From positions 372,001-436,000 of the forward strand of contig NZ_FTOH01000002.1 in the NCBI RefSeq assembly GCF_900156675.1: a DNA stretch of 64,000 bases. The letters are read 5' to 3'. Positions 1 through 64,000 of this stretch are shown here, piece after piece. Below the pieces are notes generated by a model. The model worked only from the letters and a program-made list of their open reading frames with translations, was not told the origin of the DNA and searched no databases. A program made the position numbers and the translations under genes. The stretch is from Thalassolituus maritimus. Its GTDB lineage: Bacteria > Pseudomonadota > Gammaproteobacteria > Pseudomonadales > Oceanobacteraceae. Each line of letters starts with the position of its first letter. Position 1 is the stretch's first letter.

Positions 1-129
1 GAAACGGACATTGCGGCGTCCTGCCACAATGCCCGCTTTATATTGGGTGCTGTTGTTGTGTCTGTTGGTTGTGACAACAGTTTAAGGGGAAATATCCCGC
101 AGGTGCAGCAAGACTTTAGTAAAACGTGA
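1..129 (+). other. possible 3' end of a gene cut by the left edge
   Basis: Two plus-strand frames are open from the window edge. Frame 1 runs to a TGA at 127-129 (42 residues, ending QVQQDFSKT). Frame 2 runs to a TAA at 83-85 and ends in a hydrophobic stretch that could be a final membrane helix. Either would be the tail of a gene convergent with yheV, whose stop lies at 143. I do not recognise either peptide and cannot choose between them without the sequence to the left. Confidence 0.3.
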
Positions 130-142
130 TGTGGCACCGGTT

Positions 143-454
143 TTACTTACTGTCAGTATCTTCTAAGCCCATAATCCTCAGCGGCTTCACATCTTCGTCC
201 AGCAGCGCTTTGCCATCGACGGGTGTCACCCGTGTGGTCAGCTCGGTTGCCAGCGTATTTGCCTGAGAGTTCTCTTGCGCTTGTTCTTTACTGGTCTGGC
301 TGTAACCACAGCTGATGCACTCGCGGACTTCGTCGCCGTCGTCGTTGGTGTACATCACGGTGCGGTCCATTTCGGAGCACTTGGGGCAAACCGCACCGGC
401 GATAAAGCGGCGCGGACGTTTAGGGGCCTGATATTCGTTCGGAGCGTCGCTCAT
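143..454 (-). CDS. yheV: YheV family zinc-ribbon-like protein
   Basis: Small 103-residue protein with two CxxC pairs (CPKC near residues 23-26, CISC near 46-49) that look like a zinc ribbon. A basic stretch (KRPRRF) precedes the first pair. This fits the YheV family of putative metal-binding proteins, whose function is not established. Its ATG overlaps the prlC stop codon (ATGA), so the two are translationally coupled; a prlC-yheV pairing is common in gammaproteobacteria. The C-terminal half is polar and probably disordered. Confidence 0.8.
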   Translation of the reverse strand: MSDAPNEYQAPKRPRRFIAGAVCPKCSEMDRTVMYTNDDGDEVRECISCGYSQTSKEQAQENSQANTLATELTTRVTPVDGKALLDEDVKPLRIMGLEDTDSK

Positions 455-2511
455 GCGACCTCCGGGATTTCAATACCAGAATGACGCAACAACGGTTCAA
501 CCGATGGCTTGCGGCCGCGGAAAGCCTCAAACAGTTCAGCCGCTTCACGTGAACCACCTTGAGACAGGATTTCTTTCAGGAAGCTTGCGCCGGTGGTTTT
601 GTTGAAGATGCCTTCTTCTTCAAAACGTGAGTACGCATCTGCGCTCAGCACTTCGGCCCATTTGTAGCTGTAGTAACCGGCGGCGTAGCCACCGGCAAAA
701 ATGTGGCTGAAACTGTGCTGGAAACGGTTGAAGTCGACGGTCGGCACCACGGTCACTTTTTCGCGCACTTCGCTGAGAATTTCCTCGGCGGTAACTGGGT
801 TGCTGCCGCTGTATTCACGGTGCAGGCGGAAGTCGAACAGGGCAAATTCGAGCTGACGCATGGTCATCATGGCGCTCTGGAAGTTTTTCGCCGCGAGCAG
901 CTTATCCAGCAGCTCCTGTGGCAGTGGCTCGCCGGTTTTGTAGTGGCCCGACAGGAAGGCTAGCGCTTCCGGCTCGTAGCACCAGTTCTCCATAAACTGA
1001 CTTGGCAGCTCGACCGCATCCCAGGCAACACCATTAATGCCACTCACCGCGCTGACGTCGATCTCGGTCATCATGTGGTGCAGGCCGTGACCAAACTCGT
1101 GGAACAGGGTGGTCATTTCGTCGTGGGTCAGCAGTGCAGGCGTGTCACCAACCGCTGGGCTGAAGTTACAGACCAGATAGGCGACCGGCAGTTGTACGCC
1201 GTCTTTGGTGGAGCGACGCACGCGGCAGTCGTCCATCCAGGCGCCGCCACGTTTTTTCGAGCGGGCGTATAAATCGAGATAGAAGGCCGCAATCTGCTTA
1301 CCGTCTTTGGTGACGTGGAAGAAGCGTGCATCCGGGTGGTAAGTGTCGAACTCGTTCTGCTCTTCAAATTCAACGCCGTACAGACGCGAGACGACTTCGA
1401 ACATGCCTTTAATCACTGTGTTCACCGGCAGGTACGGACGGATATCTTCCTGTGAAATGCTGTAGCGCGCCTGACGCAGTTTTTCGGCGGCGAATGTGAC
1501 GTCCCAAGGTTTCAGGTCGGTCATGCCCAGCTCGTCGGCGGCGTAGGCTTTCAGCTCTCCGAATTCACGCTCGGCCTGCGGCTTGGCTTTGGCGGCCAGA
1601 TCATTGAGGAAGTCGATGACTTCCTGACCGGACTCAGCCATTTTGGTCGCGACGGAATATTCGGCATAGTTGTCGAAGCCGAGCAGCGTGGCGAGTTCAT
1701 AGCGCAGCGCCATGATGTCTTTCATGTTCTGGCTGTTGTCGAATTCGCCCGCGTTCGGGCCGGTGTCAGAGGCGCGGGTTACAAATGCGGTGTACAGCTC
1801 TTCACGCAATTCACGATTGGTGCAGTAGCTCATGATCGGCATATACGACGGGAAGTCGAGGGTAATCACGTAGCCTTCGAGTTCGCGTTGTTTGGCTTGT
1901 TGCGCAAGCAGACCTAAGCCCGACTCCGGTACGCCGTCGAGTTCTGATGCATCGGTGATGTGCTTGGTCCATGCGGCAGTAGCATCCAGAACGTTCTCGC
2001 TGAACTTGCTGGTCAGGGCTGACAGCTGCTGCTGGATTTCGGCGTAACGCGCTTTTTTATCGGCGGGCAGATCAATGCCGGATAAACGGAAGTCACGCAG
2101 CGCGTTATTGATCGCCGTCTTCTGAGGCACGCTCAGATTGTCGAATTCCGGGCTGTTCTTCAGCGCGTCGTAGGCTTTGAACAGGTCTTCGTTCTGGCCG
2201 AACTCTGTCCAGTACTGGCTCAGCAACGGCAGACAGGCGTTGTAGGCTTCACGCAGTTCATCGCTGTTAAGCACGCCATTCAGGTGGCCGACTGGCGACC
2301 AGGCTTTGCTCAACTCGTCGTGCCACTCGTCCATGGGTTCGATCAGTGATTCCCAGGTCGGAGTCGCTTCACCACTGGCGAACTTACCCAGCAACTCGCT
2401 GATGCGGGTGCGGTTGGTGTTCAGATGTTCTTCCACCGCCGGCAGTACGTGCTCGGCGCTGATGTCAGAAAAGGGTGGTAAAGCGTGTGTCTGCAAAAGC
2501 GGGTTGGACAT
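451..2511 (-). CDS. prlC: oligopeptidase A (M3 metallopeptidase)
   Basis: A 686-residue cytoplasmic zinc endopeptidase of the M3 (thimet oligopeptidase) family, which degrades short peptides including cleaved signal peptides. The zinc-binding motif HEFGH lies near residue 470, followed by the conserved GINGVAWDAVELPSQFMENW region. The length matches E. coli OpdA (about 680 residues). The ATG at 2511 is preceded by a CGGAG ribosome site. It forms an operon with yheV, which overlaps its stop codon. No defect is visible. Confidence 0.95.
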   Translation of the reverse strand: MSNPLLQTHALPPFSDISAEHVLPAVEEHLNTNRTRISELLGKFASGEATPTWESLIEPMDEWHDELSKAWSPVGHLNGVLNSDELREAYNACLPLLSQYWTEFGQNEDLFKAYDALKNSPEFDNLSVPQKTAINNALRDFRLSGIDLPADKKARYAEIQQQLSALTSKFSENVLDATAAWTKHITDASELDGVPESGLGLLAQQAKQRELEGYVITLDFPSYMPIMSYCTNRELREELYTAFVTRASDTGPNAGEFDNSQNMKDIMALRYELATLLGFDNYAEYSVATKMAESGQEVIDFLNDLAAKAKPQAEREFGELKAYAADELGMTDLKPWDVTFAAEKLRQARYSISQEDIRPYLPVNTVIKGMFEVVSRLYGVEFEEQNEFDTYHPDARFFHVTKDGKQIAAFYLDLYARSKKRGGAWMDDCRVRRSTKDGVQLPVAYLVCNFSPAVGDTPALLTHDEMTTLFHEFGHGLHHMMTEIDVSAVSGINGVAWDAVELPSQFMENWCYEPEALAFLSGHYKTGEPLPQELLDKLLAAKNFQSAMMTMRQLEFALFDFRLHREYSGSNPVTAEEILSEVREKVTVVPTVDFNRFQHSFSHIFAGGYAAGYYSYKWAEVLSADAYSRFEEEGIFNKTTGASFLKEILSQGGSREAAELFEAFRGRKPSVEPLLRHSGIEIPEVA

Positions 2512-2580
2512 AAACAGCGGCTCCGTGAGCGGTGGAATATCGTTAATAATGCATATAAGTATTGGGGTTCAGGGCGCTAA

Positions 2581-2608
2581 TTCAAGTATCTGGGGTTCAA
2601 GTATCTGG
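2581..2608. repeat. short direct repeat in the prlC/carbonic anhydrase intergenic region
   Basis: TTCAAGTATCTGG occurs at 2581-2593 and again at 2596-2608, a 15-bp period. It lies between the divergent starts of prlC and the carbonic anhydrase-like gene. Two head-to-tail copies in a promoter region could be a regulator site, but no known operator is recognised. Confidence 0.35.
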
Positions 2609-2723
2609 TGCGTGATATTCCGTATCTATGGGCTCGAAGATTCATCTGTCAGGGAGTGCTAAGCTTAGCTAGCATTAGCGAAAGTAAGCTCAAGTAAATC
2701 ACCTGGTTAAAATGAGGCCCTGC

Positions 2724-3278
2724 ATGATCCGTCGCCCGAATATCCGTGCTTTCCAAAAAACCGCGCCCAAGCTGGGAGAGTTTGTGTTTGTCGACCGGAC
2801 CGCAGTGATCATCGGTGATGTACGTATGGGCGAAGACTGTTCGGTCTGGCCCTTCGCCGTAATTCGCGGTGATATGCACCACATTCGGATTGGTTCGCGG
2901 GTGTCTGTGCAGGATGGTGCGGTGCTGCACATTACCCACTCATCCGACTTTAATCCGGGCGGTTTCCCTCTGATTATTGGTGATGATGTGACCATCGGCC
3001 ATCAGGCAATGCTGCATGGTTGTACGATAGGAGACCGGGTGCTCGTTGGTATGAAATCCATGATCATGGACGGTGCTGTCGTTGAGAACGAAGTCATTAT
3101 CGGTGCTGGCGCTATGGTGCCACCCGGTAAGAAGCTCGAAAGTGGTTTTGTTTACATGGGTTCACCTGCCAAGAAGGCGAGGCCGATCACCGAAAAAGAG
3201 CGCAAGTACTTTACCTATACCGCCGAAAACTACGTCAAGCTCAAGGACAAGCACATGGCGGAAGGCTTCGATTATTGA
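2724..3278 (+). CDS. gamma-class carbonic anhydrase-like hexapeptide-repeat protein (YrdA type)
   Basis: Left-handed beta-helix protein with hexapeptide repeats (e.g. VIIGDVRMGEDCSVWPFAVI) and the histidines expected at the trimer-interface metal site: RGDMHHI, the following LHITHSS, and GHQAMLHGC. These match gamma-carbonic anhydrases such as YrdA/CaiE/PaaY. Bicarbonate/CO2 interconversion is plausible, but many members are inactive or act on other substrates. I place the start at 2724 because GAGG lies six bases upstream; an in-frame ATG at 2712 has no ribosome site. About 184 residues. Confidence 0.9.
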   Translation: MIRRPNIRAFQKTAPKLGEFVFVDRTAVIIGDVRMGEDCSVWPFAVIRGDMHHIRIGSRVSVQDGAVLHITHSSDFNPGGFPLIIGDDVTIGHQAMLHGCTIGDRVLVGMKSMIMDGAVVENEVIIGAGAMVPPGKKLESGFVYMGSPAKKARPITEKERKYFTYTAENYVKLKDKHMAEGFDY

Positions 3279-3620
3279 GCGTTATCGTCACCTTTGTGAA
3301 TCCAATAAAGTTCCCTTTCTAGCTCCATTGACCAGCAAAAAATCGAGTTTCATGATTAATATTGAGTCATGAATGGACTAAGTGTAGCTCGATGGCGTGA
3401 ATAGTCTTTTGTGTTGTTGTCAATTTGCGCCGCCTTTTGAGTCGTTATACGACAAATAAAATCATTGGGCGTAATTTAGCTTGAACCTGTCTTTTATGTC
3501 ATGGCAATACCCGTCAAACGCAATGAATCGGAAATGAAAATGGCGCATATTCTTATCTGCCGTGCGGAAGTATTCGGCGGTATTGGGTGCAAACTCTAAA
3601 TAACAGATAAGGAAAATCTT
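3279..3620 (+). promoter_or_regulatory. AT-rich leader upstream of the haloperoxidase-like gene
   Basis: A 342-bp stretch without a convincing gene and visibly richer in A+T than its surroundings. It contains a perfect inverted repeat, GTCGT-TAT-ACGAC, at 3441-3453, and a looser one, CATGA...TCATG, near 3350-3370. Either could be an operator for the secreted enzyme downstream. AAGGAAAA at 3611-3616 is the ribosome site for the gene at 3621. No promoter boxes are clear enough to call. Confidence 0.4.
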
Positions 3621-5135
3621 ATGAAACTCCCTCTTCTTAAGGGGCGTCCGCTTGCTCTCGCAGCGTCTGCTCTGCTCTCCATCGCTGTAAACCAGGCTTC
3701 TGCCTACGACCTGCAGACAGGAAATGCGCCAGTTGAATTGGTGATCTCAAAAGTCGCGCCTGCAATCTTCCAGGACATCTCAGCGACTGCGGGTGACGCA
3801 ACCCTGGTTCTGCGTGTGACAGCACAGGTGACCAATGCCTGGTACGACGCGTCGGCGCCTTACCACCCAACGGCGGTAGGTGTGTATTCACGTATTCCTA
3901 ATCGTCCTGCGTCTGAGAGCGTAGACAACGAGAACATCAATATTGCGACTCTGTATGCGTCTTATCAGGTGCTGAAAGTGCTGCTGCCACAGCGCACTGC
4001 AGAATGGCGCGGAATGCTGGTTGAAGCAGGTCTGGATCCTGATGACACCAGTACTGATCTGACTACCCCTGTCGGTATCGGTAACGTTGCCGGTGCAGCA
4101 GTGGCAGAAGGTCGTCTGAATGATGGTATGAACCAGGCTGGTTGGATCAATGAAGATGTGCACCCACAGCCGTATGCCGACTATACAGGCTATGAGCCAA
4201 AGAACACGGCGTATGATCTCAAGCGTCCTTCAAAGTGGCAGCCAGACGTTCAGCGTAAGGGTCTTGGCCTCTACAAAGTGCAGCAGTTCGTAACGCCTCA
4301 GTACGCGAACGTTGAGCCGTATTCTTACGATGATCCAGAGCGTTTCAGTGTGCCTTGGCCTGCGAACAGCTTTGCACCTTTCAAGCACCTGTATAAGCAA
4401 CAGGCTGATGAAGTTCTGGTTGCGTCAGCGAACCTGACCGAAGAGCAGAAGCTGAAAGCGGAACTGTTTGATAACAAGATCTTTTCTCTCGGTTTCTCTG
4501 CTGTGTTCGCGGCTCAGTCTCGTGGCCTGTCTCTGCTTGAGTTCATCCAGCTGGACTTCCTGACCAACATGGCAGCGTTTGATGCCGGTATTTTCGTATG
4601 GCAGGAAAAAGCTGAGTACGACGGTGTTCGTCCGTTCTCTGCGATTCAGCACATCTACGGCGATCAGCCGGTTGAAGCCTGGGGCGGCCCGGGTGAAGGC
4701 ACTGTGATGCTGCCAGCGAACCAATGGCGCGCTTACATGGAAGAAGCGGATCACCCTGAGTACCCATCAGCATCCTCTTGCTTCTGTGCAGCACACTCTC
4801 AGTCAGCGCGTGCTTTCCTGGGTGACGACATGCTCGGCTTCCCTGTTGAGTATCCGGCAGGTTCTTCCCGTATCGAGCCAGGCCTGACGCCAGCAGCGGA
4901 TACCACTCTGGTATTCAATACCTGGAGTGAGTTCGAACAGGACTGTGGTCAGAGCCGCGTTTGGGCAGGTGTTCACTTCCAGGCAGCCGTTGATGAGTCT
5001 CTGGCACTGTGTGGTGACTTCGGTGACATGGCTTACGACTACATGCAGTCTCTGATCGATGGTACTGCGCCAGCGCGTGGTCCTAGCCAGCCGCTGCGTG
5101 ATCCAGCGACATACAGCAACAAGAAGTGGTGGTAA
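3621..5135 (+). CDS. secreted vanadium-dependent haloperoxidase-like protein
   Basis: A 504-residue protein with a Sec signal peptide (cleavage after NQASA, about residue 28). It carries the vanadate-pocket signatures of the vanadium haloperoxidase/PAP2 acid phosphatase superfamily: K330-x6-R337-P338, and S445-R446-x5-H452-x5-D458. The middle motif, normally PSGH, is altered: P382-S383 is followed by ASSCFCAA before H392. Vanadate-dependent halide oxidation by H2O2, or a phosphatase activity, is inferred from the fold; the altered motif makes the reaction uncertain. It stands alone between an AT-rich leader and an intrinsic terminator. Confidence 0.8.
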   Translation: MKLPLLKGRPLALAASALLSIAVNQASAYDLQTGNAPVELVISKVAPAIFQDISATAGDATLVLRVTAQVTNAWYDASAPYHPTAVGVYSRIPNRPASESVDNENINIATLYASYQVLKVLLPQRTAEWRGMLVEAGLDPDDTSTDLTTPVGIGNVAGAAVAEGRLNDGMNQAGWINEDVHPQPYADYTGYEPKNTAYDLKRPSKWQPDVQRKGLGLYKVQQFVTPQYANVEPYSYDDPERFSVPWPANSFAPFKHLYKQQADEVLVASANLTEEQKLKAELFDNKIFSLGFSAVFAAQSRGLSLLEFIQLDFLTNMAAFDAGIFVWQEKAEYDGVRPFSAIQHIYGDQPVEAWGGPGEGTVMLPANQWRAYMEEADHPEYPSASSCFCAAHSQSARAFLGDDMLGFPVEYPAGSSRIEPGLTPAADTTLVFNTWSEFEQDCGQSRVWAGVHFQAAVDESLALCGDFGDMAYDYMQSLIDGTAPARGPSQPLRDPATYSNKKWW

Positions 5136-5168
5136 GCCGCTGAGTTGTTAGTTGCTTATTGAGCAGTA

Positions 5169-5198
5169 GAAACGGGGCCATTGGCCCCGTTTTTTTTG
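5169..5198 (+). terminator. intrinsic terminator after haloperoxidase-like gene
   Basis: Stem ACGGGGCC/GGCCCCGT (5172-5179 with 5183-5190), three-base loop ATT, followed by a run of eight T. The core is the same as that of the terminator at 7552-7582. Confidence 0.92.
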
Positions 5199-5385
5199 GA
5201 GTGCGTAGAGGACAAGGTGCTGGGCTGGAAGCCGCACACTTCGTGCCAGTGGCTTGCCGCTGGGTAAAGTTTCTTGACATGTGTCTATAAAAAACAGATC
5301 TTACCGGCGTTTGTATAAATGCTGACCAGTACAGCGGGTTCAGCATTCACTATAAGAAAAAAAGACGTTTCCGGGGCAATCTCTG

Positions 5386-7503
5386 ATGCATAACCAACGC
5401 AATGTTAATGCGGCGCTTGAATGGTCGATGGCGCTGCCTGCTTTTCTGATTTTAGTTTTCGTTATCCTGCTGAACACCAGCCATACCGTTCATGGCCAGC
5501 TTCTGCAATTGGGCGAGTCGGTATGGGAAGGGTATTTCCAGCTGCGCCAGGACCCGGTTGAGCCAACCTGCGACCCGCAGATGGACATTGATGCTGAGGT
5601 TCAGAAGCGCATAGAGGCTGCGCCACCGGCGGATGAGTTTGATCTGTTTGCTGCTCCACCACCCGATCCAGAGGTGCTTCGTCAGTCGCTGACGGCTTCA
5701 AAGGCGAGTTGCCAGCTGAAACATCAGCACTATGCAGAGAACATGGATCAGATTACCACGGGGGTTGAGGTATTCCGTTCAGCAGAGCTTGCGGTGTCTA
5801 AGTTGGGGGAGATTGGTCTTTCTGCAGAGCGCATCCTGCTTGCTGTGCTGGTACTGATCTGCGGTGGCACGGCGTTGTTCCGTCGTCACCATATTGCACT
5901 GAAGCCTATGGAAACCGTGATGGACTATCGTGTCGCGGCGGTGGCTCAGGGCATTGCCTTCACGGTTCTGTTTGATTCGGTCTGGAATTTCAAAGACATC
6001 GTTTTCTCCGCGGGCGTCGACGTTTCTACAGAGCACGCCGTTCTGCATTGGATGTGGATAGCGGGTTTCGCGGCTCCGATATTTATCTCGATTTATCAGT
6101 TCTTCGTCATTCCTGATGACGCTAAGCCGGGCGGCAGCTTCCTCCGTGCTCAGTTATCTGTGCCCTTGTATGCGAGCATGGCGATTGGTACGGGTCTTTA
6201 CTTTATTCTCAGTGGTCATCCGGCGGGCGTTGCTATTCATCTGAATCAGATGATGGAAATGTCGCAGCTGTTCCTGAACGTTGGTCTGTATGTGTGGATC
6301 GGTATGCTGCTGAAGCGGACCGATATGGCACAGAAGGTGTTCAATATATTCCGGCCTTTCAATCTGGCGCCGGAGATCTTTGCGGTCGTTCTCGTCATAC
6401 TCGCCGCACTGCCTACGGCTTACACCGGTGGCTCTGGTATTTTCGTTATTGCGGTAGGTGGTCTGATTTATCTGGAGCTGCGCCGCGCAGGCACGCGTCG
6501 TCAGCTAGCGCTGGCAGCGACTGCGATGTCTGGCTCTCTGGGGGTGGTACTGCGTCCATGCCTGCTGGTGGTTATCGTTGCGGCACTGAATAAAGAAGTG
6601 ACCACAGACCAACTGTTTGGCTGGGGTGTAAAAGTATTCTTACTGACGACTACTCTGTTTGCTCTCTATGCTTTGCTCACTCGCAAAGGCGAATCGAATA
6701 AAGCAGATTTCAGTAATGATGCCTGGTCGCAGTTCTTCACTTCGCTGCGTCCGCTGATTCCGTACGTCATTATAATCGGTGTTGTTCTGGCCATTTACGC
6801 GTTACTGCTGGATGCGTATCTCGACGAATTTTCTGCACCTATCATCCTTCCTGTGATGCTGCTGGCGATTATTGCTTATGAGCGTATTGCACAGGAGAAA
6901 GGTCTACTTAAACGTGAAAATCTGAATGCAGATTACGTTGAATCGCGCCTGGCAAATTCGTTCGCGGATCTGAAACACGGCCGTGACAGCATGGAAAAAA
7001 CCCTGCGTGAGTCGACCACGGAAGCAATCGTTCACATCGGTGCGCTGTTGATGCTGATGGGCATGTCGATGAGTCTTGGCGGCGTTGTCGAACGCGCTGA
7101 ACTCATGTCGTATATTCCGGTGGACTTCAACTCAGTATGGCTGGCGATGGCAGTGCTCGTATCGATACTGGTGGTGATCGGCATGATCATGGACCCATAC
7201 GGCGCAGTCGTGCTTGTGAGCGTATCCATCGCAGGTATCGCTTATCAGGCGGGCATTGATCCGGTGCACTTCTGGATGGTGACGCTGGTGGCCTTCGAGC
7301 TTGGCTATCTGAGCCCACCTGTTGCGCTTAACCACCTGTTAACACGTCAGGTGGTCGGTGAAGAAGAAGTCCGGTTGTCGAAAGAAGAAGTGATCGGCGA
7401 AAACTTCTGGTACCGCCATGAGAAGATCCTGTTGCCGCTGGTGACGATGGCGACAGCTCTGATGATTGTTGCCTTTATACCATTGGCGATTGGGTATTCC
7501 TGA
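5386..7503 (+). CDS. TRAP transporter fused permease (DctQM-type large subunit)
   Basis: A 705-residue multi-spanning inner-membrane protein. The C-terminal two thirds match the DctM large permease of tripartite ATP-independent periplasmic transporters (glycine-rich AYTGGSGIFVIAVGG; DPYGAVVLVSVSIAG; ELGYLSPPVALNHLL). The N-terminal part has further helices like the small DctQ subunit, plus a long polar loop (about residues 50-140) with two cysteines. TRAP systems import carboxylates with Na+ and need a periplasmic binding protein; none is encoded next to it. A terminator separates it from the haloperoxidase-like gene, so co-transcription is unlikely. Substrate unknown. Confidence 0.88.
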   Translation: MHNQRNVNAALEWSMALPAFLILVFVILLNTSHTVHGQLLQLGESVWEGYFQLRQDPVEPTCDPQMDIDAEVQKRIEAAPPADEFDLFAAPPPDPEVLRQSLTASKASCQLKHQHYAENMDQITTGVEVFRSAELAVSKLGEIGLSAERILLAVLVLICGGTALFRRHHIALKPMETVMDYRVAAVAQGIAFTVLFDSVWNFKDIVFSAGVDVSTEHAVLHWMWIAGFAAPIFISIYQFFVIPDDAKPGGSFLRAQLSVPLYASMAIGTGLYFILSGHPAGVAIHLNQMMEMSQLFLNVGLYVWIGMLLKRTDMAQKVFNIFRPFNLAPEIFAVVLVILAALPTAYTGGSGIFVIAVGGLIYLELRRAGTRRQLALAATAMSGSLGVVLRPCLLVVIVAALNKEVTTDQLFGWGVKVFLLTTTLFALYALLTRKGESNKADFSNDAWSQFFTSLRPLIPYVIIIGVVLAIYALLLDAYLDEFSAPIILPVMLLAIIAYERIAQEKGLLKRENLNADYVESRLANSFADLKHGRDSMEKTLRESTTEAIVHIGALLMLMGMSMSLGGVVERAELMSYIPVDFNSVWLAMAVLVSILVVIGMIMDPYGAVVLVSVSIAGIAYQAGIDPVHFWMVTLVAFELGYLSPPVALNHLLTRQVVGEEEVRLSKEEVIGENFWYRHEKILLPLVTMATALMIVAFIPLAIGYS

Positions 7504-7551
7504 GAGTATCAGTTCTCAACTTCGGATGAGTGATTGTTGAGGAATCTGACA

Positions 7552-7582
7552 CAAAAAACGGGGCCATTGGCCCCGTTTTTTT
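7552..7582. terminator. bidirectional terminator between TRAP permease and repeat lipoprotein
   Basis: A-run, stem ACGGGGCC/GGCCCCGT (7558-7565 with 7569-7576), loop ATT, then a T-run. The A-run and T-run on opposite sides allow it to serve both the plus-strand TRAP gene and the minus-strand lipoprotein gene that ends at 7615. Confidence 0.92.
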
Positions 7583-7614
7583 GTTGCTTTGTTTTCGTTA
7601 TGCGCGAACGGTAC

Positions 7615-10600
7615 TCAGCGCATCAGCTTAGGTGCATTCGCCTCCAGCGAACTGGTGCGCATCAGCTCAGTGGCAATGCTGTAGTCGATATCATTGATAT
7701 CGACGGTACCCATTACTTCGTCGTAATCCATATCGATGAAGGCCGTTGTTTCCAGCATCAGTGCGTACTGACTGTCCGGCAGCATGGTGTCGGTCATGCC
7801 GGATGGCAACGACGGCAGGGTGACCGTGCTCTCTCCCGCGGGCAAGTGAATCGCCCAGGCGGTCTGATAGCCGGCACTCGCCTGAGAGGTTTTCAATCGC
7901 AGTGTCGTCAGGTCGCTGTAGCCATTAATACGGTCACGCACCGGCGTCCAGCTGATTGTCGGGTTGTCACTGCTGTCGTTCTGGCTCTCCATGATTGGAC
8001 GATAGGCAATGCCGCTCGCCACGGAAAATTCAGCAATGTTACCGCTGCGGTCAAGTACATCGCCGGGCTGCCAGTACTCCCAGGTTTCGGTATATGCCGT
8101 GCTTGTCAGCCGGGCTTCTGGCAGGTCTATGTCGGCACCGGGCAGTTGCACAGGCGAGCCCAGTGTCAGGAAACCACCCAGGTTGACCAGACCATTGCTG
8201 GATACTGCGACTGTCACCAGATCTGTCGCGGTGAAGCTGATGGACAGCTGTTCGCGATCAGCGACGATCGGATTTTCGCCTGCAGGAATGGTGGTGAAGG
8301 TCTGGCTACCCAGATCTTCTGCGCTGGTCACCACGCCGCTCTCGACTTTGAAAGCCCACAGATTTCCAGTGACTTCCGTGCCAACCGGAACATCGAAGTA
8401 GAGGTCTTGGTAGTAATAGTTGGCTTCGTAGGAGGTCAGGAAGAAGCGATCAACCTCGTGCACAGGCCGATGGTTATCATCGAGCAGCGCCAGGACATAG
8501 CTTTCGCCCGTATTGTTATAGAAAGGTACGTAAGAGCGATCTGCTGCCACGCCAAGCTGGTCAAGCTCAGAGTACAGGGTGATATCCTGCCCCGGAACAA
8601 CGCAGTAGAAGCTCTCGTAGCCGTAGCCGTCATTGAATACGTGCACATTCTGAGTGCCCGACAGCCCCGTGAATGAAGCGATGCCAGACGCATCCGTTGT
8701 GACCGTGGCATCGTTGTCGTTCAGCATTACGATAGCCCCTGCGATTGCTGCGCCGTTGGCGTCGCGCACCATCACAGAGATATCTCCGCTACCAGCAACG
8801 ACATCCGCACATGTGGCCGGGATAAAGCCTGCGTTTGATGCCAGCAACTCAGTGCCATAATTGAGAAGATAGATTGCACTGACGATGTAGCGGTCGTCTG
8901 TGGTATTCCAGATGCCATCACTGCCCCAGTATTCACTGGCGGACATCACCAGCTCGCCTGCCGCGTTGTACTCACTGAGCGAGTAATAACTGAAATCATC
9001 GTCCGTTTTCCAGATGCCGTCTGCGCCGGGGCTGTAGGCGCTGCTTTCGCGCACAATCAGACCGTCCGAATTGCGCTCTGTGTAGGTGACATTGGTGATC
9101 TCTCCCGCAGCATCGAACCCGGTGGTAAACAGCGGGTTGCCGTAAGCGTCTTCGTCGATCTCGCGATAGCCAGCAAGGACGAACGCGCCGGAATCATTGA
9201 GCACAAATTCCTCAATGCGGTAAGACGTTGATGACAGTTCGGTGTACTCAATATAGAACAGCAGGGTGTTATTGATGTCGTAGCGCTCGCTTACGATCAG
9301 GCGACTACCATCATAGGTCTCGATGATGTAACCACTGCGTACGTCATCGTCGGTAAACCATATAGCATCCGGCCCCGGTTGATTGTACTGGTCGTAGCCT
9401 GTGTCTGTGGCGATAGAGTATGGCCAAGCCAGAGTGTCGTCTTCCGTCAGAGGAATATCATCGTTACCGAACGCGGTTGTGCCGACGTCGAGACTGTTGG
9501 AGAAATCCGCAGAATACACTTTGTAGCGATAGATCTGACTGTCGCTGAATGCCGGGGCGTTCGGATCGCGCGCGGGGTCATAGTAAAACTGCTTAAGCAC
9601 ACGCCCCTCGGTATCGCGTTCGTACTTCAAGTAGTTGTACGAGGCTGTCGGTAGGTCGTCCGAGGTAAACCAGAGGCCGTCCGCGCCTTTGCTGCTGAAA
9701 TCCGCACGCTCAAGCTCGTTGTTGGCGTCGTCATACATCCGGTAGCTGTAACCGTAGATATTGTCGTCGCCGCTCAGCCATTTTCCGTCCGGGCCAATAC
9801 CGTTCACTGGTGCGGTAATCCTGACGGTGCCGGTATCGGTTCCCTTGGTCAGTGACAGGGTGCCGCTGGCAAAGTCATCCGCAGTGAACCATTCGCCATC
9901 GAAGCCCGGGCCTCTGTGATTGGCAATAATCAGTAGATCGCCGTCTTCGTTATAGCCGTAGTAACTGTAACCGTTGGCGTAGTCGTCGGCAGTGAACCAG
10001 GTGGCATCACTACCGGCTAGGGTATAGTTTGCTGCATACAGCGGCTGGTAGTTATCGCCCAGTAACTGCTGGACGTGAGTGTCGACGACGTCGTCATCGG
10101 TAAACCAGATGCCATCCTCGCCCTCATCGTCGTATACGGCGGTGACGGTCTGAGGAATGCTAAGGTCAGTGGTGACGGTGACATAGCTGTCCACTACGTC
10201 ATCACTGGTGAACCATATTTCATCCGCACCGCTGCCTTTGTAGTTGACGACCTGGCCGCGATTGCCTTCCCCATCGATAACGATTATCTGGTAACCAAGA
10301 ATACATCCCGGAGAGTCATCTTCGGTAAAGGCAACGCCATCCTGGCCTGGGTCCAGACACGGTAGGCTCAGAATCGCGCCTTCGCTGGCGCCTTCAAATT
10401 CAAGAGGGCTTTCCTGCGAAATGACCACCGCGCCACCATTGCTGCTTGCTGCGATATCGTCTTCGGTATACCACACGCCATCCTGTCCGGGATGATCAAA
10501 GCCATACGACACGCCCAGGTATCCAAAAGGCGAAATGGTATAGCTCATGATGAAGTCATCGCTGGTGTCGGCGACGGCATCGGCGCCCATGCTTACAGTG

Positions 10601-12363
10601 GTGACTCTCAACCAGTCATGGGTCGCCGTTGTTTCTGTAATTTGGTAACTATTGCCAGTCGTAATATTGTCGATCGTTCGAGTGAGCTCGTCAGGAATCG
10701 GTGCAAATATCGCGTCATGTTGTTGTGCCGCCAGCTGAGCATACAAGCTGGCAATATTGCTTGATGGATCAATCGGCGATGCCTGTGGAGCAATGGGCGT
10801 GAAGCCTGCGGGCAGTTCAGGGTCGAGATTCAGGCCAGAAAAATCGTAGAGTGCCTCGCCTGGAGTCGGTGGTGGCGTCACTACTTCGTCTTCGCAGGTG
10901 ATGGCGACGTTGCTGACATTGCCGGTTAATGTGCCACTGCCGTTGCTTATGGTGCAGGTCTGGCCCGATGGCGCCGAGTTGATGCTGAGTGTCCAGGCGC
11001 TGCCACTGGCCATGGCATCAGTGAAGGTCACTGCACCGTTAGTCGCACCGCCATCGTTGAAGAATACACCGTCTTTGTACAGTTCCCAGATCACGCTGCC
11101 AGAAGCGCCTGAGGCCGTGCCGCTGATGCTGTACGTGGTGGGGCCGACAACGATGTCCGAACAGGTGATAGAGACAGTCGTCACATTGGCGGTCAGGGAG
11201 CCGTTGCCATTGTTGATCGCACAGGTCTGACCGGAAGGCGCGGATTCAATCACCACGGACCAGTCACTGCCGGCGTCCATTGCAGAGGTAAAGGACACAT
11301 CGCCATTGCCACTACCGCCATCATTGAAAAATACGCCGTCTTTGCGCAGTTCCCAGATCACGCTGCCAGAAGCACCTGAGACCGTGCCGCTGATGCTGTA
11401 CGTGGTGGGAGCAACCACTTCATCGCTACAGGTGATGGAGACGGTGTCGACATCGGCCGATAGCGTACCACTCCCGTCTGTGACCATGCAGGTCTGACCT
11501 GCGGGCGGTGTATTGATGACGACATTCCAGATGCTGCCTTCTTCGATACCCTGATCAGGTGAAAAGAGGACGGAGCCGTTGCTATTACCACCATCACGCA
11601 CAATGCCGCCGGCGACGCGGGTCTCCCAGATAACAGTGCCGGTTGCCCCTGATATAGTGCCTGAAATACTGAACATTTCTGCCGGAGGTGGTGCAGGCAG
11701 GTTCGTCAGATTGCCGTCTTTGACCAGCGTAACCAGCGCATCATAGTCGGCAATGTCAGGATCGTTGTCGATGGCGTCACCGATGTCATCGAGCAGGCCA
11801 TCCCAGCCCGAGCCGTCGGCTGCAAACGGCGTGGTCAGGGGGTTGCCTGTTGCTGGGATAGTGAATCCTTTGTCAGCAAACGAATTCAGCAGATCAGTGG
11901 ACGCTGTTGAGGTATCCACCGCGGTTCCGTTGAAGTTCGCAAACCAGTCGGCGGGGCTCTGGCCGGTCGCTTTGGCCATAATCAGGTCGGTAAGCGGTGT
12001 GATATTCACCGTGCCTGCGGCCGTCGCATAACTGTGTAAGGTCACAGGCGGATTGCCACCGGTGACTTGCAGTGCGCAGGGCATCGCCCCATTGGCGACT
12101 TCGCCCGACCAGTTGCCGTTGGCGTCGGTGGTGACGGATTCAGTAAAGGTGCTGCCGTCAGCGCAAATCGCGGTGACGGTACCATCGGTAATGGCGGCGC
12201 CGATGGCGGCGGTACCGGTCAGAGACTGTGTCGTCGCCGGAGCCTCTGGTGTTGGGGTGGAGGGGGTGGGTTGAGGGTCGGATGCCCCTGAACTGGACGA
12301 GTCGCTGCAGCCGGTGATTAACACCGCACTGAGGAGGGCTCCAGAGAGAGTAAGACGGTCCAT
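7615..12363 (-). CDS. large repeat-containing surface lipoprotein
   Basis: A 1582-residue predicted lipoprotein. I choose the ATG at 12363, behind GAGGCAG, because it gives a lipoprotein signal with lipobox LITGC and a Ser-rich linker; the frame is open 22 codons further. Order of parts: linker; an Ig-like/carboxypeptidase-regulatory-type domain; three copies of an ~85-residue SISG...CSD module; a long region with about 13 copies of a G-x-DG-x-W-F-T-x-DD motif; a second regulatory-like domain (ANGAAIAGAIVMLNDND); and an unknown C-terminal domain. The aspartate-rich motif suggests calcium binding or a propeller-like fold, but this is inference. It lies downstream of the histidine kinase gene and has its own C/G-rich dyad upstream. 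Function unknown. Confidence 0.85.
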   Translation of the reverse strand: MDRLTLSGALLSAVLITGCSDSSSSGASDPQPTPSTPTPEAPATTQSLTGTAAIGAAITDGTVTAICADGSTFTESVTTDANGNWSGEVANGAMPCALQVTGGNPPVTLHSYATAAGTVNITPLTDLIMAKATGQSPADWFANFNGTAVDTSTASTDLLNSFADKGFTIPATGNPLTTPFAADGSGWDGLLDDIGDAIDNDPDIADYDALVTLVKDGNLTNLPAPPPAEMFSISGTISGATGTVIWETRVAGGIVRDGGNSNGSVLFSPDQGIEEGSIWNVVINTPPAGQTCMVTDGSGTLSADVDTVSITCSDEVVAPTTYSISGTVSGASGSVIWELRKDGVFFNDGGSGNGDVSFTSAMDAGSDWSVVIESAPSGQTCAINNGNGSLTANVTTVSITCSDIVVGPTTYSISGTASGASGSVIWELYKDGVFFNDGGATNGAVTFTDAMASGSAWTLSINSAPSGQTCTISNGSGTLTGNVSNVAITCEDEVVTPPPTPGEALYDFSGLNLDPELPAGFTPIAPQASPIDPSSNIASLYAQLAAQQHDAIFAPIPDELTRTIDNITTGNSYQITETTATHDWLRVTTVSMGADAVADTSDDFIMSYTISPFGYLGVSYGFDHPGQDGVWYTEDDIAASSNGGAVVISQESPLEFEGASEGAILSLPCLDPGQDGVAFTEDDSPGCILGYQIIVIDGEGNRGQVVNYKGSGADEIWFTSDDVVDSYVTVTTDLSIPQTVTAVYDDEGEDGIWFTDDDVVDTHVQQLLGDNYQPLYAANYTLAGSDATWFTADDYANGYSYYGYNEDGDLLIIANHRGPGFDGEWFTADDFASGTLSLTKGTDTGTVRITAPVNGIGPDGKWLSGDDNIYGYSYRMYDDANNELERADFSSKGADGLWFTSDDLPTASYNYLKYERDTEGRVLKQFYYDPARDPNAPAFSDSQIYRYKVYSADFSNSLDVGTTAFGNDDIPLTEDDTLAWPYSIATDTGYDQYNQPGPDAIWFTDDDVRSGYIIETYDGSRLIVSERYDINNTLLFYIEYTELSSTSYRIEEFVLNDSGAFVLAGYREIDEDAYGNPLFTTGFDAAGEITNVTYTERNSDGLIVRESSAYSPGADGIWKTDDDFSYYSLSEYNAAGELVMSASEYWGSDGIWNTTDDRYIVSAIYLLNYGTELLASNAGFIPATCADVVAGSGDISVMVRDANGAAIAGAIVMLNDNDATVTTDASGIASFTGLSGTQNVHVFNDGYGYESFYCVVPGQDITLYSELDQLGVAADRSYVPFYNNTGESYVLALLDDNHRPVHEVDRFFLTSYEANYYYQDLYFDVPVGTEVTGNLWAFKVESGVVTSAEDLGSQTFTTIPAGENPIVADREQLSISFTATDLVTVAVSSNGLVNLGGFLTLGSPVQLPGADIDLPEARLTSTAYTETWEYWQPGDVLDRSGNIAEFSVASGIAYRPIMESQNDSSDNPTISWTPVRDRINGYSDLTTLRLKTSQASAGYQTAWAIHLPAGESTVTLPSLPSGMTDTMLPDSQYALMLETTAFIDMDYDEVMGTVDINDIDYSIATELMRTSSLEANAPKLMR
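8889..10590 (-). repeat. about 13 copies of a G-x-DG-x-W-F-T-x-DD protein repeat
   Basis: Within the large lipoprotein, units such as GADGLWFTSDD, GPDAIWFTDDD, GEDGIWFTDDD and GSDGIWNTTDD recur every 25-70 residues. Two copies are degenerate (GADAVADTSDD, GNDDIPLTEDD). The units are usually followed by a Tyr-rich beta-strand-like segment. I do not recognise a named family. Confidence 0.8.
10880..11675 (-). repeat. three tandem ~85-residue SISG...CSD modules
   Basis: Three consecutive copies inside the large lipoprotein, each starting SISGT(I/V/A)SGA(T/S)G and ending with SGQTC or AGQTC ... ITC(S/E)D. Each has two cysteines about 25 residues apart, able to form a disulfide. Copies 2 and 3 are closely similar at DNA level (shared strings such as gccgctgatgctgtacgtgg), which points to recent duplication. 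Confidence 0.85.
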
Positions 12364-12428
12364 AAAATCTGCCTCGAAAGGGTGGTAGTCAGAGGCAGGA
12401 AAATATCCGCAGTGGACATTTTTGGGCA

Positions 12429-12461
12429 CCCTTCTTTAGGGGGGCACACTTTAGGGGGGCA
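12429..12461 (-). promoter_or_regulatory. C/G-rich dyad with repeated TAAA element upstream of the repeat lipoprotein
   Basis: On the coding (minus) strand: CCCCCC-TAAAGAA-GGG (12444-12429), and a second TGCCCCCCTAAA just upstream (12461-12450), 15 bp apart. The site is about 65-100 bp before the ATG at 12363. The same C5-N7-G3+ pattern occurs upstream of the other lipoprotein (15467-15483) and in the kinase/regulator promoter region (14662-14677). A response-regulator operator is inferred. Confidence 0.5.
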
Positions 12462-12499
12462 GTTCTGACAGGGCTCTATCAGGACTCGCTGTGTCCGGT

Positions 12500-14650
12500 T
12501 TACGACGCTTCGGGAGGCATAACGTCGATCGGTATGTCCAACTGAACGGTCCAGATGGTGTCACTTTTATCGTGGTGCGTACGGAAGGTGGCCCGCCCAC
12601 GAATCTGCTCCATGCGCTGGTGGATATTGCGCATGCCCTCGCCCTCTCCTGCGCCTTCAGGGGCGTTGGAAGTCGGCTGGAATGGGTTGCTGACGGTCAG
12701 TATCAGATAGCCTTCCTGTTGCCCGACGCAGACTGAAATGTCAGGGTGGCTCATATTTCGGATGGCATTGCTGAAGGCCTCACGCAGTGCCCGGCCGGTT
12801 TGCATAATTGCGCCAGCACTGAGGCGGGCATGAGAGTGCGATTGTTGCCAATTCAGGTGTACGCCGTGGTCTTCGCAGCGCGTTATTGCCTCGTCGTGCC
12901 AACGCATCAGAGTCTGTTGTAACCCTTCTCCCTGCTCACGGGTGTTGTACAGCAGAATACGCAGGTCATTGATCGCCTCGCGGACCAGCGGCTTATTATC
13001 GGGTTGACTGCGGTGCAGCAAACGCAACAACTTAGCACCCAGATCATCGTGTAAGTCCTGGCGTATCCGCTGACGTTCCTCACGGGCACCGTCTGCTCGG
13101 GCGGACAGGCTGTCGGTAATGAGTGTGTCCAGTGCCACGATCATGCGGGCGATATTGAGATCGGCGGCTTTAAATTGATGGCGACCTTCCGCTGGGTGAA
13201 GTAAACGGATGCATTGCCCGTCGGGGCCCGATACCACCATTTCCGTACCGCGATTGAACACGCCGTTTCTGGCATTATCACGACTCAGCTCGAGCTTGAG
13301 CGGACGGAAAACAGCCGACAAAGCATTTTTTAACCGTAACTCTGATTGCTGAGTCTGGTTACTGTCCATGCGTTGACGGAGCAGTTCCGGTACTGACAGT
13401 GTCAGCCACTCTTCCAGGTAGTTGCCTTTGCGTTCAAAGAATCGCTTCCAGGCCCATTGGCGAACCGGAAAATACAACCAGCCAACGATGCCCATCGCCA
13501 CCACCAGACTAGCCTCTTGTGAAAGCCCGACCACCGAGGCCAGCAGCAGATCCACCATAAGGATCGTCAGACCACCGAGGAACCAACCCCAGAGTCGATA
13601 AGACCAGCGCTCAATATCAAACATCCGATGGCGGGTGATGCCGATCATAATTCCGGCATAAATGAACACCACGCTGACCAGCAGGACGCTCTGTGGGATG
13701 GGTGCGTATAGCTTCAGTATTGCCGGAACGGTGATCGCCACCAACATAAACAGAATCCAGCGTAATACGGCGCGATTTTTCGGGTTGTCTGCGTTGCTGC
13801 GCCATTGACTGACCATTCCCACGAGCGGTATCAGCAGCAATAAAGAAAAGGGTAGATAAATGGTGATTGCAAGATGATCATGAACCGGAATCGCCGCCAG
13901 AGAGATCAGCAGAAGCGGAAATAAGGCCAACAGCGTATTCAGTCCAGGCGATAACAGAACCCGCGGATAATTCCAGAACAGCAAGGCGAGGCCAGACATA
14001 AAAAGGTAACTACTGAACGTGTTCAGGAGTGATAACGCGCGAAACAGAGATTCATCTATAAATAACTCACGGGATGAATACAGCCCGGCACTGATCAGAG
14101 CAAAAAAATAGCCAAACCCAGAAATAATAAAACCGTATTTTCCGGGGCTGACGTCACCGGGCAACCACACCAGAATACAGATAATCAGGGCGGCAAGCCC
14201 AGCACACATCTGCACCCAGAACGAAAAAGGGAGCGCGGTGATGGTGGCGTCTCTGGCCTGTAACGGATAGCTGCCCAACTCCGTGTGCAGCGTCAGGCGA
14301 CTCTGCTTGAGGGCGGTCGTCAATACGCCTATGTCGTGCATCAGTGTGCGCATCTCTGTGTGCGTCTCTAGGACGTCGGGTTCTTCTATGATAAGACGAA
14401 CATCGCCAGGGTAATCGGCCTGATCCGCCGCACCGGTACTAAACGCCAGCACCTCCTCGGCGCTGTATTCACTGGTGTCAGATCCGTGGTCGGTGATGTT
14501 GCCGTTCGGTATCAAAGCCACGAGGTGGTTGTCGGATGCAACAAACTCAAGCCCTGTCCGCGGTATGGACAAAGCCACACCAATGACCAGCAGAGCGAGC
14601 AGGACGGGGACAGCAATTCCAATAAAAATCCGTGTATTCAGCGACTGCAT
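12500..14650 (-). CDS. membrane sensor histidine kinase (NarL/DesK class)
   Basis: A 716-residue inner-membrane kinase. One N-terminal helix and a ~110-residue periplasmic region are followed by about eight to ten helices (residues ~140-400), resembling 7TM-type sensor kinases. The cytoplasmic part has the HisKA_3-type H-box RIRQDLHDDLGAKLL (His near residue 530), an N-box EAFSNAIRN and a G-box GEGEGMRNIHQRM. HisKA_3 kinases pair with LuxR/NarL-type regulators, and such a regulator gene is divergent at 14773. The stimulus is unknown. A C/G-rich dyad lies 11 bp upstream of its start, which suggests autoregulation. Confidence 0.9.
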   Translation of the reverse strand: MQSLNTRIFIGIAVPVLLALLVIGVALSIPRTGLEFVASDNHLVALIPNGNITDHGSDTSEYSAEEVLAFSTGAADQADYPGDVRLIIEEPDVLETHTEMRTLMHDIGVLTTALKQSRLTLHTELGSYPLQARDATITALPFSFWVQMCAGLAALIICILVWLPGDVSPGKYGFIISGFGYFFALISAGLYSSRELFIDESLFRALSLLNTFSSYLFMSGLALLFWNYPRVLLSPGLNTLLALFPLLLISLAAIPVHDHLAITIYLPFSLLLLIPLVGMVSQWRSNADNPKNRAVLRWILFMLVAITVPAILKLYAPIPQSVLLVSVVFIYAGIMIGITRHRMFDIERWSYRLWGWFLGGLTILMVDLLLASVVGLSQEASLVVAMGIVGWLYFPVRQWAWKRFFERKGNYLEEWLTLSVPELLRQRMDSNQTQQSELRLKNALSAVFRPLKLELSRDNARNGVFNRGTEMVVSGPDGQCIRLLHPAEGRHQFKAADLNIARMIVALDTLITDSLSARADGAREERQRIRQDLHDDLGAKLLRLLHRSQPDNKPLVREAINDLRILLYNTREQGEGLQQTLMRWHDEAITRCEDHGVHLNWQQSHSHARLSAGAIMQTGRALREAFSNAIRNMSHPDISVCVGQQEGYLILTVSNPFQPTSNAPEGAGEGEGMRNIHQRMEQIRGRATFRTHHDKSDTIWTVQLDIPIDVMPPEAS

Positions 14651-14661
14651 ACCTGCTTCTT

Positions 14662-14677
14662 CCCCCAGATTGAGGGG
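14662..14677. promoter_or_regulatory. CCCCC-N7-GGGG dyad in the kinase/regulator divergent promoter
   Basis: CCCCC (14662-14666), AGATTGA, GGGG (14674-14677), located in the 122-bp divergent region between the kinase start (14650) and the regulator start (14773). It has the same spacing as the dyads upstream of both neighbouring lipoprotein genes. Confidence 0.45.
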
Positions 14678-14772
14678 TTATCCCCGTGTTATGAATATGT
14701 GATGATTCCTTATTCTGATCGCCCTGACGTTGCTGGGCAATAGGACATAGCGGACGTTTTTAAGGTGCCTGG

Positions 14773-15423
14773 ATGAAAACCATACTGATCGTTGAAGACT
14801 TGCCTGAGGTTTCGGCCTGGCTTATGTCATTGGTTTGTCGTGTGTTCCCCGACGCAGATATAGAACAGGCACATGACTACGCGACTGCCTGTCATCGACT
14901 CACGAGTACTGGACCAGATACGTTGCCTGATCTGGCTCTCATTGATCTTGGGTTGCCCGATGGTGACGGCACAGAACTTATTCAGCATCTGAAAGCAGCA
15001 CGCCCGGACGCGTACTGTGTGGTTACGACAATTTTCGACGATGCGCAGCATCTGTTCCCTGCACTGCGTGCCGGTGCGGATGGTTACTTATTGAAGGATG
15101 AGGACGAACAGGAATTTCTGCGAGCACTCGAAGGTATAATTCACGGACGGCCCCCTTTATCGCCTTCCGTTGCGCAGATGATGTTGCAGCAATTCAGGCC
15201 AGCGCAAATGGACGTCCCATTGACGGGGCGCGAAGAAGACGTACTGGTTTTGATTGCGAATGGCTACAGCGTCAGGATGGCTGCCGAGTCATTGGGTATC
15301 TCGACGAATACAGCATCCGGCTATTTAAAAGCTCTGTATCAGAAGCTTCATGTGAATAACCGCGCGGAAGCGACAATAAAAGCAGTAAAGATGGGGTTGG
15401 TGCTGCCGTCAGATAAGGTCTGA
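14773..15423 (+). CDS. LuxR/NarL-family response regulator
   Basis: A 216-residue two-component regulator. N-terminal receiver domain with acidic pocket (VED at 7-9), probable phospho-acceptor D58 in ALIDLGLPDGDG, and conserved lysine in YLLKDE. The C-terminal LuxR-type helix-turn-helix begins PLTGREEDVLVLIANGYS and includes AAESLGISTNTASGYLKAL. It is divergent from its likely partner kinase. Likely targets are the flanking lipoprotein genes, inferred from the shared dyad and not proved. Confidence 0.93.
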   Translation: MKTILIVEDLPEVSAWLMSLVCRVFPDADIEQAHDYATACHRLTSTGPDTLPDLALIDLGLPDGDGTELIQHLKAARPDAYCVVTTIFDDAQHLFPALRAGADGYLLKDEDEQEFLRALEGIIHGRPPLSPSVAQMMLQQFRPAQMDVPLTGREEDVLVLIANGYSVRMAAESLGISTNTASGYLKALYQKLHVNNRAEATIKAVKMGLVLPSDKV

Positions 15424-15466
15424 TTATTTTCTTTTTTCTGTTACCCGAATTTATCCAATTCGCCCC

Positions 15467-15483
15467 CCCCCTAAAAGAGGGGG
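15467..15483 (+). promoter_or_regulatory. CCCCC-TAAAAGA-GGGGG dyad upstream of the lipoprotein gene
   Basis: Perfect 5-bp C/G arms with a 7-bp centre, inside a run of nine C. It lies 54-71 bp before the ATG at 15538. The centre resembles the TAAAGAA centre of the site at 12429-12444. It could also fold as a hairpin, but no T-run follows, so a terminator for the upstream regulator gene is less likely. Confidence 0.5.
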
Positions 15484-15537
15484 TCATGAGAAGAGTGCTT
15501 CTCTCTAAAATGGACCCTCCAACCTAGGGAGAGCACA

Positions 15538-16533
15538 ATGAAAAAATTATTCTTACCCGTGATAGCAATGGCACTGGTTCTTGGCGGTTGCGCCAGTGTG
15601 GGGGGCGGTACGGCAAAGTCCCGTCTTGAAACCCACAAGCTGGATGCCATGGACGGAAAAAAAGACGTCTACATCGGTAGTCTCGGTGTGACCTTCGTCA
15701 CTGAAGATTCGAGCTCATCGAAAGCAACCAGCCCGATGATCCGCCACGGGGCATCGGATTACGCCAATGCCCATCTGCGCGCAAAGCTCTCAGGGGTGCC
15801 TGAAACGACCATGCAGGCTATTACCGATCAGGTCTATGCCGATTTGGTGAGTAAGTTGCAGGCGCAGGGCTACACCGTACGTAATTACGCTGACCTGAGT
15901 AAGAACAAGCGCTGGAATAAAATCGACAAGCTGGAGTCGCCGTATCTACCGACGGGTATGTCGGCGTTTCGAGGTGGTTTGAACAAAGATTGGCCTACCT
16001 ATTCACCGACAGGCATGGACCTGATTTATGCACAGAAAATAGCGAACACATTTGCTATTGGCGAGGTAGCTGATGAAATCGGTGTGCCAGTTCTGGCGGC
16101 AAACTATACGGTGCATTTTGCCTATTTTGATGATGATGCCGACTACAAAGTGGAATACGGGAAAGGTGCTCTGGGACAGGATCGTCGTACCTTAAGTGCG
16201 TCGGTAGCACTAGGACAGGGCATCCAGGTTACCTCTGGCTCGGGACTGTATTTCGCCAATGAAGGTGCAGGAAGCTTCGCCGACAACGGTTATATTCGTT
16301 TAAAAGATCCGATCATTGTTGCAGGTGCGTACGGTGAAAATGAAGACACAACATCTGGTGCGACTAAGGCCGTAAATGCGTTCAGTTCACTACTTGGGAT
16401 GGTCAGCGGCCGCTCCTCTTCCACCACCGAAATTACCGTAAATGCTGTACCTGAGTATTATCAGGAAGGTGCCTTGAAAGTACTGACAGCGGCAAACGAA
16501 CGCATTGTTAATAAACTGGCGGTAGAAAAATAA
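15538..16533 (+). CDS. predicted lipoprotein of unknown function
   Basis: A 331-residue protein with a lipoprotein signal (LVLGGC lipobox, Cys near residue 18). The ATG at 15538 is preceded by AGGGAGAG. The mature part is mixed alpha/beta with no motif I recognise; a C-terminal segment (VNAVPEYYQEGALKVL) looks structured. It follows the response regulator on the same strand with a 114-bp gap that carries the C/G-rich dyad, so it probably has its own promoter and belongs to the two-component regulon. Confidence 0.8.
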   Translation: MKKLFLPVIAMALVLGGCASVGGGTAKSRLETHKLDAMDGKKDVYIGSLGVTFVTEDSSSSKATSPMIRHGASDYANAHLRAKLSGVPETTMQAITDQVYADLVSKLQAQGYTVRNYADLSKNKRWNKIDKLESPYLPTGMSAFRGGLNKDWPTYSPTGMDLIYAQKIANTFAIGEVADEIGVPVLAANYTVHFAYFDDDADYKVEYGKGALGQDRRTLSASVALGQGIQVTSGSGLYFANEGAGSFADNGYIRLKDPIIVAGAYGENEDTTSGATKAVNAFSSLLGMVSGRSSSTTEITVNAVPEYYQEGALKVLTAANERIVNKLAVEK

Positions 16534-16559
16534 GAGAAGATTTCTCTGAATTTAGTACG

Positions 16560-16589
16560 TAAAAGTCAGGAGTTAAGCTCCTGACTTTC
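16560..16589. terminator. hairpin between lipoprotein gene and gdhA
   Basis: Stem AAAGTCAGGAG/CTCCTGACTTT (16562-16572 with 16578-16588), loop TTAAG. The T-runs are short on both strands. It lies between convergent genes and may terminate both, with moderate strength. Confidence 0.6.
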
Positions 16590-16639
16590 CCAGCTGCTAT
16601 TGTGTTGAAAGCTCCCGCTGCGAAGTGAGCATCTTTCGA

Positions 16640-17971
16640 TCAACCAATACCATGCGCAACCATCGCCCCCGCGAGTTTCTTGAAACCATAGATGTTCGCC
16701 CCGCGGCTGTATGGATAAACGCCATCCTTTTTCTCTACATGCTGAATGCACCGCTCATGGATTTCTTTCATGATGCGGTTCAGTTCTTCATCAACGCGGG
16801 AAATTGGCCAGGTTGTTAGCTCAGCATTCTGAGACCGCTCGAGGCCCGACACAGCAACACCGCCAGCGTTAGCTGCTTTCGCAGGGCCATATAACGCGTT
16901 GGCATTGAGAAATTGTTTACGTGCTCCGTCGGTTAGCGGCATGTTCGCGCCTTCGCACAGAATGCGCACCTCATTGCCGAGTAAGGTTTCTGCGTCTTTA
17001 TCATCCAGTTCATTCTGTGTAGCACAAGGCAGCGCGATGTCGGCATTATCAATGCCCCAGGGCTTCTTATCCTCTTGGTATTCACCAACCGAGGCTTCTT
17101 CAAGCCGGCCATTCTCGTCGAGTTTCAGTGACTTTATCGAGTTCAGCTCTTTTTCTGTCATCCCGTCTTTGAAATACAGAGTGCCACCAGAATCCGAGAC
17201 AGTAAGAACAAGAGCGCCTTCAGCGATGGCTTTCTCGGCGGCATGAAGCGCAACATTGCCTGAGCCTGAAATTAAGATACGTTTGTTATCCAGCGAGTCA
17301 TCATGGGCTTGCAGCATTTCGCGTAGAAAATAAATAACACCGTAACCTGTTGCTTCTTCGCGGCCACAGCTGCCGCCGAACCCTGGGGTTTTGCCTGTGA
17401 GTACACCTTCCCAACGGTTATTGATACGAAGGTATTCGCCAAACATAAAGCCGATCTCATTACTGCTGACGTTAATGTCACCCGCAGGCACATCGGTATC
17501 CGGGCCTATGTGTCGATACAGCTCCCGCATAAAGGATTGGCAGAAGCGCATAATTTCACGCTGACTTTTTCCTTTAGGGTTAAAGTCAGATCCACCTTTG
17601 GCTCCGCCCATGGGTAAGCCGGTGAGTGCATTTTTAAAACACTGCTCAAAACCCAGAAATTTAAGAACACTCTCATTCACTGTCGGGTGAAATCGTAAGC
17701 CGCCTTTGTAGGCGCCAAGCAGATTATGAAACTGCACGCGCCATGCGCGGTTAACATGCACTTTCCCTTTATCATCTTCCCAGCTGACGCGGAATTTAAT
17801 AATCCGGTCTGGCTCAATCAGGCGCTCGATGATATTCCACTCGGCATAGTCATCACTGCTTTCATATTCTTCGGCAATGTCGTCACAGACTTCTTTCACC
17901 GCCTGATGAAATTCCTCGGCGTGAGGATGGTAGTTTTCGAGATATTCCTGGTACGTATCGGGGGATGACAT
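16640..17971 (-). CDS. gdhA: NADP-type glutamate dehydrogenase
   Basis: A 443-residue enzyme making glutamate from 2-oxoglutarate and ammonium. The hallmark glycine/lysine-rich active-site segment GLPMGGAKGGSDFNPKGKS is present, as is the dinucleotide-binding Rossmann segment (ILISGSGNVALHAAEKA). Length and sequence style match the hexameric bacterial (E. coli GdhA-like) class. It is apparently monocistronic, with a hairpin after the stop codon. NADP preference is inferred from subfamily. Confidence 0.95.
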   Translation of the reverse strand: MSSPDTYQEYLENYHPHAEEFHQAVKEVCDDIAEEYESSDDYAEWNIIERLIEPDRIIKFRVSWEDDKGKVHVNRAWRVQFHNLLGAYKGGLRFHPTVNESVLKFLGFEQCFKNALTGLPMGGAKGGSDFNPKGKSQREIMRFCQSFMRELYRHIGPDTDVPAGDINVSSNEIGFMFGEYLRINNRWEGVLTGKTPGFGGSCGREEATGYGVIYFLREMLQAHDDSLDNKRILISGSGNVALHAAEKAIAEGALVLTVSDSGGTLYFKDGMTEKELNSIKSLKLDENGRLEEASVGEYQEDKKPWGIDNADIALPCATQNELDDKDAETLLGNEVRILCEGANMPLTDGARKQFLNANALYGPAKAANAGGVAVSGLERSQNAELTTWPISRVDEELNRIMKEIHERCIQHVEKKDGVYPYSRGANIYGFKKLAGAMVAHGIG

Positions 17972-18044
17972 GGAAATTTCCTGTGTGAGGATAGGGTGCT
18001 GTTATTCGGTCAGGCAGGACGTCCGCGCCCTGCCTTTTTCATCA

Positions 18045-18548
18045 TTATGAGAAGGTGATTCGTTTCTGTTCACTTATGTCCGGGCGATCCTGATCACCCA
18101 GAATGGCTTTCGCAGTTTGCCAGCTGAAACTGATCGGGTTAGCCGTAGAGGCAGACAGTTCGGCCTTTTCTGGTGAGAACGCCATTAATTGAAGGTTGTC
18201 GTCACGCTTGCCTTTGTCGTACCAGGCTTCAATATCGACAGACCATTTATTAGCAACGACTTCTGAGTCATTGACGACCTTAATACGTCCCTTGATGTCG
18301 GCCCAGAAATGTTCGGTTGAATCGCTGATGCAGATGCGTGCAGCGGGCTCACCCGACAGGCGGCCAAATGTTTCGCTTCGTTTATCAGTAAAGAACCAGA
18401 TGGTTTCGCTATCAAGGTCTGGTTTGGCGGCCATAGGCTTCATAAAGTCAGTAACGCCATCTATTCCCAGCATGACTGCGGTTTCCTCGGAAAGCGCGTT
18501 CCACAGTGCGGCTTTTGGGTCATTCTGAAGTTGATCTAATGCGGCCAT
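18045..18548 (-). CDS. general stress protein 26-like pyridoxamine 5'-phosphate oxidase-fold protein
   Basis: A 167-residue cytoplasmic protein with the split beta-barrel flavin-binding fold (ETIWFFTDKRSETFGRL...ARICISDS...HFWADIKGRIKVV) seen in general stress protein 26 and PNPOx-like proteins. Members bind FMN/FAD or F420, but the reaction is mostly unknown. It stands between gdhA and the divergent DTW gene, with its own ribosome site (AGGAGTC). A role in stress physiology is inferred from family only. Confidence 0.85.
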   Translation of the reverse strand: MAALDQLQNDPKAALWNALSEETAVMLGIDGVTDFMKPMAAKPDLDSETIWFFTDKRSETFGRLSGEPAARICISDSTEHFWADIKGRIKVVNDSEVVANKWSVDIEAWYDKGKRDDNLQLMAFSPEKAELSASTANPISFSWQTAKAILGDQDRPDISEQKRITFS

Positions 18549-18738
18549 GAGAGACTCCTTAGCAAAAAGCTAGACAAGTGTTGTACATGGTGTGAGTGGC
18601 AGATAAGAAATTTGTTCCAATTTCTTTTCACTGGCTGGCATTGCTGTATTGATTCACACAGAATCGCGTTTCTTTTTAGACTTATGTCAGGTGCAGAGCT
18701 GCAGCCTTGTTGATAGCCCGCTGCGTGAATCAGAGGCA

Positions 18739-19494
18739 ATGGCAGAGCAAATGGTAGGGGAAGTGGCAGGATATATGAGAGAAACCAGCGTTACTCGTTT
18801 GAGAGCCCGACAGAAGGCGCTTTCACGCCGCGAATTCCTGGCCCGTGGTAGTAAACTTTCCCGGTGTGACGACTGCCTGTTGTCAGTGCGCCTGTGTGTC
18901 TGTGGACAACGGCCAGAGTCAGTTACCGGTGTTGCTGTTTGTCTTATCTACTATCAGGGGGAGGTCTTCAAACCGAGCAATACCGGGCGATTGATTGCAG
19001 ATGTGCTCGAAGATAACCATGCCTTTCAATGGACGAGAACTGAGCCAGACAAGGACATGCTCGCGCTGCTCTCTGACCCGGCAAACGCTCCCTTGATTGT
19101 TTTTCCGTATGAGTACGTTGAAGTAGAGCGCCAGCTGCGTGATGACCGGTCTTTGGCAGAATACATTGATGGTCGAACGCCGCTTCTGATTTTTCTCGAT
19201 GGCACCTGGCGCGAAGCGCGTAAGATGTTCAGAAGCCCCTGGCTCGAATCGTTGCCGGTGATCGCTGTAGAGCCAGAAGCTCTGTCTGAGTATCGCCTGC
19301 GGGTTGCGGTACGCGATCATCAATTGGGAACCGCCGAAGTCGCTATCCCCTTGCTGGAACGCCTTAATCACCCGGAGGCAGCCCGTCGGTTACAGGCATA
19401 TTTTGACGTCTTCCGGGAGAATTATCTGGCAGGGCGCTCGAATAAATTTCCTGCTAATCAGAAGAGCGATTCAGCGCCTTCTTCAGAAAACTGA
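18739..19494 (+). CDS. DTW-domain tRNA-uridine aminocarboxypropyltransferase
   Basis: DTW/TapT-family protein. Members transfer the 3-amino-3-carboxypropyl group of S-adenosylmethionine to uridine in tRNA (acp3U). A Cys-rich start (CDDC...CVCG) is typical of the family, and the signature appears as LDGTWREARKMF. The start is uncertain. The frame is open from a TTG at 18649; ATG codons at 18739, 18751 and 18775 are possible, and none has an ideal ribosome site. I use 18739 (251 residues). The tail (SDSAPSSEN) is polar. Confidence 0.85.
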   Translation: MAEQMVGEVAGYMRETSVTRLRARQKALSRREFLARGSKLSRCDDCLLSVRLCVCGQRPESVTGVAVCLIYYQGEVFKPSNTGRLIADVLEDNHAFQWTRTEPDKDMLALLSDPANAPLIVFPYEYVEVERQLRDDRSLAEYIDGRTPLLIFLDGTWREARKMFRSPWLESLPVIAVEPEALSEYRLRVAVRDHQLGTAEVAIPLLERLNHPEAARRLQAYFDVFRENYLAGRSNKFPANQKSDSAPSSEN

Positions 19495-19554
19495 CAATCC
19501 CGACGGCTGCGGGTACAATCGGCTTTTTTAAATCAACCACAAGAAGCAATTCCT

Positions 19555-20274
19555 ATGGGCCGCGCGTATCAGAACCGTAAAGAATCCATGGCCAAAACGG
19601 CCGCTGCAAAAACCAAAGTCTACTCCAAGTATGGCCGTGAGATTTATGTAACGGCAAAAGCCGGTGGTACAGACCCTTCAGGTAACCTGGCTCTGCGCTC
19701 ATTGATTGATCGCGCGAAGAAAGATCAGGTGCCAAGCCACGTGATCGAAAAAGCTCTGGATAAAGCCAGTGGCGGAACCGGCGAAGACTTCCAACCTGCT
19801 CTCTATGAGGGTATTGCTCCGGGCGGTGCTATGGTGCTTATCAGCGCTCTGACCGACAATGCCAACCGCACGTTTGGTGAAATCCGCGGCGTATTCTCGA
19901 AGTGTAAGGCCAAGCTGGGTACACAAGGCTCTGTGTCGCACATGTTCGATCATCGCGCCATGTTTGTGTTCGCCGGTGACGACGAAGAAGCGGCACTCGA
20001 GGCACTGATGATGGCAGATATCGATGTATCTGACATCGAGTGTGAAGATGGCATGATCACCGTTCTTGTTCCACCGACCGAGTTCTTTAAAACCAAGATG
20101 GCTCTGCAGGAAATGAACCCGGATATCGACTTCGAAGTTGAAGAGATTACTTATCTGCCAACGATGGAACACCCGATTGCTGGGGATGACGTTGAGCAGT
20201 TTGAGCGTTTCGCGGGACTGATCAACGACCTTGAAGATGTTCAGGAAATCTACCACAACGGCTCGTTTGAATAA
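19555..20274 (+). CDS. YebC/PmpR-family protein (YeeN type)
   Basis: A 239-residue member of the YebC/TACO1 family, starting [19 protein letters not shown]. The family signatures [19 protein letters not shown] and [19 protein letters not shown] are present. Members have been described as DNA-binding transcription regulators and, more recently, as ribosome-associated factors that help polyproline translation. Which applies here cannot be read from sequence. This N-terminal form resembles the YeeN paralogue. It is monocistronic with a strong terminator at 20315. Confidence 0.92.
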
Positions 20275-20314
20275 GCCGTATGTTGGACAGATGATTGGCT
20301 AGTTAGCAGGTTAG

Positions 20315-20343
20315 AAACGGGAGCTTCGGCTCCCGTTTTTTTG
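20315..20343 (+). terminator. intrinsic terminator after YebC-family gene
   Basis: Stem AACGGGAGC/GCTCCCGTT with a TTCG tetraloop (20316-20337), then a T-run to 20342. Confidence 0.95.
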
Positions 20344-20446
20344 TGGGTGTCCATAGCCACCGGTTCCTGTGAGGGAGTTGTCACTAAGCTGAAATAATTC
20401 TCGGTCATCCTGCGTCACTGAAAAATATGTGACTCTGGGGAAGACC

Positions 20447-22399
20447 ATGAAAACATCTCTTACTGCGCCCGCATTGAAGATCATTGTGCCTGCGATAATT
20501 GCAGCGACATTGGCAGCGTGCGGCGGCGACAGCAACAACGATAGCAATAACAGTAGTAACGACAGCAGTAACGGCAATAACAACGCTGGCGATACAAATA
20601 CAGACACGAACACAGGTAACGAAACTAATAACAGCCCTAAGCTGGCGGATCTTGGAATCGAGTGTGAAACCGTTACGACGGCCACCGATACCGCAGTGGC
20701 GGGTACTCTTGAGCTGTCTGTGGTGGATACCTATGTGTCTGGCAATGAGTTCGACACAGCCTCTGCTGAGATCGTTTCATACGACAAGTGCTCCGACAAA
20801 CTGTATGTCGTGAACGCAGAAGACGCGACCGTTGACGTCCTCTCTCTGGCGCAGACCACAAGCGCGCCAAGTAAGCACGGCACGATCAACCTTTCTGCTG
20901 CAGCCACTGCGGCGGGTATTGAGATTGGCGCAGCTAACAGTGTGTCGGCAAAACAGGGTCTGGTTGCCGTGGCTATCGAAGCGGCGACTAAGCAGGACGC
21001 TGGCCTGATTGCTCTGTACCGCTCAGATACTCTGGAATTGATTGGTACCTACACGGCGGGTGCGCTGCCAGATATGGTGACGCTCTCTGAGGACGCACGT
21101 TACATCCTGACGGCTAACGAAGGTGAGCCAAGCGGCGATTACACCAATGACCCTGAAGGTTCGGTCACTATCGTTGATCTGCAGAACGGTTTTGGCCCGG
21201 ATGATGCGGTTGTTACTCAGGTCAGCTTTGCAGACTTTAATGTCGGCGGCAGCCGTGCCGAAGAAGTCCCTGCGGACGTGCGTCTGCCCGGACCTGCGGG
21301 CACCACAGTTGCACAGGATCTGGAGCCTGAGTATCTGGCATTAAACGCTGATGCTTCTGTCGCCTGGGTGGCTATGCAGGAAAACAACGCGGTCGCCATT
21401 ATTGATGTGGCTGACGCTCGTGTTGAAGGAATGAAGGGGCTGGGTAAAAAGTCCTGGAATTCAGAATCGGGCAATCAGCTGGACGCATCTAACAAAGACA
21501 AAGTACTAGGTGAATTCGCCAGCTACGAGCAGCTGGTGGGCCTGTATATGCCAGACACCATCGTCAGCGTAGAGATCGACGGTGCGACCTACATCCTCAC
21601 CGCTAACGAAGGCGACGGTCGTGAGTACATCTACGAGACGACTCAGCAGGTCTGTGATGCTGCTGGCCACGAGTGGGATGGCGATGACTTCGCACCGGGT
21701 GGTGAAGATGAAGACGCCGATGCCTACGCCAACGAAGAAGACGATTGTATCTCGTGGATTGATGAAGCCCGTGGTGGTGATATCGAAGAGCTGGTTGCAG
21801 ACGCACATCCTCTTAAGGCGGCTCTGGACGACAATGACCAACTGAAGCGTATCAAAGTAACGACTGATCAGGCGGAATACGCAGCCGGTGATGACATCGT
21901 TACCTTCGGCGCCCGTTCATTCTCGATCTGGGACGCAGCAGGCGACCTCGTTTATGACAGTGGTGATGTGATTGCCAAGGAAGTATACGATGCAGATCCA
22001 GAGGACTTTAACTCGACGAATGACGAGAACGGCTCAGGCGACGACCGCTCTGATGACAAAGGTACTGAACCAGAAGCCATTGAAGTCGCTGAGATCGGTG
22101 ACCGCTTCTTTGCGTTCGTTGGTCTGGAGCGTCAGGGTGGCGTGATGGTGTTCGACATTACTGACCCAACTGAACCTGTGTATCAGAGCTATCTGAACAA
22201 CCGCGACTTTGATGCACCTGTCTGCACTGTGGTTGATGGTACAGAGTGCGACAACGACACATACAGTGTTGATGCGGGGGATCTTGGCCCTGAGTCTATT
22301 GAGTACTTTACTCGTGAAGGAAAGCACTTCATCGCAGTCGGTAATGAAGTCAGCGGTACGACGACCGTTTACTCAATCGCTCTTCAGGATATCCGATAA
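20447..22399 (+). CDS. choice-of-anchor I family lipoprotein (beta-propeller-like)
   Basis: A 650-residue predicted lipoprotein. I use the ATG at 20447, behind GGGGAAG; the frame is open to a GTG at 20429. Signal with lipobox LAAC, then a ~40-residue Asn/Ser/Thr linker, then repeats typical of choice-of-anchor I proteins (LSEDARYILTANEGEPSGDY; DLEPEYLALNADASVAWVAM; YILTANEGDGREY; LGPESIEYF). The family is a secreted propeller-type domain of unknown function, sometimes annotated near alkaline phosphatases. The protein is very acidic, as expected of a marine extracytoplasmic protein. Monocistronic. Confidence 0.88.
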   Translation: MKTSLTAPALKIIVPAIIAATLAACGGDSNNDSNNSSNDSSNGNNNAGDTNTDTNTGNETNNSPKLADLGIECETVTTATDTAVAGTLELSVVDTYVSGNEFDTASAEIVSYDKCSDKLYVVNAEDATVDVLSLAQTTSAPSKHGTINLSAAATAAGIEIGAANSVSAKQGLVAVAIEAATKQDAGLIALYRSDTLELIGTYTAGALPDMVTLSEDARYILTANEGEPSGDYTNDPEGSVTIVDLQNGFGPDDAVVTQVSFADFNVGGSRAEEVPADVRLPGPAGTTVAQDLEPEYLALNADASVAWVAMQENNAVAIIDVADARVEGMKGLGKKSWNSESGNQLDASNKDKVLGEFASYEQLVGLYMPDTIVSVEIDGATYILTANEGDGREYIYETTQQVCDAAGHEWDGDDFAPGGEDEDADAYANEEDDCISWIDEARGGDIEELVADAHPLKAALDDNDQLKRIKVTTDQAEYAAGDDIVTFGARSFSIWDAAGDLVYDSGDVIAKEVYDADPEDFNSTNDENGSGDDRSDDKGTEPEAIEVAEIGDRFFAFVGLERQGGVMVFDITDPTEPVYQSYLNNRDFDAPVCTVVDGTECDNDTYSVDAGDLGPESIEYFTREGKHFIAVGNEVSGTTTVYSIALQDIR

Positions 22400-22410
22400 A
22401 CGTTAGCGAA

Positions 22411-22448
22411 TAAAAAGTCCGGCTGTCGTAAGACAGCCGGGCTTTTTT
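22411..22448. terminator. bidirectional terminator
   Basis: Stem CCGGCTGTC/GACAGCCGG (22419-22427 with 22432-22440), loop GTAA, flanked by A-run and T-run. It sits between the convergent choice-of-anchor I gene and the minus-strand three-gene operon. Confidence 0.93.
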
Positions 22449-22469
22449 ATGTTTCGACGATAATTTTTA

Positions 22470-22949
22470 TCAGTCGTTGTTTTCAGCGTAGTTGGTTAAT
22501 TTAAGAGTGAAGCGGCTGGCCGCCGTCTCGGTCGCTCCGTAAACTCTCATTTTCAGAACGACAAACTCAATATCGTCACCGAAGAAGCTCACGTTATCAG
22601 TACTGACAACAACACTTTCATCGCTGGTTCCTGATGCTTCTGAAACGAGCACGTCACCGTTATGGTCAGTCACCTCCAGATCGAGGTCGTCAGTGAGATC
22701 TGTCAGTTCGATGGTGTGTACACCAGAATCAAAGAAATCCACTTCGATGTAGTAGTAATCTTCTTCACCGGCCGTCAGGTCACCGTAAATGCCGACTCCG
22801 GAGCCTGGGGGGATTTCATTGGCGGTTTCTTCGCTCTGATTTCCGGGCTCTGTTTCCGGGGCCTTCTGCTGAACGTATTCGGTACTATCATCGCCGCCAC
22901 AGGCTATCAACATACTGGCGATGGCCGAGGTCATTACAATACGCTTCAT
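22470..22949 (-). CDS. small predicted lipoprotein with PPC-like domain
   Basis: A 159-residue protein with lipobox MLIAC and an acidic linker. I use the ATG at 22949 (GGGAG upstream); an in-frame ATG five codons earlier lies inside the preceding gene. The mature part resembles a pre-peptidase C-terminal (PPC) beta-sandwich (GEEDYYYIEVDFFDSGVHTI...LDLEVTDHNGDVL). It is last in a three-gene operon with the secreted protein at 22952 and the related lipoprotein at 24004. Likely surface- or periplasm-exposed; function unknown. Confidence 0.75.
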   Translation of the reverse strand: MKRIVMTSAIASMLIACGGDDSTEYVQQKAPETEPGNQSEETANEIPPGSGVGIYGDLTAGEEDYYYIEVDFFDSGVHTIELTDLTDDLDLEVTDHNGDVLVSEASGTSDESVVVSTDNVSFFGDDIEFVVLKMRVYGATETAASRFTLKLTNYAENND

Positions 22950-22951
22950 GA

Positions 22952-24007
22952 TTAAATCTCCCACGCCAGGCGAATGAACGGACCGTACTGGAATACCATG
23001 TTGTCACCAGGGTTTACCTGTAACCCGGCTTCAGAGCCATCATCAATTGACATAGAGGTTCCGAAAAATTCGTCACTGTATAAGCCTTGAAAGGCACGGC
23101 CCTCAAGGCCCAGTGATAGTCCAAAGTTACTCGCTGGCATGCGGTAAGCCATGATGTATTCGAGGCGATAAGTGAATGACCAGCCGATACCTGCTGGATC
23201 TTCATACTCCAGGTCGAGGCCGTAGTTATCTTCTACAATCTGCTCGAGATCTTTATCCGTGGAGCTGGCAAGCAGACCAAATATTATGTCCATGGTCAGG
23301 CCCCAGCCATGACGGAAGTTACCTTTCCGTTTCATGCCTAACAGAAAACCTTCTTCGTCATGCATCGCCGCTTGCAGGTTGTCGAAATCCAGCCATAAAC
23401 CCAGCAGGTGGTGGTTGTACTCCGGGTCGATAATATCGTCAGGGTAATTCGCGATCCCTGTGTAACCACTGTCGCTATCCGCTGTGTAAAAGGCAAGAGA
23501 CGCAGGCTGAACAACGTGGATATAGCCCAGACCCCAGCGGGCAGACGGCCAACCTGTTATCGATTTACCAATATTGACCTGCTGATACTTCGCGGTAAAA
23601 CCGCGCTCGCCTATGACGTATTTATTGTTGAACTGACCGCCTTCAGAAGGTGCGATGTATCCATCGGCGCTGCTACTTTCGATGCGGATGAATACACCGC
23701 CAGCTTCTACTGCACCAAGTATCGATTCAAGCTCGGTATCGCCATTGTTATCTGACCGGATAGCCGCAGAAATATCGAAATTAAACTCCTGATCTTGTGG
23801 CGAACGGAATTCAAAGACGTGCGCGACAGCATCGTCAAAATTCACAACCTCTTTAAGGTCACCCACGTACTGCTCTTCACTCCATGAGCTGTGTTTGAAC
23901 GTATAGGAGGTGAACTTCATTGACCGGTAATCTTCATAGGCTGATGCGGTCAGAGGTAACATGCAGGCCGCGGCACTTAACGCCGTAAGTCTTTTAGTCA
24001 GAGTCAT
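22952..24007 (-). CDS. predicted secreted/outer-membrane protein, unknown
   Basis: A 351-residue protein with a clear Sec signal (cleavage after LTASA, about residue 23). The mature sequence alternates polar and aromatic residues and ends in LAWEI, which could suit beta-strands of an outer-membrane protein; this is inference. Its ATG overlaps the stop of the upstream lipoprotein gene and its stop is next to the downstream lipoprotein start, so all three are co-translated. No family recognised. Confidence 0.75.
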   Translation of the reverse strand: MTLTKRLTALSAAACMLPLTASAYEDYRSMKFTSYTFKHSSWSEEQYVGDLKEVVNFDDAVAHVFEFRSPQDQEFNFDISAAIRSDNNGDTELESILGAVEAGGVFIRIESSSADGYIAPSEGGQFNNKYVIGERGFTAKYQQVNIGKSITGWPSARWGLGYIHVVQPASLAFYTADSDSGYTGIANYPDDIIDPEYNHHLLGLWLDFDNLQAAMHDEEGFLLGMKRKGNFRHGWGLTMDIIFGLLASSTDKDLEQIVEDNYGLDLEYEDPAGIGWSFTYRLEYIMAYRMPASNFGLSLGLEGRAFQGLYSDEFFGTSMSIDDGSEAGLQVNPGDNMVFQYGPFIRLAWEI

Positions 24008-24483
24008 TCGGCGTTCCCCTTATCAAAATTAAACTCCAGGGTGTAATCGCTGATCAGCCCCGGGTTGTCGGTATAAACGCGAACGTAATACAGGCCTACG
24101 TCATAAGAGGCGCTGTTGTATGCCGCATTGTGCCAGACTCTGATTTCTTCATTGCTGGTGTCTCCGGTACGCGACCAGCTGAGCAGGTTCAGGTTGTAAT
24201 CATAAAGCTCAATATCGGCATCGCCGGCAAGGCCGGTCAGAGTGACGATTAATGGGCCGTTGAAGTTGCCGTTAATATCAAACTTGTAATGGTCGAGCGC
24301 ATCATCGGTGCTGAGATTACCGGTGGCGGTATCACTTTCGGTGAGCAGTTGGGCTCCGAAAAAAGTATCATTACTGGCTTCTTCCGGATCAGGGCGATTA
24401 CTCGCATCGTCAGCGATATCCGGATATGTATCACAGCCAGCCAGCACAATTGTGCAGACTACTCCCGCTAACATATGTTTCAT
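24004..24483 (-). CDS. small lipoprotein with pre-peptidase C-terminal (PPC) type domain
   Basis: A 159-residue protein with lipobox IVLAGC and an acidic linker. The beta-sandwich pattern matches PPC domains: ASNDTFFGAQLL, DALDHYKFDING, ADIELYDYNLNLL, YYVRVYTDN. PPC domains usually sit at the C-terminus of secreted proteases; free-standing lipoprotein copies are less common. First gene of the three-gene exported operon, with a 4-bp overlap with the next gene. A related fold occurs in the third gene. Confidence 0.78.
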   Translation of the reverse strand: MKHMLAGVVCTIVLAGCDTYPDIADDASNRPDPEEASNDTFFGAQLLTESDTATGNLSTDDALDHYKFDINGNFNGPLIVTLTGLAGDADIELYDYNLNLLSWSRTGDTSNEEIRVWHNAAYNSASYDVGLYYVRVYTDNPGLISDYTLEFNFDKGNAE

Positions 24484-24537
24484 GATTGCCTTCCTGTAGG
24501 TGGTCTTCCTGTGGATCGTCTTATTGTTAAAACAGCG

Positions 24538-25362
24538 TTAGCGGCGACGTTCATTCCGTAACGATTGCATCACCCGCGCAGTCTGGGGGCGTACCCCGCG
24601 CCAGACATAGAATGCCTCAGCGGCTTGCTCGACCAGCATGCCCAGACCATCGATGGTGCGAAGAGCACCGTGATCTTCAGCCCACTGGTTAAAGACGGTT
24701 GTATTGCTTCCATACATCATGTCGTAGGTCGTTGTATTCTGATGGATGACCGATACAGGTATCGGCGGCATTTCGCCAGCCAGACTGGCAGATGTGCCGT
24801 TGATAATCAGGTCAAAGCTACCTTCGATATCGGTAAAACCACAGGCTGAAATACGACCGAGGTCGGCAAAGTCTTTTGCCAGCGTCTGCGCTTTTGATTC
24901 GGTGCGGTTGGCAATGACGATTCCTGCGGGCTGCTGCTCCAGAAGCGGCTGCAGTACTCCACGAACAGCACCTCCGGCGCCGAGAATAAGGATGCGTTTT
25001 CCTTCCAGAACCACCGAGTGGTTAATCATCAGATCTCTGACCAGACCAGCACCGTCGGTATTGTCGGCGAGCAACGTACCATCAGGCATCTTCTTTAACG
25101 TATTAACGGCCTCTGCGCGTTTAGCACGGGTGGTTAATTCATTCGCTAAGCGGTAGGCATTCTCTTTGAAGGGAACCGTCACGTTTAATCCGCTGCCACC
25201 GTGCTCAATAAAGCGTCTGACTTCGCCCTCGAAGTCATCCAGTGGTGCCAGCAGCGTTTTGTAAAATAAGTCCTCACCGGTCTGCTCAGCAAAGGCATTC
25301 TGAATATCAGGTGACTTGCTGTGCGAGATCGGATTGCCGACTACTGCATAGAGGTCGGTCAT
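24538..25362 (-). CDS. aroE: shikimate dehydrogenase
   Basis: A 274-residue NADP-dependent enzyme reducing 3-dehydroshikimate to shikimate in aromatic amino acid synthesis. Substrate-site motif NPISHSKSP near the start, catalytic Lys/Asp region ([23 protein letters not shown]) and NADP fold ([14 protein letters not shown]). Last gene of tsaC-hemF-aroE, a common order in Pseudomonas-like bacteria. 24 bp separates it from hemF. Confidence 0.96.
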
Positions 25363-25386
25363 TGCGTCTCCTTACTGCTGCCGGTA

Positions 25387-26897
<1,511 letters not shown>

Positions 26898-26900
26898 AGA

Positions 26901-26940
26901 AGGGTTCCGGTAACTTTGATTGAAAAGATTGCGGAACCCT
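26901..26940 (-). promoter_or_regulatory. inverted repeat over the tsaC ribosome site
   Basis: Perfect 9-bp arms AGGGTTCCG/CGGAACCCT (26901-26909 and 26932-26940) with a 22-base loop. In the tsaC mRNA the 3' arm ends three bases before the GTG start and contains the GGAA ribosome-site candidate. The remaining 27.1-26.9 kb gap shows only a doubtful 43-codon frame starting at 26989. Confidence 0.5.
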
Positions 26941-27145
26941 ACCTCATGCCCGGCGTGGCGGCAAGAAGGCGACCTTGAGGTAAGGCATGGTGAATAAGGT
27001 AACCTGTTGTTTTGGCAGCTTAGACAGTAAAGCTACGGCCTGCTCCGGGGAGAATCCATCTGATGCTGGAGCAAAGCCCATACTGTGTCGAGGCTCAGTT
27101 AAGCGCGTGGGTTGGTAATCTACCTGGTTTCTACTTAGCTTGTTT

Positions 27146-27958
27146 CTATTTGGTCAGATGAGCCGGTTCCAGGCGGATGAATAACTCGCCTTCGTTTTTT
27201 TGCAGGAAACCATCGTAGCAGGCATGTTGCAGTTCCTGCTTCTCATCAGGGAGCCAGTGGCGACTATCGAACTCGATGATCTGATCAATCGAGTCGAGTT
27301 CAATACCGTAGGTTCTGCCCGCTGCTCGCAATATCACCACCACGGGCTTAAGCATTTCTTCGAGGCGTGCGGTTGCCTGATCAAATAATCGTAATAACAC
27401 CTTCAGGGTGGAGTGCTTCTCGTCATCCAATATACGGTTTGCCTCCTCGGCTTTATCCTCTTCTTGCGCCATGTTCAGCAGCCGGGTCGCCAGAGAATGT
27501 ATGCGCTTATGTGGCTCATCGAACTGAGCCATGATTTTGTGCAGCTCTTCGTCATGCGCTTTGTATTTGTCGTACCAGAGGCCAAAAGCGCAAAGATGAG
27601 GGTCGACTGCCTTTTTGAATTCTTCGCCATGATTGATGCTGTGCTCAAGCGCTGTAATCCAGTCAATGTGATCCTGGCGGCGTTGCTTCAGCATAGAAAT
27701 GAGTTGCTCACACTCTTCGAGTTGCGAGGTTGAGCCAATCAGACGGCTGAAATTAAACAGAGGAATCTGTGTTCCCTCGTAGGTGAACATACGGCGAATG
27801 CCAGATTTGCCGCCGGGCACATCATGTGGGTCGATTGCATCCAGTGTGGTGATGTATTGAATCGAATCCACGGGTAGAGCGTACTTTGCCCGTGGCAAAT
27901 GGAAGGTAAGATAGCTTCCTGCCACATCTGACTGTGTGGCAACGGCGGTCTGGTTCAT
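27146..27958 (-). CDS. CheW-like protein with an internal zinc-binding CZB domain
   Basis: A 270-residue cytoplasmic protein. The N-terminal ~75 residues look like the first half of a CheW domain (YLTFHLPRAKYALPVDSIQYI). A CZB (chemoreceptor zinc-binding) domain follows at about residues 90-165, with HIDW, EHSINHG, CAFGLWY and HKRIHSLA giving the 3His/1Cys zinc site. The C-terminal part resumes CheW-like strands (VVVILRAAGRTYGIELDSIDQII). CZB domains sense zinc or oxidants such as HOCl. No other chemotaxis gene is nearby. The insertion arrangement is inferred from sequence. Confidence 0.8.
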   Translation of the reverse strand: MNQTAVATQSDVAGSYLTFHLPRAKYALPVDSIQYITTLDAIDPHDVPGGKSGIRRMFTYEGTQIPLFNFSRLIGSTSQLEECEQLISMLKQRRQDHIDWITALEHSINHGEEFKKAVDPHLCAFGLWYDKYKAHDEELHKIMAQFDEPHKRIHSLATRLLNMAQEEDKAEEANRILDDEKHSTLKVLLRLFDQATARLEEMLKPVVVILRAAGRTYGIELDSIDQIIEFDSRHWLPDEKQELQHACYDGFLQKNEGELFIRLEPAHLTK

Positions 27959-28027
27959 CGGTAGCTCCTCCTGATTCGATAAAGTGTAGATCAGGTCGGA
28001 TGCTTTACCATTCGTGGTAAAAGGATT

Positions 28028-29287
28028 TCATCGTACCCGGCAATAGCCGCCGGGTGCCTGTAACAACCATCCTTCAAGTTCGAGCATCAGAAGTTCGCCG
28101 AGCAGCTCAGATATCGGGCGTGCGCTACGAAGAGCAATCACGTCGACTGGCGTCGGATTAAAATCAATGTGAGTGAGCAGTTCAGGAGCCTCGGCACCGG
28201 ACTTGGCCGGATCATTGGTACTTTGTGCGTGCGAAGGGTTTTCAGCTGTATCAGTAAAGCCTGTGAGCGCAGGTTGCTGAGGTATGTGCCCGGGTAGCTG
28301 CTGCTTTTGTTTCTGGTGTGGCTGCTGGTGTGGTTGCTGAAATGCCATGCTGGTTGAAAGCGTGGCCTCAAGAATGTGTTGCGCGTTCTCGACAAGTAGC
28401 GCGCCTTCGCGAATCAGCTGGTGTGGCCCCCGGCTGAGTGGGTTACCGAGAGCCCCCGGTACCGCCAACACATCTCTGCCCTGATCGGCGGCCATGCGGG
28501 CAGTGATCATAGTGCCGCTTTTGATTCCGGCCTCGACCACAACGGTCGCGCTACTCAGACCACTGATGATGCGATTACGGGAAGGAAAGTGACGCGCCTG
28601 AGCTTTAGTGCCTGGGCTGAATTCACTCAGCAACAGGCCATGCTCTGTGATGCTGGCGGCCAGGCTACGATGCTTTGCTGGATAAATAATATCGGGCCCG
28701 GTTCCCATCACAGCAATGGTTGCTCCTGTCGATACTGCACCGCGATGCGCTGCGCCATCAATACCAAGCGCCAATCCACTGACCACAACCATTCCGGCAG
28801 AGGCAAGTTCAGCCGCGGTATCTATCGTCCAGTCGAGGGCGCTGGCAGATGCACCGCGACTGCCAACCATTGCAATCGTGGGCTGCTGTAGTGCATTGAG
28901 ATTGCCTCGATACCAGAGAAATATGGGAGCATCACGGAGTATATTCAGGGACTCAGGGTAGCCTGCGGTACCTGCGAGTAATACGCCTTGATTTGGGTGC
29001 TGGCACCAGTCTTCCAATACTTCAAAGCCGCGGCTGAGTGCGGCGTCATTGTGCCAGCGGTCTGCCTGTTCGGGCTTCAGGCCAAGCTGGATCAGGTCCC
29101 GCGGGCTGCATTGTGACAGGGCTTCCGGAGCCGTCAGGCCACTGCGTATTTCGTTTAAGGCGATATTGCCCACACCAGAAATACTGCGTAAACGCCACCA
29201 AGCGAGCAGTGTACTTCGGTCAGGATGAGGAGCGGCAGAGTTGCCGTCGGAGCTATCGGGTGCGTATGTGAGTCCATCCATGGACAT
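28028..29287 (-). CDS. dprA: DNA-processing protein DprA (natural transformation)
   Basis: A 419-residue Rossmann-fold protein that loads RecA on incoming single-stranded DNA. SAM-like N-terminal region, then the core (MVGSRGASASALDW; VVSGLALGIDGAAHRGA; FPSRNRIISGLS; GTMITARMAADQGRDVLAVPG), then a Gln/His-rich linker and a C-terminal winged helix (VIALRSARPISELLGELLMLELEG). I take the ATG at 29287 because GGAGG precedes it; an ATG at 29344 is in frame without a ribosome site. It lies downstream of the LysM gene, in the usual order. Confidence 0.93.
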   Translation of the reverse strand: MSMDGLTYAPDSSDGNSAAPHPDRSTLLAWWRLRSISGVGNIALNEIRSGLTAPEALSQCSPRDLIQLGLKPEQADRWHNDAALSRGFEVLEDWCQHPNQGVLLAGTAGYPESLNILRDAPIFLWYRGNLNALQQPTIAMVGSRGASASALDWTIDTAAELASAGMVVVSGLALGIDGAAHRGAVSTGATIAVMGTGPDIIYPAKHRSLAASITEHGLLLSEFSPGTKAQARHFPSRNRIISGLSSATVVVEAGIKSGTMITARMAADQGRDVLAVPGALGNPLSRGPHQLIREGALLVENAQHILEATLSTSMAFQQPHQQPHQKQKQQLPGHIPQQPALTGFTDTAENPSHAQSTNDPAKSGAEAPELLTHIDFNPTPVDVIALRSARPISELLGELLMLELEGWLLQAPGGYCRVR

Positions 29288-29354
29288 GCGGCCTCCGTGG
29301 CCTGCCAGACTCCCTCGTTGTAGGGTGAGTCTGGAATTGGTCATTCAGAAATTA

Positions 29355-30416
29355 TCAGATTTTCGGTGATTCGAAGTAATCGCCCACTTTCAGCGGACGC
29401 TGAGCGCGCATGATCAGCGCATAGGACATTTTTTCGTACACACGGAAAACCATCATGCTACCGGCGTCCTCTGCTGGCAGACGAATCTTCTCTTTCTCAA
29501 CCGGGTCGTAGACTACTTCGCCCGCTTTCTTGATCAGCATGACATGCCCGACGTCCATGCCATCGCGCTCACCGCGGTTAAGAGCAACGACATCGAACTG
29601 GCCAACGTGAGATACACCATTGGTCACTGCCAGAATCTCACCAGCAATACGCTGACCCGGAGCCTTAGGAATAAAACGGGATTTCAGTTCGCGGTCTTCT
29701 GTCTCCAGAAGGCGGTCACGAATGGCAACCTGCTGGTTAGTTTTCTCCAGCATCAGGGTAATAACATCGCCCTCAACGGTTTCAACTGAAGCCTTACCGA
29801 TATCGGTGGCTTCCATACCCAGCACTTCGTCGGTGACTGGATCAACAAAGACGTCGCCTTTACGGAAAATGCCGTAAGCAGACGCCAGTTGGCCGTCCAC
29901 TTTGCCACGTGCGTAAACTTTGGTTCCGGCGCCCATCAGAACGCGACCGTCGGCACCGCTGACAATATAAGGTGCTTTCGCGAGCTCTTCAGGCTCAACG
30001 ATACGGTGATCACGCAGGAAACCCTGAATCGCATCCATCGGGATGGCGGCAATGGCGGCTTCGATAGGCTGAACACGTGCCGAAGGAGACATTTTCACGT
30101 CGCCCGGGCGCAGTTTAACGGTGCGGGATGCTTGCCCGCGCTCCATTACAGTTAGTTTTTTCTGGCCATCTACGTCAATCAGGCCGATCATGTCGCCAGG
30201 GTAGATAAGGTGAGGGTTGTTGATCTGGTCGTTCTGGTACCAGATTTCAGGCCATTCCCAAGCGTTACCAGTGAAGCGTTCTGCGATATCCCAGAGGGTG
30301 TCACCCTTTTGTACCGTATAGCGCTCAGGGGCGTCAGCTCTGAGTTCCAGTGCGCTTGCACCGGCTGAAAGGCACATCAAACCTGTAACGAGGAGTCGTT
30401 TGATGGTTTTGCTCAT
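29355..30416 (-). CDS. LysM peptidoglycan-binding protein
   Basis: A 353-residue exported protein. Sec signal (cleavage after AGASA, near residue 22), then one LysM domain at about residues 33-85 (YTVQKGDTLWDIAERFTGN...NPHLIYPGDMIGL), then a ~260-residue uncharacterised region conserved in this family. LysM binds peptidoglycan. The gene is the standard divergent neighbour of def in many gammaproteobacteria and is followed by dprA after 67 bp. Confidence 0.9.
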   Translation of the reverse strand: MSKTIKRLLVTGLMCLSAGASALELRADAPERYTVQKGDTLWDIAERFTGNAWEWPEIWYQNDQINNPHLIYPGDMIGLIDVDGQKKLTVMERGQASRTVKLRPGDVKMSPSARVQPIEAAIAAIPMDAIQGFLRDHRIVEPEELAKAPYIVSGADGRVLMGAGTKVYARGKVDGQLASAYGIFRKGDVFVDPVTDEVLGMEATDIGKASVETVEGDVITLMLEKTNQQVAIRDRLLETEDRELKSRFIPKAPGQRIAGEILAVTNGVSHVGQFDVVALNRGERDGMDVGHVMLIKKAGEVVYDPVEKEKIRLPAEDAGSMMVFRVYEKMSYALIMRAQRPLKVGDYFESPKI

Positions 30417-30521
30417 CCTTTATTCCCTTTATTATTAGCGTTCAGGGTGACGTTGAATTGGCTGCCACGCGGCCATATTAGCAAGTCACTACCATAAAAT
30501 TCCATAAGTACCGCATTTCTC

Positions 30522-31043
30522 ATGGCCATACTAGATATTCTGGAATTCCCGGACCCACGTCTGCGAACCGTTGCACAACCTGTAAAAGAGGTCGACGCAC
30601 GAGTGCAGAAAATCGTCGACGACATGTTTGAAACCATGTACGACGCACCCGGCATCGGCCTGGCAGCCACCCAGGTGAACATTCATGAACGCATCATCAC
30701 GATTGATGTGTCCGAAGACAAAAGCGAGCCACTGGTGTTTATCAACCCGGAAATTACCGTGCTTGATGGCGAGCTGGAGTCGATGCAGGAAGGCTGCCTC
30801 TCGGTACCTGGCTTCTATGAAGACGTGACACGGGTTGAGCATTGCCTGGTAAAAGCTCTCGACCGCAAGGGTGAGGCGTTTGAGCTTGAATGTCGCGGCC
30901 TGCTGGCGGTATGCATTCAGCACGAAGTCGATCACCTCGAAGGTAAGCTGATGGTCGATTACATCTCTCCGATGAAGCGTAATCGCATCAAAAGTAAGCT
31001 GGATAAGAAACACAAAATCGAAGCCCGTCAGGGGAAACGTTAA
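30522..31043 (+). CDS. def: peptide deformylase
   Basis: A 173-residue metalloenzyme removing the N-formyl group from nascent proteins. All three family motifs are present: [17 protein letters not shown] (metal Cys) and QHEVDHLEG (metal His residues and catalytic Glu). First gene of def-fmt-rsmB-trkA-trkH, with gaps of only a few bases. No strong ribosome site is seen before the ATG. Confidence 0.97.
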
Positions 31044-31046
31044 TAC

Positions 31047-31997
31047 ATGGCTTTACGCATTGTTTTTGCCGGTACGCCGGATTTCGCCGCCGTTCACCTC
31101 TCTGCGCTGGTCAACAGCGAGCATGAAGTGGTGGGGGTCTACAGTCAGCCAGACCGTCCGGCGGGGCGTGGAAAAAAGCTCCAGCCCAGCCCGGTAAAAC
31201 AGATTGCGCTTGAACATGATATTCCTGTGTATCAGCCGCTTAATTTCAAAGACGAAGCTGATGTCGAGACGCTACGTTCACTCAATGCAGACGTTATGGT
31301 GGTGGTGGCTTACGGCCTTCTGTTGCCGAAAAGTGTGCTGGATGCGCCGAAGTTTGGCTGTCTTAACGTTCATGCGTCGCTGTTGCCACGCTGGCGAGGT
31401 GCCGCACCGATTCAGCGCTGTATCGAAGCCGGAGATATGGTCACAGGCATCACTATCATGCAGATGGATGTCGGTCTGGATACTGGCGACATGCTGAGTA
31501 AGGTCACGACCGGAATTAATCTCGATGACACCGGTGGCTCGCTGCACGACCGCCTCGCTGAAATGGGGCCGGGGGCACTGCTGAAGACGCTGGCGGATGT
31601 TGAAGCAGGCACCCTGACGCCAGAGCAACAGAACGACGCCGCTGCCTGTTATGCCCATAAATTGAGTAAGCAGGAAGCGCTTATTCAGTGGGATGCATCT
31701 GCAGACGAGCTGGCGCGCCGGGTTCGCGCATTTAATCCTTTCCCTATGGCTTATACCCTTTTAGGTGATGAGCGTATCCGGATTCATGCCGCTGTCGCGC
31801 TGGAGAAAGCCACGCAACTTGCCCCGGGAACGATTGCGCATGTTTCTGCAGACGGGATCGAAGTTGCCTGCAAAGAAGGTGTGCTGAAACTCACCAAGCT
31901 ACAGCTTGCCGGTAAAAAGCCCATGGCTGTGGCCGACATCATCAACGGCCAGCCGAATCTTTTTCAGCCGTTTTACGTACTTTCTTCTGAGCTCTGA
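31047..31997 (+). CDS. fmt: methionyl-tRNA formyltransferase
   Basis: A 316-residue enzyme formylating Met-tRNAi using 10-formyltetrahydrofolate. Hallmark segments: VFAGTPDFAA at the start and LNVHASLLPRWRGAAPIQR, which carries the catalytic Asn/His. The C-terminal OB-like domain is present. Three bases separate it from def, the enzyme that reverses its modification. Confidence 0.97.
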   Translation: MALRIVFAGTPDFAAVHLSALVNSEHEVVGVYSQPDRPAGRGKKLQPSPVKQIALEHDIPVYQPLNFKDEADVETLRSLNADVMVVVAYGLLLPKSVLDAPKFGCLNVHASLLPRWRGAAPIQRCIEAGDMVTGITIMQMDVGLDTGDMLSKVTTGINLDDTGGSLHDRLAEMGPGALLKTLADVEAGTLTPEQQNDAAACYAHKLSKQEALIQWDASADELARRVRAFNPFPMAYTLLGDERIRIHAAVALEKATQLAPGTIAHVSADGIEVACKEGVLKLTKLQLAGKKPMAVADIINGQPNLFQPFYVLSSEL

Positions 31998-31999
31998 TC

Positions 32000-33352
32000 A
32001 TGCAGAATCTATACGGGCGCGGTAAAGCCAGTGCCATAACACCGCGCCATGCGGCGACACTTGCTGTGGCCGCAGTCATGTCAGGGCAGTCTCTCAATCA
32101 GGCGATTCCTTCGCTCGAAGATCGCATCGAAGACAGCGAACGGGGTTTCTTTCGTGACCTGACGCTGGGCAGCTGTCGCTGGTACTTCCGGCTCAATGCG
32201 CTGACTAAGATGCTGTTGAAGAACCCTTTTCCCGAGGAAGATCAGGACCTCCACGCTCTGATGATCGTCGGGCTGTATCAGTTGGTGATTCAAGGCAAAG
32301 CGCCTCATGCAGCAGTACATGCCACGGTTGATGTCTGCGAAGAGATGGGTAAGGGCTACGCTAAGCCGGTCATCAACGCCTGCCTGCGCCGCTATGGCCG
32401 GGAGTATGAGGGCTTACTGCCGCCGCTGGAAGACAACCCTGTAACGGCAACCAGTCACCCGAAATGGTTGGTCAAAATGTTGACCAAAGCCTGGCCGGAA
32501 CAATGGCCACAGATTCTCGAAGCTAACAATGAACGCGGTCCGCTATGTCTTCGTGTGAATCAGCGTCACGTCAGCCGGGATGAGTATCTGGGGCGTTTGC
32601 AGGAAGCCGGTATTGAGGCCACCGCAGGTGAACACAGCCGCTCAGCGATTTACCTTGAGGCATCGTGTGATGTCACTACGCTGCCGGGGTTTGCCGATGG
32701 TGATGTCAGCGTACAGGACGAAGCCGCACAGCTGGCTGCACAGATACTGGCACCAGCAGATGGTGAATGCGTACTCGATGCCTGTGCTGCTCCGGGTGGT
32801 AAAAGCGCTCACCTGCTTGAGTCTGCAGAGATACGCCTGATGGCGGTGGATGCCGATGAAGCCCGACTTGAGCGTGTGCACGAAAACCTTGAACGTCTGC
32901 GACTGAGTGCGGATATCGCTCGCGTCGATATGTGCTCGGATGAATCCTGGTGGGAAGATTACTGCGGTGATGAGCCGGGTTTCGACGCCATTCTTCTGGA
33001 TGTACCATGCTCAGCGACGGGCGTAATCCGCCGCCATCCGGACATCCGCATGCTGCGCCGCCGCGAAGACATTGCGCAGTTGGTTGCAGTGCAGGCCGAT
33101 ATTTTAGAGCGCGCCTGGCAGATGCTAAAGCCGGGCGGGCGCCTGTTGTATGCAACCTGCTCGGTGCTGCCGCAGGAAAATAGCGAGCAGATTGTACGTT
33201 TTGTTGATGTGCATCCGGATGCAACGCTCGTTACACTGGACAATGACTGGGGAATCGCCTGCAATGCCGGGCGGCAGTTATTTCCGACGCCTCGTGGACA
33301 CGACGGCTTCTACTATGCGCTCTTGCACAAAACTGCAGACAATAACTGCTGA
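32000..33352 (+). CDS. rsmB: 16S rRNA (cytosine(967)-C5)-methyltransferase
   Basis: A 450-residue RsmB/Fmu protein. N-terminal NusB-like RNA-binding domain (about residues 1-140), then a class I methyltransferase domain with SAM site DACAAPGGKSAHLLE, motif IV LDVPCSATGVIRRHPD and motif VI ATCSVLPQEN, the last two carrying the two cysteines of m5C enzymes. Motif IV reads DVPCS where DAPCS is usual, a mild change. Third gene of the operon, two bases after fmt. Confidence 0.96.
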   Translation: MQNLYGRGKASAITPRHAATLAVAAVMSGQSLNQAIPSLEDRIEDSERGFFRDLTLGSCRWYFRLNALTKMLLKNPFPEEDQDLHALMIVGLYQLVIQGKAPHAAVHATVDVCEEMGKGYAKPVINACLRRYGREYEGLLPPLEDNPVTATSHPKWLVKMLTKAWPEQWPQILEANNERGPLCLRVNQRHVSRDEYLGRLQEAGIEATAGEHSRSAIYLEASCDVTTLPGFADGDVSVQDEAAQLAAQILAPADGECVLDACAAPGGKSAHLLESAEIRLMAVDADEARLERVHENLERLRLSADIARVDMCSDESWWEDYCGDEPGFDAILLDVPCSATGVIRRHPDIRMLRRREDIAQLVAVQADILERAWQMLKPGGRLLYATCSVLPQENSEQIVRFVDVHPDATLVTLDNDWGIACNAGRQLFPTPRGHDGFYYALLHKTADNNC

Positions 33353-33376
33353 AGGCAGACGGGACTCTGAGCTGAT

Positions 33377-34750
33377 ATGAAGATAATTATCCTTGGCGCC
33401 GGACAGGTCGGGGGAACACTGGCAGAAAACCTCTCCAGTGAGAAAAACGATATCACCATTATCGACACAGACACTGATCGCCTGCGCGAACTGCAGGACC
33501 GTATCGATGTTAAAACCGTTTATGGTCATGGTTCGTTTCCGCACGTGCTGCGTGACGCTGGGGCCGATGATGCTGACATGCTGGTGGCCGTCACGAATTC
33601 TGACGAGACCAATATGGTCGCCTGTCAGGTAGCCTACACGCTGTTCAGAACCCCCACCAAGATTTCCCGTATTCGCTCCAACGCTTACCTTAAGCAGACC
33701 GACCTCTTCAATGTTGATGCCTTCCCGATTGATGTACTGATTTCGCCAGAGCAGGTGGTGACAAAGTACATACGCCGCCTGCTGGAGTTTCCGGGCGCAC
33801 TGCAGGTACTCGACTTTGCCGACGGTAAAGTCCAGCTGGTCGCTGTTAAGGCCTACTACGGTGGGCCTCTCGTCGGTCAGGCGATCTCAACACTCAAAGA
33901 TCACCTTCCTAATGTAGAAACCCGCGTAGCCGCGGTGTTCCGTCGCAATACCGCCATTGAGCCTAAGGGTGATACCGTCATCGAGGCCGACGATGAGGTG
34001 TTCTTTATCGCGGGTCGTGAGCACATTCACACCGTGATGAGTGAGTTGCGTCGTGCGGAAGACTCATACAAACGAGTCATCATTGCTGGTGGCGGTAACA
34101 TTGGTTACCGGCTCGCTAAAGCGCTGGAGAAACGCTACCGGCTGAAAATTATCGAGCACAACCCCGAGCGTGCGCGCTACCTGAGTGAAAATCTCGACCG
34201 CACCGTTGTGCTGCATGGCAGTGGTACGGATAAAAGCCTGCTCGAAGAAGAGAATATTGAGAATACCGACGTCTTCTGTGCCCTGACCAACGATGACGAG
34301 GTGAACATCATGGCCTCGCTGTTGGCGAAGCGTCATGGCGCCCGCAAAGTGATGACCCTGATTAACAAAGCGGCCTACGTTGATCTGGTGCAGGGCGGCA
34401 TGATCGACGTGGCGATCTCACCACAACAGGCAACCATCGGCAGCCTGCTGACGCATGTTCGTCGGGGCGATGTGGTTAATGTTCACAGCCTGCGCCGTGG
34501 CGCAGCTGAAGCCATTGAGGCTATCGCTCACGGTGACAGCATGTCATCCAAGGTGGTCGGGCGTCGTGTGGGTGAGATTAAATTGCCGCCGGGCACGACA
34601 ATCGGTGCCATCGTTCGAGGCGATGACGTCATTATGGGACGCTCTGATGTTGTGGTTGAATCGGATGACCACGTGATTCTGTTTGTGATGGATAAACGCC
34701 ACATCGCCGATGTGGAACGACTCTTCCAGGTGGGCTTGGGCTTCTTCTGA
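33377..34750 (+). CDS. trkA: Trk potassium uptake regulatory protein TrkA
   Basis: A 457-residue cytoplasmic regulator of the TrkH K+ channel/transporter. It has two RCK units, each with an NAD-binding motif ([16 protein letters not shown] at the start and [17 protein letters not shown] near residue 235) followed by a TrkA-C domain. The length matches E. coli TrkA (458). trkH starts one base after its stop codon. Confidence 0.97.
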
Positions 34751-34751
34751 T

Positions 34752-36200
34752 ATGCACTTTACTGTGATTGCCCGGGTACTGGGCATCTTCCTGATGTTGT
34801 TCAGTCTGACCATGCTGCCGCCTATGGTTGTATCCATGTGGTACAGCGATGGCGCTACCGAAGCCTTTAGCGTCGCTATGTCTCTCGTTCTTGGTATCGG
34901 TTTCTTCAGCTGGTTGCCATTTCGCGGTGTTAAAAAAGAACTCAAAACCAGAGACGGATTTATCGTCGCAGCCCTTTTCTGGCTGACGCTGGGGCTGGCA
35001 GGTACTTTACCTTTTATGCTCGCCGAAAACCCCGGCCTGAGCTTTGCCGACGCCTTCTTCGAATCCCTCTCGGGCTGGACAACCACCGGTGCGACGGTGA
35101 TGACCGGCCTCGAATATCTGCCGAAATCGATCCTCTGGTATCGCCAGCAACTGCAGTGGCTGGGCGGAATGGGGATTATCGTTCTGGCCGTGGCTATTCT
35201 GCCGATGCTTGGTATTGGTGGCATGCAGCTGTTCCGTGCTGAAATGCCGGGTCCTCTGAAAGACTCGAAACTTACCCCGCGTATCACTGAAACTGCAAAA
35301 GCGCTCTGGTACATCTACCTGTCGCTGACCATTGCCTGCGCACTGGCTTACTGGCTCGCGGGTATGAACACCTTTGATGCCATCGCGCACAGCTTCTCGA
35401 CGGTCGGTATCGGGGGCTTCTCAACCTATGACGCGTCCATGGGACACTTTGACAGCGCGCTGATCGAAGCCATTGCCATGTTCTTTATGCTGGTGGCGGC
35501 ACTTAATTTCTCGCTGCATTTCTATGCCTGGCGGTACAAAACCGTGCGCCATTACTTCGTTGATTCCGAAGTGAAGTTCTTTCTGTTCGTCATGTTTGGT
35601 GGTGCATTGCTGACCGTCATTGCACTCTGGATGACGGATACCTATGACTTTGGTGGCGCGGTTCGCTATGGCTTATTCGAGCTGGTGTCGGTTGCTACGA
35701 CGGCTGGCTTCGGCACCGCTGACTTCTCGGTCTGGCCGGTATTCCTGCCGGTGCTGCTCTTTATGATGGCATTTATCGGTGGCTGTGCGGGTTCGACCGG
35801 CGGTGGCATGAAAGCCATTCGTATCCTGTTGGTATTCAAACAGGGCCTGCGCGAGATTCATCGACTGATTCACCCCAATGCCATCATTCCGGTTAAGCTC
35901 GGCAAGCAACCGGTAGCCGACCGGATTCTGGAATCGGTCTGGGGATTCTTCGCGCTCTATGTGGTCACCTTTATGGTGATGATGCTGGCTTTGATGGCGA
36001 CCGGGCTGGACCAGGTCACCGCGTTCTCAGCCGTTGGCTCCTGCCTCAATAACCTCGGCCCAGGGCTTGGCGAGGTCTCTGCGCACTACGGTAATATCTC
36101 CGATACTGCTAAGTGGATTCTGGCCCTGACCATGCTGCTCGGGCGTCTGGAGATTTTCACTTTACTGGTACTGATTACCCCAAGTTTCTGGCGGAGTTAA
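34752..36200 (+). CDS. trkH: Trk potassium uptake membrane subunit TrkH
   Basis: A 482-residue inner-membrane K+ transporter with the four P-loop filter regions of the Trk/Ktr/HKT fold (SGWTTTGATV, SFSTVGIGGFST, VATTAGFGTAD, SAVGSCLNNLGPG). I use the ATG at 34752, one base after trkA; the frame is open further into trkA but the resulting length matches E. coli TrkH (483). It works with TrkA in the same operon. Confidence 0.96.
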   Translation: MHFTVIARVLGIFLMLFSLTMLPPMVVSMWYSDGATEAFSVAMSLVLGIGFFSWLPFRGVKKELKTRDGFIVAALFWLTLGLAGTLPFMLAENPGLSFADAFFESLSGWTTTGATVMTGLEYLPKSILWYRQQLQWLGGMGIIVLAVAILPMLGIGGMQLFRAEMPGPLKDSKLTPRITETAKALWYIYLSLTIACALAYWLAGMNTFDAIAHSFSTVGIGGFSTYDASMGHFDSALIEAIAMFFMLVAALNFSLHFYAWRYKTVRHYFVDSEVKFFLFVMFGGALLTVIALWMTDTYDFGGAVRYGLFELVSVATTAGFGTADFSVWPVFLPVLLFMMAFIGGCAGSTGGGMKAIRILLVFKQGLREIHRLIHPNAIIPVKLGKQPVADRILESVWGFFALYVVTFMVMMLALMATGLDQVTAFSAVGSCLNNLGPGLGEVSAHYGNISDTAKWILALTMLLGRLEIFTLLVLITPSFWRS

Positions 36201-37000
36201 GCACTCCGATTCAGACGAAACTTCACCAGGGCATACCCAAACAGATACAGGGTCGCGATCAGAAGTGCGGCGGCAGTACCCAGTTGCAGTCCAAGTAAGG
36301 GATAAATCTGCGTGACCGAGGCAACGTAAATCACCATAGACACCAGTCCCTCGGGGTACTGTTTGACCGTCGCGGCGACAACGGGCGCACCGTAGCTCAG
36401 TTGCAATACGATGAGTGTCGGGAAAAAACTGACGGGAAACGCAGCTAATAAGCCTGCCTCTGAGGGGGAAAGCCAGTGTGCCAGCGCTGTGATCCCCAGT
36501 ACGCTGATGGTTGCCATGACCGCACGGAACAGAATCGCTGGTGCCGGACGTTGCCAGAGGTTGTCACTGTTCAGTGCGACTTTTGCGTCAGGTACAGACC
36601 GGAGAAGCCGGCTTGCTGCGGCGATCAGGGCCAGAATAATCAGCGCGTTCTGCCACCAGTTGGCGTTCCAGTACTGCAGCGGCGCAACCGTCGCCAGAAA
36701 TGCGCTGAGGGCCAGAAGTGCAGGGATCAATACGTGTCTTGGCCGGTACCAGCGACGGCTTGCGTATAAGTAGCTGATGGCCAGTGCCAGGCTGCCTGTC
36801 AGTCCAATCAGAGTATGTGTCGCGCCTTCCGCTGCGAAATCAGAGCCCAGTTCAAACCCCATAAAGTACAGAGTGATAGCGCTACCCAGCGGAAATCCTG
36901 CCAGTATTCCCGCCCAGGCTGGGCCATAGCGGCGAGCGACGACGGCCAGCATAACGACGGTTAGAAACGTAACCAGTATCTTTGTGAGTAAGAGCAGCAA
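36197..37000 (-). CDS. predicted inner-membrane protein, unknown family
   Basis: A 267-residue very hydrophobic protein with about eight to nine helices. The two halves share a motif: AGILAGFPLGSAITL near residue 31 and AGLLAAFPVSFFPTL near residue 185, suggesting internal duplication with a transporter-like architecture. Its 3' end overlaps that of trkH by four bases on the opposite strand. I cannot assign a substrate. Confidence 0.75.
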   Translation of the reverse strand: MLLLLTKILVTFLTVVMLAVVARRYGPAWAGILAGFPLGSAITLYFMGFELGSDFAAEGATHTLIGLTGSLALAISYLYASRRWYRPRHVLIPALLALSAFLATVAPLQYWNANWWQNALIILALIAAASRLLRSVPDAKVALNSDNLWQRPAPAILFRAVMATISVLGITALAHWLSPSEAGLLAAFPVSFFPTLIVLQLSYGAPVVAATVKQYPEGLVSMVIYVASVTQIYPLLGLQLGTAAALLIATLYLFGYALVKFRLNRSA

Positions 37001-37239
37001 AAGGGGAACCTCAGACGTAATTCCGCGATGATAGCTGACGCTCAGAGTGGTGTCAGGTGAAGATCAATACAGTAAAACGGGCCATGTAGAGGTGTTTGTT
37101 ATCTTATCGGGTCACTTTGGCGCACCCTGACTAAACTCGCTGGCGAGGCCGTTTAACGGGGCATATTCTGGTTCCTGCAACAGTAGCCAGAGGGATGAGG
37201 TACTGGCTTATTCTCGCGAACGACGCAGGGATAAGAACA

Positions 37240-38079
37240 ATGATAATAAAACCAACCGTAAGTCTGGTGGCACTCCTGCTACCAATGTCAGCACTGGCTG
37301 AACTGCAATCTCTTGATGAATATGCCATGAGTACAGTATCCGGGCAGTCCGGGATCAGTATTGAAATGGAAGCTCAGATGGATATCGGTGAAATCATTTA
37401 TACCGATGAGGGCTCTCTCGCAATTACTGAGGTCTTTCTTGGTGGTGCTGACCGTGATGATCTGTTTGTCGAAGGTTATACCGCAGCCAATGGCGGTACC
37501 CCTTTTATTCAGAATGTGTCCTCGCTTCTCGATGACCTGAAGTTGGATATCGATATCTCAGCAGAGGGCGAATTGTCGCTCAAATTTTTCCCGGTTGGTT
37601 TTGCCGCACCTGTGGATTTCAGCATCCGTACAGAAGCTTGGGAAATACGCGATGCCGATGGTGCTCCCAAATTTACTCTGATTGATAACTTTAAGATGGA
37701 CGGCATCTTTACCCAGTTATGGGCCAAAATTGGGTACGACGATGAACTCGGAACAGATCGTCTGAATCTGGAAATGATGATCGGCATCGATGATCTCGAC
37801 TTTGATATGCCGGCACTTGGTCTGGCGATACGTGACTTCCGCATGACCCGCTCTGACTACGACGATAACCCTAATCTATTGAGTGCCAACGCGCAGATTG
37901 AGGCAGATATTTACAGCGGCCAGAACTCCCAGGGCGGTGGTGCACTCGCAATCGATAATATCGGGATGAATGCGGATATCACTGTTGGGTCCATTCAGGT
38001 AGGTGGACGCTCAATCGGTTCAATGAAAGTCGATAACCTCAACATGGTTGGCGGCAGTCTGAAAATTTACGGCCACTGA
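37240..38079 (+). CDS. secreted protein resembling the DUF6160 group
   Basis: A 279-residue protein with Sec signal (MIIKPTVSLVALLLPMSALA). I use the ATG at 37240, which gives this clean signal; the frame is open 15 codons earlier. Just after the signal it reads LQSLDEYAMSTVSGQSGISIEM, a pattern seen in a group of secreted gammaproteobacterial proteins (DUF6160, from memory). The rest is Asp/Gly-rich beta-strand-like sequence with amphipathic repeats. Function unknown. Monocistronic, closed by a strong terminator. Confidence 0.78.
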   Translation: MIIKPTVSLVALLLPMSALAELQSLDEYAMSTVSGQSGISIEMEAQMDIGEIIYTDEGSLAITEVFLGGADRDDLFVEGYTAANGGTPFIQNVSSLLDDLKLDIDISAEGELSLKFFPVGFAAPVDFSIRTEAWEIRDADGAPKFTLIDNFKMDGIFTQLWAKIGYDDELGTDRLNLEMMIGIDDLDFDMPALGLAIRDFRMTRSDYDDNPNLLSANAQIEADIYSGQNSQGGGALAIDNIGMNADITVGSIQVGGRSIGSMKVDNLNMVGGSLKIYGH

Positions 38080-38101
38080 AACCCTCCACTCAGTGGGTTT
38101 T

Positions 38102-38135
38102 GCCAGCTTACCAAGGGCGGTAAGCTGGCTTTTTT
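38102..38135 (+). terminator. intrinsic terminator
   Basis: Perfect 11-bp stem GCCAGCTTACC/GGTAAGCTGGC (38102-38112 with 38119-38129), loop AAGGGC, followed by six T. Confidence 0.95.
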
Positions 38136-38255
38136 GTGTCTGGCCCTCTGTCTCTTCTTAGTTGCGAGTTGCCCCACTGATCAAGCTCTGTACAATGCCG
38201 GCTTTCCGCCTGAGTTCTTCGGGTGCGTGTCTTAATAGTAAGTGAGCAGTTACTT

Positions 38256-39743
38256 ATGTTGAATACTCTGAAGCGCGAGTGGTTTTCAAACGTTCGCGGC
38301 GATCTCTTGTCGGGCACCGTCGTTGCTCTGGCTCTGATTCCTGAGGCCATCGCCTTTTCTATTATCGCCGGAGTTGACCCGAAGGTCGGCCTTTACGCGT
38401 CGTTCTGTATCGCGGTTATCATCGCCATCGTGGGTGGTCGTCCGGGCATGATCTCGGCAGCAACGGGTGCGATGGCGCTGCTGATGGTGACCTTGGTAAA
38501 AGAGCATGGCCTGCAGTATCTGCTCGCGGCTTCGTTACTGTGTGGTGTTATCCAGATTGTGGCGGGCTTTTTAAAGCTCGGGGATCTGATGCGTTTTGTG
38601 TCACGGTCGGTGGTCACAGGCTTCGTGAATGCTCTGGCGATTCTGATTTTTATGGCACAGTTGCCTGAACTCACGAACGTGACCTGGCATGTGTACGCTA
38701 TGACCGCCGCAGGTCTGGGTATCATCTACCTGTTCCCTTATGTGCCGAAAGTAGGTAGTTGGCTGCCGTCGCCGCTGGTGTGCATCCTTACCATGACAGC
38801 CGTTGCGATCTACTTCGGAATCGATGTACGTACTGTGGCTGACATGGGTGAATTGCCAGACACTCTGCCTATTTTCCTCTGGCCAGATGTACCGCTGACG
38901 CTGGAAACTCTGTGGATTATTCTGCCGTACTCGGCTGCTCTGGCGGCCGTAGGTTTGCTGGAGTCGATGATGACAGCCACCATCGTTGACGAACTCACCG
39001 ATACAGACAGTGATAAGAACCGCGAGTGTAAGGGCCAGGGTGTGGCGAACATCGGTTCTTCTCTGCTGGGTGGTATGGCGGGTTGCGCCATGATCGGTCA
39101 GTCGATCATTAACGTGAAATCCGGAGGACGTGGTCGACTATCCACCTTTGTCGCGGGTCTGTTCTTGCTGATTATGGTGGTCTTCCTCGATGAGTGGATT
39201 GGTCAGATCCCAATGGCAGCGCTCGTTGCGGTGATGATCATGGTGTCGATTGGTACCTTCTCATGGGATTCCGTGATCAACCTTAAGAAACACCCGTTAT
39301 CCACCAATATTGTGATGCTGGCCACAGTCTCTGTGGTTGTAGCGACGCACAACCTGGCTTTGGGTGTACTCGTTGGCGTCCTGCTGGCATCCTTGTTCTT
39401 TGCCAACAAGATTGGCCGTTTCATGGTCGTGAAAAGCGAGCAGGATGCACCGGGCGAACGCACCTACAAGGTGATTGGCCAGGTGTTCTTTGCGTCGTCG
39501 GATGCGTTCAGTAAGTCATTCGATTTCCGCGAAGCGGCTTCTAAAGTCACTATTGATCTGACGCATGCCCATTTCTGGGATATTACGTCAGTATCTGCTC
39601 TGGATAAGGTGGTGATTAAGTTCCGCCGCGAGGGAGCAGAGGTCGAGCTGCTTGGAATGAATGAAGCCAGTGCCACGATTGTCGACCGTTTCGGTGTTCA
39701 TGATAAGCCGGAAGAAGTCGAGAAAATGATGGCGGGTCACTAA
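38256..39743 (+). CDS. SulP-family anion transporter with STAS domain
   Basis: A 495-residue SulP/SLC26 protein. It begins with the family signature ([21 protein letters not shown]), has about 10-14 helices and ends in a cytoplasmic STAS domain (about residues 400-495; [19 protein letters not shown]). Substrates of the family include sulfate, bicarbonate and dicarboxylates; none can be read here. I prefer the ATG at 38256 to a GTG at 38223 on alignment grounds. A universal stress protein gene follows after 73 bp, a common pairing. Confidence 0.9.
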
Positions 39744-39816
39744 CAGGCCCCCTATTAACGATCGGTGAGGTTTGCGCGATGGTTTCACTGTCGAAAGAGA
39801 GTGAGAAGGAGTAACG

Positions 39817-40671
39817 ATGAAACAGATTACGGCATGTATTGATGCCTCCCCGGGTGCCATGGCGGTCGTCGATGCCGCTTCCTGGGTCAGCCAGCGCCTG
39901 CAACAACCACTGACTCTGCTGCACACTCTTGAGAAGGTCGATAAGAATGCGGCTGACCTCAGTGGCAGCATTGGTTTTGGCAGCCGGGAGCATTTGCTGG
40001 AGCAGCTTACTGAGTTAGATGCTCAGCGTGCGAAGCTGGCGATTGAAAGTAGTCGTATCATGCTCGAGTCTGCGGAAAAGCGGGCGAAAGAGCACGGCGC
40101 TCAGGACTGTAGCGTTCAGCAGCGTCACGGTCGCCTGTCGGAGGAAGTGCTGTCCCTCGTTGACGATACACGTGTGCTGGTGATGGGGCGTCAGGGGGAA
40201 GACCATCCGGACCCTACGGTTGCCACGCTGGGCAGCCAGCTGGAGACGGTACTGCGCTCAGTCTCATGTCCTGTGTTGATTACAACTGGTGTCTCCTTTC
40301 GTACTCCGACCCGCTTTATGGTGGCTTATGACGGTAGTGAAGCAGTCGAACGTGCGTTAGATGCGTACGCTGACAGCCCACTTCTGAAAGAAGCAGAGTG
40401 TCATCTGGTGATGGTTAACCACACCGACGCTGAACACGTAGCTAAGTTTACGACCGCGCACGAGCGCCTTGAGAAAGCCGGTTTTAAAGTGGTGACGCGT
40501 CAGTGCGAGGGCGATGTTCTGTCGATTCTCAATGACTACCAGTTCCGGCACCAGATTGACCTGATCGTGATGGGCGCCTACGGCCACTCGCGTATCCGTC
40601 AGTTCTTCGTTGGTTCGCATACCCGCAATATGGTCAGCCACAGCAAAGTACCTATTCTGCTGCTGCGTTAA
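39817..40671 (+). CDS. tandem universal stress protein (UspA family)
   Basis: A 284-residue cytoplasmic protein of two Usp domains. The second half has the ATP-binding signature (GAYGHSRIRQFFVGSHTRNMV); the first half keeps VMGRQG with a weaker signature. The ATG follows GAAGGAG. Often found beside SulP transporters, so a role in controlling the transporter or in anion stress is inferred, not shown. Closed by a terminator at 40706. Confidence 0.92.
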   Translation: MKQITACIDASPGAMAVVDAASWVSQRLQQPLTLLHTLEKVDKNAADLSGSIGFGSREHLLEQLTELDAQRAKLAIESSRIMLESAEKRAKEHGAQDCSVQQRHGRLSEEVLSLVDDTRVLVMGRQGEDHPDPTVATLGSQLETVLRSVSCPVLITTGVSFRTPTRFMVAYDGSEAVERALDAYADSPLLKEAECHLVMVNHTDAEHVAKFTTAHERLEKAGFKVVTRQCEGDVLSILNDYQFRHQIDLIVMGAYGHSRIRQFFVGSHTRNMVSHSKVPILLLR

Positions 40672-40705
40672 CGTAGTAGTGACAGAAGTGCTACGCTGAC
40701 AGAGA

Positions 40706-40732
40706 GAAAAGGGGCCATCGGCCCCTTTTTTA
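40706..40732 (+). terminator. intrinsic terminator
   Basis: Stem AAAAGGGGCC/GGCCCCTTTT, loop ATC, T-run to 40731. Its core resembles the terminators at 5169 and 7552. The A-run on the left lets it also act for the minus-strand efflux operon. Confidence 0.93.
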
Positions 40733-40758
40733 TTTTGAGTCTTATCTGACAGCCTTCA

Positions 40759-43700
40759 CTATCGACTGAGGCTCGCTTTGTTGTGACTTCGCCTGTGAAG
40801 CCAGAAGTAGAGCACAGGCACCACAAACAAGGTTAATGTGGTCGCCGAGATAATGCCGCCAATCACCACAGTGGCGAGTGGACGCTGAACTTCTGCACCA
40901 ATGCCTGTATTCAATGCCATAGGAACGAAACCGAGCCCAGCGACCAGAGCCGTCATCAGCACAGGTCGCAATCGCCTTGTTGCCCCTTCAATGACAGCGT
41001 CGCGCAAAGCGACGCCCTGATCACGCAGCTGGCGGATAAAGGTCAGCATGACGAGTCCGTTCAATACCGAGATCCCGGACAGTGCGATAAAGCCCACGGC
41101 CGCTGAGATCGACATAGGTATATCTCTCAACCACAGCAGGAATATTCCGCCGGTCAGGGCCAGTGGTACACCACTGAAGATAATTAAGGCATCGCGCAGA
41201 TTCCCGAACGCCGACACCAGCACGAAGAGAATAAGTGCCAGAGTCGCCGGTACCACCCAGCGCAGCGTTTTCTCGGCAGACTGAAGCTGCTCGAAGGTCC
41301 CGCCGTATTCCAACCAGTAGCCACTGGGCAAATCGATCTCGGACATGGCCCTTCGCTGGACCTCTCCGATAAAACTCCCCAGATCGCGACCCCGTACGTT
41401 GGCACTGATAACAATGCGACGTTTGCCGTTTTCACGGCTGACCTGGGCCGGCGCGGGCGCGAGAATAACGTCCGCGACTTCACTCACAGGCACAAACCCG
41501 CCACCTGCAAGCGGTACAGGAAGCGCTTTGATCAGCTCTGTATTCCGGCGCAGAGATTCGGGAAATCTGACGACTAACGGAATACGTTGGTCTCCACGAT
41601 AGATCAGCCCCGCCTGTTGTCCGCCGACAGCCGTCGATAGCAGAGACTGAATATCATCGACCGTTAAACCATAGGCCGCCAATTTCTGGCGTTTGGGGTG
41701 AAGGGTTAACACGGGTAGACCTGTGACCTGCTCGACCCGGACATCGGCGCTGCCGTCCACTGAGTTCAGCAGGGCAGCAACCGCATTTGCTGCAGTAAGA
41801 AGCTGGTTCAGGTCATCACCGAACACTTTGACGCCAAGGTCGGCGCGTACTCCAGAGATCAGTTCATTGAAGCGCATCTGGATGGGCTGAGTGAATTCAT
41901 AGTTATTACCCGGGAGTTCCCGCACGCTGGCTTCAATCTGCTCTACCAGATCCGCTTTATGCCGCTCCGGGTCCGGCCATTGTGCCTTGGGCTTGAGGAT
42001 GATGAAGGTATCCGCGACATTGGGCGGCATAGGGTCGGTCGCGATCTCCGGTGTGCCAAGCCGGGAGAAAACAGTCTTAACTTCAGGGAAGGTAAGAAGG
42101 CGCTCCTCAAGTAATACCTGCATATCTAACGACTGTTGTAGAGAGGTGCCGGGAATACGCAAGGCATGGAGTGCAATATCCCCTTCATCCAGCTGAGGAA
42201 TGAATTCTGAACCTAGGCGAGTGCTGAGAATCAAGGCGCCAACGATAAGCAGGGCGGCTGAGCCGATCATCATCACAGGAACACCCAGGGCAGTACGCAG
42301 AAGTCGCTCATAAAGTGACTGGTAGCCGTATCGCTTTGATTCGACAGACGACGCGCCAGATGGCTCGGTATGATGAACGCCTGTCCCGTTCCTCAGAAAC
42401 ACAGCGATAGCGGCAGGCACCAGCGTGATACTGATGATCATGGCGGAGAGCAGGGCGATCACCACGGTTGCGGCCATCGGGTGAAACATCTTTCCTTCGA
42501 TGCCGGTGAGGCTGAAGATGGGGATATACACCAGAGTGATGATGGCGACGCCGAACAGGCTGGGTTTCATCACCTCTGCGGTTGCTGAGTAAACCAGTTC
42601 AAGACGCTCGCGCAAGGTCAGGGCTGACCCGCTGGCGCTCAGGCGCCTCACGCAGTTTTCGACGATGATGACAGCGCCATCAACGATTAAGCCGAAGTCC
42701 AGAGCGCCCAGACTCATCAGGTTGGCAGATACGCCGGTCTGAACCATGCCGGTTACTGTGGCCAGCATCGCCAGAGGGATGACCGCCGCAGTAATCAGTG
42801 CTGCACGCAGATTGCGCAACATGATGAACAAAACAAAAATAACCAACAAAGCGCCTTCAAGTAGGTTGGTCTGTACCGTCGCCAGCGTCTTGCCCACCAG
42901 GTCTGTGCGGTTGTAAACAACTTCGGTCGTCACGCCATCAGGGAGACTGGTTGCGATATCTTGCAGGCGGCGTTCAAGCGCTTCCGCAACCTCTTTCGGG
43001 TTTTCCCCCATCAGCATCATGGCACTGCCCAGTACAGTTTCTGAGCCACCACGTGTCGCCGCGCCTGTGCGTAACTCTTCGCCCTGAGTGACCTCAGCAA
43101 GGTCCCGGATGCGCACAATGGCCGTACCGTTGCGAGCCACCACGGTATCGCGGATATCTTCTATCGACTTCAGTTGACCGACGGCTCTTACCAGCTGTTG
43201 TTCCCCATGGACTTCGATATAGCCTGCGCCACGGTTGCTGTTGTTGCGCCTGATCGCGGATACCAGCTGAGGCACCGTGATCTGGTGTTGCAGTAACAAG
43301 GCTGGGTCAGGGCGGATATGAATCTGCTCTTCGAAGCCACCGCTGGTATTGATCTCGGCGACGCCCGCAACCTGAGCCAGTTGCGGGCGTATTATCCAGT
43401 CCTGAACTGTACGCAGGGCCATGGCATCGTAAGGGCTGCCGTCCGACTGGCGAGCATCGCTGTCGGCCGTGACGGTATAACTGAATATTTCACCCAGTCC
43501 GGTACTGATTGGCCCCATCACCGGCTTCAGACCTTCAGGTAGGGCGTCGCTGATTTGGCCCAGTCGCTGATCAATCAGATTTCGTGCGTGATAGATATCA
43601 GTGCCGTCTTTGAAGACGACCGTCACCTGTGACAGGCCGTAGCGCGATAAAGAGCGCGTATATTCGAGTTGTGGCAAGCCGTAGAGCGCAGTTTCTACCG

Positions 43701-43902
43701 GAAACGTCACCCGTTGCTCGGCTTCCAGAGGCGAGTATCCGGTAGCTTCCGTATTAATCTGAACCTGAACGTTGGTGATGTCCGGTACAGCATCAATGGG
43801 TAAATAGCGATAACTCCAGAGTCCGGCGGCAATCAGAACCAGGCTGGAGGCCAGCATCATGAAGCGTCGCTCCACTGCCAGCCGTATTATGGCATTCAGC
43901 AT
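40759..43902 (-). CDS. czcA: heavy-metal efflux RND pump, divalent-cation (CzcA) type
   Basis: A 1047-residue inner-membrane proton-driven pump of the HME-RND family that exports metal ions through an adaptor and outer-membrane channel. The helix-4 motif reads DFGLIVDGAVIIVEN, which marks the divalent (Zn/Co/Cd/Ni) subclass; Cu/Ag pumps such as CusA lack this Asp/Asp/Glu set. The exact metal is inferred only. Last gene of the efflux operon, nine bases after the adaptor gene. Confidence 0.93.
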   Translation of the reverse strand: MLNAIIRLAVERRFMMLASSLVLIAAGLWSYRYLPIDAVPDITNVQVQINTEATGYSPLEAEQRVTFPVETALYGLPQLEYTRSLSRYGLSQVTVVFKDGTDIYHARNLIDQRLGQISDALPEGLKPVMGPISTGLGEIFSYTVTADSDARQSDGSPYDAMALRTVQDWIIRPQLAQVAGVAEINTSGGFEEQIHIRPDPALLLQHQITVPQLVSAIRRNNSNRGAGYIEVHGEQQLVRAVGQLKSIEDIRDTVVARNGTAIVRIRDLAEVTQGEELRTGAATRGGSETVLGSAMMLMGENPKEVAEALERRLQDIATSLPDGVTTEVVYNRTDLVGKTLATVQTNLLEGALLVIFVLFIMLRNLRAALITAAVIPLAMLATVTGMVQTGVSANLMSLGALDFGLIVDGAVIIVENCVRRLSASGSALTLRERLELVYSATAEVMKPSLFGVAIITLVYIPIFSLTGIEGKMFHPMAATVVIALLSAMIISITLVPAAIAVFLRNGTGVHHTEPSGASSVESKRYGYQSLYERLLRTALGVPVMMIGSAALLIVGALILSTRLGSEFIPQLDEGDIALHALRIPGTSLQQSLDMQVLLEERLLTFPEVKTVFSRLGTPEIATDPMPPNVADTFIILKPKAQWPDPERHKADLVEQIEASVRELPGNNYEFTQPIQMRFNELISGVRADLGVKVFGDDLNQLLTAANAVAALLNSVDGSADVRVEQVTGLPVLTLHPKRQKLAAYGLTVDDIQSLLSTAVGGQQAGLIYRGDQRIPLVVRFPESLRRNTELIKALPVPLAGGGFVPVSEVADVILAPAPAQVSRENGKRRIVISANVRGRDLGSFIGEVQRRAMSEIDLPSGYWLEYGGTFEQLQSAEKTLRWVVPATLALILFVLVSAFGNLRDALIIFSGVPLALTGGIFLLWLRDIPMSISAAVGFIALSGISVLNGLVMLTFIRQLRDQGVALRDAVIEGATRRLRPVLMTALVAGLGFVPMALNTGIGAEVQRPLATVVIGGIISATTLTLFVVPVLYFWLHRRSHNKASLSR

Positions 43903-43911
43903 GTGACCTCC

Positions 43912-44868
43912 TTAGTGCTGATGGGCAGCACCGGATTTTCCGATGTCTGCTTTTATCAGGTAGCTGTTGTCGGTCACGTATTCTTCGCCCGGATTCAGCC
44001 CGGCCGTTATTTCGGTGAACTTCTCGTCACTGGCGCCGGTGGTAACCGGGCGTGCTTCGTATTCTCCATCGTGATGTACAAACACTACGGTGTTGCCTTC
44101 GTGATTTTGCAGAGCACGATTCTCGACTCTTACCTGTGCGACGGTTTCTGCGGTGGTGATGTGAGCAAGTGTCACCTCGCCCGGCGTCAGGTCGCCATGT
44201 GGGTTGGGCACCTTAGCCCGCGCTCGCCAGAAGGGTCGGCCATGAGCGGGAGGGGCAATCGATTCGATCTGTGTCGAGATTTCGTGGGCAGGCAGCGTCA
44301 CTGGCTGTCCAGCTGTAACCTGAGTCCTTTGAGATGGGTGTACTGGGATTTCCAGCCAGAGCCCGGACAGGTCAACGATCACAAATAAGGGTTCGCTGCT
44401 CGCCAGGTTGCCTGACGCCGCATGGCTGTCGCTGATAACGCCTGAAATCGGTGATCTGACCTCATAGCGACTCAGGCTTTCATTGCTTTCGATGGTGGCC
44501 AGTGTTTGCCCTTTCTTAACGCTATCGCCGGGGGCGACCCGGACATCGGTAATCAGGCCGGGAAAGCGCCCGCTGAGCTGGATCTCCTGTTGAGGCGGTA
44601 CTACCAGAGTCGCGAAGATGGGGAGTGTTGCGTTTACCGTGCCAGACGATGCAATCGCGGTTCTGATACCGTTTGCGGTGGCCATCGCAGCAGAGATCTT
44701 CGTCGTATTTTCGTGCTCGTGCTCATGACCATGCTCTCCTTCATGACCGTGCTCTTTTCCATGACTATGGCCGTGGCCTTCTTCGTGCTCATGATCGCCG
44801 GATGCGTGTACTGTTAAAGACAGGCTAAGCAGCAGGCAGATAGCCAGAGTGTGTGGTCGATACATCAT
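43912..44868 (-). CDS. czcB: RND efflux periplasmic adaptor with His-rich N-terminus
   Basis: A 318-residue membrane-fusion protein. Sec signal (cleavage near VHASG), then about 30 residues with 11 His interleaved with Glu and Gly (GHGHSHGKEHGHEGEHGHEH), a likely metal-binding tail. Next come the lipoyl/barrel-sandwich parts (VRVAPGDSVKKGQTLATI; YEVRSPISGVISD) and a beta-barrel domain. It is shorter than classical CzcB (about 520), with little coiled-coil. Its ATG overlaps the TolC-like stop codon (ATGA). Confidence 0.9.
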   Translation of the reverse strand: MMYRPHTLAICLLLSLSLTVHASGDHEHEEGHGHSHGKEHGHEGEHGHEHEHENTTKISAAMATANGIRTAIASSGTVNATLPIFATLVVPPQQEIQLSGRFPGLITDVRVAPGDSVKKGQTLATIESNESLSRYEVRSPISGVISDSHAASGNLASSEPLFVIVDLSGLWLEIPVHPSQRTQVTAGQPVTLPAHEISTQIESIAPPAHGRPFWRARAKVPNPHGDLTPGEVTLAHITTAETVAQVRVENRALQNHEGNTVVFVHHDGEYEARPVTTGASDEKFTEITAGLNPGEEYVTDNSYLIKADIGKSGAAHQH

Positions 44869-46142
44869 TGTGGGGTGTCCTGTGTTGTCTGGTTACTTAC
44901 TGCCCGGGCGGTTAATTCTTCTATCAGGGTGCGGCTGATCAGAGCGGCGCTGGCACTGCTGATCAGCTGGCGCTCAGCCTCAATCAATTCTTCGCGAGCG
45001 ATATGCCAGTCCTGATAGCGGTAACGACCCTGGGCGTATCCCTGCTCGACCTCATCCATGGCTCGTTTAAGTAATGGGATGATCTTTTGTTGGTAGGTAT
45101 TCACGCTGGCAGAGTGTTGCTGCAAGGCGCTCCAGGCGGTGTGAAGTCTTTGGGTTACGTCTCGTTTATGGGCCTGGTATTCATATTCACTCGCGACGGC
45201 ACGCTGGCGGGCTGCGCTGGCTGCGGATGATCCACGACGACCGCTGAAAAGAGGGATGCTGGCGGCCGCGCTCAGAGCCTCTTCGCGACTCTCTGCAAAG
45301 TGAGTAACGCCCACCCGCCACTCTACGCTGCCGGCGTTCCGGGCCTGTATCAGTGTCGAATCGGCTTCTGCCAGCCGTGCCTCGCTGGCATACACCTCAA
45401 GAACCAGCGCATCATCAACAGCGCTCAGCCGCTGAGGAAACTGACCGGGCGGGGTACTCAGATCGAACAGGTTGCCTGTCAGGCTGAGTTCTCCGCGTGG
45501 CTCCCCGGATGTCATCCAATAGCTTGTGAGCCGGTAAATATCGTTATCCAGCTGCAGTCGGGCCTGCTCTACGGCAGAGGCTGAGCGCTCAAGTGCCGCT
45601 TCAGCGCGAAGCTGATCGTTCTTCGGAGCAGCGCCGCGTTGGTGGCGTTTTTCAACAACCGCCAACGTCTGTTTATTCAGGCGCAGGCTCTCCTCTGCAA
45701 TCCTGAGCCTTTCCTGCGAGGCAAGCGTCGCTATGTAGGCACGGGTCACCTCGCTCAGTAACGATAAGGTCCGGGACTTACTCTGAGCGTCTGTGAGTTC
45801 GTAGGCCGATAATGCCTGCTGGTGACGGGCTCTGCGCTGCCCGCCCAGTTCGATGACCGACGACAGGGCGAGGGTGTACTCAGCCTGTGCTGCCTGTTGG
45901 TAACTACCATTTCCGATAAGGTTGTCGGCCTCGCCATTGAGAATAATCGGTGGAGCTAACGACAGCGTATCGACATCGGCCCTGCTGGCACGCTGAAGGG
46001 CCGAATATGCTTTGAATTGTGGGTGCGCCGCTTGTGTGCGCTGAATGGTTTCATCGAGGGTCAGAGCATGAGATGGCACTGACCACAAGGTACTGAGGCT
46101 CACAATCAGGCCCACAGCACCGCGTGTCATTGGTGATTTCAT
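44865..46142 (-). CDS. czcC: outer-membrane efflux channel (TolC/CzcC family)
   Basis: A 425-residue outer-membrane factor with Sec signal (cleavage after VPSHA) and the duplicated coiled-coil architecture of TolC proteins (e.g. LRAEAALERSASAVEQARLQ). I take the ATG at 46142 because CAGGAAA lies upstream; the frame is open 17 codons more. It is the channel for the adjacent adaptor and pump. First of the three pump genes, 75 bp after the His-rich small gene. Confidence 0.9.
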   Translation of the reverse strand: MKSPMTRGAVGLIVSLSTLWSVPSHALTLDETIQRTQAAHPQFKAYSALQRASRADVDTLSLAPPIILNGEADNLIGNGSYQQAAQAEYTLALSSVIELGGQRRARHQQALSAYELTDAQSKSRTLSLLSEVTRAYIATLASQERLRIAEESLRLNKQTLAVVEKRHQRGAAPKNDQLRAEAALERSASAVEQARLQLDNDIYRLTSYWMTSGEPRGELSLTGNLFDLSTPPGQFPQRLSAVDDALVLEVYASEARLAEADSTLIQARNAGSVEWRVGVTHFAESREEALSAAASIPLFSGRRGSSAASAARQRAVASEYEYQAHKRDVTQRLHTAWSALQQHSASVNTYQQKIIPLLKRAMDEVEQGYAQGRYRYQDWHIAREELIEAERQLISSASAALISRTLIEELTARAVSNQTTQDTPQ

Positions 46143-46217
46143 AAAATTTCCTGAATAGCTTATCTGTCGGGTAGTCATAAGGCAGCCCGGCAACGAGTGG
46201 CGTCATCGTTCAGCTAT

Positions 46218-46598
46218 TCAGGCAATCGGAGGGCGGTAGATCCCAGTGACGGGAGAGTGCGGTGGCCGGACAAAAGGGCCGGTCTGTTTAATAATCACAC
46301 TACTTAGTTGTGGTACCGACCAGCGCTGAGGCAGTGTGGTAGGAGTTGTGTGCTGGTGGCTGTGACAACCTGCGTGGCCGGTTTCCGGGCAAGCGTCTTC
46401 TGCTGTGTGATCCTGATGATCATGATCGCTATGGTGGGCGGCATCATGATGGGCAATGTCTGAGGCGTTGGGATCGGCAGCAAAGACATCCGTCACTTCA
46501 TTGAAAGGCGCGAGGTTCTGCAACATCAGCACAAGCAGCATCATCACCAGCGCGGGTGATGTTCGGGATAGTTGATGTTTGCGGTCGGTCGCTAGCAT
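46218..46598 (-). CDS. small His-rich exported protein of the metal-efflux operon
   Basis: A 126-residue protein with an N-terminal hydrophobic segment (ALVMMLLVLMLQNLAP), then a His/Asp-rich stretch with 11 His and 2 Cys, then a short tail ending RPPIA. Similar small His-rich proteins head metal-resistance operons (DUF2946/CopL-like); binding of zinc, cobalt or copper is inferred. It is first in the efflux operon and divergent from the ECF sigma gene, with an 84-bp shared promoter region. Confidence 0.75.
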   Translation of the reverse strand: MLATDRKHQLSRTSPALVMMLLVLMLQNLAPFNEVTDVFAADPNASDIAHHDAAHHSDHDHQDHTAEDACPETGHAGCHSHQHTTPTTLPQRWSVPQLSSVIIKQTGPFVRPPHSPVTGIYRPPIA

Positions 46599-46646
46599 AG
46601 GTTGTCAGGGCGAATCTCTTTCGCGAACTTTTATTGCGATCTTTTA

Positions 46647-46671
46647 GTATAGTCATATACGACTACTTCTA
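46647..46671. promoter_or_regulatory. nested inverted repeats in the efflux/sigma divergent promoter
   Basis: GTATA-GTCA-TATAC (46647-46660) overlaps TAGTC-ATATAC-GACTA (46650-46665), between the His-rich gene and the sigma factor gene. CGACTACTTCTA (46660-46671) resembles CGACTTACTCTA (47498-47509) upstream of the hvfA-like gene (9 of 12 identical), a possible -10 region read by the sigma factor. Evidence is thin. Confidence 0.35.
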
Positions 46672-46682
46672 GGATCTCAGCA

Positions 46683-47267
46683 ATGGCAGCAGAAAACCAG
46701 TTGCACGTGACCTTTCGTGACGAAGATATAGAAAGTCTGCGCAAGCAGATGCTCAGTTTTGCGCGACTGCAGCTCGATGATGAGCATCTGGCCGAGGATG
46801 CGGTACAGGAAGCTCTGGCCGGTGCGTTGAAAAATGCCTCTTCTTTTTCCAGACAATCGACTCTGAAAACCTGGGTTTTCTCTATTCTGCGAAGAAAAAT
46901 TGCGGATGTGCTGCGAGGGCAATACCGGGAGCCGGTGCGCGAAGCCTGTAAGGAATGCAGCACGGACGACGACGAACTCTTTGATGGACGTGGGCATTGG
47001 CAGGCGGGAGCGACCCCCAGACGCTGGGGTGACACGCATGAACTGGCCGATAGCACTCAGTTCTGGCAGGTGTTTGATACCTGCCTTGAGGCACTGCCCG
47101 CAGAGCAGGCAAGGGTGTTTATGATGCGTGAATTTATTGAACTGGATTCCGCAGAAATCTGCGCCTCGCTTGAACTGTCGACGAGTAACCTTCACGTTCT
47201 TCTACACCGTGCACGTCTGAAGTTGCGGGCATGTTTATCTGATCATTGGTTCGAGAGGGAGGCCTGA
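46683..47267 (+). CDS. ECF-type RNA polymerase sigma factor
   Basis: A 194-residue sigma-70 family protein. Sigma2 (DDEHLAEDAVQEALAGAL...STLKTWVFSILRRKIADVLR) and sigma4 (LEALPAEQARVFMMREFIEL...ICASLELSTSNLHVLLHRAR) are clear, with a longer linker than most ECF factors. It resembles the TIGR02943-type group. The anti-sigma gene starts two bases after its stop codon. By analogy with the RpoQ and SigF systems that control MNIO/DoxX metallophore operons, it likely drives the downstream hvfA-hvfX genes. Confidence 0.93.
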   Translation: MAAENQLHVTFRDEDIESLRKQMLSFARLQLDDEHLAEDAVQEALAGALKNASSFSRQSTLKTWVFSILRRKIADVLRGQYREPVREACKECSTDDDELFDGRGHWQAGATPRRWGDTHELADSTQFWQVFDTCLEALPAEQARVFMMREFIELDSAEICASLELSTSNLHVLLHRARLKLRACLSDHWFEREA

Positions 47268-47269
47268 CT

Positions 47270-47464
47270 ATGCTGAGCTGTGAGCAAGCTACCCGTTTAT
47301 TATCCGAAGGGCAGGACCGCACGTTAACCTTCCCCGAAAAAATGAACCTGAAAGTGCACACCGCGATGTGCTCAGGCTGCCGCGAATTTGGTCGCCAGCT
47401 GGGCTCGCTTAGAACCTTGATTCAGGAAGAAAAAGACGCCGGGCCTGCACCCGGTAAAAAATAA
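47270..47464 (+). CDS. zinc-finger anti-sigma factor (ZAS type)
   Basis: A 64-residue protein with the HxxxCxxC zinc motif of anti-sigma factors (VHTAMCSGCREF), no membrane helix and a basic tail. I use the ATG at 47270, two bases after the sigma gene stop; the frame is open eight codons earlier inside it. Cytoplasmic ZAS proteins hold ECF factors until metal or thiol stress releases them; that role is inferred from family and position. Confidence 0.85.
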   Translation: MLSCEQATRLLSEGQDRTLTFPEKMNLKVHTAMCSGCREFGRQLGSLRTLIQEEKDAGPAPGKK

Positions 47465-47555
47465 TTTCGGTTCCTGTAAGAAAAGTGCCAGCAGGTGCGA
47501 CTTACTCTATGTGCGGCAGATCCGCTGCAAATTTATTAATCAGAGAGAACTCACA
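47465..47555 (+). promoter_or_regulatory. candidate ECF promoter region of the hvfA-like gene
   Basis: This 91-bp gap separates the anti-sigma and hvfA-like genes. TGTAAG (47475-47480) lies 17 bp before CGACTT (47498-47503), a spacing that fits -35/-10 boxes of an ECF factor. GAGAGAAC just before the ATG is the ribosome site. Confidence 0.35.
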
Positions 47556-47894
47556 ATGAAAAAGACCATGACAACTTTATCTGCTGCAATGCTTCTTGGT
47601 GCCGCTTCGGCCACAGTCAGTGCTGCTGAAAATCCATTTGCATCACAGTCGCTGGAATCTGGTTATCAGGTTGCGGGCCATCACGCAGAAAAATCTACTG
47701 AAGGTAAGTGTGGCGAAGGCAAATGCGGTGCTAAGTCTGAATCTGAAGGCAAGTGCGGTGAAGGCAAGTGCGGTGAAGGCAAATGCGGTGCTAAGTCTGA
47801 AGCCGAAGGTAAGTGCGGCGAAGGCAAGTGTGGCGGTGCTAAGTCTGAATCTGAAGGCAAATGCGGCGAAGGCAAATGCGGCGGCTCTAAATAA
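47556..47894 (+). CDS. hvfA: HvfA-like EGKCG-repeat RiPP metallophore precursor
   Basis: A 112-residue exported peptide. Sec-type signal (cleavage after VSA, residue 23), then NPFASQSLESGYQVA, a leader-like stretch shared with HvfA proteins, then residues 49-109 holding nine EGKCG units in groups of 2-3-2-2, separated by AKSE(S/A). All nine Cys lie in EGKCG. In HvfA/GigP-type peptides, an MNIO enzyme (HvfB/DUF692) with HvfC (DUF2063) converts these Cys to oxazolone-thioamide groups that bind copper. Here the next gene is hvfX-like, and hvfB/hvfC are absent. The ATG at 47556 follows GAGAGAAC. Confidence 0.88.
   Translation: MKKTMTTLSAAMLLGAASATVSAAENPFASQSLESGYQVAGHHAEKSTEGKCGEGKCGAKSESEGKCGEGKCGEGKCGAKSEAEGKCGEGKCGGAKSESEGKCGEGKCGGSK
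47700..47882 (+). repeat. coding tandem repeat (EGKCG units)
   Basis: Nine 15-bp units encoding EGKCG, interspersed with three 15-18-bp spacers encoding (G)AKSE(S/A). Many units are near-identical in DNA, so copy number may vary between strains. Confidence 0.93.
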
Positions 47895-47922
47895 GAGTCC
47901 TCTGGCAGAAAAAGGCTGACCT

Positions 47923-48522
47923 ATGCTCAGAACAATGACTCAACACTATAACGCTGTACTTCAGCGGATCCTGCATCTCGATGGTCTTGCACCTCTGTTG
48001 CTTCGGCTTTATCTGGCGCCAGTGATGATGCAGGCTGGTTGGACGAAATTTCAGTCGTTCGACAGTACAGTGGCATGGTTTGGTAACGCTGACTGGGGCC
48101 TTGGGTTGCCATTCCCTGAGCTGATGGTTGTGCTGGCAGCAGGCACCGAGCTGGTGGGCGGCGCACTGCTGATCCCCGGTATTGCAGTGCGGCTGGTCAG
48201 TATCCCGCTGATGGCGACCATGGTCGTCGCGGCCCTGACGGTGCATCTGGAATATGGCTGGCTTGCCATTGCAGACAGTAGTTCGTGGCTGGCCAATGAG
48301 CGTGTTCTGGAATCGGCGGAACGTCTTGAACGAGCCAAAGGAATCCTGCAGGAGCATGGAAATTACAGCTGGCTCACCGGGCGCGGTTCCCTCGTTGTAC
48401 TTAACAACGGTATCGAATTCGCTGCGACCTATTTTGTGATGTTGCTGACCTTGCTGTTTACCGGCGGTGGCCGCTATACCAGCGTTGACTACTATGTTTC
48501 CCGCTCCCTGGATCGCAACTGA
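47923..48522 (+). CDS. hvfX: DoxX-family membrane protein (HvfX/GigT-like)
   Basis: A 199-residue inner-membrane protein with about four helices and the DoxX pattern (LRLYLAPVMMQAGWTKF; AAGTELVGGALLIPGIAVRL). It has a long loop between helices 3 and 4 (about residues 115-155) typical of the HvfX subgroup. In metallophore operons this gene follows hvfA-hvfB-hvfC; here it follows the hvfA-like gene after 28 bp. The role in the family is thought to be membrane-linked maturation or metal handling. Terminator at 48544. Confidence 0.88.
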   Translation: MLRTMTQHYNAVLQRILHLDGLAPLLLRLYLAPVMMQAGWTKFQSFDSTVAWFGNADWGLGLPFPELMVVLAAGTELVGGALLIPGIAVRLVSIPLMATMVVAALTVHLEYGWLAIADSSSWLANERVLESAERLERAKGILQEHGNYSWLTGRGSLVVLNNGIEFAATYFVMLLTLLFTGGGRYTSVDYYVSRSLDRN

Positions 48523-48543
48523 ATTAACGCACGCCTGGAACAA

Positions 48544-48579
48544 ACAGGGCCGCTGTTTTATAGCGGCCCTGTCATTTTT
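48544..48579 (+). terminator. intrinsic terminator closing the sigma-hvfA-hvfX operon
   Basis: Stem ACAGGGCCGCT/AGCGGCCCTGT (48544-48554 with 48562-48572), loop GTTTTAT, followed by CATTTTT. It ends the plus-strand metal-stress operon. Confidence 0.88.
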
Positions 48580-48622
48580 CTACGTCATTATCTTTCTGCT
48601 TGTCCGTAGCCTGCTCTGAGTA

Positions 48623-49528
48623 TCAGGGCACTTTCGCAATTTTATAGGGGTTTATTCCGTCGTTCGGACGGCGTTTAAAGCGTTTGTACGTCCACTGATA
48701 CTGCGCAGGGCACAGGCGTACACAGTTCTCGATAGACTGATTCATTGCCGTTGCCGATATTACTGGGTCTGGATCAAATTGCTCGGGTAACGCGTCGAAC
48801 AGGTGAATGTCGAAGCCTTCAGCATTGGGTAGACGTTCGCCGAACGCATAAATCACCTGGCAGCCGGTTTCGCGGATCATCTGGTGAGGAAGTGTCGGTG
48901 TCAGGGTTTCAACGCCCATAAAAGGTGCGAACACCCCCCGTTCGCGCTTGGGCTCCTGGTCTGGCAGAAAGCCAACGACTTTCCCAGCATTAAGAGTGGC
49001 GAATAAGGCCTTAACGCCGCCACCCGTCGTGGGCACCAGTTCTGCACCGACGGCCTCCCGGCGGGAGACCATCCAATCGCTGAAATTCTTAACCTTTGCG
49101 GGCCGATACATAATAGTCGCCGACGTTAAGGTGGCCAGCCAGGCACTGACGATCTCCCAGTTGCCAAGGTGCGGAGACATAAATAACAGGCCACGATCAT
49201 CGGCAAGCTTCTGCTCTAACAGTTCCTGATTGTGGACCTTCCGGACCATTGTCAGCAGCTTTTCATGTGAGTAGCCCCACATAGGCCCCATCTCTCCACC
49301 GGTCATGCCGTTCTGAATCAGCGTGTCGTAGAGCAGGGTTTCGCGGTAATCCTCGCTTTTATCAGCAAAGCACATTGCCAGATTAACACGGGCAACCTCG
49401 CGGGAGCGGGTGCGCTTCGATGCCAGTCGCTTGCCGAGCAGGCGGCCAATACGTTGAGCCGTCGGCAGCGAGACAAGCCCCATAAGCTTGATCGCGCCGA
49501 TCATCAGGTAACCAATCAGACTATTCAC
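48623..49528 (-). CDS. lipid A biosynthesis acyltransferase (LpxL/LpxM family)
   Basis: About 301 residues. Late acyltransferase that adds a secondary acyl chain to Kdo2-lipid IVA at the inner membrane. The catalytic HX4E motif is in SPHLGNWEIVS. Other conserved parts are IMYRPAK, GFLPDQEP and VYAF-like IYAFGERL. The open frame runs to 49840, but that would overlap the divergent gene at 49679. I therefore take a GTG at 49528 (V105 of the open frame), with an AAGGTGG-like ribosome site. LpxL versus LpxM cannot be decided. Confidence 0.85.
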   Translation of the reverse strand: MNSLIGYLMIGAIKLMGLVSLPTAQRIGRLLGKRLASKRTRSREVARVNLAMCFADKSEDYRETLLYDTLIQNGMTGGEMGPMWGYSHEKLLTMVRKVHNQELLEQKLADDRGLLFMSPHLGNWEIVSAWLATLTSATIMYRPAKVKNFSDWMVSRREAVGAELVPTTGGGVKALFATLNAGKVVGFLPDQEPKRERGVFAPFMGVETLTPTLPHQMIRETGCQVIYAFGERLPNAEGFDIHLFDALPEQFDPDPVISATAMNQSIENCVRLCPAQYQWTYKRFKRRPNDGINPYKIAKVP

Positions 49529-49678
49529 ATTCACCACCTTCACCAGAGTGCGCAAAGTGTACAACCTACGCCATTGGCGGTCACTTTCTGAGGCTCTGCT
49601 AAACTCAAATGATCCCTGCAGGATATAGGGAAACTGAAGCCAGATAATTAATGAGTAGCAGTCGGGATTGTCATCGTT

Positions 49679-51316
49679 ATGACGGAAGCGAGCTTTAACC
49701 TGCAGGGACAGAAAATTCTTATCGTTGACGACCTGGTCGAGGCGCGCAGCGCACTGAAAAGTATGCTGACGGTTCTGGGTGCTGATGACGTATATAGCGC
49801 CACCGACGGACGCGAGGCCGTCGAATACATCATGGAACACGACTTTGATCTCGTATTATCCGACTACAACCTTGGTAAAGGCAAAGATGGCCAGCAGATA
49901 CTAGAAGAAGCCCGTTATACCAACCGCCTGCGCGCGACGGCCTCTTTCGTCATGATTACGGGCGAGAATGCGGTAGATCGGGTCATGGGGGCACTTGAAT
50001 ACGATCCGGACGCCTACGTCACTAAGCCATTCACTCTCAGCATTCTTCGCGAAAGGCTTTATCGCCTGAGTCTCCTTAAGACAATTCTGTTGCCAATGAA
50101 CCGGGCCATTGATCAGGGCCAGATCGACTGGGCGATAGAAATTGCAGATCAGATCAGGGTCGAGCACCCTCGCCTGTTACTGCCCGTTTCCCGGTTGCAG
50201 GGTAAGTTGTGCCTGAAGCAGGAGCGCTATGAGGATGCGCTTGAAGCCTACACCCGGGTTCTGGAAAGTCGCCCGGCGTCCTGGGCTCGGCTCGGTCAGG
50301 CAGTGTGCTTCCATTTTCTCGGCGACACTGATCAGGCCGTATCCCTGATTCGGGCAACTCTTCTCGATCACCCCTTGTATGTTCAGTGTCATGACTGGTT
50401 GGCGAAAATTCTCGTAGGTCTGGGCAAGGGCGAAGAAGCCCAGCGGGAGCTTGAGGCAGCGGTAAAGATCTCTCCTCGGGCCGTGTTACGGCAGCTTGAG
50501 TTAGGCCAGCTGGCGCTGACCAATGAGAGCTACACCGTTGCTCAGGACGCCTTCGAGCAGGCCATGAGACTGGCGCGTTATTCCTGCTACAAAAGCTCTT
50601 CGACATATCAACAGTTCGTCGAGGCTGCGCAGCATAATCTTGATGCCGAGCAGACCAAAGAAAATCGTTTACTGTGTAACAAAGCATTGCGTGCTCTTGA
50701 TGAGATGAAGCAGGAGTTCTCCGGCAATATGGGGGTAGTCTTTGATGCGACGATTGCAGAAAGCAGAACTTATAAAGCAATTGAAGATGATAACAAAGCC
50801 CGTAGTAGTGCCGATAAAGCCGAAGGCGTACTGGCACGCATAAAAGAGCCCACAGGCGAACAGCAACTGACGATGACAGAGGTGTATATCGATACCGGCC
50901 AGTCTGAAAAAGCCGTCAACATGGTTCAGACCATGAAAGATCAGGGAGTTGCCAATAAGTTACTGCAACGCTTGGGCGCTATCGAAGAGCGTTTGTCGAA
51001 CATCAATGCGCGTGAGAAATCAGCTGAACTGAACGAGAAAGGTGTTTCTCACTACGAACGTGGCGAGCTCAAAGACGCGATTGCGGCTTTCGACCAGGCT
51101 ACCCGTTTTGAGGAAGCTGGTATCAGTGTGCTTCTCAACGCGATTCAGGCAAAAGTCAGTTACATCGAAAACGAAGAGTTGGATGTTGGTCAGCTCAAAG
51201 ATTGTTACCGTTTACTTCGCCGTATAGGCAGTGTTGGCCATTTTGATGAAAGGCATGATCGCTACCAGAGGTTGAAAGAAACCTGTGAGCGGCTACGTCG
51301 ATCGGCGGGCCTTTAG
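49679..51316 (+). CDS. response regulator receiver–TPR protein
   Basis: A 545-residue cytoplasmic protein. Receiver domain at residues ~10-130 (ILIVDDLVEARSALKSML; phospho-acceptor Asp in LVLSDYNLGKGKDGQQIL; conserved Lys in AYVTKPFT). The rest is helical TPR-like repeats (YEDALEAYTRVLESRPASWARLG; GELKDAIAAFDQATRFEEAG). There is no DNA-binding or enzymatic domain, so output is probably protein-protein contact. The next gene, 13 bp downstream, is a minimal histidine kinase and its likely partner. Confidence 0.9.
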   Translation: MTEASFNLQGQKILIVDDLVEARSALKSMLTVLGADDVYSATDGREAVEYIMEHDFDLVLSDYNLGKGKDGQQILEEARYTNRLRATASFVMITGENAVDRVMGALEYDPDAYVTKPFTLSILRERLYRLSLLKTILLPMNRAIDQGQIDWAIEIADQIRVEHPRLLLPVSRLQGKLCLKQERYEDALEAYTRVLESRPASWARLGQAVCFHFLGDTDQAVSLIRATLLDHPLYVQCHDWLAKILVGLGKGEEAQRELEAAVKISPRAVLRQLELGQLALTNESYTVAQDAFEQAMRLARYSCYKSSSTYQQFVEAAQHNLDAEQTKENRLLCNKALRALDEMKQEFSGNMGVVFDATIAESRTYKAIEDDNKARSSADKAEGVLARIKEPTGEQQLTMTEVYIDTGQSEKAVNMVQTMKDQGVANKLLQRLGAIEERLSNINAREKSAELNEKGVSHYERGELKDAIAAFDQATRFEEAGISVLLNAIQAKVSYIENEELDVGQLKDCYRLLRRIGSVGHFDERHDRYQRLKETCERLRRSAGL

Positions 51317-51329
51317 GGGAGGGGAGAGT

Positions 51330-51965
51330 ATGAACCTGAAAGATCTTGCCGGTGCGATCATTCATGACCTTAAGAATCAGCTGCACTCTGTGTTGCTGGA
51401 GGGTGAAAAGGCCATGAGGGATATGCCAGAAGAATATCGGGATAAGCTCTATCCCGTATTTGCCCGCAGTCGCCGGGTTCATCAGGATGCGATGCAGCTG
51501 GTGACGCTATACCGGTTGCAGGAGCGTGGCAATTTTCCGGCAGATGATGCCTGGCCGGCAGATACCGTAAAACACGCGATTGAGTGTTTTCAGGTGCACT
51601 GGCCGGATGTTGAAGTGCGTGTTGAAATCGATCCTGACTGTCAGGGGTACTACAACGATTCACTGATGCAGATGGCGTTAACGAATCTGCTGAACAACAG
51701 TGCTCAGGCGGGCGCGAAGACCATCTCTGTGTCGGCGCAGGAGCAAGGCCCCGGACTCCTGGTGCGCGTCAGCGACGACGGTCCGGGATACCCGGATGAT
51801 GTTCTTGACGGTAACGGCGACAGCGACAAAGAAGGCGGAACAGGCATGGGACTGTATTTCACCGAACTGATTGTCGCTCACCATTCTACACCGGCGAAGC
51901 CAGCGACTCTGGACCTGCAGAATGCCGCTGGCGGCGGTGCAGAGGCGATCATCACTTTACCCTGA
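51330..51965 (+). CDS. minimal soluble histidine kinase-like ATPase
   Basis: A 211-residue protein with a short dimerisation segment (IIHDLKNQLHSVLLEGE, possible phospho-His in HDLKNQ) joined to a HATPase_c domain (N-box NLLNNSAQAGA; DDGPGYPDD; GGTGMGLYFTELIV). It has no membrane or sensor domain, so it may receive input from another protein. I use the ATG at 51330 after GGGGAGAG. It is paired with the receiver-TPR gene. Confidence 0.87.
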   Translation: MNLKDLAGAIIHDLKNQLHSVLLEGEKAMRDMPEEYRDKLYPVFARSRRVHQDAMQLVTLYRLQERGNFPADDAWPADTVKHAIECFQVHWPDVEVRVEIDPDCQGYYNDSLMQMALTNLLNNSAQAGAKTISVSAQEQGPGLLVRVSDDGPGYPDDVLDGNGDSDKEGGTGMGLYFTELIVAHHSTPAKPATLDLQNAAGGGAEAIITLP

Positions 51966-51972
51966 GTGGGAG

Positions 51973-52530
51973 TCAGGCCGTCTCGCCGACCTCAAACAGG
52001 CGGAACACGAATTCTTTCGTGCCCTTGTTCTTCAGTTCTTCCCAGTGAGCAGGAAATTCAGGCTCGAGGCTGGCTTCGTGTTCGATATACACCAGAGCGC
52101 CCGGTAACAGCGTCAGTTTGTTTAATGCAGGTTGTAGCAGATCTTTGCCGAACGGTGGATCGAGAAACACCAGATCGTAGGGCTCTGGGTTCTGCTCAAG
52201 CCACATCAGGGCATCCCCGGCCCAGACCTGAGCATTGCGGGCTTCAAGCTGCTTGAGATTATCTTTCAGCTGAAACGCAGCCTTTGCATGCTTTTCAAGG
52301 AAGATAACTTCTTTGGCGCCTCTGGAAAGCGCTTCAAACCCAAGCGCTCCACTGCCAGCAAACGCGTCGAGTACCCGAGCCCCCTCAATATCAGACTGCA
52401 GCCAGTTAAACACGGTCTCGCGAACACGGTCCATGGTAGGGCGCAGGCCATCAATTGCGGGAAAGCGCAGTCGGCGAGAACGCCACTGGCCACCGATAAT
52501 GCGTAATTGGTGATGAGATTGTCGGCTCAC
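51973..52530 (-). CDS. rsmD: 16S rRNA (guanine(966)-N2)-methyltransferase
   Basis: A 185-residue class I methyltransferase acting on assembled 30S precursors. SAM site VLDAFAGSGALGFEALSRG and catalytic NPPF-type motif, here LDPPFGKD, are present, with the N-terminal IIGGQWRSRRL region of RsmD. The gene upstream of ftsY on the opposite strand is commonly rsmD. Its start overlaps the stop of the unknown gene at 52527 by four bases. Confidence 0.95.
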   Translation of the reverse strand: MSRQSHHQLRIIGGQWRSRRLRFPAIDGLRPTMDRVRETVFNWLQSDIEGARVLDAFAGSGALGFEALSRGAKEVIFLEKHAKAAFQLKDNLKQLEARNAQVWAGDALMWLEQNPEPYDLVFLDPPFGKDLLQPALNKLTLLPGALVYIEHEASLEPEFPAHWEELKNKGTKEFVFRLFEVGETA

Positions 52531-53294
52531 TCAGAGCTCCGTGGTGCAGATGAATTCGCTTCTGTAAGACACTGCGCAAACGCTTCTGGTTCAGTGCGTT
52601 GCGATACGGCAAGTGCCTGATACAGCTGGAGAAAATACTCCTCAGACCGCTGATGGTAGGCAAGTTCTGCAGCAATGTCGATGGCCGAAACCGGGTTCAG
52701 CCACTCGCGGCGCAGACGTTTAATTTCGTTCTCCCGGAAACTTGCCCATACCTCTCTGCTTGGGGCAGGTTTGCTCCCCGATGCGGCGGGTTGTGCTACG
52801 CCTGCGCCGCGCTCCCGGTTCCACCATAACGCGCCTGCCGGATACGCTTGCTGGCAGGCAGAGGTTTCTTTTTCAGGAGTGTCGGGCGTTGTCAGAGAAA
52901 GTTTCTGAATAATAAACGAAGCAGCCTGCTGCATTTCGACGTCGGTCAGCGGGCCTTGCAGAGCGAGTCCCGCAGGACGTGGTGCTGCTATTGGGGTGAT
53001 TTGGGTTGCGAGATGAGACGCCCACTCACTCGCGGGAACCTGAGTTCTGAATGCGTAGTGATCTTCGCCGGTAATGGATATCTGCAGACTGGATGATGCC
53101 GTGGCCTGCCAGTACACAGGCACACCTTTATTGCTACGCCACAGGTGCCAGCCGGTATCTGCCAGCGGCGGGGCGTCTAAAGGTTCGAGGGGGGAGTCTT
53201 CACTGGTGGTAAAACTCAGATTGATGACCGTGATGATAAGGAGGCAGCCGATGATAAGAGCATTCAGGGTGCGACGGCTTAATCCATGGAACAT
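52527..53294 (-). CDS. predicted membrane-anchored protein, unknown
   Basis: A 255-residue protein with one N-terminal hydrophobic helix (NALIIGCLLIITVINLSF), an otherwise periplasmic-looking body, a Pro/Ala/Ser-rich section and a C-terminal helical part (AAELAYHQRSEEYFLQLYQ). No motif recognised. It overlaps rsmD by four bases and is divergent from ftsY (96 bp), so it is co-transcribed with rsmD. Confidence 0.75.
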   Translation of the reverse strand: MFHGLSRRTLNALIIGCLLIITVINLSFTTSEDSPLEPLDAPPLADTGWHLWRSNKGVPVYWQATASSSLQISITGEDHYAFRTQVPASEWASHLATQITPIAAPRPAGLALQGPLTDVEMQQAASFIIQKLSLTTPDTPEKETSACQQAYPAGALWWNRERGAGVAQPAASGSKPAPSREVWASFRENEIKRLRREWLNPVSAIDIAAELAYHQRSEEYFLQLYQALAVSQRTEPEAFAQCLTEANSSAPRSSE

Positions 53295-53389
53295 CTAAGG
53301 AGAACTCCCTGTAAACAACTCATAGTGTTAGGATAGCACCCCATCAGCGCACATGCGCCCATCCTGACTGATCAGATTCAGAGACGCCG

Positions 53390-54691
53390 ATGTTTGATTT
53401 TTTTAAACGTAAGAAGAAAAGCCCTGAGAATGCTCAGCCTGCAGACCAGCAGGCACCCCAACAGGTAGAAGAAACGAATGATGTAGCGGAAGCTTCCGAG
53501 GCCGCCAATCTGGTACCGGAAGCGGCGCTGGTTCAATCGGATGCTCCCGTCAGTGAAACTGAGGAGATCCTTCAGAAGGCTGCGGAGCCCGTTCCAGAGC
53601 CAGTGACAGAGGCTACTCCGGCAAAAGAAGAGCCATCAGAGCCTGAGATCAAAGCAGACGTTGCAGCATCGCAGATTGCTGCTGATGATCTTGCAGCCGA
53701 GCCAGAAGAAATAGTCGACCCGGACGTAATGGTACCGGTGCCTGAAAAAGCCAAAGACGAGAAGAAAGGATTCTTCGGACGCATGGCGGCTGGCCTGAGT
53801 AAGACACGCTCTAACCTGACCGATGGCCTCTCGACTCTGCTGCTGGGCAAAAAAGAAATCGACGACGACATGATGGAAGACCTGGAAACCCAGCTCATCA
53901 TGGCCGACGTAGGTGTCGAAGCGACGACCGAAATTATCGACCGTCTTACCAAGCGTGTGGGTCGTAAAGAGTTGCGTGATTCAGACGCATTGTACGAGGC
54001 TCTGATCGAAGAACTTCAGGACATGCTCGCGGTGTCGCAGAAGCCACTGGTGATCGACAGCAGCAAAAAGCCATACGTCATTCTGATGGTCGGTATCAAT
54101 GGTGTGGGGAAAACAACCACTATCGGTAAGCTTGCGAAGCAGTTTCAGGCGCGCGGCAAGAGCGTCATGCTGGCGGCGGGCGACACCTTCCGTGCCGCTG
54201 CAGTAGAGCAGCTTCAGGTTTGGGGTGAGCGCAATAATGTGCCCGTTGTCGCACAGCATACCGGCGCGGACTCGGCGTCTGTGCTGTTTGATGCCGTGCA
54301 GGCAGCGACGTCCAGGGGGGTCGATATCCTGATTGCCGATACGGCCGGTCGTCTGCATAACAAAGACAACCTGATGCAGGAGCTGGAGAAAGTCGTTCGT
54401 GTTATGAAAAAGATCGACGACACCGCACCGCATGAAGTGATGCTGGTTCTGGATGCGGGTACCGGCCAGAACGCGATTAACCAGACTAAGACCTTCCTGC
54501 AGTCGGTGGGCGTCACCGGCCTGACGCTGACCAAGCTCGATGGTACGGCAAAAGGCGGCATCATCTTCGCACTGGCGAAACAGTTTGGCCTGCCGGTGCG
54601 TTACATCGGTGTCGGTGAGAAAATCGAAGACCTGCGTCCGTTTAATGCGGATGACTTTACCCGGGCGCTGTTCCGGATCAGCGACGACTGA
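53390..54691 (+). CDS. ftsY: signal recognition particle receptor FtsY
   Basis: A 433-residue SRP GTPase that docks ribosome-SRP complexes at the membrane. A ~125-residue acidic, Ala/Pro/Glu-rich A domain precedes the NG domain. GTPase motifs: GINGVGKTTTIGKLA, DTFRAAAVEQL, DTAGRLHNKDNLM, TKLDGTAKGG. The gene order ftsY-ftsE-ftsX-rpoH is the classical one. Confidence 0.97.
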   Translation: MFDFFKRKKKSPENAQPADQQAPQQVEETNDVAEASEAANLVPEAALVQSDAPVSETEEILQKAAEPVPEPVTEATPAKEEPSEPEIKADVAASQIAADDLAAEPEEIVDPDVMVPVPEKAKDEKKGFFGRMAAGLSKTRSNLTDGLSTLLLGKKEIDDDMMEDLETQLIMADVGVEATTEIIDRLTKRVGRKELRDSDALYEALIEELQDMLAVSQKPLVIDSSKKPYVILMVGINGVGKTTTIGKLAKQFQARGKSVMLAAGDTFRAAAVEQLQVWGERNNVPVVAQHTGADSASVLFDAVQAATSRGVDILIADTAGRLHNKDNLMQELEKVVRVMKKIDDTAPHEVMLVLDAGTGQNAINQTKTFLQSVGVTGLTLTKLDGTAKGGIIFALAKQFGLPVRYIGVGEKIEDLRPFNADDFTRALFRISDD

Positions 54692-54702
54692 CGGATTTTT
54701 CT

Positions 54703-55425
54703 ATGCCAATGGTACGCTTCGATGGGGTCAGTAAAAGCTACCCCGGCGGTAAAGAAGCTCTGAGCAAGGTCAGTTTCGAACTGGCACGCGGTGAGTTCGC
54801 CTTTCTTACCGGGCACAGTGGCGCCGGTAAAAGTACCTTGCTCAAACTGATGCTGCAGATGGAGCGTCCATCAAAAGGACAGGTGTTCGTTGACGGTGAT
54901 TGCGTCAACACCATGAAAAGCTCTCAGGTGCCTTTTCTGCGTCGTAAGGTGGGCGTGGTGTTTCAGAATCACCAGCTACTGTTCGATCGCACTGTCTACG
55001 ATAACGTTGCCATGCCTCTTCTTATTGCGGGTTATCAACCTGCCGAAGCCGCACGCCGGGTTCGTGCCGCCCTTGATTCGGTAGGGCTGCTCGGCTTTGA
55101 GCGTCGCAACCCGATTGAGCTATCCGGTGGTGAACAGCAGCGGGTTGGTATTGCTCGTGCTGTTGTGAATAAACCCCAGCTTCTGTTGGCAGATGAACCA
55201 ACCGGTAACCTCGACCCCGAGCTTTCTGAAGAAATCATGAAGCTCTTTCTGCGTTTTCAACAGGTGGGTGTCACCGTGTTGATTGCCACGCACGATATCG
55301 CCCTGATTGAACGCATGGGCCACCGGCGCCTGATTCTCGATCACGGCACTCTTCACGACAGCGGCACTCTTCACGACAGCGGTCCGCGCGCTGGTTTTGA
55401 GCGGGGTGACCATGTCCGCACCTGA
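54703..55425 (+). CDS. ftsE: cell division ATP-binding protein FtsE
   Basis: A 240-residue ABC ATPase working with FtsX to activate septal peptidoglycan hydrolases. Walker [14 protein letters not shown], signature [14 protein letters not shown], Walker [13 protein letters not shown] and the H-loop in IATHD are intact. The C-terminus is longer than usual (E. coli FtsE has 222 residues) because of an exact 18-bp tandem duplication giving GTLHDS twice. It overlaps ftsX. Confidence 0.96.
55345..55380 (+). repeat. exact 18-bp tandem duplication at the 3' end of ftsE
   Basis: Unit ggcactcttcacgacagc occurs twice in direct contact (55345-55362, 55363-55380), in frame, adding six residues to the FtsE tail. 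Confidence 0.95.
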
Positions 55426-56416
55426 TTCTCCGAAACGCCAGACTGCGAATGCTCCGCGCAAACCTCAGGCGGGTGCTTCAACACACAAGATCAGTATTAA
55501 GGACCGCCTTAATGGCTGGGCTCAGCAACACCAGCTGGTGGCTGTTGAAACCCTGATGCGATTGCTGACGAAACCGCTGGGCAGCATCATGACCTGGCTG
55601 GTGATCGCGATTTCACTGACTCTGCCCGGCGCCATGTGGATGACGCTGGATAACCTCAGTCAGCTGAGTAATCGCTTCCAGGCGTCAGGCAGCATGAGCG
55701 TTTATCTGAAAACCGCGGTTCAGAATGATCAGGCTCAACAGATGTTGAGCAGGATTGAAAGCATGGACGGTGTCGCTGATGTACGTTTTATCAGCGCGGA
55801 TGAGGCCCTTGCGGAGTTCCGTGCCAGCTCAGGATTGGGCGAAGCTCTGGACCTGCTGCCCGAGAATCCTTTGCCGGGCGTGATCGTGGTGGAACCTGAG
55901 CTGGCCCTGCCGCAGCAGGACGTGATTGCACTGGCTGATACGCTACGGAGCGAATCCCGCGTTGATAGTGTGGAGCTGGACACCGCCTGGCTTGATCGCC
56001 TGCATGCACTGCTGGCTTTGAGTGAGCGGATTGTCTGGGTGATGGGCGCCTTACTCGCACTCGGTATCCTGCTGGTGGTCGGAAATACCATTCGTCTGTC
56101 GATTGCAGCGCGGGTTGATGAGATTCGTGTGACCAAACTGGTGGGGGCGACGAATGCCTGGGTTCGCAGGCCGTTTCTGTATACCGGCCTCTGGTTTGGC
56201 ATGGTCGGTGGCCTGGTATCGTGGATACTGCTGGCAATCGGTTGGGCTCTGGTGAGCGGGCCTGTAGAAGATCTCGCTGCACTCTATGGCTCCGAGTATC
56301 GCTTGCTGCCTCTTTCTGCAGGCGCTGCACTGGTGCTGTTGCTGGGCGCTATGCTGCTCGGCTGGCTGGGCGCCTGGTGGTCTGTGGTGAGGCATCTGCA
56401 CCGGATTGAGCCCTGA
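55412..56416 (+). CDS. ftsX: cell division membrane protein FtsX
   Basis: A 334-residue inner-membrane protein: cytoplasmic N-terminus, first helix (near residue 55), large periplasmic loop (about 85-190) that contacts septal hydrolase activators, and three C-terminal helices (last one VLLLGAMLLGWLGAWWSVV). I use the ATG at 55412 (GAGCGGGGTG upstream), giving a 14-bp overlap with ftsE; the frame is open five codons earlier. Confidence 0.95.
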   Translation: MSAPDSPKRQTANAPRKPQAGASTHKISIKDRLNGWAQQHQLVAVETLMRLLTKPLGSIMTWLVIAISLTLPGAMWMTLDNLSQLSNRFQASGSMSVYLKTAVQNDQAQQMLSRIESMDGVADVRFISADEALAEFRASSGLGEALDLLPENPLPGVIVVEPELALPQQDVIALADTLRSESRVDSVELDTAWLDRLHALLALSERIVWVMGALLALGILLVVGNTIRLSIAARVDEIRVTKLVGATNAWVRRPFLYTGLWFGMVGGLVSWILLAIGWALVSGPVEDLAALYGSEYRLLPLSAGAALVLLLGAMLLGWLGAWWSVVRHLHRIEP

Positions 56417-56533
56417 TACCTCCGTATTACGTGAGCCTTCCGTGAGCTTTACGTTTACCGACATTCTATCGACACAATAGTAAGAGTAATGGCGCTATTA
56501 TGATCGTATAAAGAACGGTGAATGGCATTGAAA

Positions 56534-56561
56534 GGAACTTATCCAGCCATTTGCGGTCCTA
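56534..56561 (+). promoter_or_regulatory. sigma-E-like promoter upstream of rpoH
   Basis: GGAACTT (56534-56540), 16-bp spacer, TCCTA (56557-56561). The first box is the exact sigma-E (RpoE) -35 consensus; the second is close to the TCTGA/TCAAA -10. The leader would be about 115 bases. E. coli rpoH has a sigma-E promoter in a similar position. The remainder of the 267-bp gap shows no other clear signal. Confidence 0.55.
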
Positions 56562-56683
56562 TATAGTGGTGCTAAACTTAGCGCTCGACTTTGATTATCA
56601 CGCGTTTGAAAACATGACTCACAAGTGTAATCAGGTCACTGTAAGTTGCTGATTGAGCAACAGAATTCCTTCAGGAGTGAGAG

Positions 56684-57553
<870 letters not shown>

Positions 57554-57591
57554 TGACCGCTTCTCAATAAGTACTTATGCAAAGTACCCAT

Positions 57592-57620
57592 AAAAAGCCG
57601 CTCAATGAGCGGCTTTTTTC
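57592..57620 (+). terminator. intrinsic terminator after rpoH
   Basis: Stem AAAAAGCCGCTC/GAGCGGCTTTTTT with loop AAT, followed by T-run. Confidence 0.95.
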
Positions 57621-57760
57621 TTTGTCTGACGACGAACAACACCAGGCATTGCGGTAACAACCTTGTCTTGTCATAAAAATGTCATATATCGGACCGATAC
57701 TCTGCAACCCTGTGATTTCCGGGCGCCAAAGGTGCTTCGGGCGGGTTACAATCGATCTGA

Positions 57761-58801
<1,041 letters not shown>

Positions 58802-58840
58802 TCAGGCGCTATCCTTAAAGCAGGATTTTTAGGTACCCTG

Positions 58841-61000
58841 ATGACAATCGCTGAAAATACACAGACCAAAGCAGAACAGCCGCCGGAGCTATCCATGACG
58901 GACGTACAGGATATAGATCTCAACAGCAGTGAGTTTTACATCAATCGTGAACTCAGCCATCTGCAGTTTAATATCCGCGTACTGGAACAGGCGCTCGACG
59001 AAGCACACCCGCTACTCGACCGTCTGTTCTTCCTGTGTATTTTCAGCAAAAACCTCGATGAATTTTTTGAAGTGCGAGTCGCCGACCTGGTGCATCAGCT
59101 GACATTTAATCGTGAGCTGTCGGGCATTGATGGCCTGCATCCGGCTCAGGTGCTGGATGAAATCTACTCTCTCTGCAGTACTACCGTAGAGCGTCAGTAC
59201 GAAATACTGAACGACACTTTGTTGCCGCAATTGAAAGAGCAGAATATTCACTTTTTGCGTCGTGCTGAATGGAACGACGAGCAGCGGATCTGGATACGTG
59301 ATTATTTCGACGACAATATCCAGCCATTGATCAGCCCGATCGGTCTGGACCCCTCGCACCCGTTTCCACGATTGGTGAATAAAAGCCTGAACTTTATTGT
59401 CGCGCTCGATGGCAAAGATGCGTTCGGCCGCCAGACGGGTCTGGCGATCATTCCTGCGCCGCGTTCATTACCGCGCACTTTGCGCTTACCGGATGAGCTG
59501 GTGCAGGAGGGCGGAGATCACTTTGTTTTCCTGTCATCGATTATTCACGAATACGCCGATGAACTCTTCCCGGGCATGACGGTGAAGGGCTGTTACCAGT
59601 TCCGTGTAACGCGCAACGCCGACCTGGATATTGACCACGAAGAAACATCAGACCTCGCCTCGGCACTTGAGGACGAACTGCACTCGCGTAATTTCGGTGA
59701 AGAAATGCGCTTAGAAGTCGCCGACAACTGCCCTGACGAACTGATCAGCTTTCTGCTGCGTCAGTTCAACCTTGATGAGTCTGACTTATTTAAAGTGAAC
59801 GGTCCGGTGAACCTTGGTCGCCTGATTGAAGTGATTGATCAGATTAATCGTCCGGATCTTCGTTACCCGCCATTTACGCCGGGTCTGCCGAAAAACGTTA
59901 ATTTTAAAAAGAGTATTTTCGAGAGCATCCGCGCGAAGGATACTCTGTTACTGCATCCGTTTGAGTCCTTCACGCCCGTGGTCGACCTGTTACGCGAAGC
60001 TGCGAAAGACCCTAGTGTTAAGTCGATCAAACAGACGTTGTATCGCACCGGTGCTAAATCAGAAATTGTTAATGCATTGGTAGATGCTGCCCGTAACGGC
60101 AAAGAAGTTACGGTGGTGATTGAGCTGCGCGCGCGTTTTGATGAAGAAGAAAACCTCTATCTGGCGAACCGCCTTCAGGAGGCGGGAGCCGTCGTCGTTT
60201 ACGGTGTGGTCGGGTATAAAACCCACGCCAAAATGATGTTGATTGTGCGTAAAGAAGGGAACCAGTATCGCCGCTATGTACATCTGGGCACGGGCAATTA
60301 TCACGCAGGGAACGCGCGGGCGTATACCGACTACAGCTTTATGACCTGCGATGATTCAATCTGCGAAGATGTTCATAAAGTCTTCCAGCAATTAACCGGC
60401 ATGGGTGAAGTCATGCGGGTGAAAAAGTTGTTTCATGCGCCTTTCACTCTCCATAAACGTTTAATTCAGCTGATTGACCGCGAGCGTGAACATGCGGATG
60501 CCGGAAAGCCTGCATTAATCCGCATGAAAGCCAACGGCCTGACCGAACCTAAAGTGATTCGTGCGCTGTATCGTGCGTCTCAGTCGGGGGTTAAAGTCGA
60601 ATTGATTATTCGTGGTATGTGCAGCCTGCGCCCTGGTATTCCCGGAGTCTCAGAGAATATCGAGGTCCGCTCAATTATTGGTCGTTTCCTGGAACATACT
60701 CGCGTGTATTACTTCCTTAATGGTGGAAACGATGAAATTTATGCAGGCAGTGCCGACCTGATGGAGCGTAACCTGCTGCGTCGTGTTGAAACCGCGTTCC
60801 CGGTGGAAACCAACAAAATCAAAGAGCGGATGAAAGAAGAGCTCGAGATCTATGTGAAGGACAACACCCAGGCCTGGATTCTGCAAACGGACGGCTCTTA
60901 TGTCCGGGCGCAACCGGGCCCAGATGATGAGATCATTTCTGCACAAAGCTGGTTGCTTGATAAACTGGCTGCCAGCAGTGGAACGCCAAGCGCAAATTGA
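58841..61000 (+). CDS. ppk1: polyphosphate kinase
   Basis: A 719-residue PPK1 that polymerises phosphate from ATP into polyphosphate at the membrane. The N-terminal domain starts NRELSHLQFNIRVLEQA; the two phospholipase D-like catalytic parts carry VVGYKTHAKMMLIV (phospho-accepting His) and the later HTRVYYFLNGG. Length is typical (about 690). It is convergent with ppx, the enzyme that degrades the product, and both share the terminator at 61017. Confidence 0.97.
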   Translation: MTIAENTQTKAEQPPELSMTDVQDIDLNSSEFYINRELSHLQFNIRVLEQALDEAHPLLDRLFFLCIFSKNLDEFFEVRVADLVHQLTFNRELSGIDGLHPAQVLDEIYSLCSTTVERQYEILNDTLLPQLKEQNIHFLRRAEWNDEQRIWIRDYFDDNIQPLISPIGLDPSHPFPRLVNKSLNFIVALDGKDAFGRQTGLAIIPAPRSLPRTLRLPDELVQEGGDHFVFLSSIIHEYADELFPGMTVKGCYQFRVTRNADLDIDHEETSDLASALEDELHSRNFGEEMRLEVADNCPDELISFLLRQFNLDESDLFKVNGPVNLGRLIEVIDQINRPDLRYPPFTPGLPKNVNFKKSIFESIRAKDTLLLHPFESFTPVVDLLREAAKDPSVKSIKQTLYRTGAKSEIVNALVDAARNGKEVTVVIELRARFDEEENLYLANRLQEAGAVVVYGVVGYKTHAKMMLIVRKEGNQYRRYVHLGTGNYHAGNARAYTDYSFMTCDDSICEDVHKVFQQLTGMGEVMRVKKLFHAPFTLHKRLIQLIDREREHADAGKPALIRMKANGLTEPKVIRALYRASQSGVKVELIIRGMCSLRPGIPGVSENIEVRSIIGRFLEHTRVYYFLNGGNDEIYAGSADLMERNLLRRVETAFPVETNKIKERMKEELEIYVKDNTQAWILQTDGSYVRAQPGPDDEIISAQSWLLDKLAASSGTPSAN

Positions 61001-61016
61001 TCAGGAACGCAGGCAA

Positions 61017-61046
61017 ATAAAAAACGGGGCAATGCCCCGTTTTTTG
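61017..61046. terminator. bidirectional terminator between ppk1 and ppx
   Basis: Stem AAAACGGGGC/GCCCCGTTTT (61021-61030 with 61034-61043), loop AAT, A-run and T-run on either side. Confidence 0.95.
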
Positions 61047-61092
61047 CTTTTTGGACTCTCGTTTCCGGTCTTTCGTTTTCCGGGCTTGTGAT

Positions 61093-62601
61093 TCAAACCA
61101 GTGAGAGCACCAATCCGGCAGCTTTCTGCAATTCAACTTCCTCTTCCATATCCTGAGACGTCAGCGGGAAGCTATCCTGCCAGCCTTCGGGGAGCTTCAG
61201 CAGCAGAGTATCCTTGTCGATGCTTGCCTCAGGCAGAGGTACGTCGTAGGCCTCGCGGCTGTGATTAAGCACGATGGCCACGCGCAGAATACGTATCAAC
61301 CAGAGTGCGATGGTTTGCTGTCGGGCGGGCAGTAATTCGAGTTCTTCCGGGTGGATTTTGCGTCGGTGATTACGAACCAGCAGGGCCAGTAACATCTGCC
61401 CCTGACGGGTAAAGCCCAGCATATCGGAATGTTGCAACAGATAAGCGCCGTGTTTGTGGAAACCACTGTGGGCGATGCTCAGGCCGATTTCATGAACGCG
61501 GGCAGCCCAGCTCAACCACTGGGCGAGCTCTTTGCGTGCGCCAATGTCTTTGCGTATCTGATTGAACAGAGCAAGCGCTGTCGCTTCAACGCGGTCAGCC
61601 TGTGCGGTGTCGACATAAAAGCGCTCCTGCATGGAGGCGATAGAGCGGCTACGTACATCTTCATGTTCTGAGCGGCCGACCAGATCCCAGAGTGCGCCCT
61701 CGCGCAATGCGCCATCTGAATAGCGCATGTGCTTGATATCCAGCGTCTGAAATACGGCAGTGAGAATCGCCAGACCACCAATAAATACCTGACGACGGTC
61801 GGGTTTCACGCCTTCAATGTCGACGTCATCAACGGTTTCGTAATCCAGGCAGTGATCGACTAATTTCTCAAGGCCGTCTGGGGTGATACCTTCATTGCCC
61901 CAACCATTACTGATGATGGCTTGTTCGACAGCGCGGATAGTGCCCGAAGAACCGATTTCACTTTTCCAGCCCAGCTTTTTGTACTGGGCCTTAATATTCA
62001 GCAGTTCCTGCTGAGCAGCCGACACCGCTTTTTTAAACTGTTTGCGGGTGATCTTTCCATCAGCAAAGAAGCGTTTGGTGAAAGACACACAGCCCATGTG
62101 CAGGCTTTCCAGGGCTTTCGCTTCGAAACGTTCACCGATAATAAATTCGGTACTGCCGCCGCCAATGTCGACCACCAGACGCTGACCACCATCGTCTGCC
62201 TGAGTGTGTGCAACTCCGAGATAAATGAGGCGGGCTTCTTCACGGCCAGCGATGACCTCGACGGGGTAGCCCAGCACTTCCTCAGCGCGATCAATAAACT
62301 CACGACGGTTACGGGCAGCGCGCAGTGCGTTGGTGGCGAATACCACGATTCTGTCCGGGTCCATACCCTGAAGGCGCTGACCAAACTGAGCGAGGCAATC
62401 GACGCCGCGCTGGATGGCTTCCTCGCTGAGATAGTTCTGATTGTCCAGGCCAGCGGCCAGCTGAACTTTTTCACCGCGTTTTTCCAGAGTACGTATTTCA
62501 CCCTGAAATTCTTCTGCGATCATCATGTGAAAACTGTTCGATCCGAGGTCGACCGCGGCAATACGGCTGGATTCGACCTCTGCGGAATACTGCTCTGACA
62601 T
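61093..62601 (-). CDS. ppx: exopolyphosphatase (Ppx/GppA family)
   Basis: A 502-residue ASKHA-fold phosphatase releasing phosphate from polyphosphate ends, or hydrolysing pppGpp. Motifs: AAVDLGSNSFHMMIAE at the start, VVDIGGGSTEFIIG near residue 142 and EIGSSGTIRA. The C-terminal HD-like helical domain (ARVHEIGLSIAHSGFHKHGAYLL) is present. Convergent with ppk1, which favours the exopolyphosphatase role. Divergent from trxA with 141 bp between. Confidence 0.95.
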   Translation of the reverse strand: MSEQYSAEVESSRIAAVDLGSNSFHMMIAEEFQGEIRTLEKRGEKVQLAAGLDNQNYLSEEAIQRGVDCLAQFGQRLQGMDPDRIVVFATNALRAARNRREFIDRAEEVLGYPVEVIAGREEARLIYLGVAHTQADDGGQRLVVDIGGGSTEFIIGERFEAKALESLHMGCVSFTKRFFADGKITRKQFKKAVSAAQQELLNIKAQYKKLGWKSEIGSSGTIRAVEQAIISNGWGNEGITPDGLEKLVDHCLDYETVDDVDIEGVKPDRRQVFIGGLAILTAVFQTLDIKHMRYSDGALREGALWDLVGRSEHEDVRSRSIASMQERFYVDTAQADRVEATALALFNQIRKDIGARKELAQWLSWAARVHEIGLSIAHSGFHKHGAYLLQHSDMLGFTRQGQMLLALLVRNHRRKIHPEELELLPARQQTIALWLIRILRVAIVLNHSREAYDVPLPEASIDKDTLLLKLPEGWQDSFPLTSQDMEEEVELQKAAGLVLSLV

Positions 62602-62742
62602 ATCTATCTGTTTCCAATAACCTTATGATGAATATGCCTTCCAGCGTCTCTGGCGTCCAGTCGAATAATCCAATTGATTCCGCATCAATGTGGCGTACAA
62701 TAACCCTTTCTAACTGATTGCACTTTTCTGCAGGGGAATTTC

Positions 62743-63069
62743 ATGAGCGATAACATTATCACCGTAACCGACGATTCATTTGACGCTGACGTGCTGGGTT
62801 CAGACGTTCCTGTACTGGTGGACTTCTGGGCGGAGTGGTGTGGCCCTTGCAAAATGATCGCGCCGGTTCTGGAAGAAATCGCCGATGACTACGCAGGTAA
62901 GCTGAAAATTGCCAAGCTGAACATTGATGAAAACGAAGCCACTGCGCCTAAGTTTGGTATCCGCAGCATCCCGACTCTGATTCTGTTCAAGAACGGCAAC
63001 GCTGAAGCGACCAAGATCGGTGCAATGAGCAAGTCTGAACTGGCTGCGTTCATCGAACAGGCGATCTGA
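62743..63069 (+). CDS. trxA: thioredoxin 1
   Basis: A 108-residue redox protein with the classical active site W32-C33-G34-P35-C36, the buried Asp in VLVDFWAEW and the cis-Pro in [10 protein letters not shown]. It reduces disulfides in ribonucleotide reductase, PAPS reductase and others. GGGGAA precedes the ATG. The trxA-rho order is conserved in gammaproteobacteria. Confidence 0.98.
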
Positions 63070-63090
63070 TCTCCCTGTCAGCTGTATTCC

Positions 63091-63124
63091 GCACTGCAAA
63101 TGGGGACAAATGTCCCCGCAGTGC
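63091..63124 (+). promoter_or_regulatory. strong hairpin in the trxA-rho interval
   Basis: GCACTGC...GCAGTGC (63091-63097 with 63118-63124) encloses GGGGAC/GTCCCC (63102-63107 with 63112-63117). No T-run follows, so it may protect the trxA mRNA 3' end or belong to the rho leader. The rest of the 210-bp gap to rho is C/T-rich and otherwise featureless. Confidence 0.5.
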
Positions 63125-63279
63125 TGGACAACCCCCCTATATCTGTCTATATTGACTCCGCAACATTGAAAGCGGGCCAAAGCCCCGATCAAGGCTGCCC
63201 TCCATGGCGACTCTGCCAGGTTTTCTTCAGATCCAGCATCTATCTAATTCAAATAACCTAACCGTATATACCTATACCT

Positions 63280-64000
63280 ATGAATCTCTCAGACCTGAAA
63301 CTCAAATCAGTCCCCGAATTGCTGAAAATTGCCGGCGATATGGGTATTGAGCACGTCAGCCGTACCCGTAAACAGGACATCATCTTCGCCATTCTGAAAA
63401 CCCACGCTAAAAGTGGTGAAGACATCTACGGTGATGGTGTGCTGGAGATTCTGCAGGATGGCTTTGGTTTCTTACGCAGTGCGAACAGCTCATACCTGGC
63501 CGGACCCGATGACATTTATGTCTCCCCAAGCCAGATCCGCCGTTTTAACCTGCGCAAGGGCGATAAAATCGCCGGTAAAATTCGTCCTCCGAAGGACAAC
63601 GAGCGTTACTTCGCGCTGTTGAAAGTTAATGAGATTAACGACGACAAGCCAGAAAACGCGAAAAATAAAGTACTGTTTGAAAACCTGACGCCGCTGTTCC
63701 CGAATGAACGCCTGATTCTGGAAGCTGGTAACGGCTCTACTGAAGACCTGTCTTCCCGTGTACTGGATCTGGTTGCCCCAATCGGTAAAGGTCAGCGTGG
63801 CTTGATCGTTGCGCCACCGAAAGCTGGTAAAACCATGCTGCTGCAGACCATCGCGCAGTCTATTACCCGCAACAACCCGGAGTGTGAGCTGATCGTCCTG
63901 CTGATCGACGAACGTCCGGAAGAAGTAACAGAAATGAAGCGTTCTGTACGCGGTGAAGTTGTGGCGTCGACCTTTGATGAGCCGCCAGCCCGTCACGTGC
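63280..64000 (+). CDS. rho: transcription termination factor Rho (5' part)
   Basis: The first 240 codons are in the window; the gene is cut by the right edge. N-terminal [21 protein letters not shown]-binding cold-shock-like domain ([36 protein letters not shown]) and Walker A ([12 protein letters not shown]) plus [13 protein letters not shown] are as in E. coli Rho. The ATG at 63280 has no clear ribosome site (upstream sequence is CCTATACCT). Confidence 0.97.

Follow-up and report, generated by a model that had tools for sequence, protein, structure and literature searches.

The hvfABCX operon of Haemophilus influenzae (oxazolin) encodes an EGKCG precursor with a signal sequence (HvfA), HvfB, HvfC and a DoxX protein of the HvfX type, all in one operon (PMC13419390). 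According to the same source, HvfBC modifies full-length HvfA and acts much less on HvfA without its signal sequence, and HvfX was called uncharacterised in 2026. A DoxX-DUF2063-COG3220 operon of H. influenzae depends on the ECF sigma factor RpoE2, which has a 67-aa anti-sigma factor (PMC7907618); reading the two reports side by side, this RpoE2 (HrsE)-controlled operon is taken to be hvf. An EGKCG precursor, an MNIO and a DUF2063 protein are also found in mmrABC of Microbulbifer (bulbicupramide, PMC12538549) and in fonABC (fontiphorin, PMC13097082), and FonBC is described as tolerating most single substitutions in its substrate (PMC13097082). For bufferin and Buf_EGKCG precursors located away from MNIO genes, it has been proposed that an MNIO from another locus modifies them or that they stay unmodified, and whether they are modified was left open in that account (PMC12452194). 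Sigma and anti-sigma genes occur in the Sigma/NrsF-controlled Buf1 bufferin clusters, such as that of Caulobacter sigma-F (PMC12452194), a system described as a heavy-metal response (PMC3511200).

The stretch of DNA analysed here (64 kb, referred to as the window) belongs to a genome of 3.86 Mb in 30 contigs (G000). The original prediction described an operon for an ECF sigma factor, its anti-sigma factor, an EGKCG peptide and HvfX, without maturation genes. The coordinates and gene calls were borne out by profile models (Table 1), the sigma factor and the adjacent anti-sigma factor both exceeding their model cut-offs. By eye, HTAMCSGC in the anti-sigma factor corresponds to HxxxCxxC. The predicted gap of 28 bp between hvfA2 and hvfX was confirmed (bases 47895-47922), and no MNIO or DUF2063 gene was present in the window, as had also been claimed. 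Positions 40759-46598 of the minus strand, divergent from the sigma gene, hold heavy-metal efflux genes of the CusA/CzcA type (TIGR00914 1401.6 bits, cut-off 701.45) together with a gene for a small His-rich protein. Among 15 loci compared, efflux genes lie beside sigma only in G000, G029 and G030.

Table 1. Features of the window operon
Feature	Coordinates	Strand	Evidence
ECF sigma factor, 194 aa	46683..47267	+	TIGR02943 226.5 bits (cut-off 162.2); PF04542, PF08281
Zinc-type anti-sigma factor, 64 aa	47270..47464	+	NF052368 75.5 bits (cut-off 50); PF13490 32.2 (cut-off 22.2)
Candidate promoter-like motif, TGTAAGAAA-N14-CGAC	47475..47501	+	Starts 81 bp before the hvfA2 ATG
HvfA2 (second EGKCG precursor), 112 aa	47556..47894	+	NF050137 77.7 bits (cut-off 19.5)
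HvfX, DoxX-family membrane protein	47923..48522	+	NF050144 229.2 bits (cut-off 80); PF07681 75.3 (cut-off 23.6)

The whole genome was searched for both enzyme families. Two matches to PF05114 (MNIO) and two to PF09836 (DUF2063) were obtained, the latter beside the former, all on two other contigs (C15 and C18). An MNIO and a DUF2063 protein co-occur with HvfA2 in this genome, not in cis. The C15 locus has the order hvfA1-hvfB-hvfC, and its neighbours on either side were interpreted as a DEAH helicase gene and mlaA; it encodes HvfA1 (111 aa, 8 Cys), HvfB (417.2 bits, cut-off 360) and HvfC (207.7 bits, cut-off 142), and no DoxX gene was found there. An inverted repeat, CCTGT..ACAGG, precedes hvfA1 (L003 6490-6511) and is kept, by eye, in G029 and G030; it is perhaps an operator or a hairpin. 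The C18 locus is a bufferin-type MNIO-DUF2063-DoxX cluster with its own DoxX protein, which scored 55.2 bits with the HvfX model (cut-off 80). The Cys precursor of this cluster (L004 4720-7211) reached only 27.4 bits with BufA2 (cut-off 60), as a diverged precursor. Since C15 has hvfABC without a DoxX gene and the only HvfX above cut-off in the genome is that of the window, the two loci, judged by their sequences, complement each other as the halves of a single split hvf pathway. A complete hvfABCX operon elsewhere, of which the window operon could have been a decayed copy, was not found in this genome. Probably, HvfA2 belongs to a split hvf (EGKCG, oxazolin/captophorin-type) pathway and is matured in trans by HvfBC. 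The C15 operon without hvfX and the relatives G004 and G018 (see below) lend strong support to the earlier suggestion of a satellite-like precursor whose enzymes are encoded in trans.

HvfA2 contains nine KCG motifs and nine Cys, all of them within KCG, and four stretches of its EGKCG repeats were recognised by the HvfA-family domain model NF050137. Its N-terminus is signal-peptide-like (by eye), and it has an AENPFASxxLxxGYxVA region. With the equivalog model NF050188 it scored 80.1 bits, below the cut-off of 95, and it is therefore filed as an EGKCG-family precursor and not as an HvfA equivalog; HvfA1 (66) and the G004 peptide (68.6) also failed this model. Similarity to HvfA outside the repeats, on which the original prediction depended, is present: the non-repeat N-termini of HvfA2 and HvfA1 gave a score of 95, against a mean of 24 and a maximum of 44 in 1000 shuffles (0/1000 reached 95). 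This common region matters, because HvfA without its signal sequence is reported to be poorly modified (PMC13419390). The acceptance of full-length HvfA by HvfBC, together with the substitution tolerance described for FonBC, fits one enzyme pair serving two precursors. By analogy, HvfA2 is probably a copper-binding peptide.

In order to compare the locus with those of relatives, HvfX, MNIO and the EGKCG peptide were sought in 44 family genomes, this one among them; a match over cut-off was present in 33, 39 and 35 genomes, respectively, and 40 chosen loci, a selection of all matches, were fetched. An MNIO was present in 34 of the 35 genomes with an EGKCG model match, the exception (G011) being 72% complete. 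Fifteen window-type HvfX loci were found, the window included. The sigma gene is adjacent in 14 of them (divergently in G004) and about 32 kb away in G016, and the order sigma, anti-sigma, peptide, HvfX is kept in relatives. Of the 37 genomes, with our own, in which the sigma factor was sought, 24 gave a match (E <= 1e-25). HvfA2 is encoded at nine of the 15 loci, in nine family genomes with our own, and all nine carry an MNIO with adjacent HvfC elsewhere; it is missing from the other six loci and is thus dispensable. Seven complete hvfABCX operons occur among the family loci read. All 27 hvfB loci read (C18 type excluded) adjoin a gene that BLAST matched to the helicase or MlaA of the own genome (helicase at 23, MlaA at 22; several near contig ends or weak), with or without hvfX in the operon. 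When compared with G030, dN/dS was 0.043 for sigma, 0.026 for hvfX and 0.131 for hvfA2 (repeats included); the anti-sigma gene gave 0.024 against G029, dS being saturated against G030. The window genes are under purifying selection, and the conserved gene order together with the low dN/dS makes the arrangement more than chance.

HvfX has a wider distribution. From at least 585 loci found in a broader survey, 80 were kept, some with short flanks: 63 HvfX genes without hvfB in the flanks, three with the sigma arrangement and 14 complete operons. Separation of hvfX from hvfABC is therefore common. Twenty of the 63 genomes were tested for MNIO, and all had one somewhere. Shewanella, Ferrimonas, Alteromonas-type and other genomes are among those with stand-alone HvfX genes (loci L138-L215 without hvfB), not linked to hvfABC. 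Among the loci read, this family alone showed the sigma-hvfX unit, whether or not hvfA2 was part of it. The original prediction had called the arrangement unusual; this holds only in part, given that unlinked precursors had already been reported (PMC12452194) and that hvfX is often found away from hvfABC.

The consensus TGTAAGAA-N14/15-CGAC precedes hvfA2 at 9/9 loci. A two-box matrix, built from eight of the nine and from hvfA2 upstream regions only, was scored on the 250 bp before the transcription unit holding hvfB in 34 of the 37 sigma-searched genomes (without G020, which has no MNIO, and G044 and G045, whose hvfBC loci were unfetched). At 15 bits or more, the motif was found in 14/23 sigma-bearing and 0/11 sigma-lacking genomes (Fisher p 0.0007, in a test that ignores kinship); the values were 16/23 and 1/11 at 13 bits, and 12/23 and 0/11 at 17 bits. 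When six motif-bearing hvfA1 upstream regions were compared with 300 first-order shuffles each, the score was reached by one shuffle or by none (p 0.003-0.007). The motif also stands before hvfX at four of the six loci without hvfA2, two of the four being nearly identical. Genome-wide, the pattern was hardly more frequent than its reversed control (62 vs 47 matches in 22 genomes; 3 vs 5 in the own genome), so that the case for the motif rests on its position. On this basis, it is a good candidate for a promoter shared by the hvfA2 and hvfBC loci of relatives. It precedes stand-alone hvfX outside sigma loci in only 2 of 63 cases, one of them an Oceanobacter locus of this family, and hvfA in 4 of 14 complete operons outside the family, sigma having been sought in seven of those 14. 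No motif was found before hvfABC in the own genome and in five of six tested genus mates (G027, G029, G030, G031 and G034, the last also without hvfA2). A strict-pattern match at C15:380924, inside the helicase gene and about 0.6 kb before hvfA1, was considered as the own hvfABC promoter and taken as chance (reversed control: 1 forward, 2 reverse). A match at this place recurs in three relatives (L124, L126 and L127), perhaps from coding conservation. Another match, inside the sigma gene (46947-46973), recurs in many relatives and was taken as coding, with conserved CK..DD codons.

The following course of events is proposed. The sigma/anti-sigma pair would sense a stress and the promoter before hvfA2 would be switched on, leading to synthesis of the second precursor and HvfX; the window operon is probably under stress control. 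Still in the cytoplasm, HvfA2 would bind to and be modified by HvfB-HvfC from C15, whose own precursor would be HvfA1, and the modification, by analogy with characterised relatives, would yield 5-thiooxazoles. Sec would then carry the modified peptide into the periplasm, and there its Cys may bind copper or another soft metal of this kind. For both precursors, HvfX may contribute a late, membrane-located step. Since the hvfABC operon of the own genome lacks the motif, its sigma factor would raise the precursor and HvfX and not the enzymes. An extended version, which we regard as rather unlikely, holds that this is so in most of the genus. Because the switch would raise substrate and HvfX without HvfBC, stress would alter the precursor to enzyme ratio, and part of HvfA2 would be exported unmodified. 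One pathway would then supply two kinds of periplasmic Cys peptide, one heterocyclic and one with free thiols, and HvfX would be a general membrane partner, acting independently of the peptide too. The last point draws on G020 (93% complete), which has a sigma-anti-sigma-hvfX locus (L107 3017-4574) and in which no MNIO or EGKCG peptide was found; HvfX is therefore not strictly tied to the peptide.

Two relatives bear directly on maturation in trans. In G004 (99% complete, 2 contigs), the sole EGKCG peptide found is encoded at the sigma locus, and the sole MNIO lies over half a megabase away. There, hvfBC follows, at a distance of about 120 bp, a gene interpreted as a ketoacyl synthase, and no EGKCG ORF was detected in the 8.8 kb read. 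The same picture is seen in G018 (99% complete, about 60 contigs), where the sole EGKCG peptide found is at the sigma locus and hvfBC elsewhere; its peptide is diverged and several repeats read GSCG. The surroundings of both hvfBC pairs were searched for precursors of the EGKCG kind only, and because the only such peptide found is apart from hvfBC, its modification, if any, must occur in trans. The question left open in PMC12452194 is thus answered as far as gene content goes, by a sole EGKCG precursor apart from a sole MNIO. Relatives of this type also make the split arrangement testable. That HvfA2 instead remains unmodified and is exported to buffer thiols or metal directly with its free Cys, HvfBC serving only HvfA1, would agree with the absence of an enzyme gene at the locus and with the motif-free hvfBC of the own genome, which could become limiting under stress. 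This idea, already part of the original prediction, found no support and is considered improbable: an MNIO accompanies HvfA2 in nine of nine genomes, HvfA2 shares a leader-like region and an EGKCG core with HvfA1, and hvfBC of G004 and G018 would be left with no EGKCG substrate that was found.

Modification by the bufferin-type MNIO of C18 and not by HvfB is very unlikely. A second MNIO-DUF2063-DoxX cluster does exist in the genome, but its enzyme lies above the BufB cut-off (312.3 bits against 310) and below that for HvfB (215.1 bits against 360). Moreover, seven of the nine HvfA2 genomes (G001, G004, G018, G027, G029, G030 and G031) have exactly one MNIO over cut-off, and it adjoins HvfC at the hvf locus.

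The history of the split was approached with quick trees of HvfX (22 of the 63 stand-alone loci used) and HvfB, both without bootstrap. All 15 window-type HvfX fall within one group of 35 sequences (SH-aLRT 94), which also holds the 14 of 14 complete-operon HvfX from Marinobacterium, Amphritea and relatives and six stand-alone ones; the window-type sequences form no clade of their own inside it. None of the seven HvfX from complete operons of the family itself belongs to this group (97). In the HvfB tree, whose root is unsure owing to a very long outgroup branch, the 14 Marinobacterium-type sequences form a clade without family members (98). HvfB from split genomes lies outside that clade, and that of G004 falls within its own genus (100). 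In the four g8 genomes inspected, the sigma pair adjoins the same lpxL-like gene, hvfA2 and hvfX are both missing there, and hvfX is near an MNIO elsewhere. The trans HvfX thus stands in for a cis HvfX, through reciprocal loss or acquisition, the trees being compatible with both. Descent from a second full hvfABCX by loss of B and C is possible, and the grouping of the window HvfX with complete-operon HvfX of Marinobacterium and Amphritea relatives, apart from the family's own, agrees with it, but a decaying relic without present function is very unlikely, given dN/dS of 0.02-0.13, an HvfX that is the genome's only one over cut-off and a motif kept upstream of hvfA2 in relatives.

The window HvfX has no Cys, so a redox role could not use thiols of its own. 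Its AlphaFold model has a mean pLDDT of 76.5, most of residues 117-161 being under 50, and gave no match to solved structures at E <= 0.001. Because these loci separate HvfX from the enzymes, its role can be tested without disturbing hvfABC.

Among the papers listed on HvfX and on MNIO enzymes with unlinked precursors, the relevant ones were PMC13419390 and PMC12452194. The components found here are those of H. influenzae hvf. In contrast to its single operon, hvfB and hvfC are unlinked from hvfX, the genome encodes two precursors, and the sigma gene accompanies hvfX and one of them. The mmr and fon systems share the precursor, MNIO and DUF2063 protein, and the cluster as described in PMC12538549 names no DoxX gene, like the C15 locus; unlike here, a second precursor accompanied by HvfX and placed under an ECF sigma factor does not appear in the descriptions in PMC12538549 and PMC13097082. 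Buf1 clusters resemble the window in combining sigma and anti-sigma genes with a precursor and differ in precursor family (DUF2282) and anti-sigma family (NrsF). Unlinked precursors are already in print (PMC12452194), and the window arrangement is a variant of these. Beyond what that account describes, the present loci add named cases whose gene content allows only trans modification, an unlinked hvfX and a candidate shared promoter.
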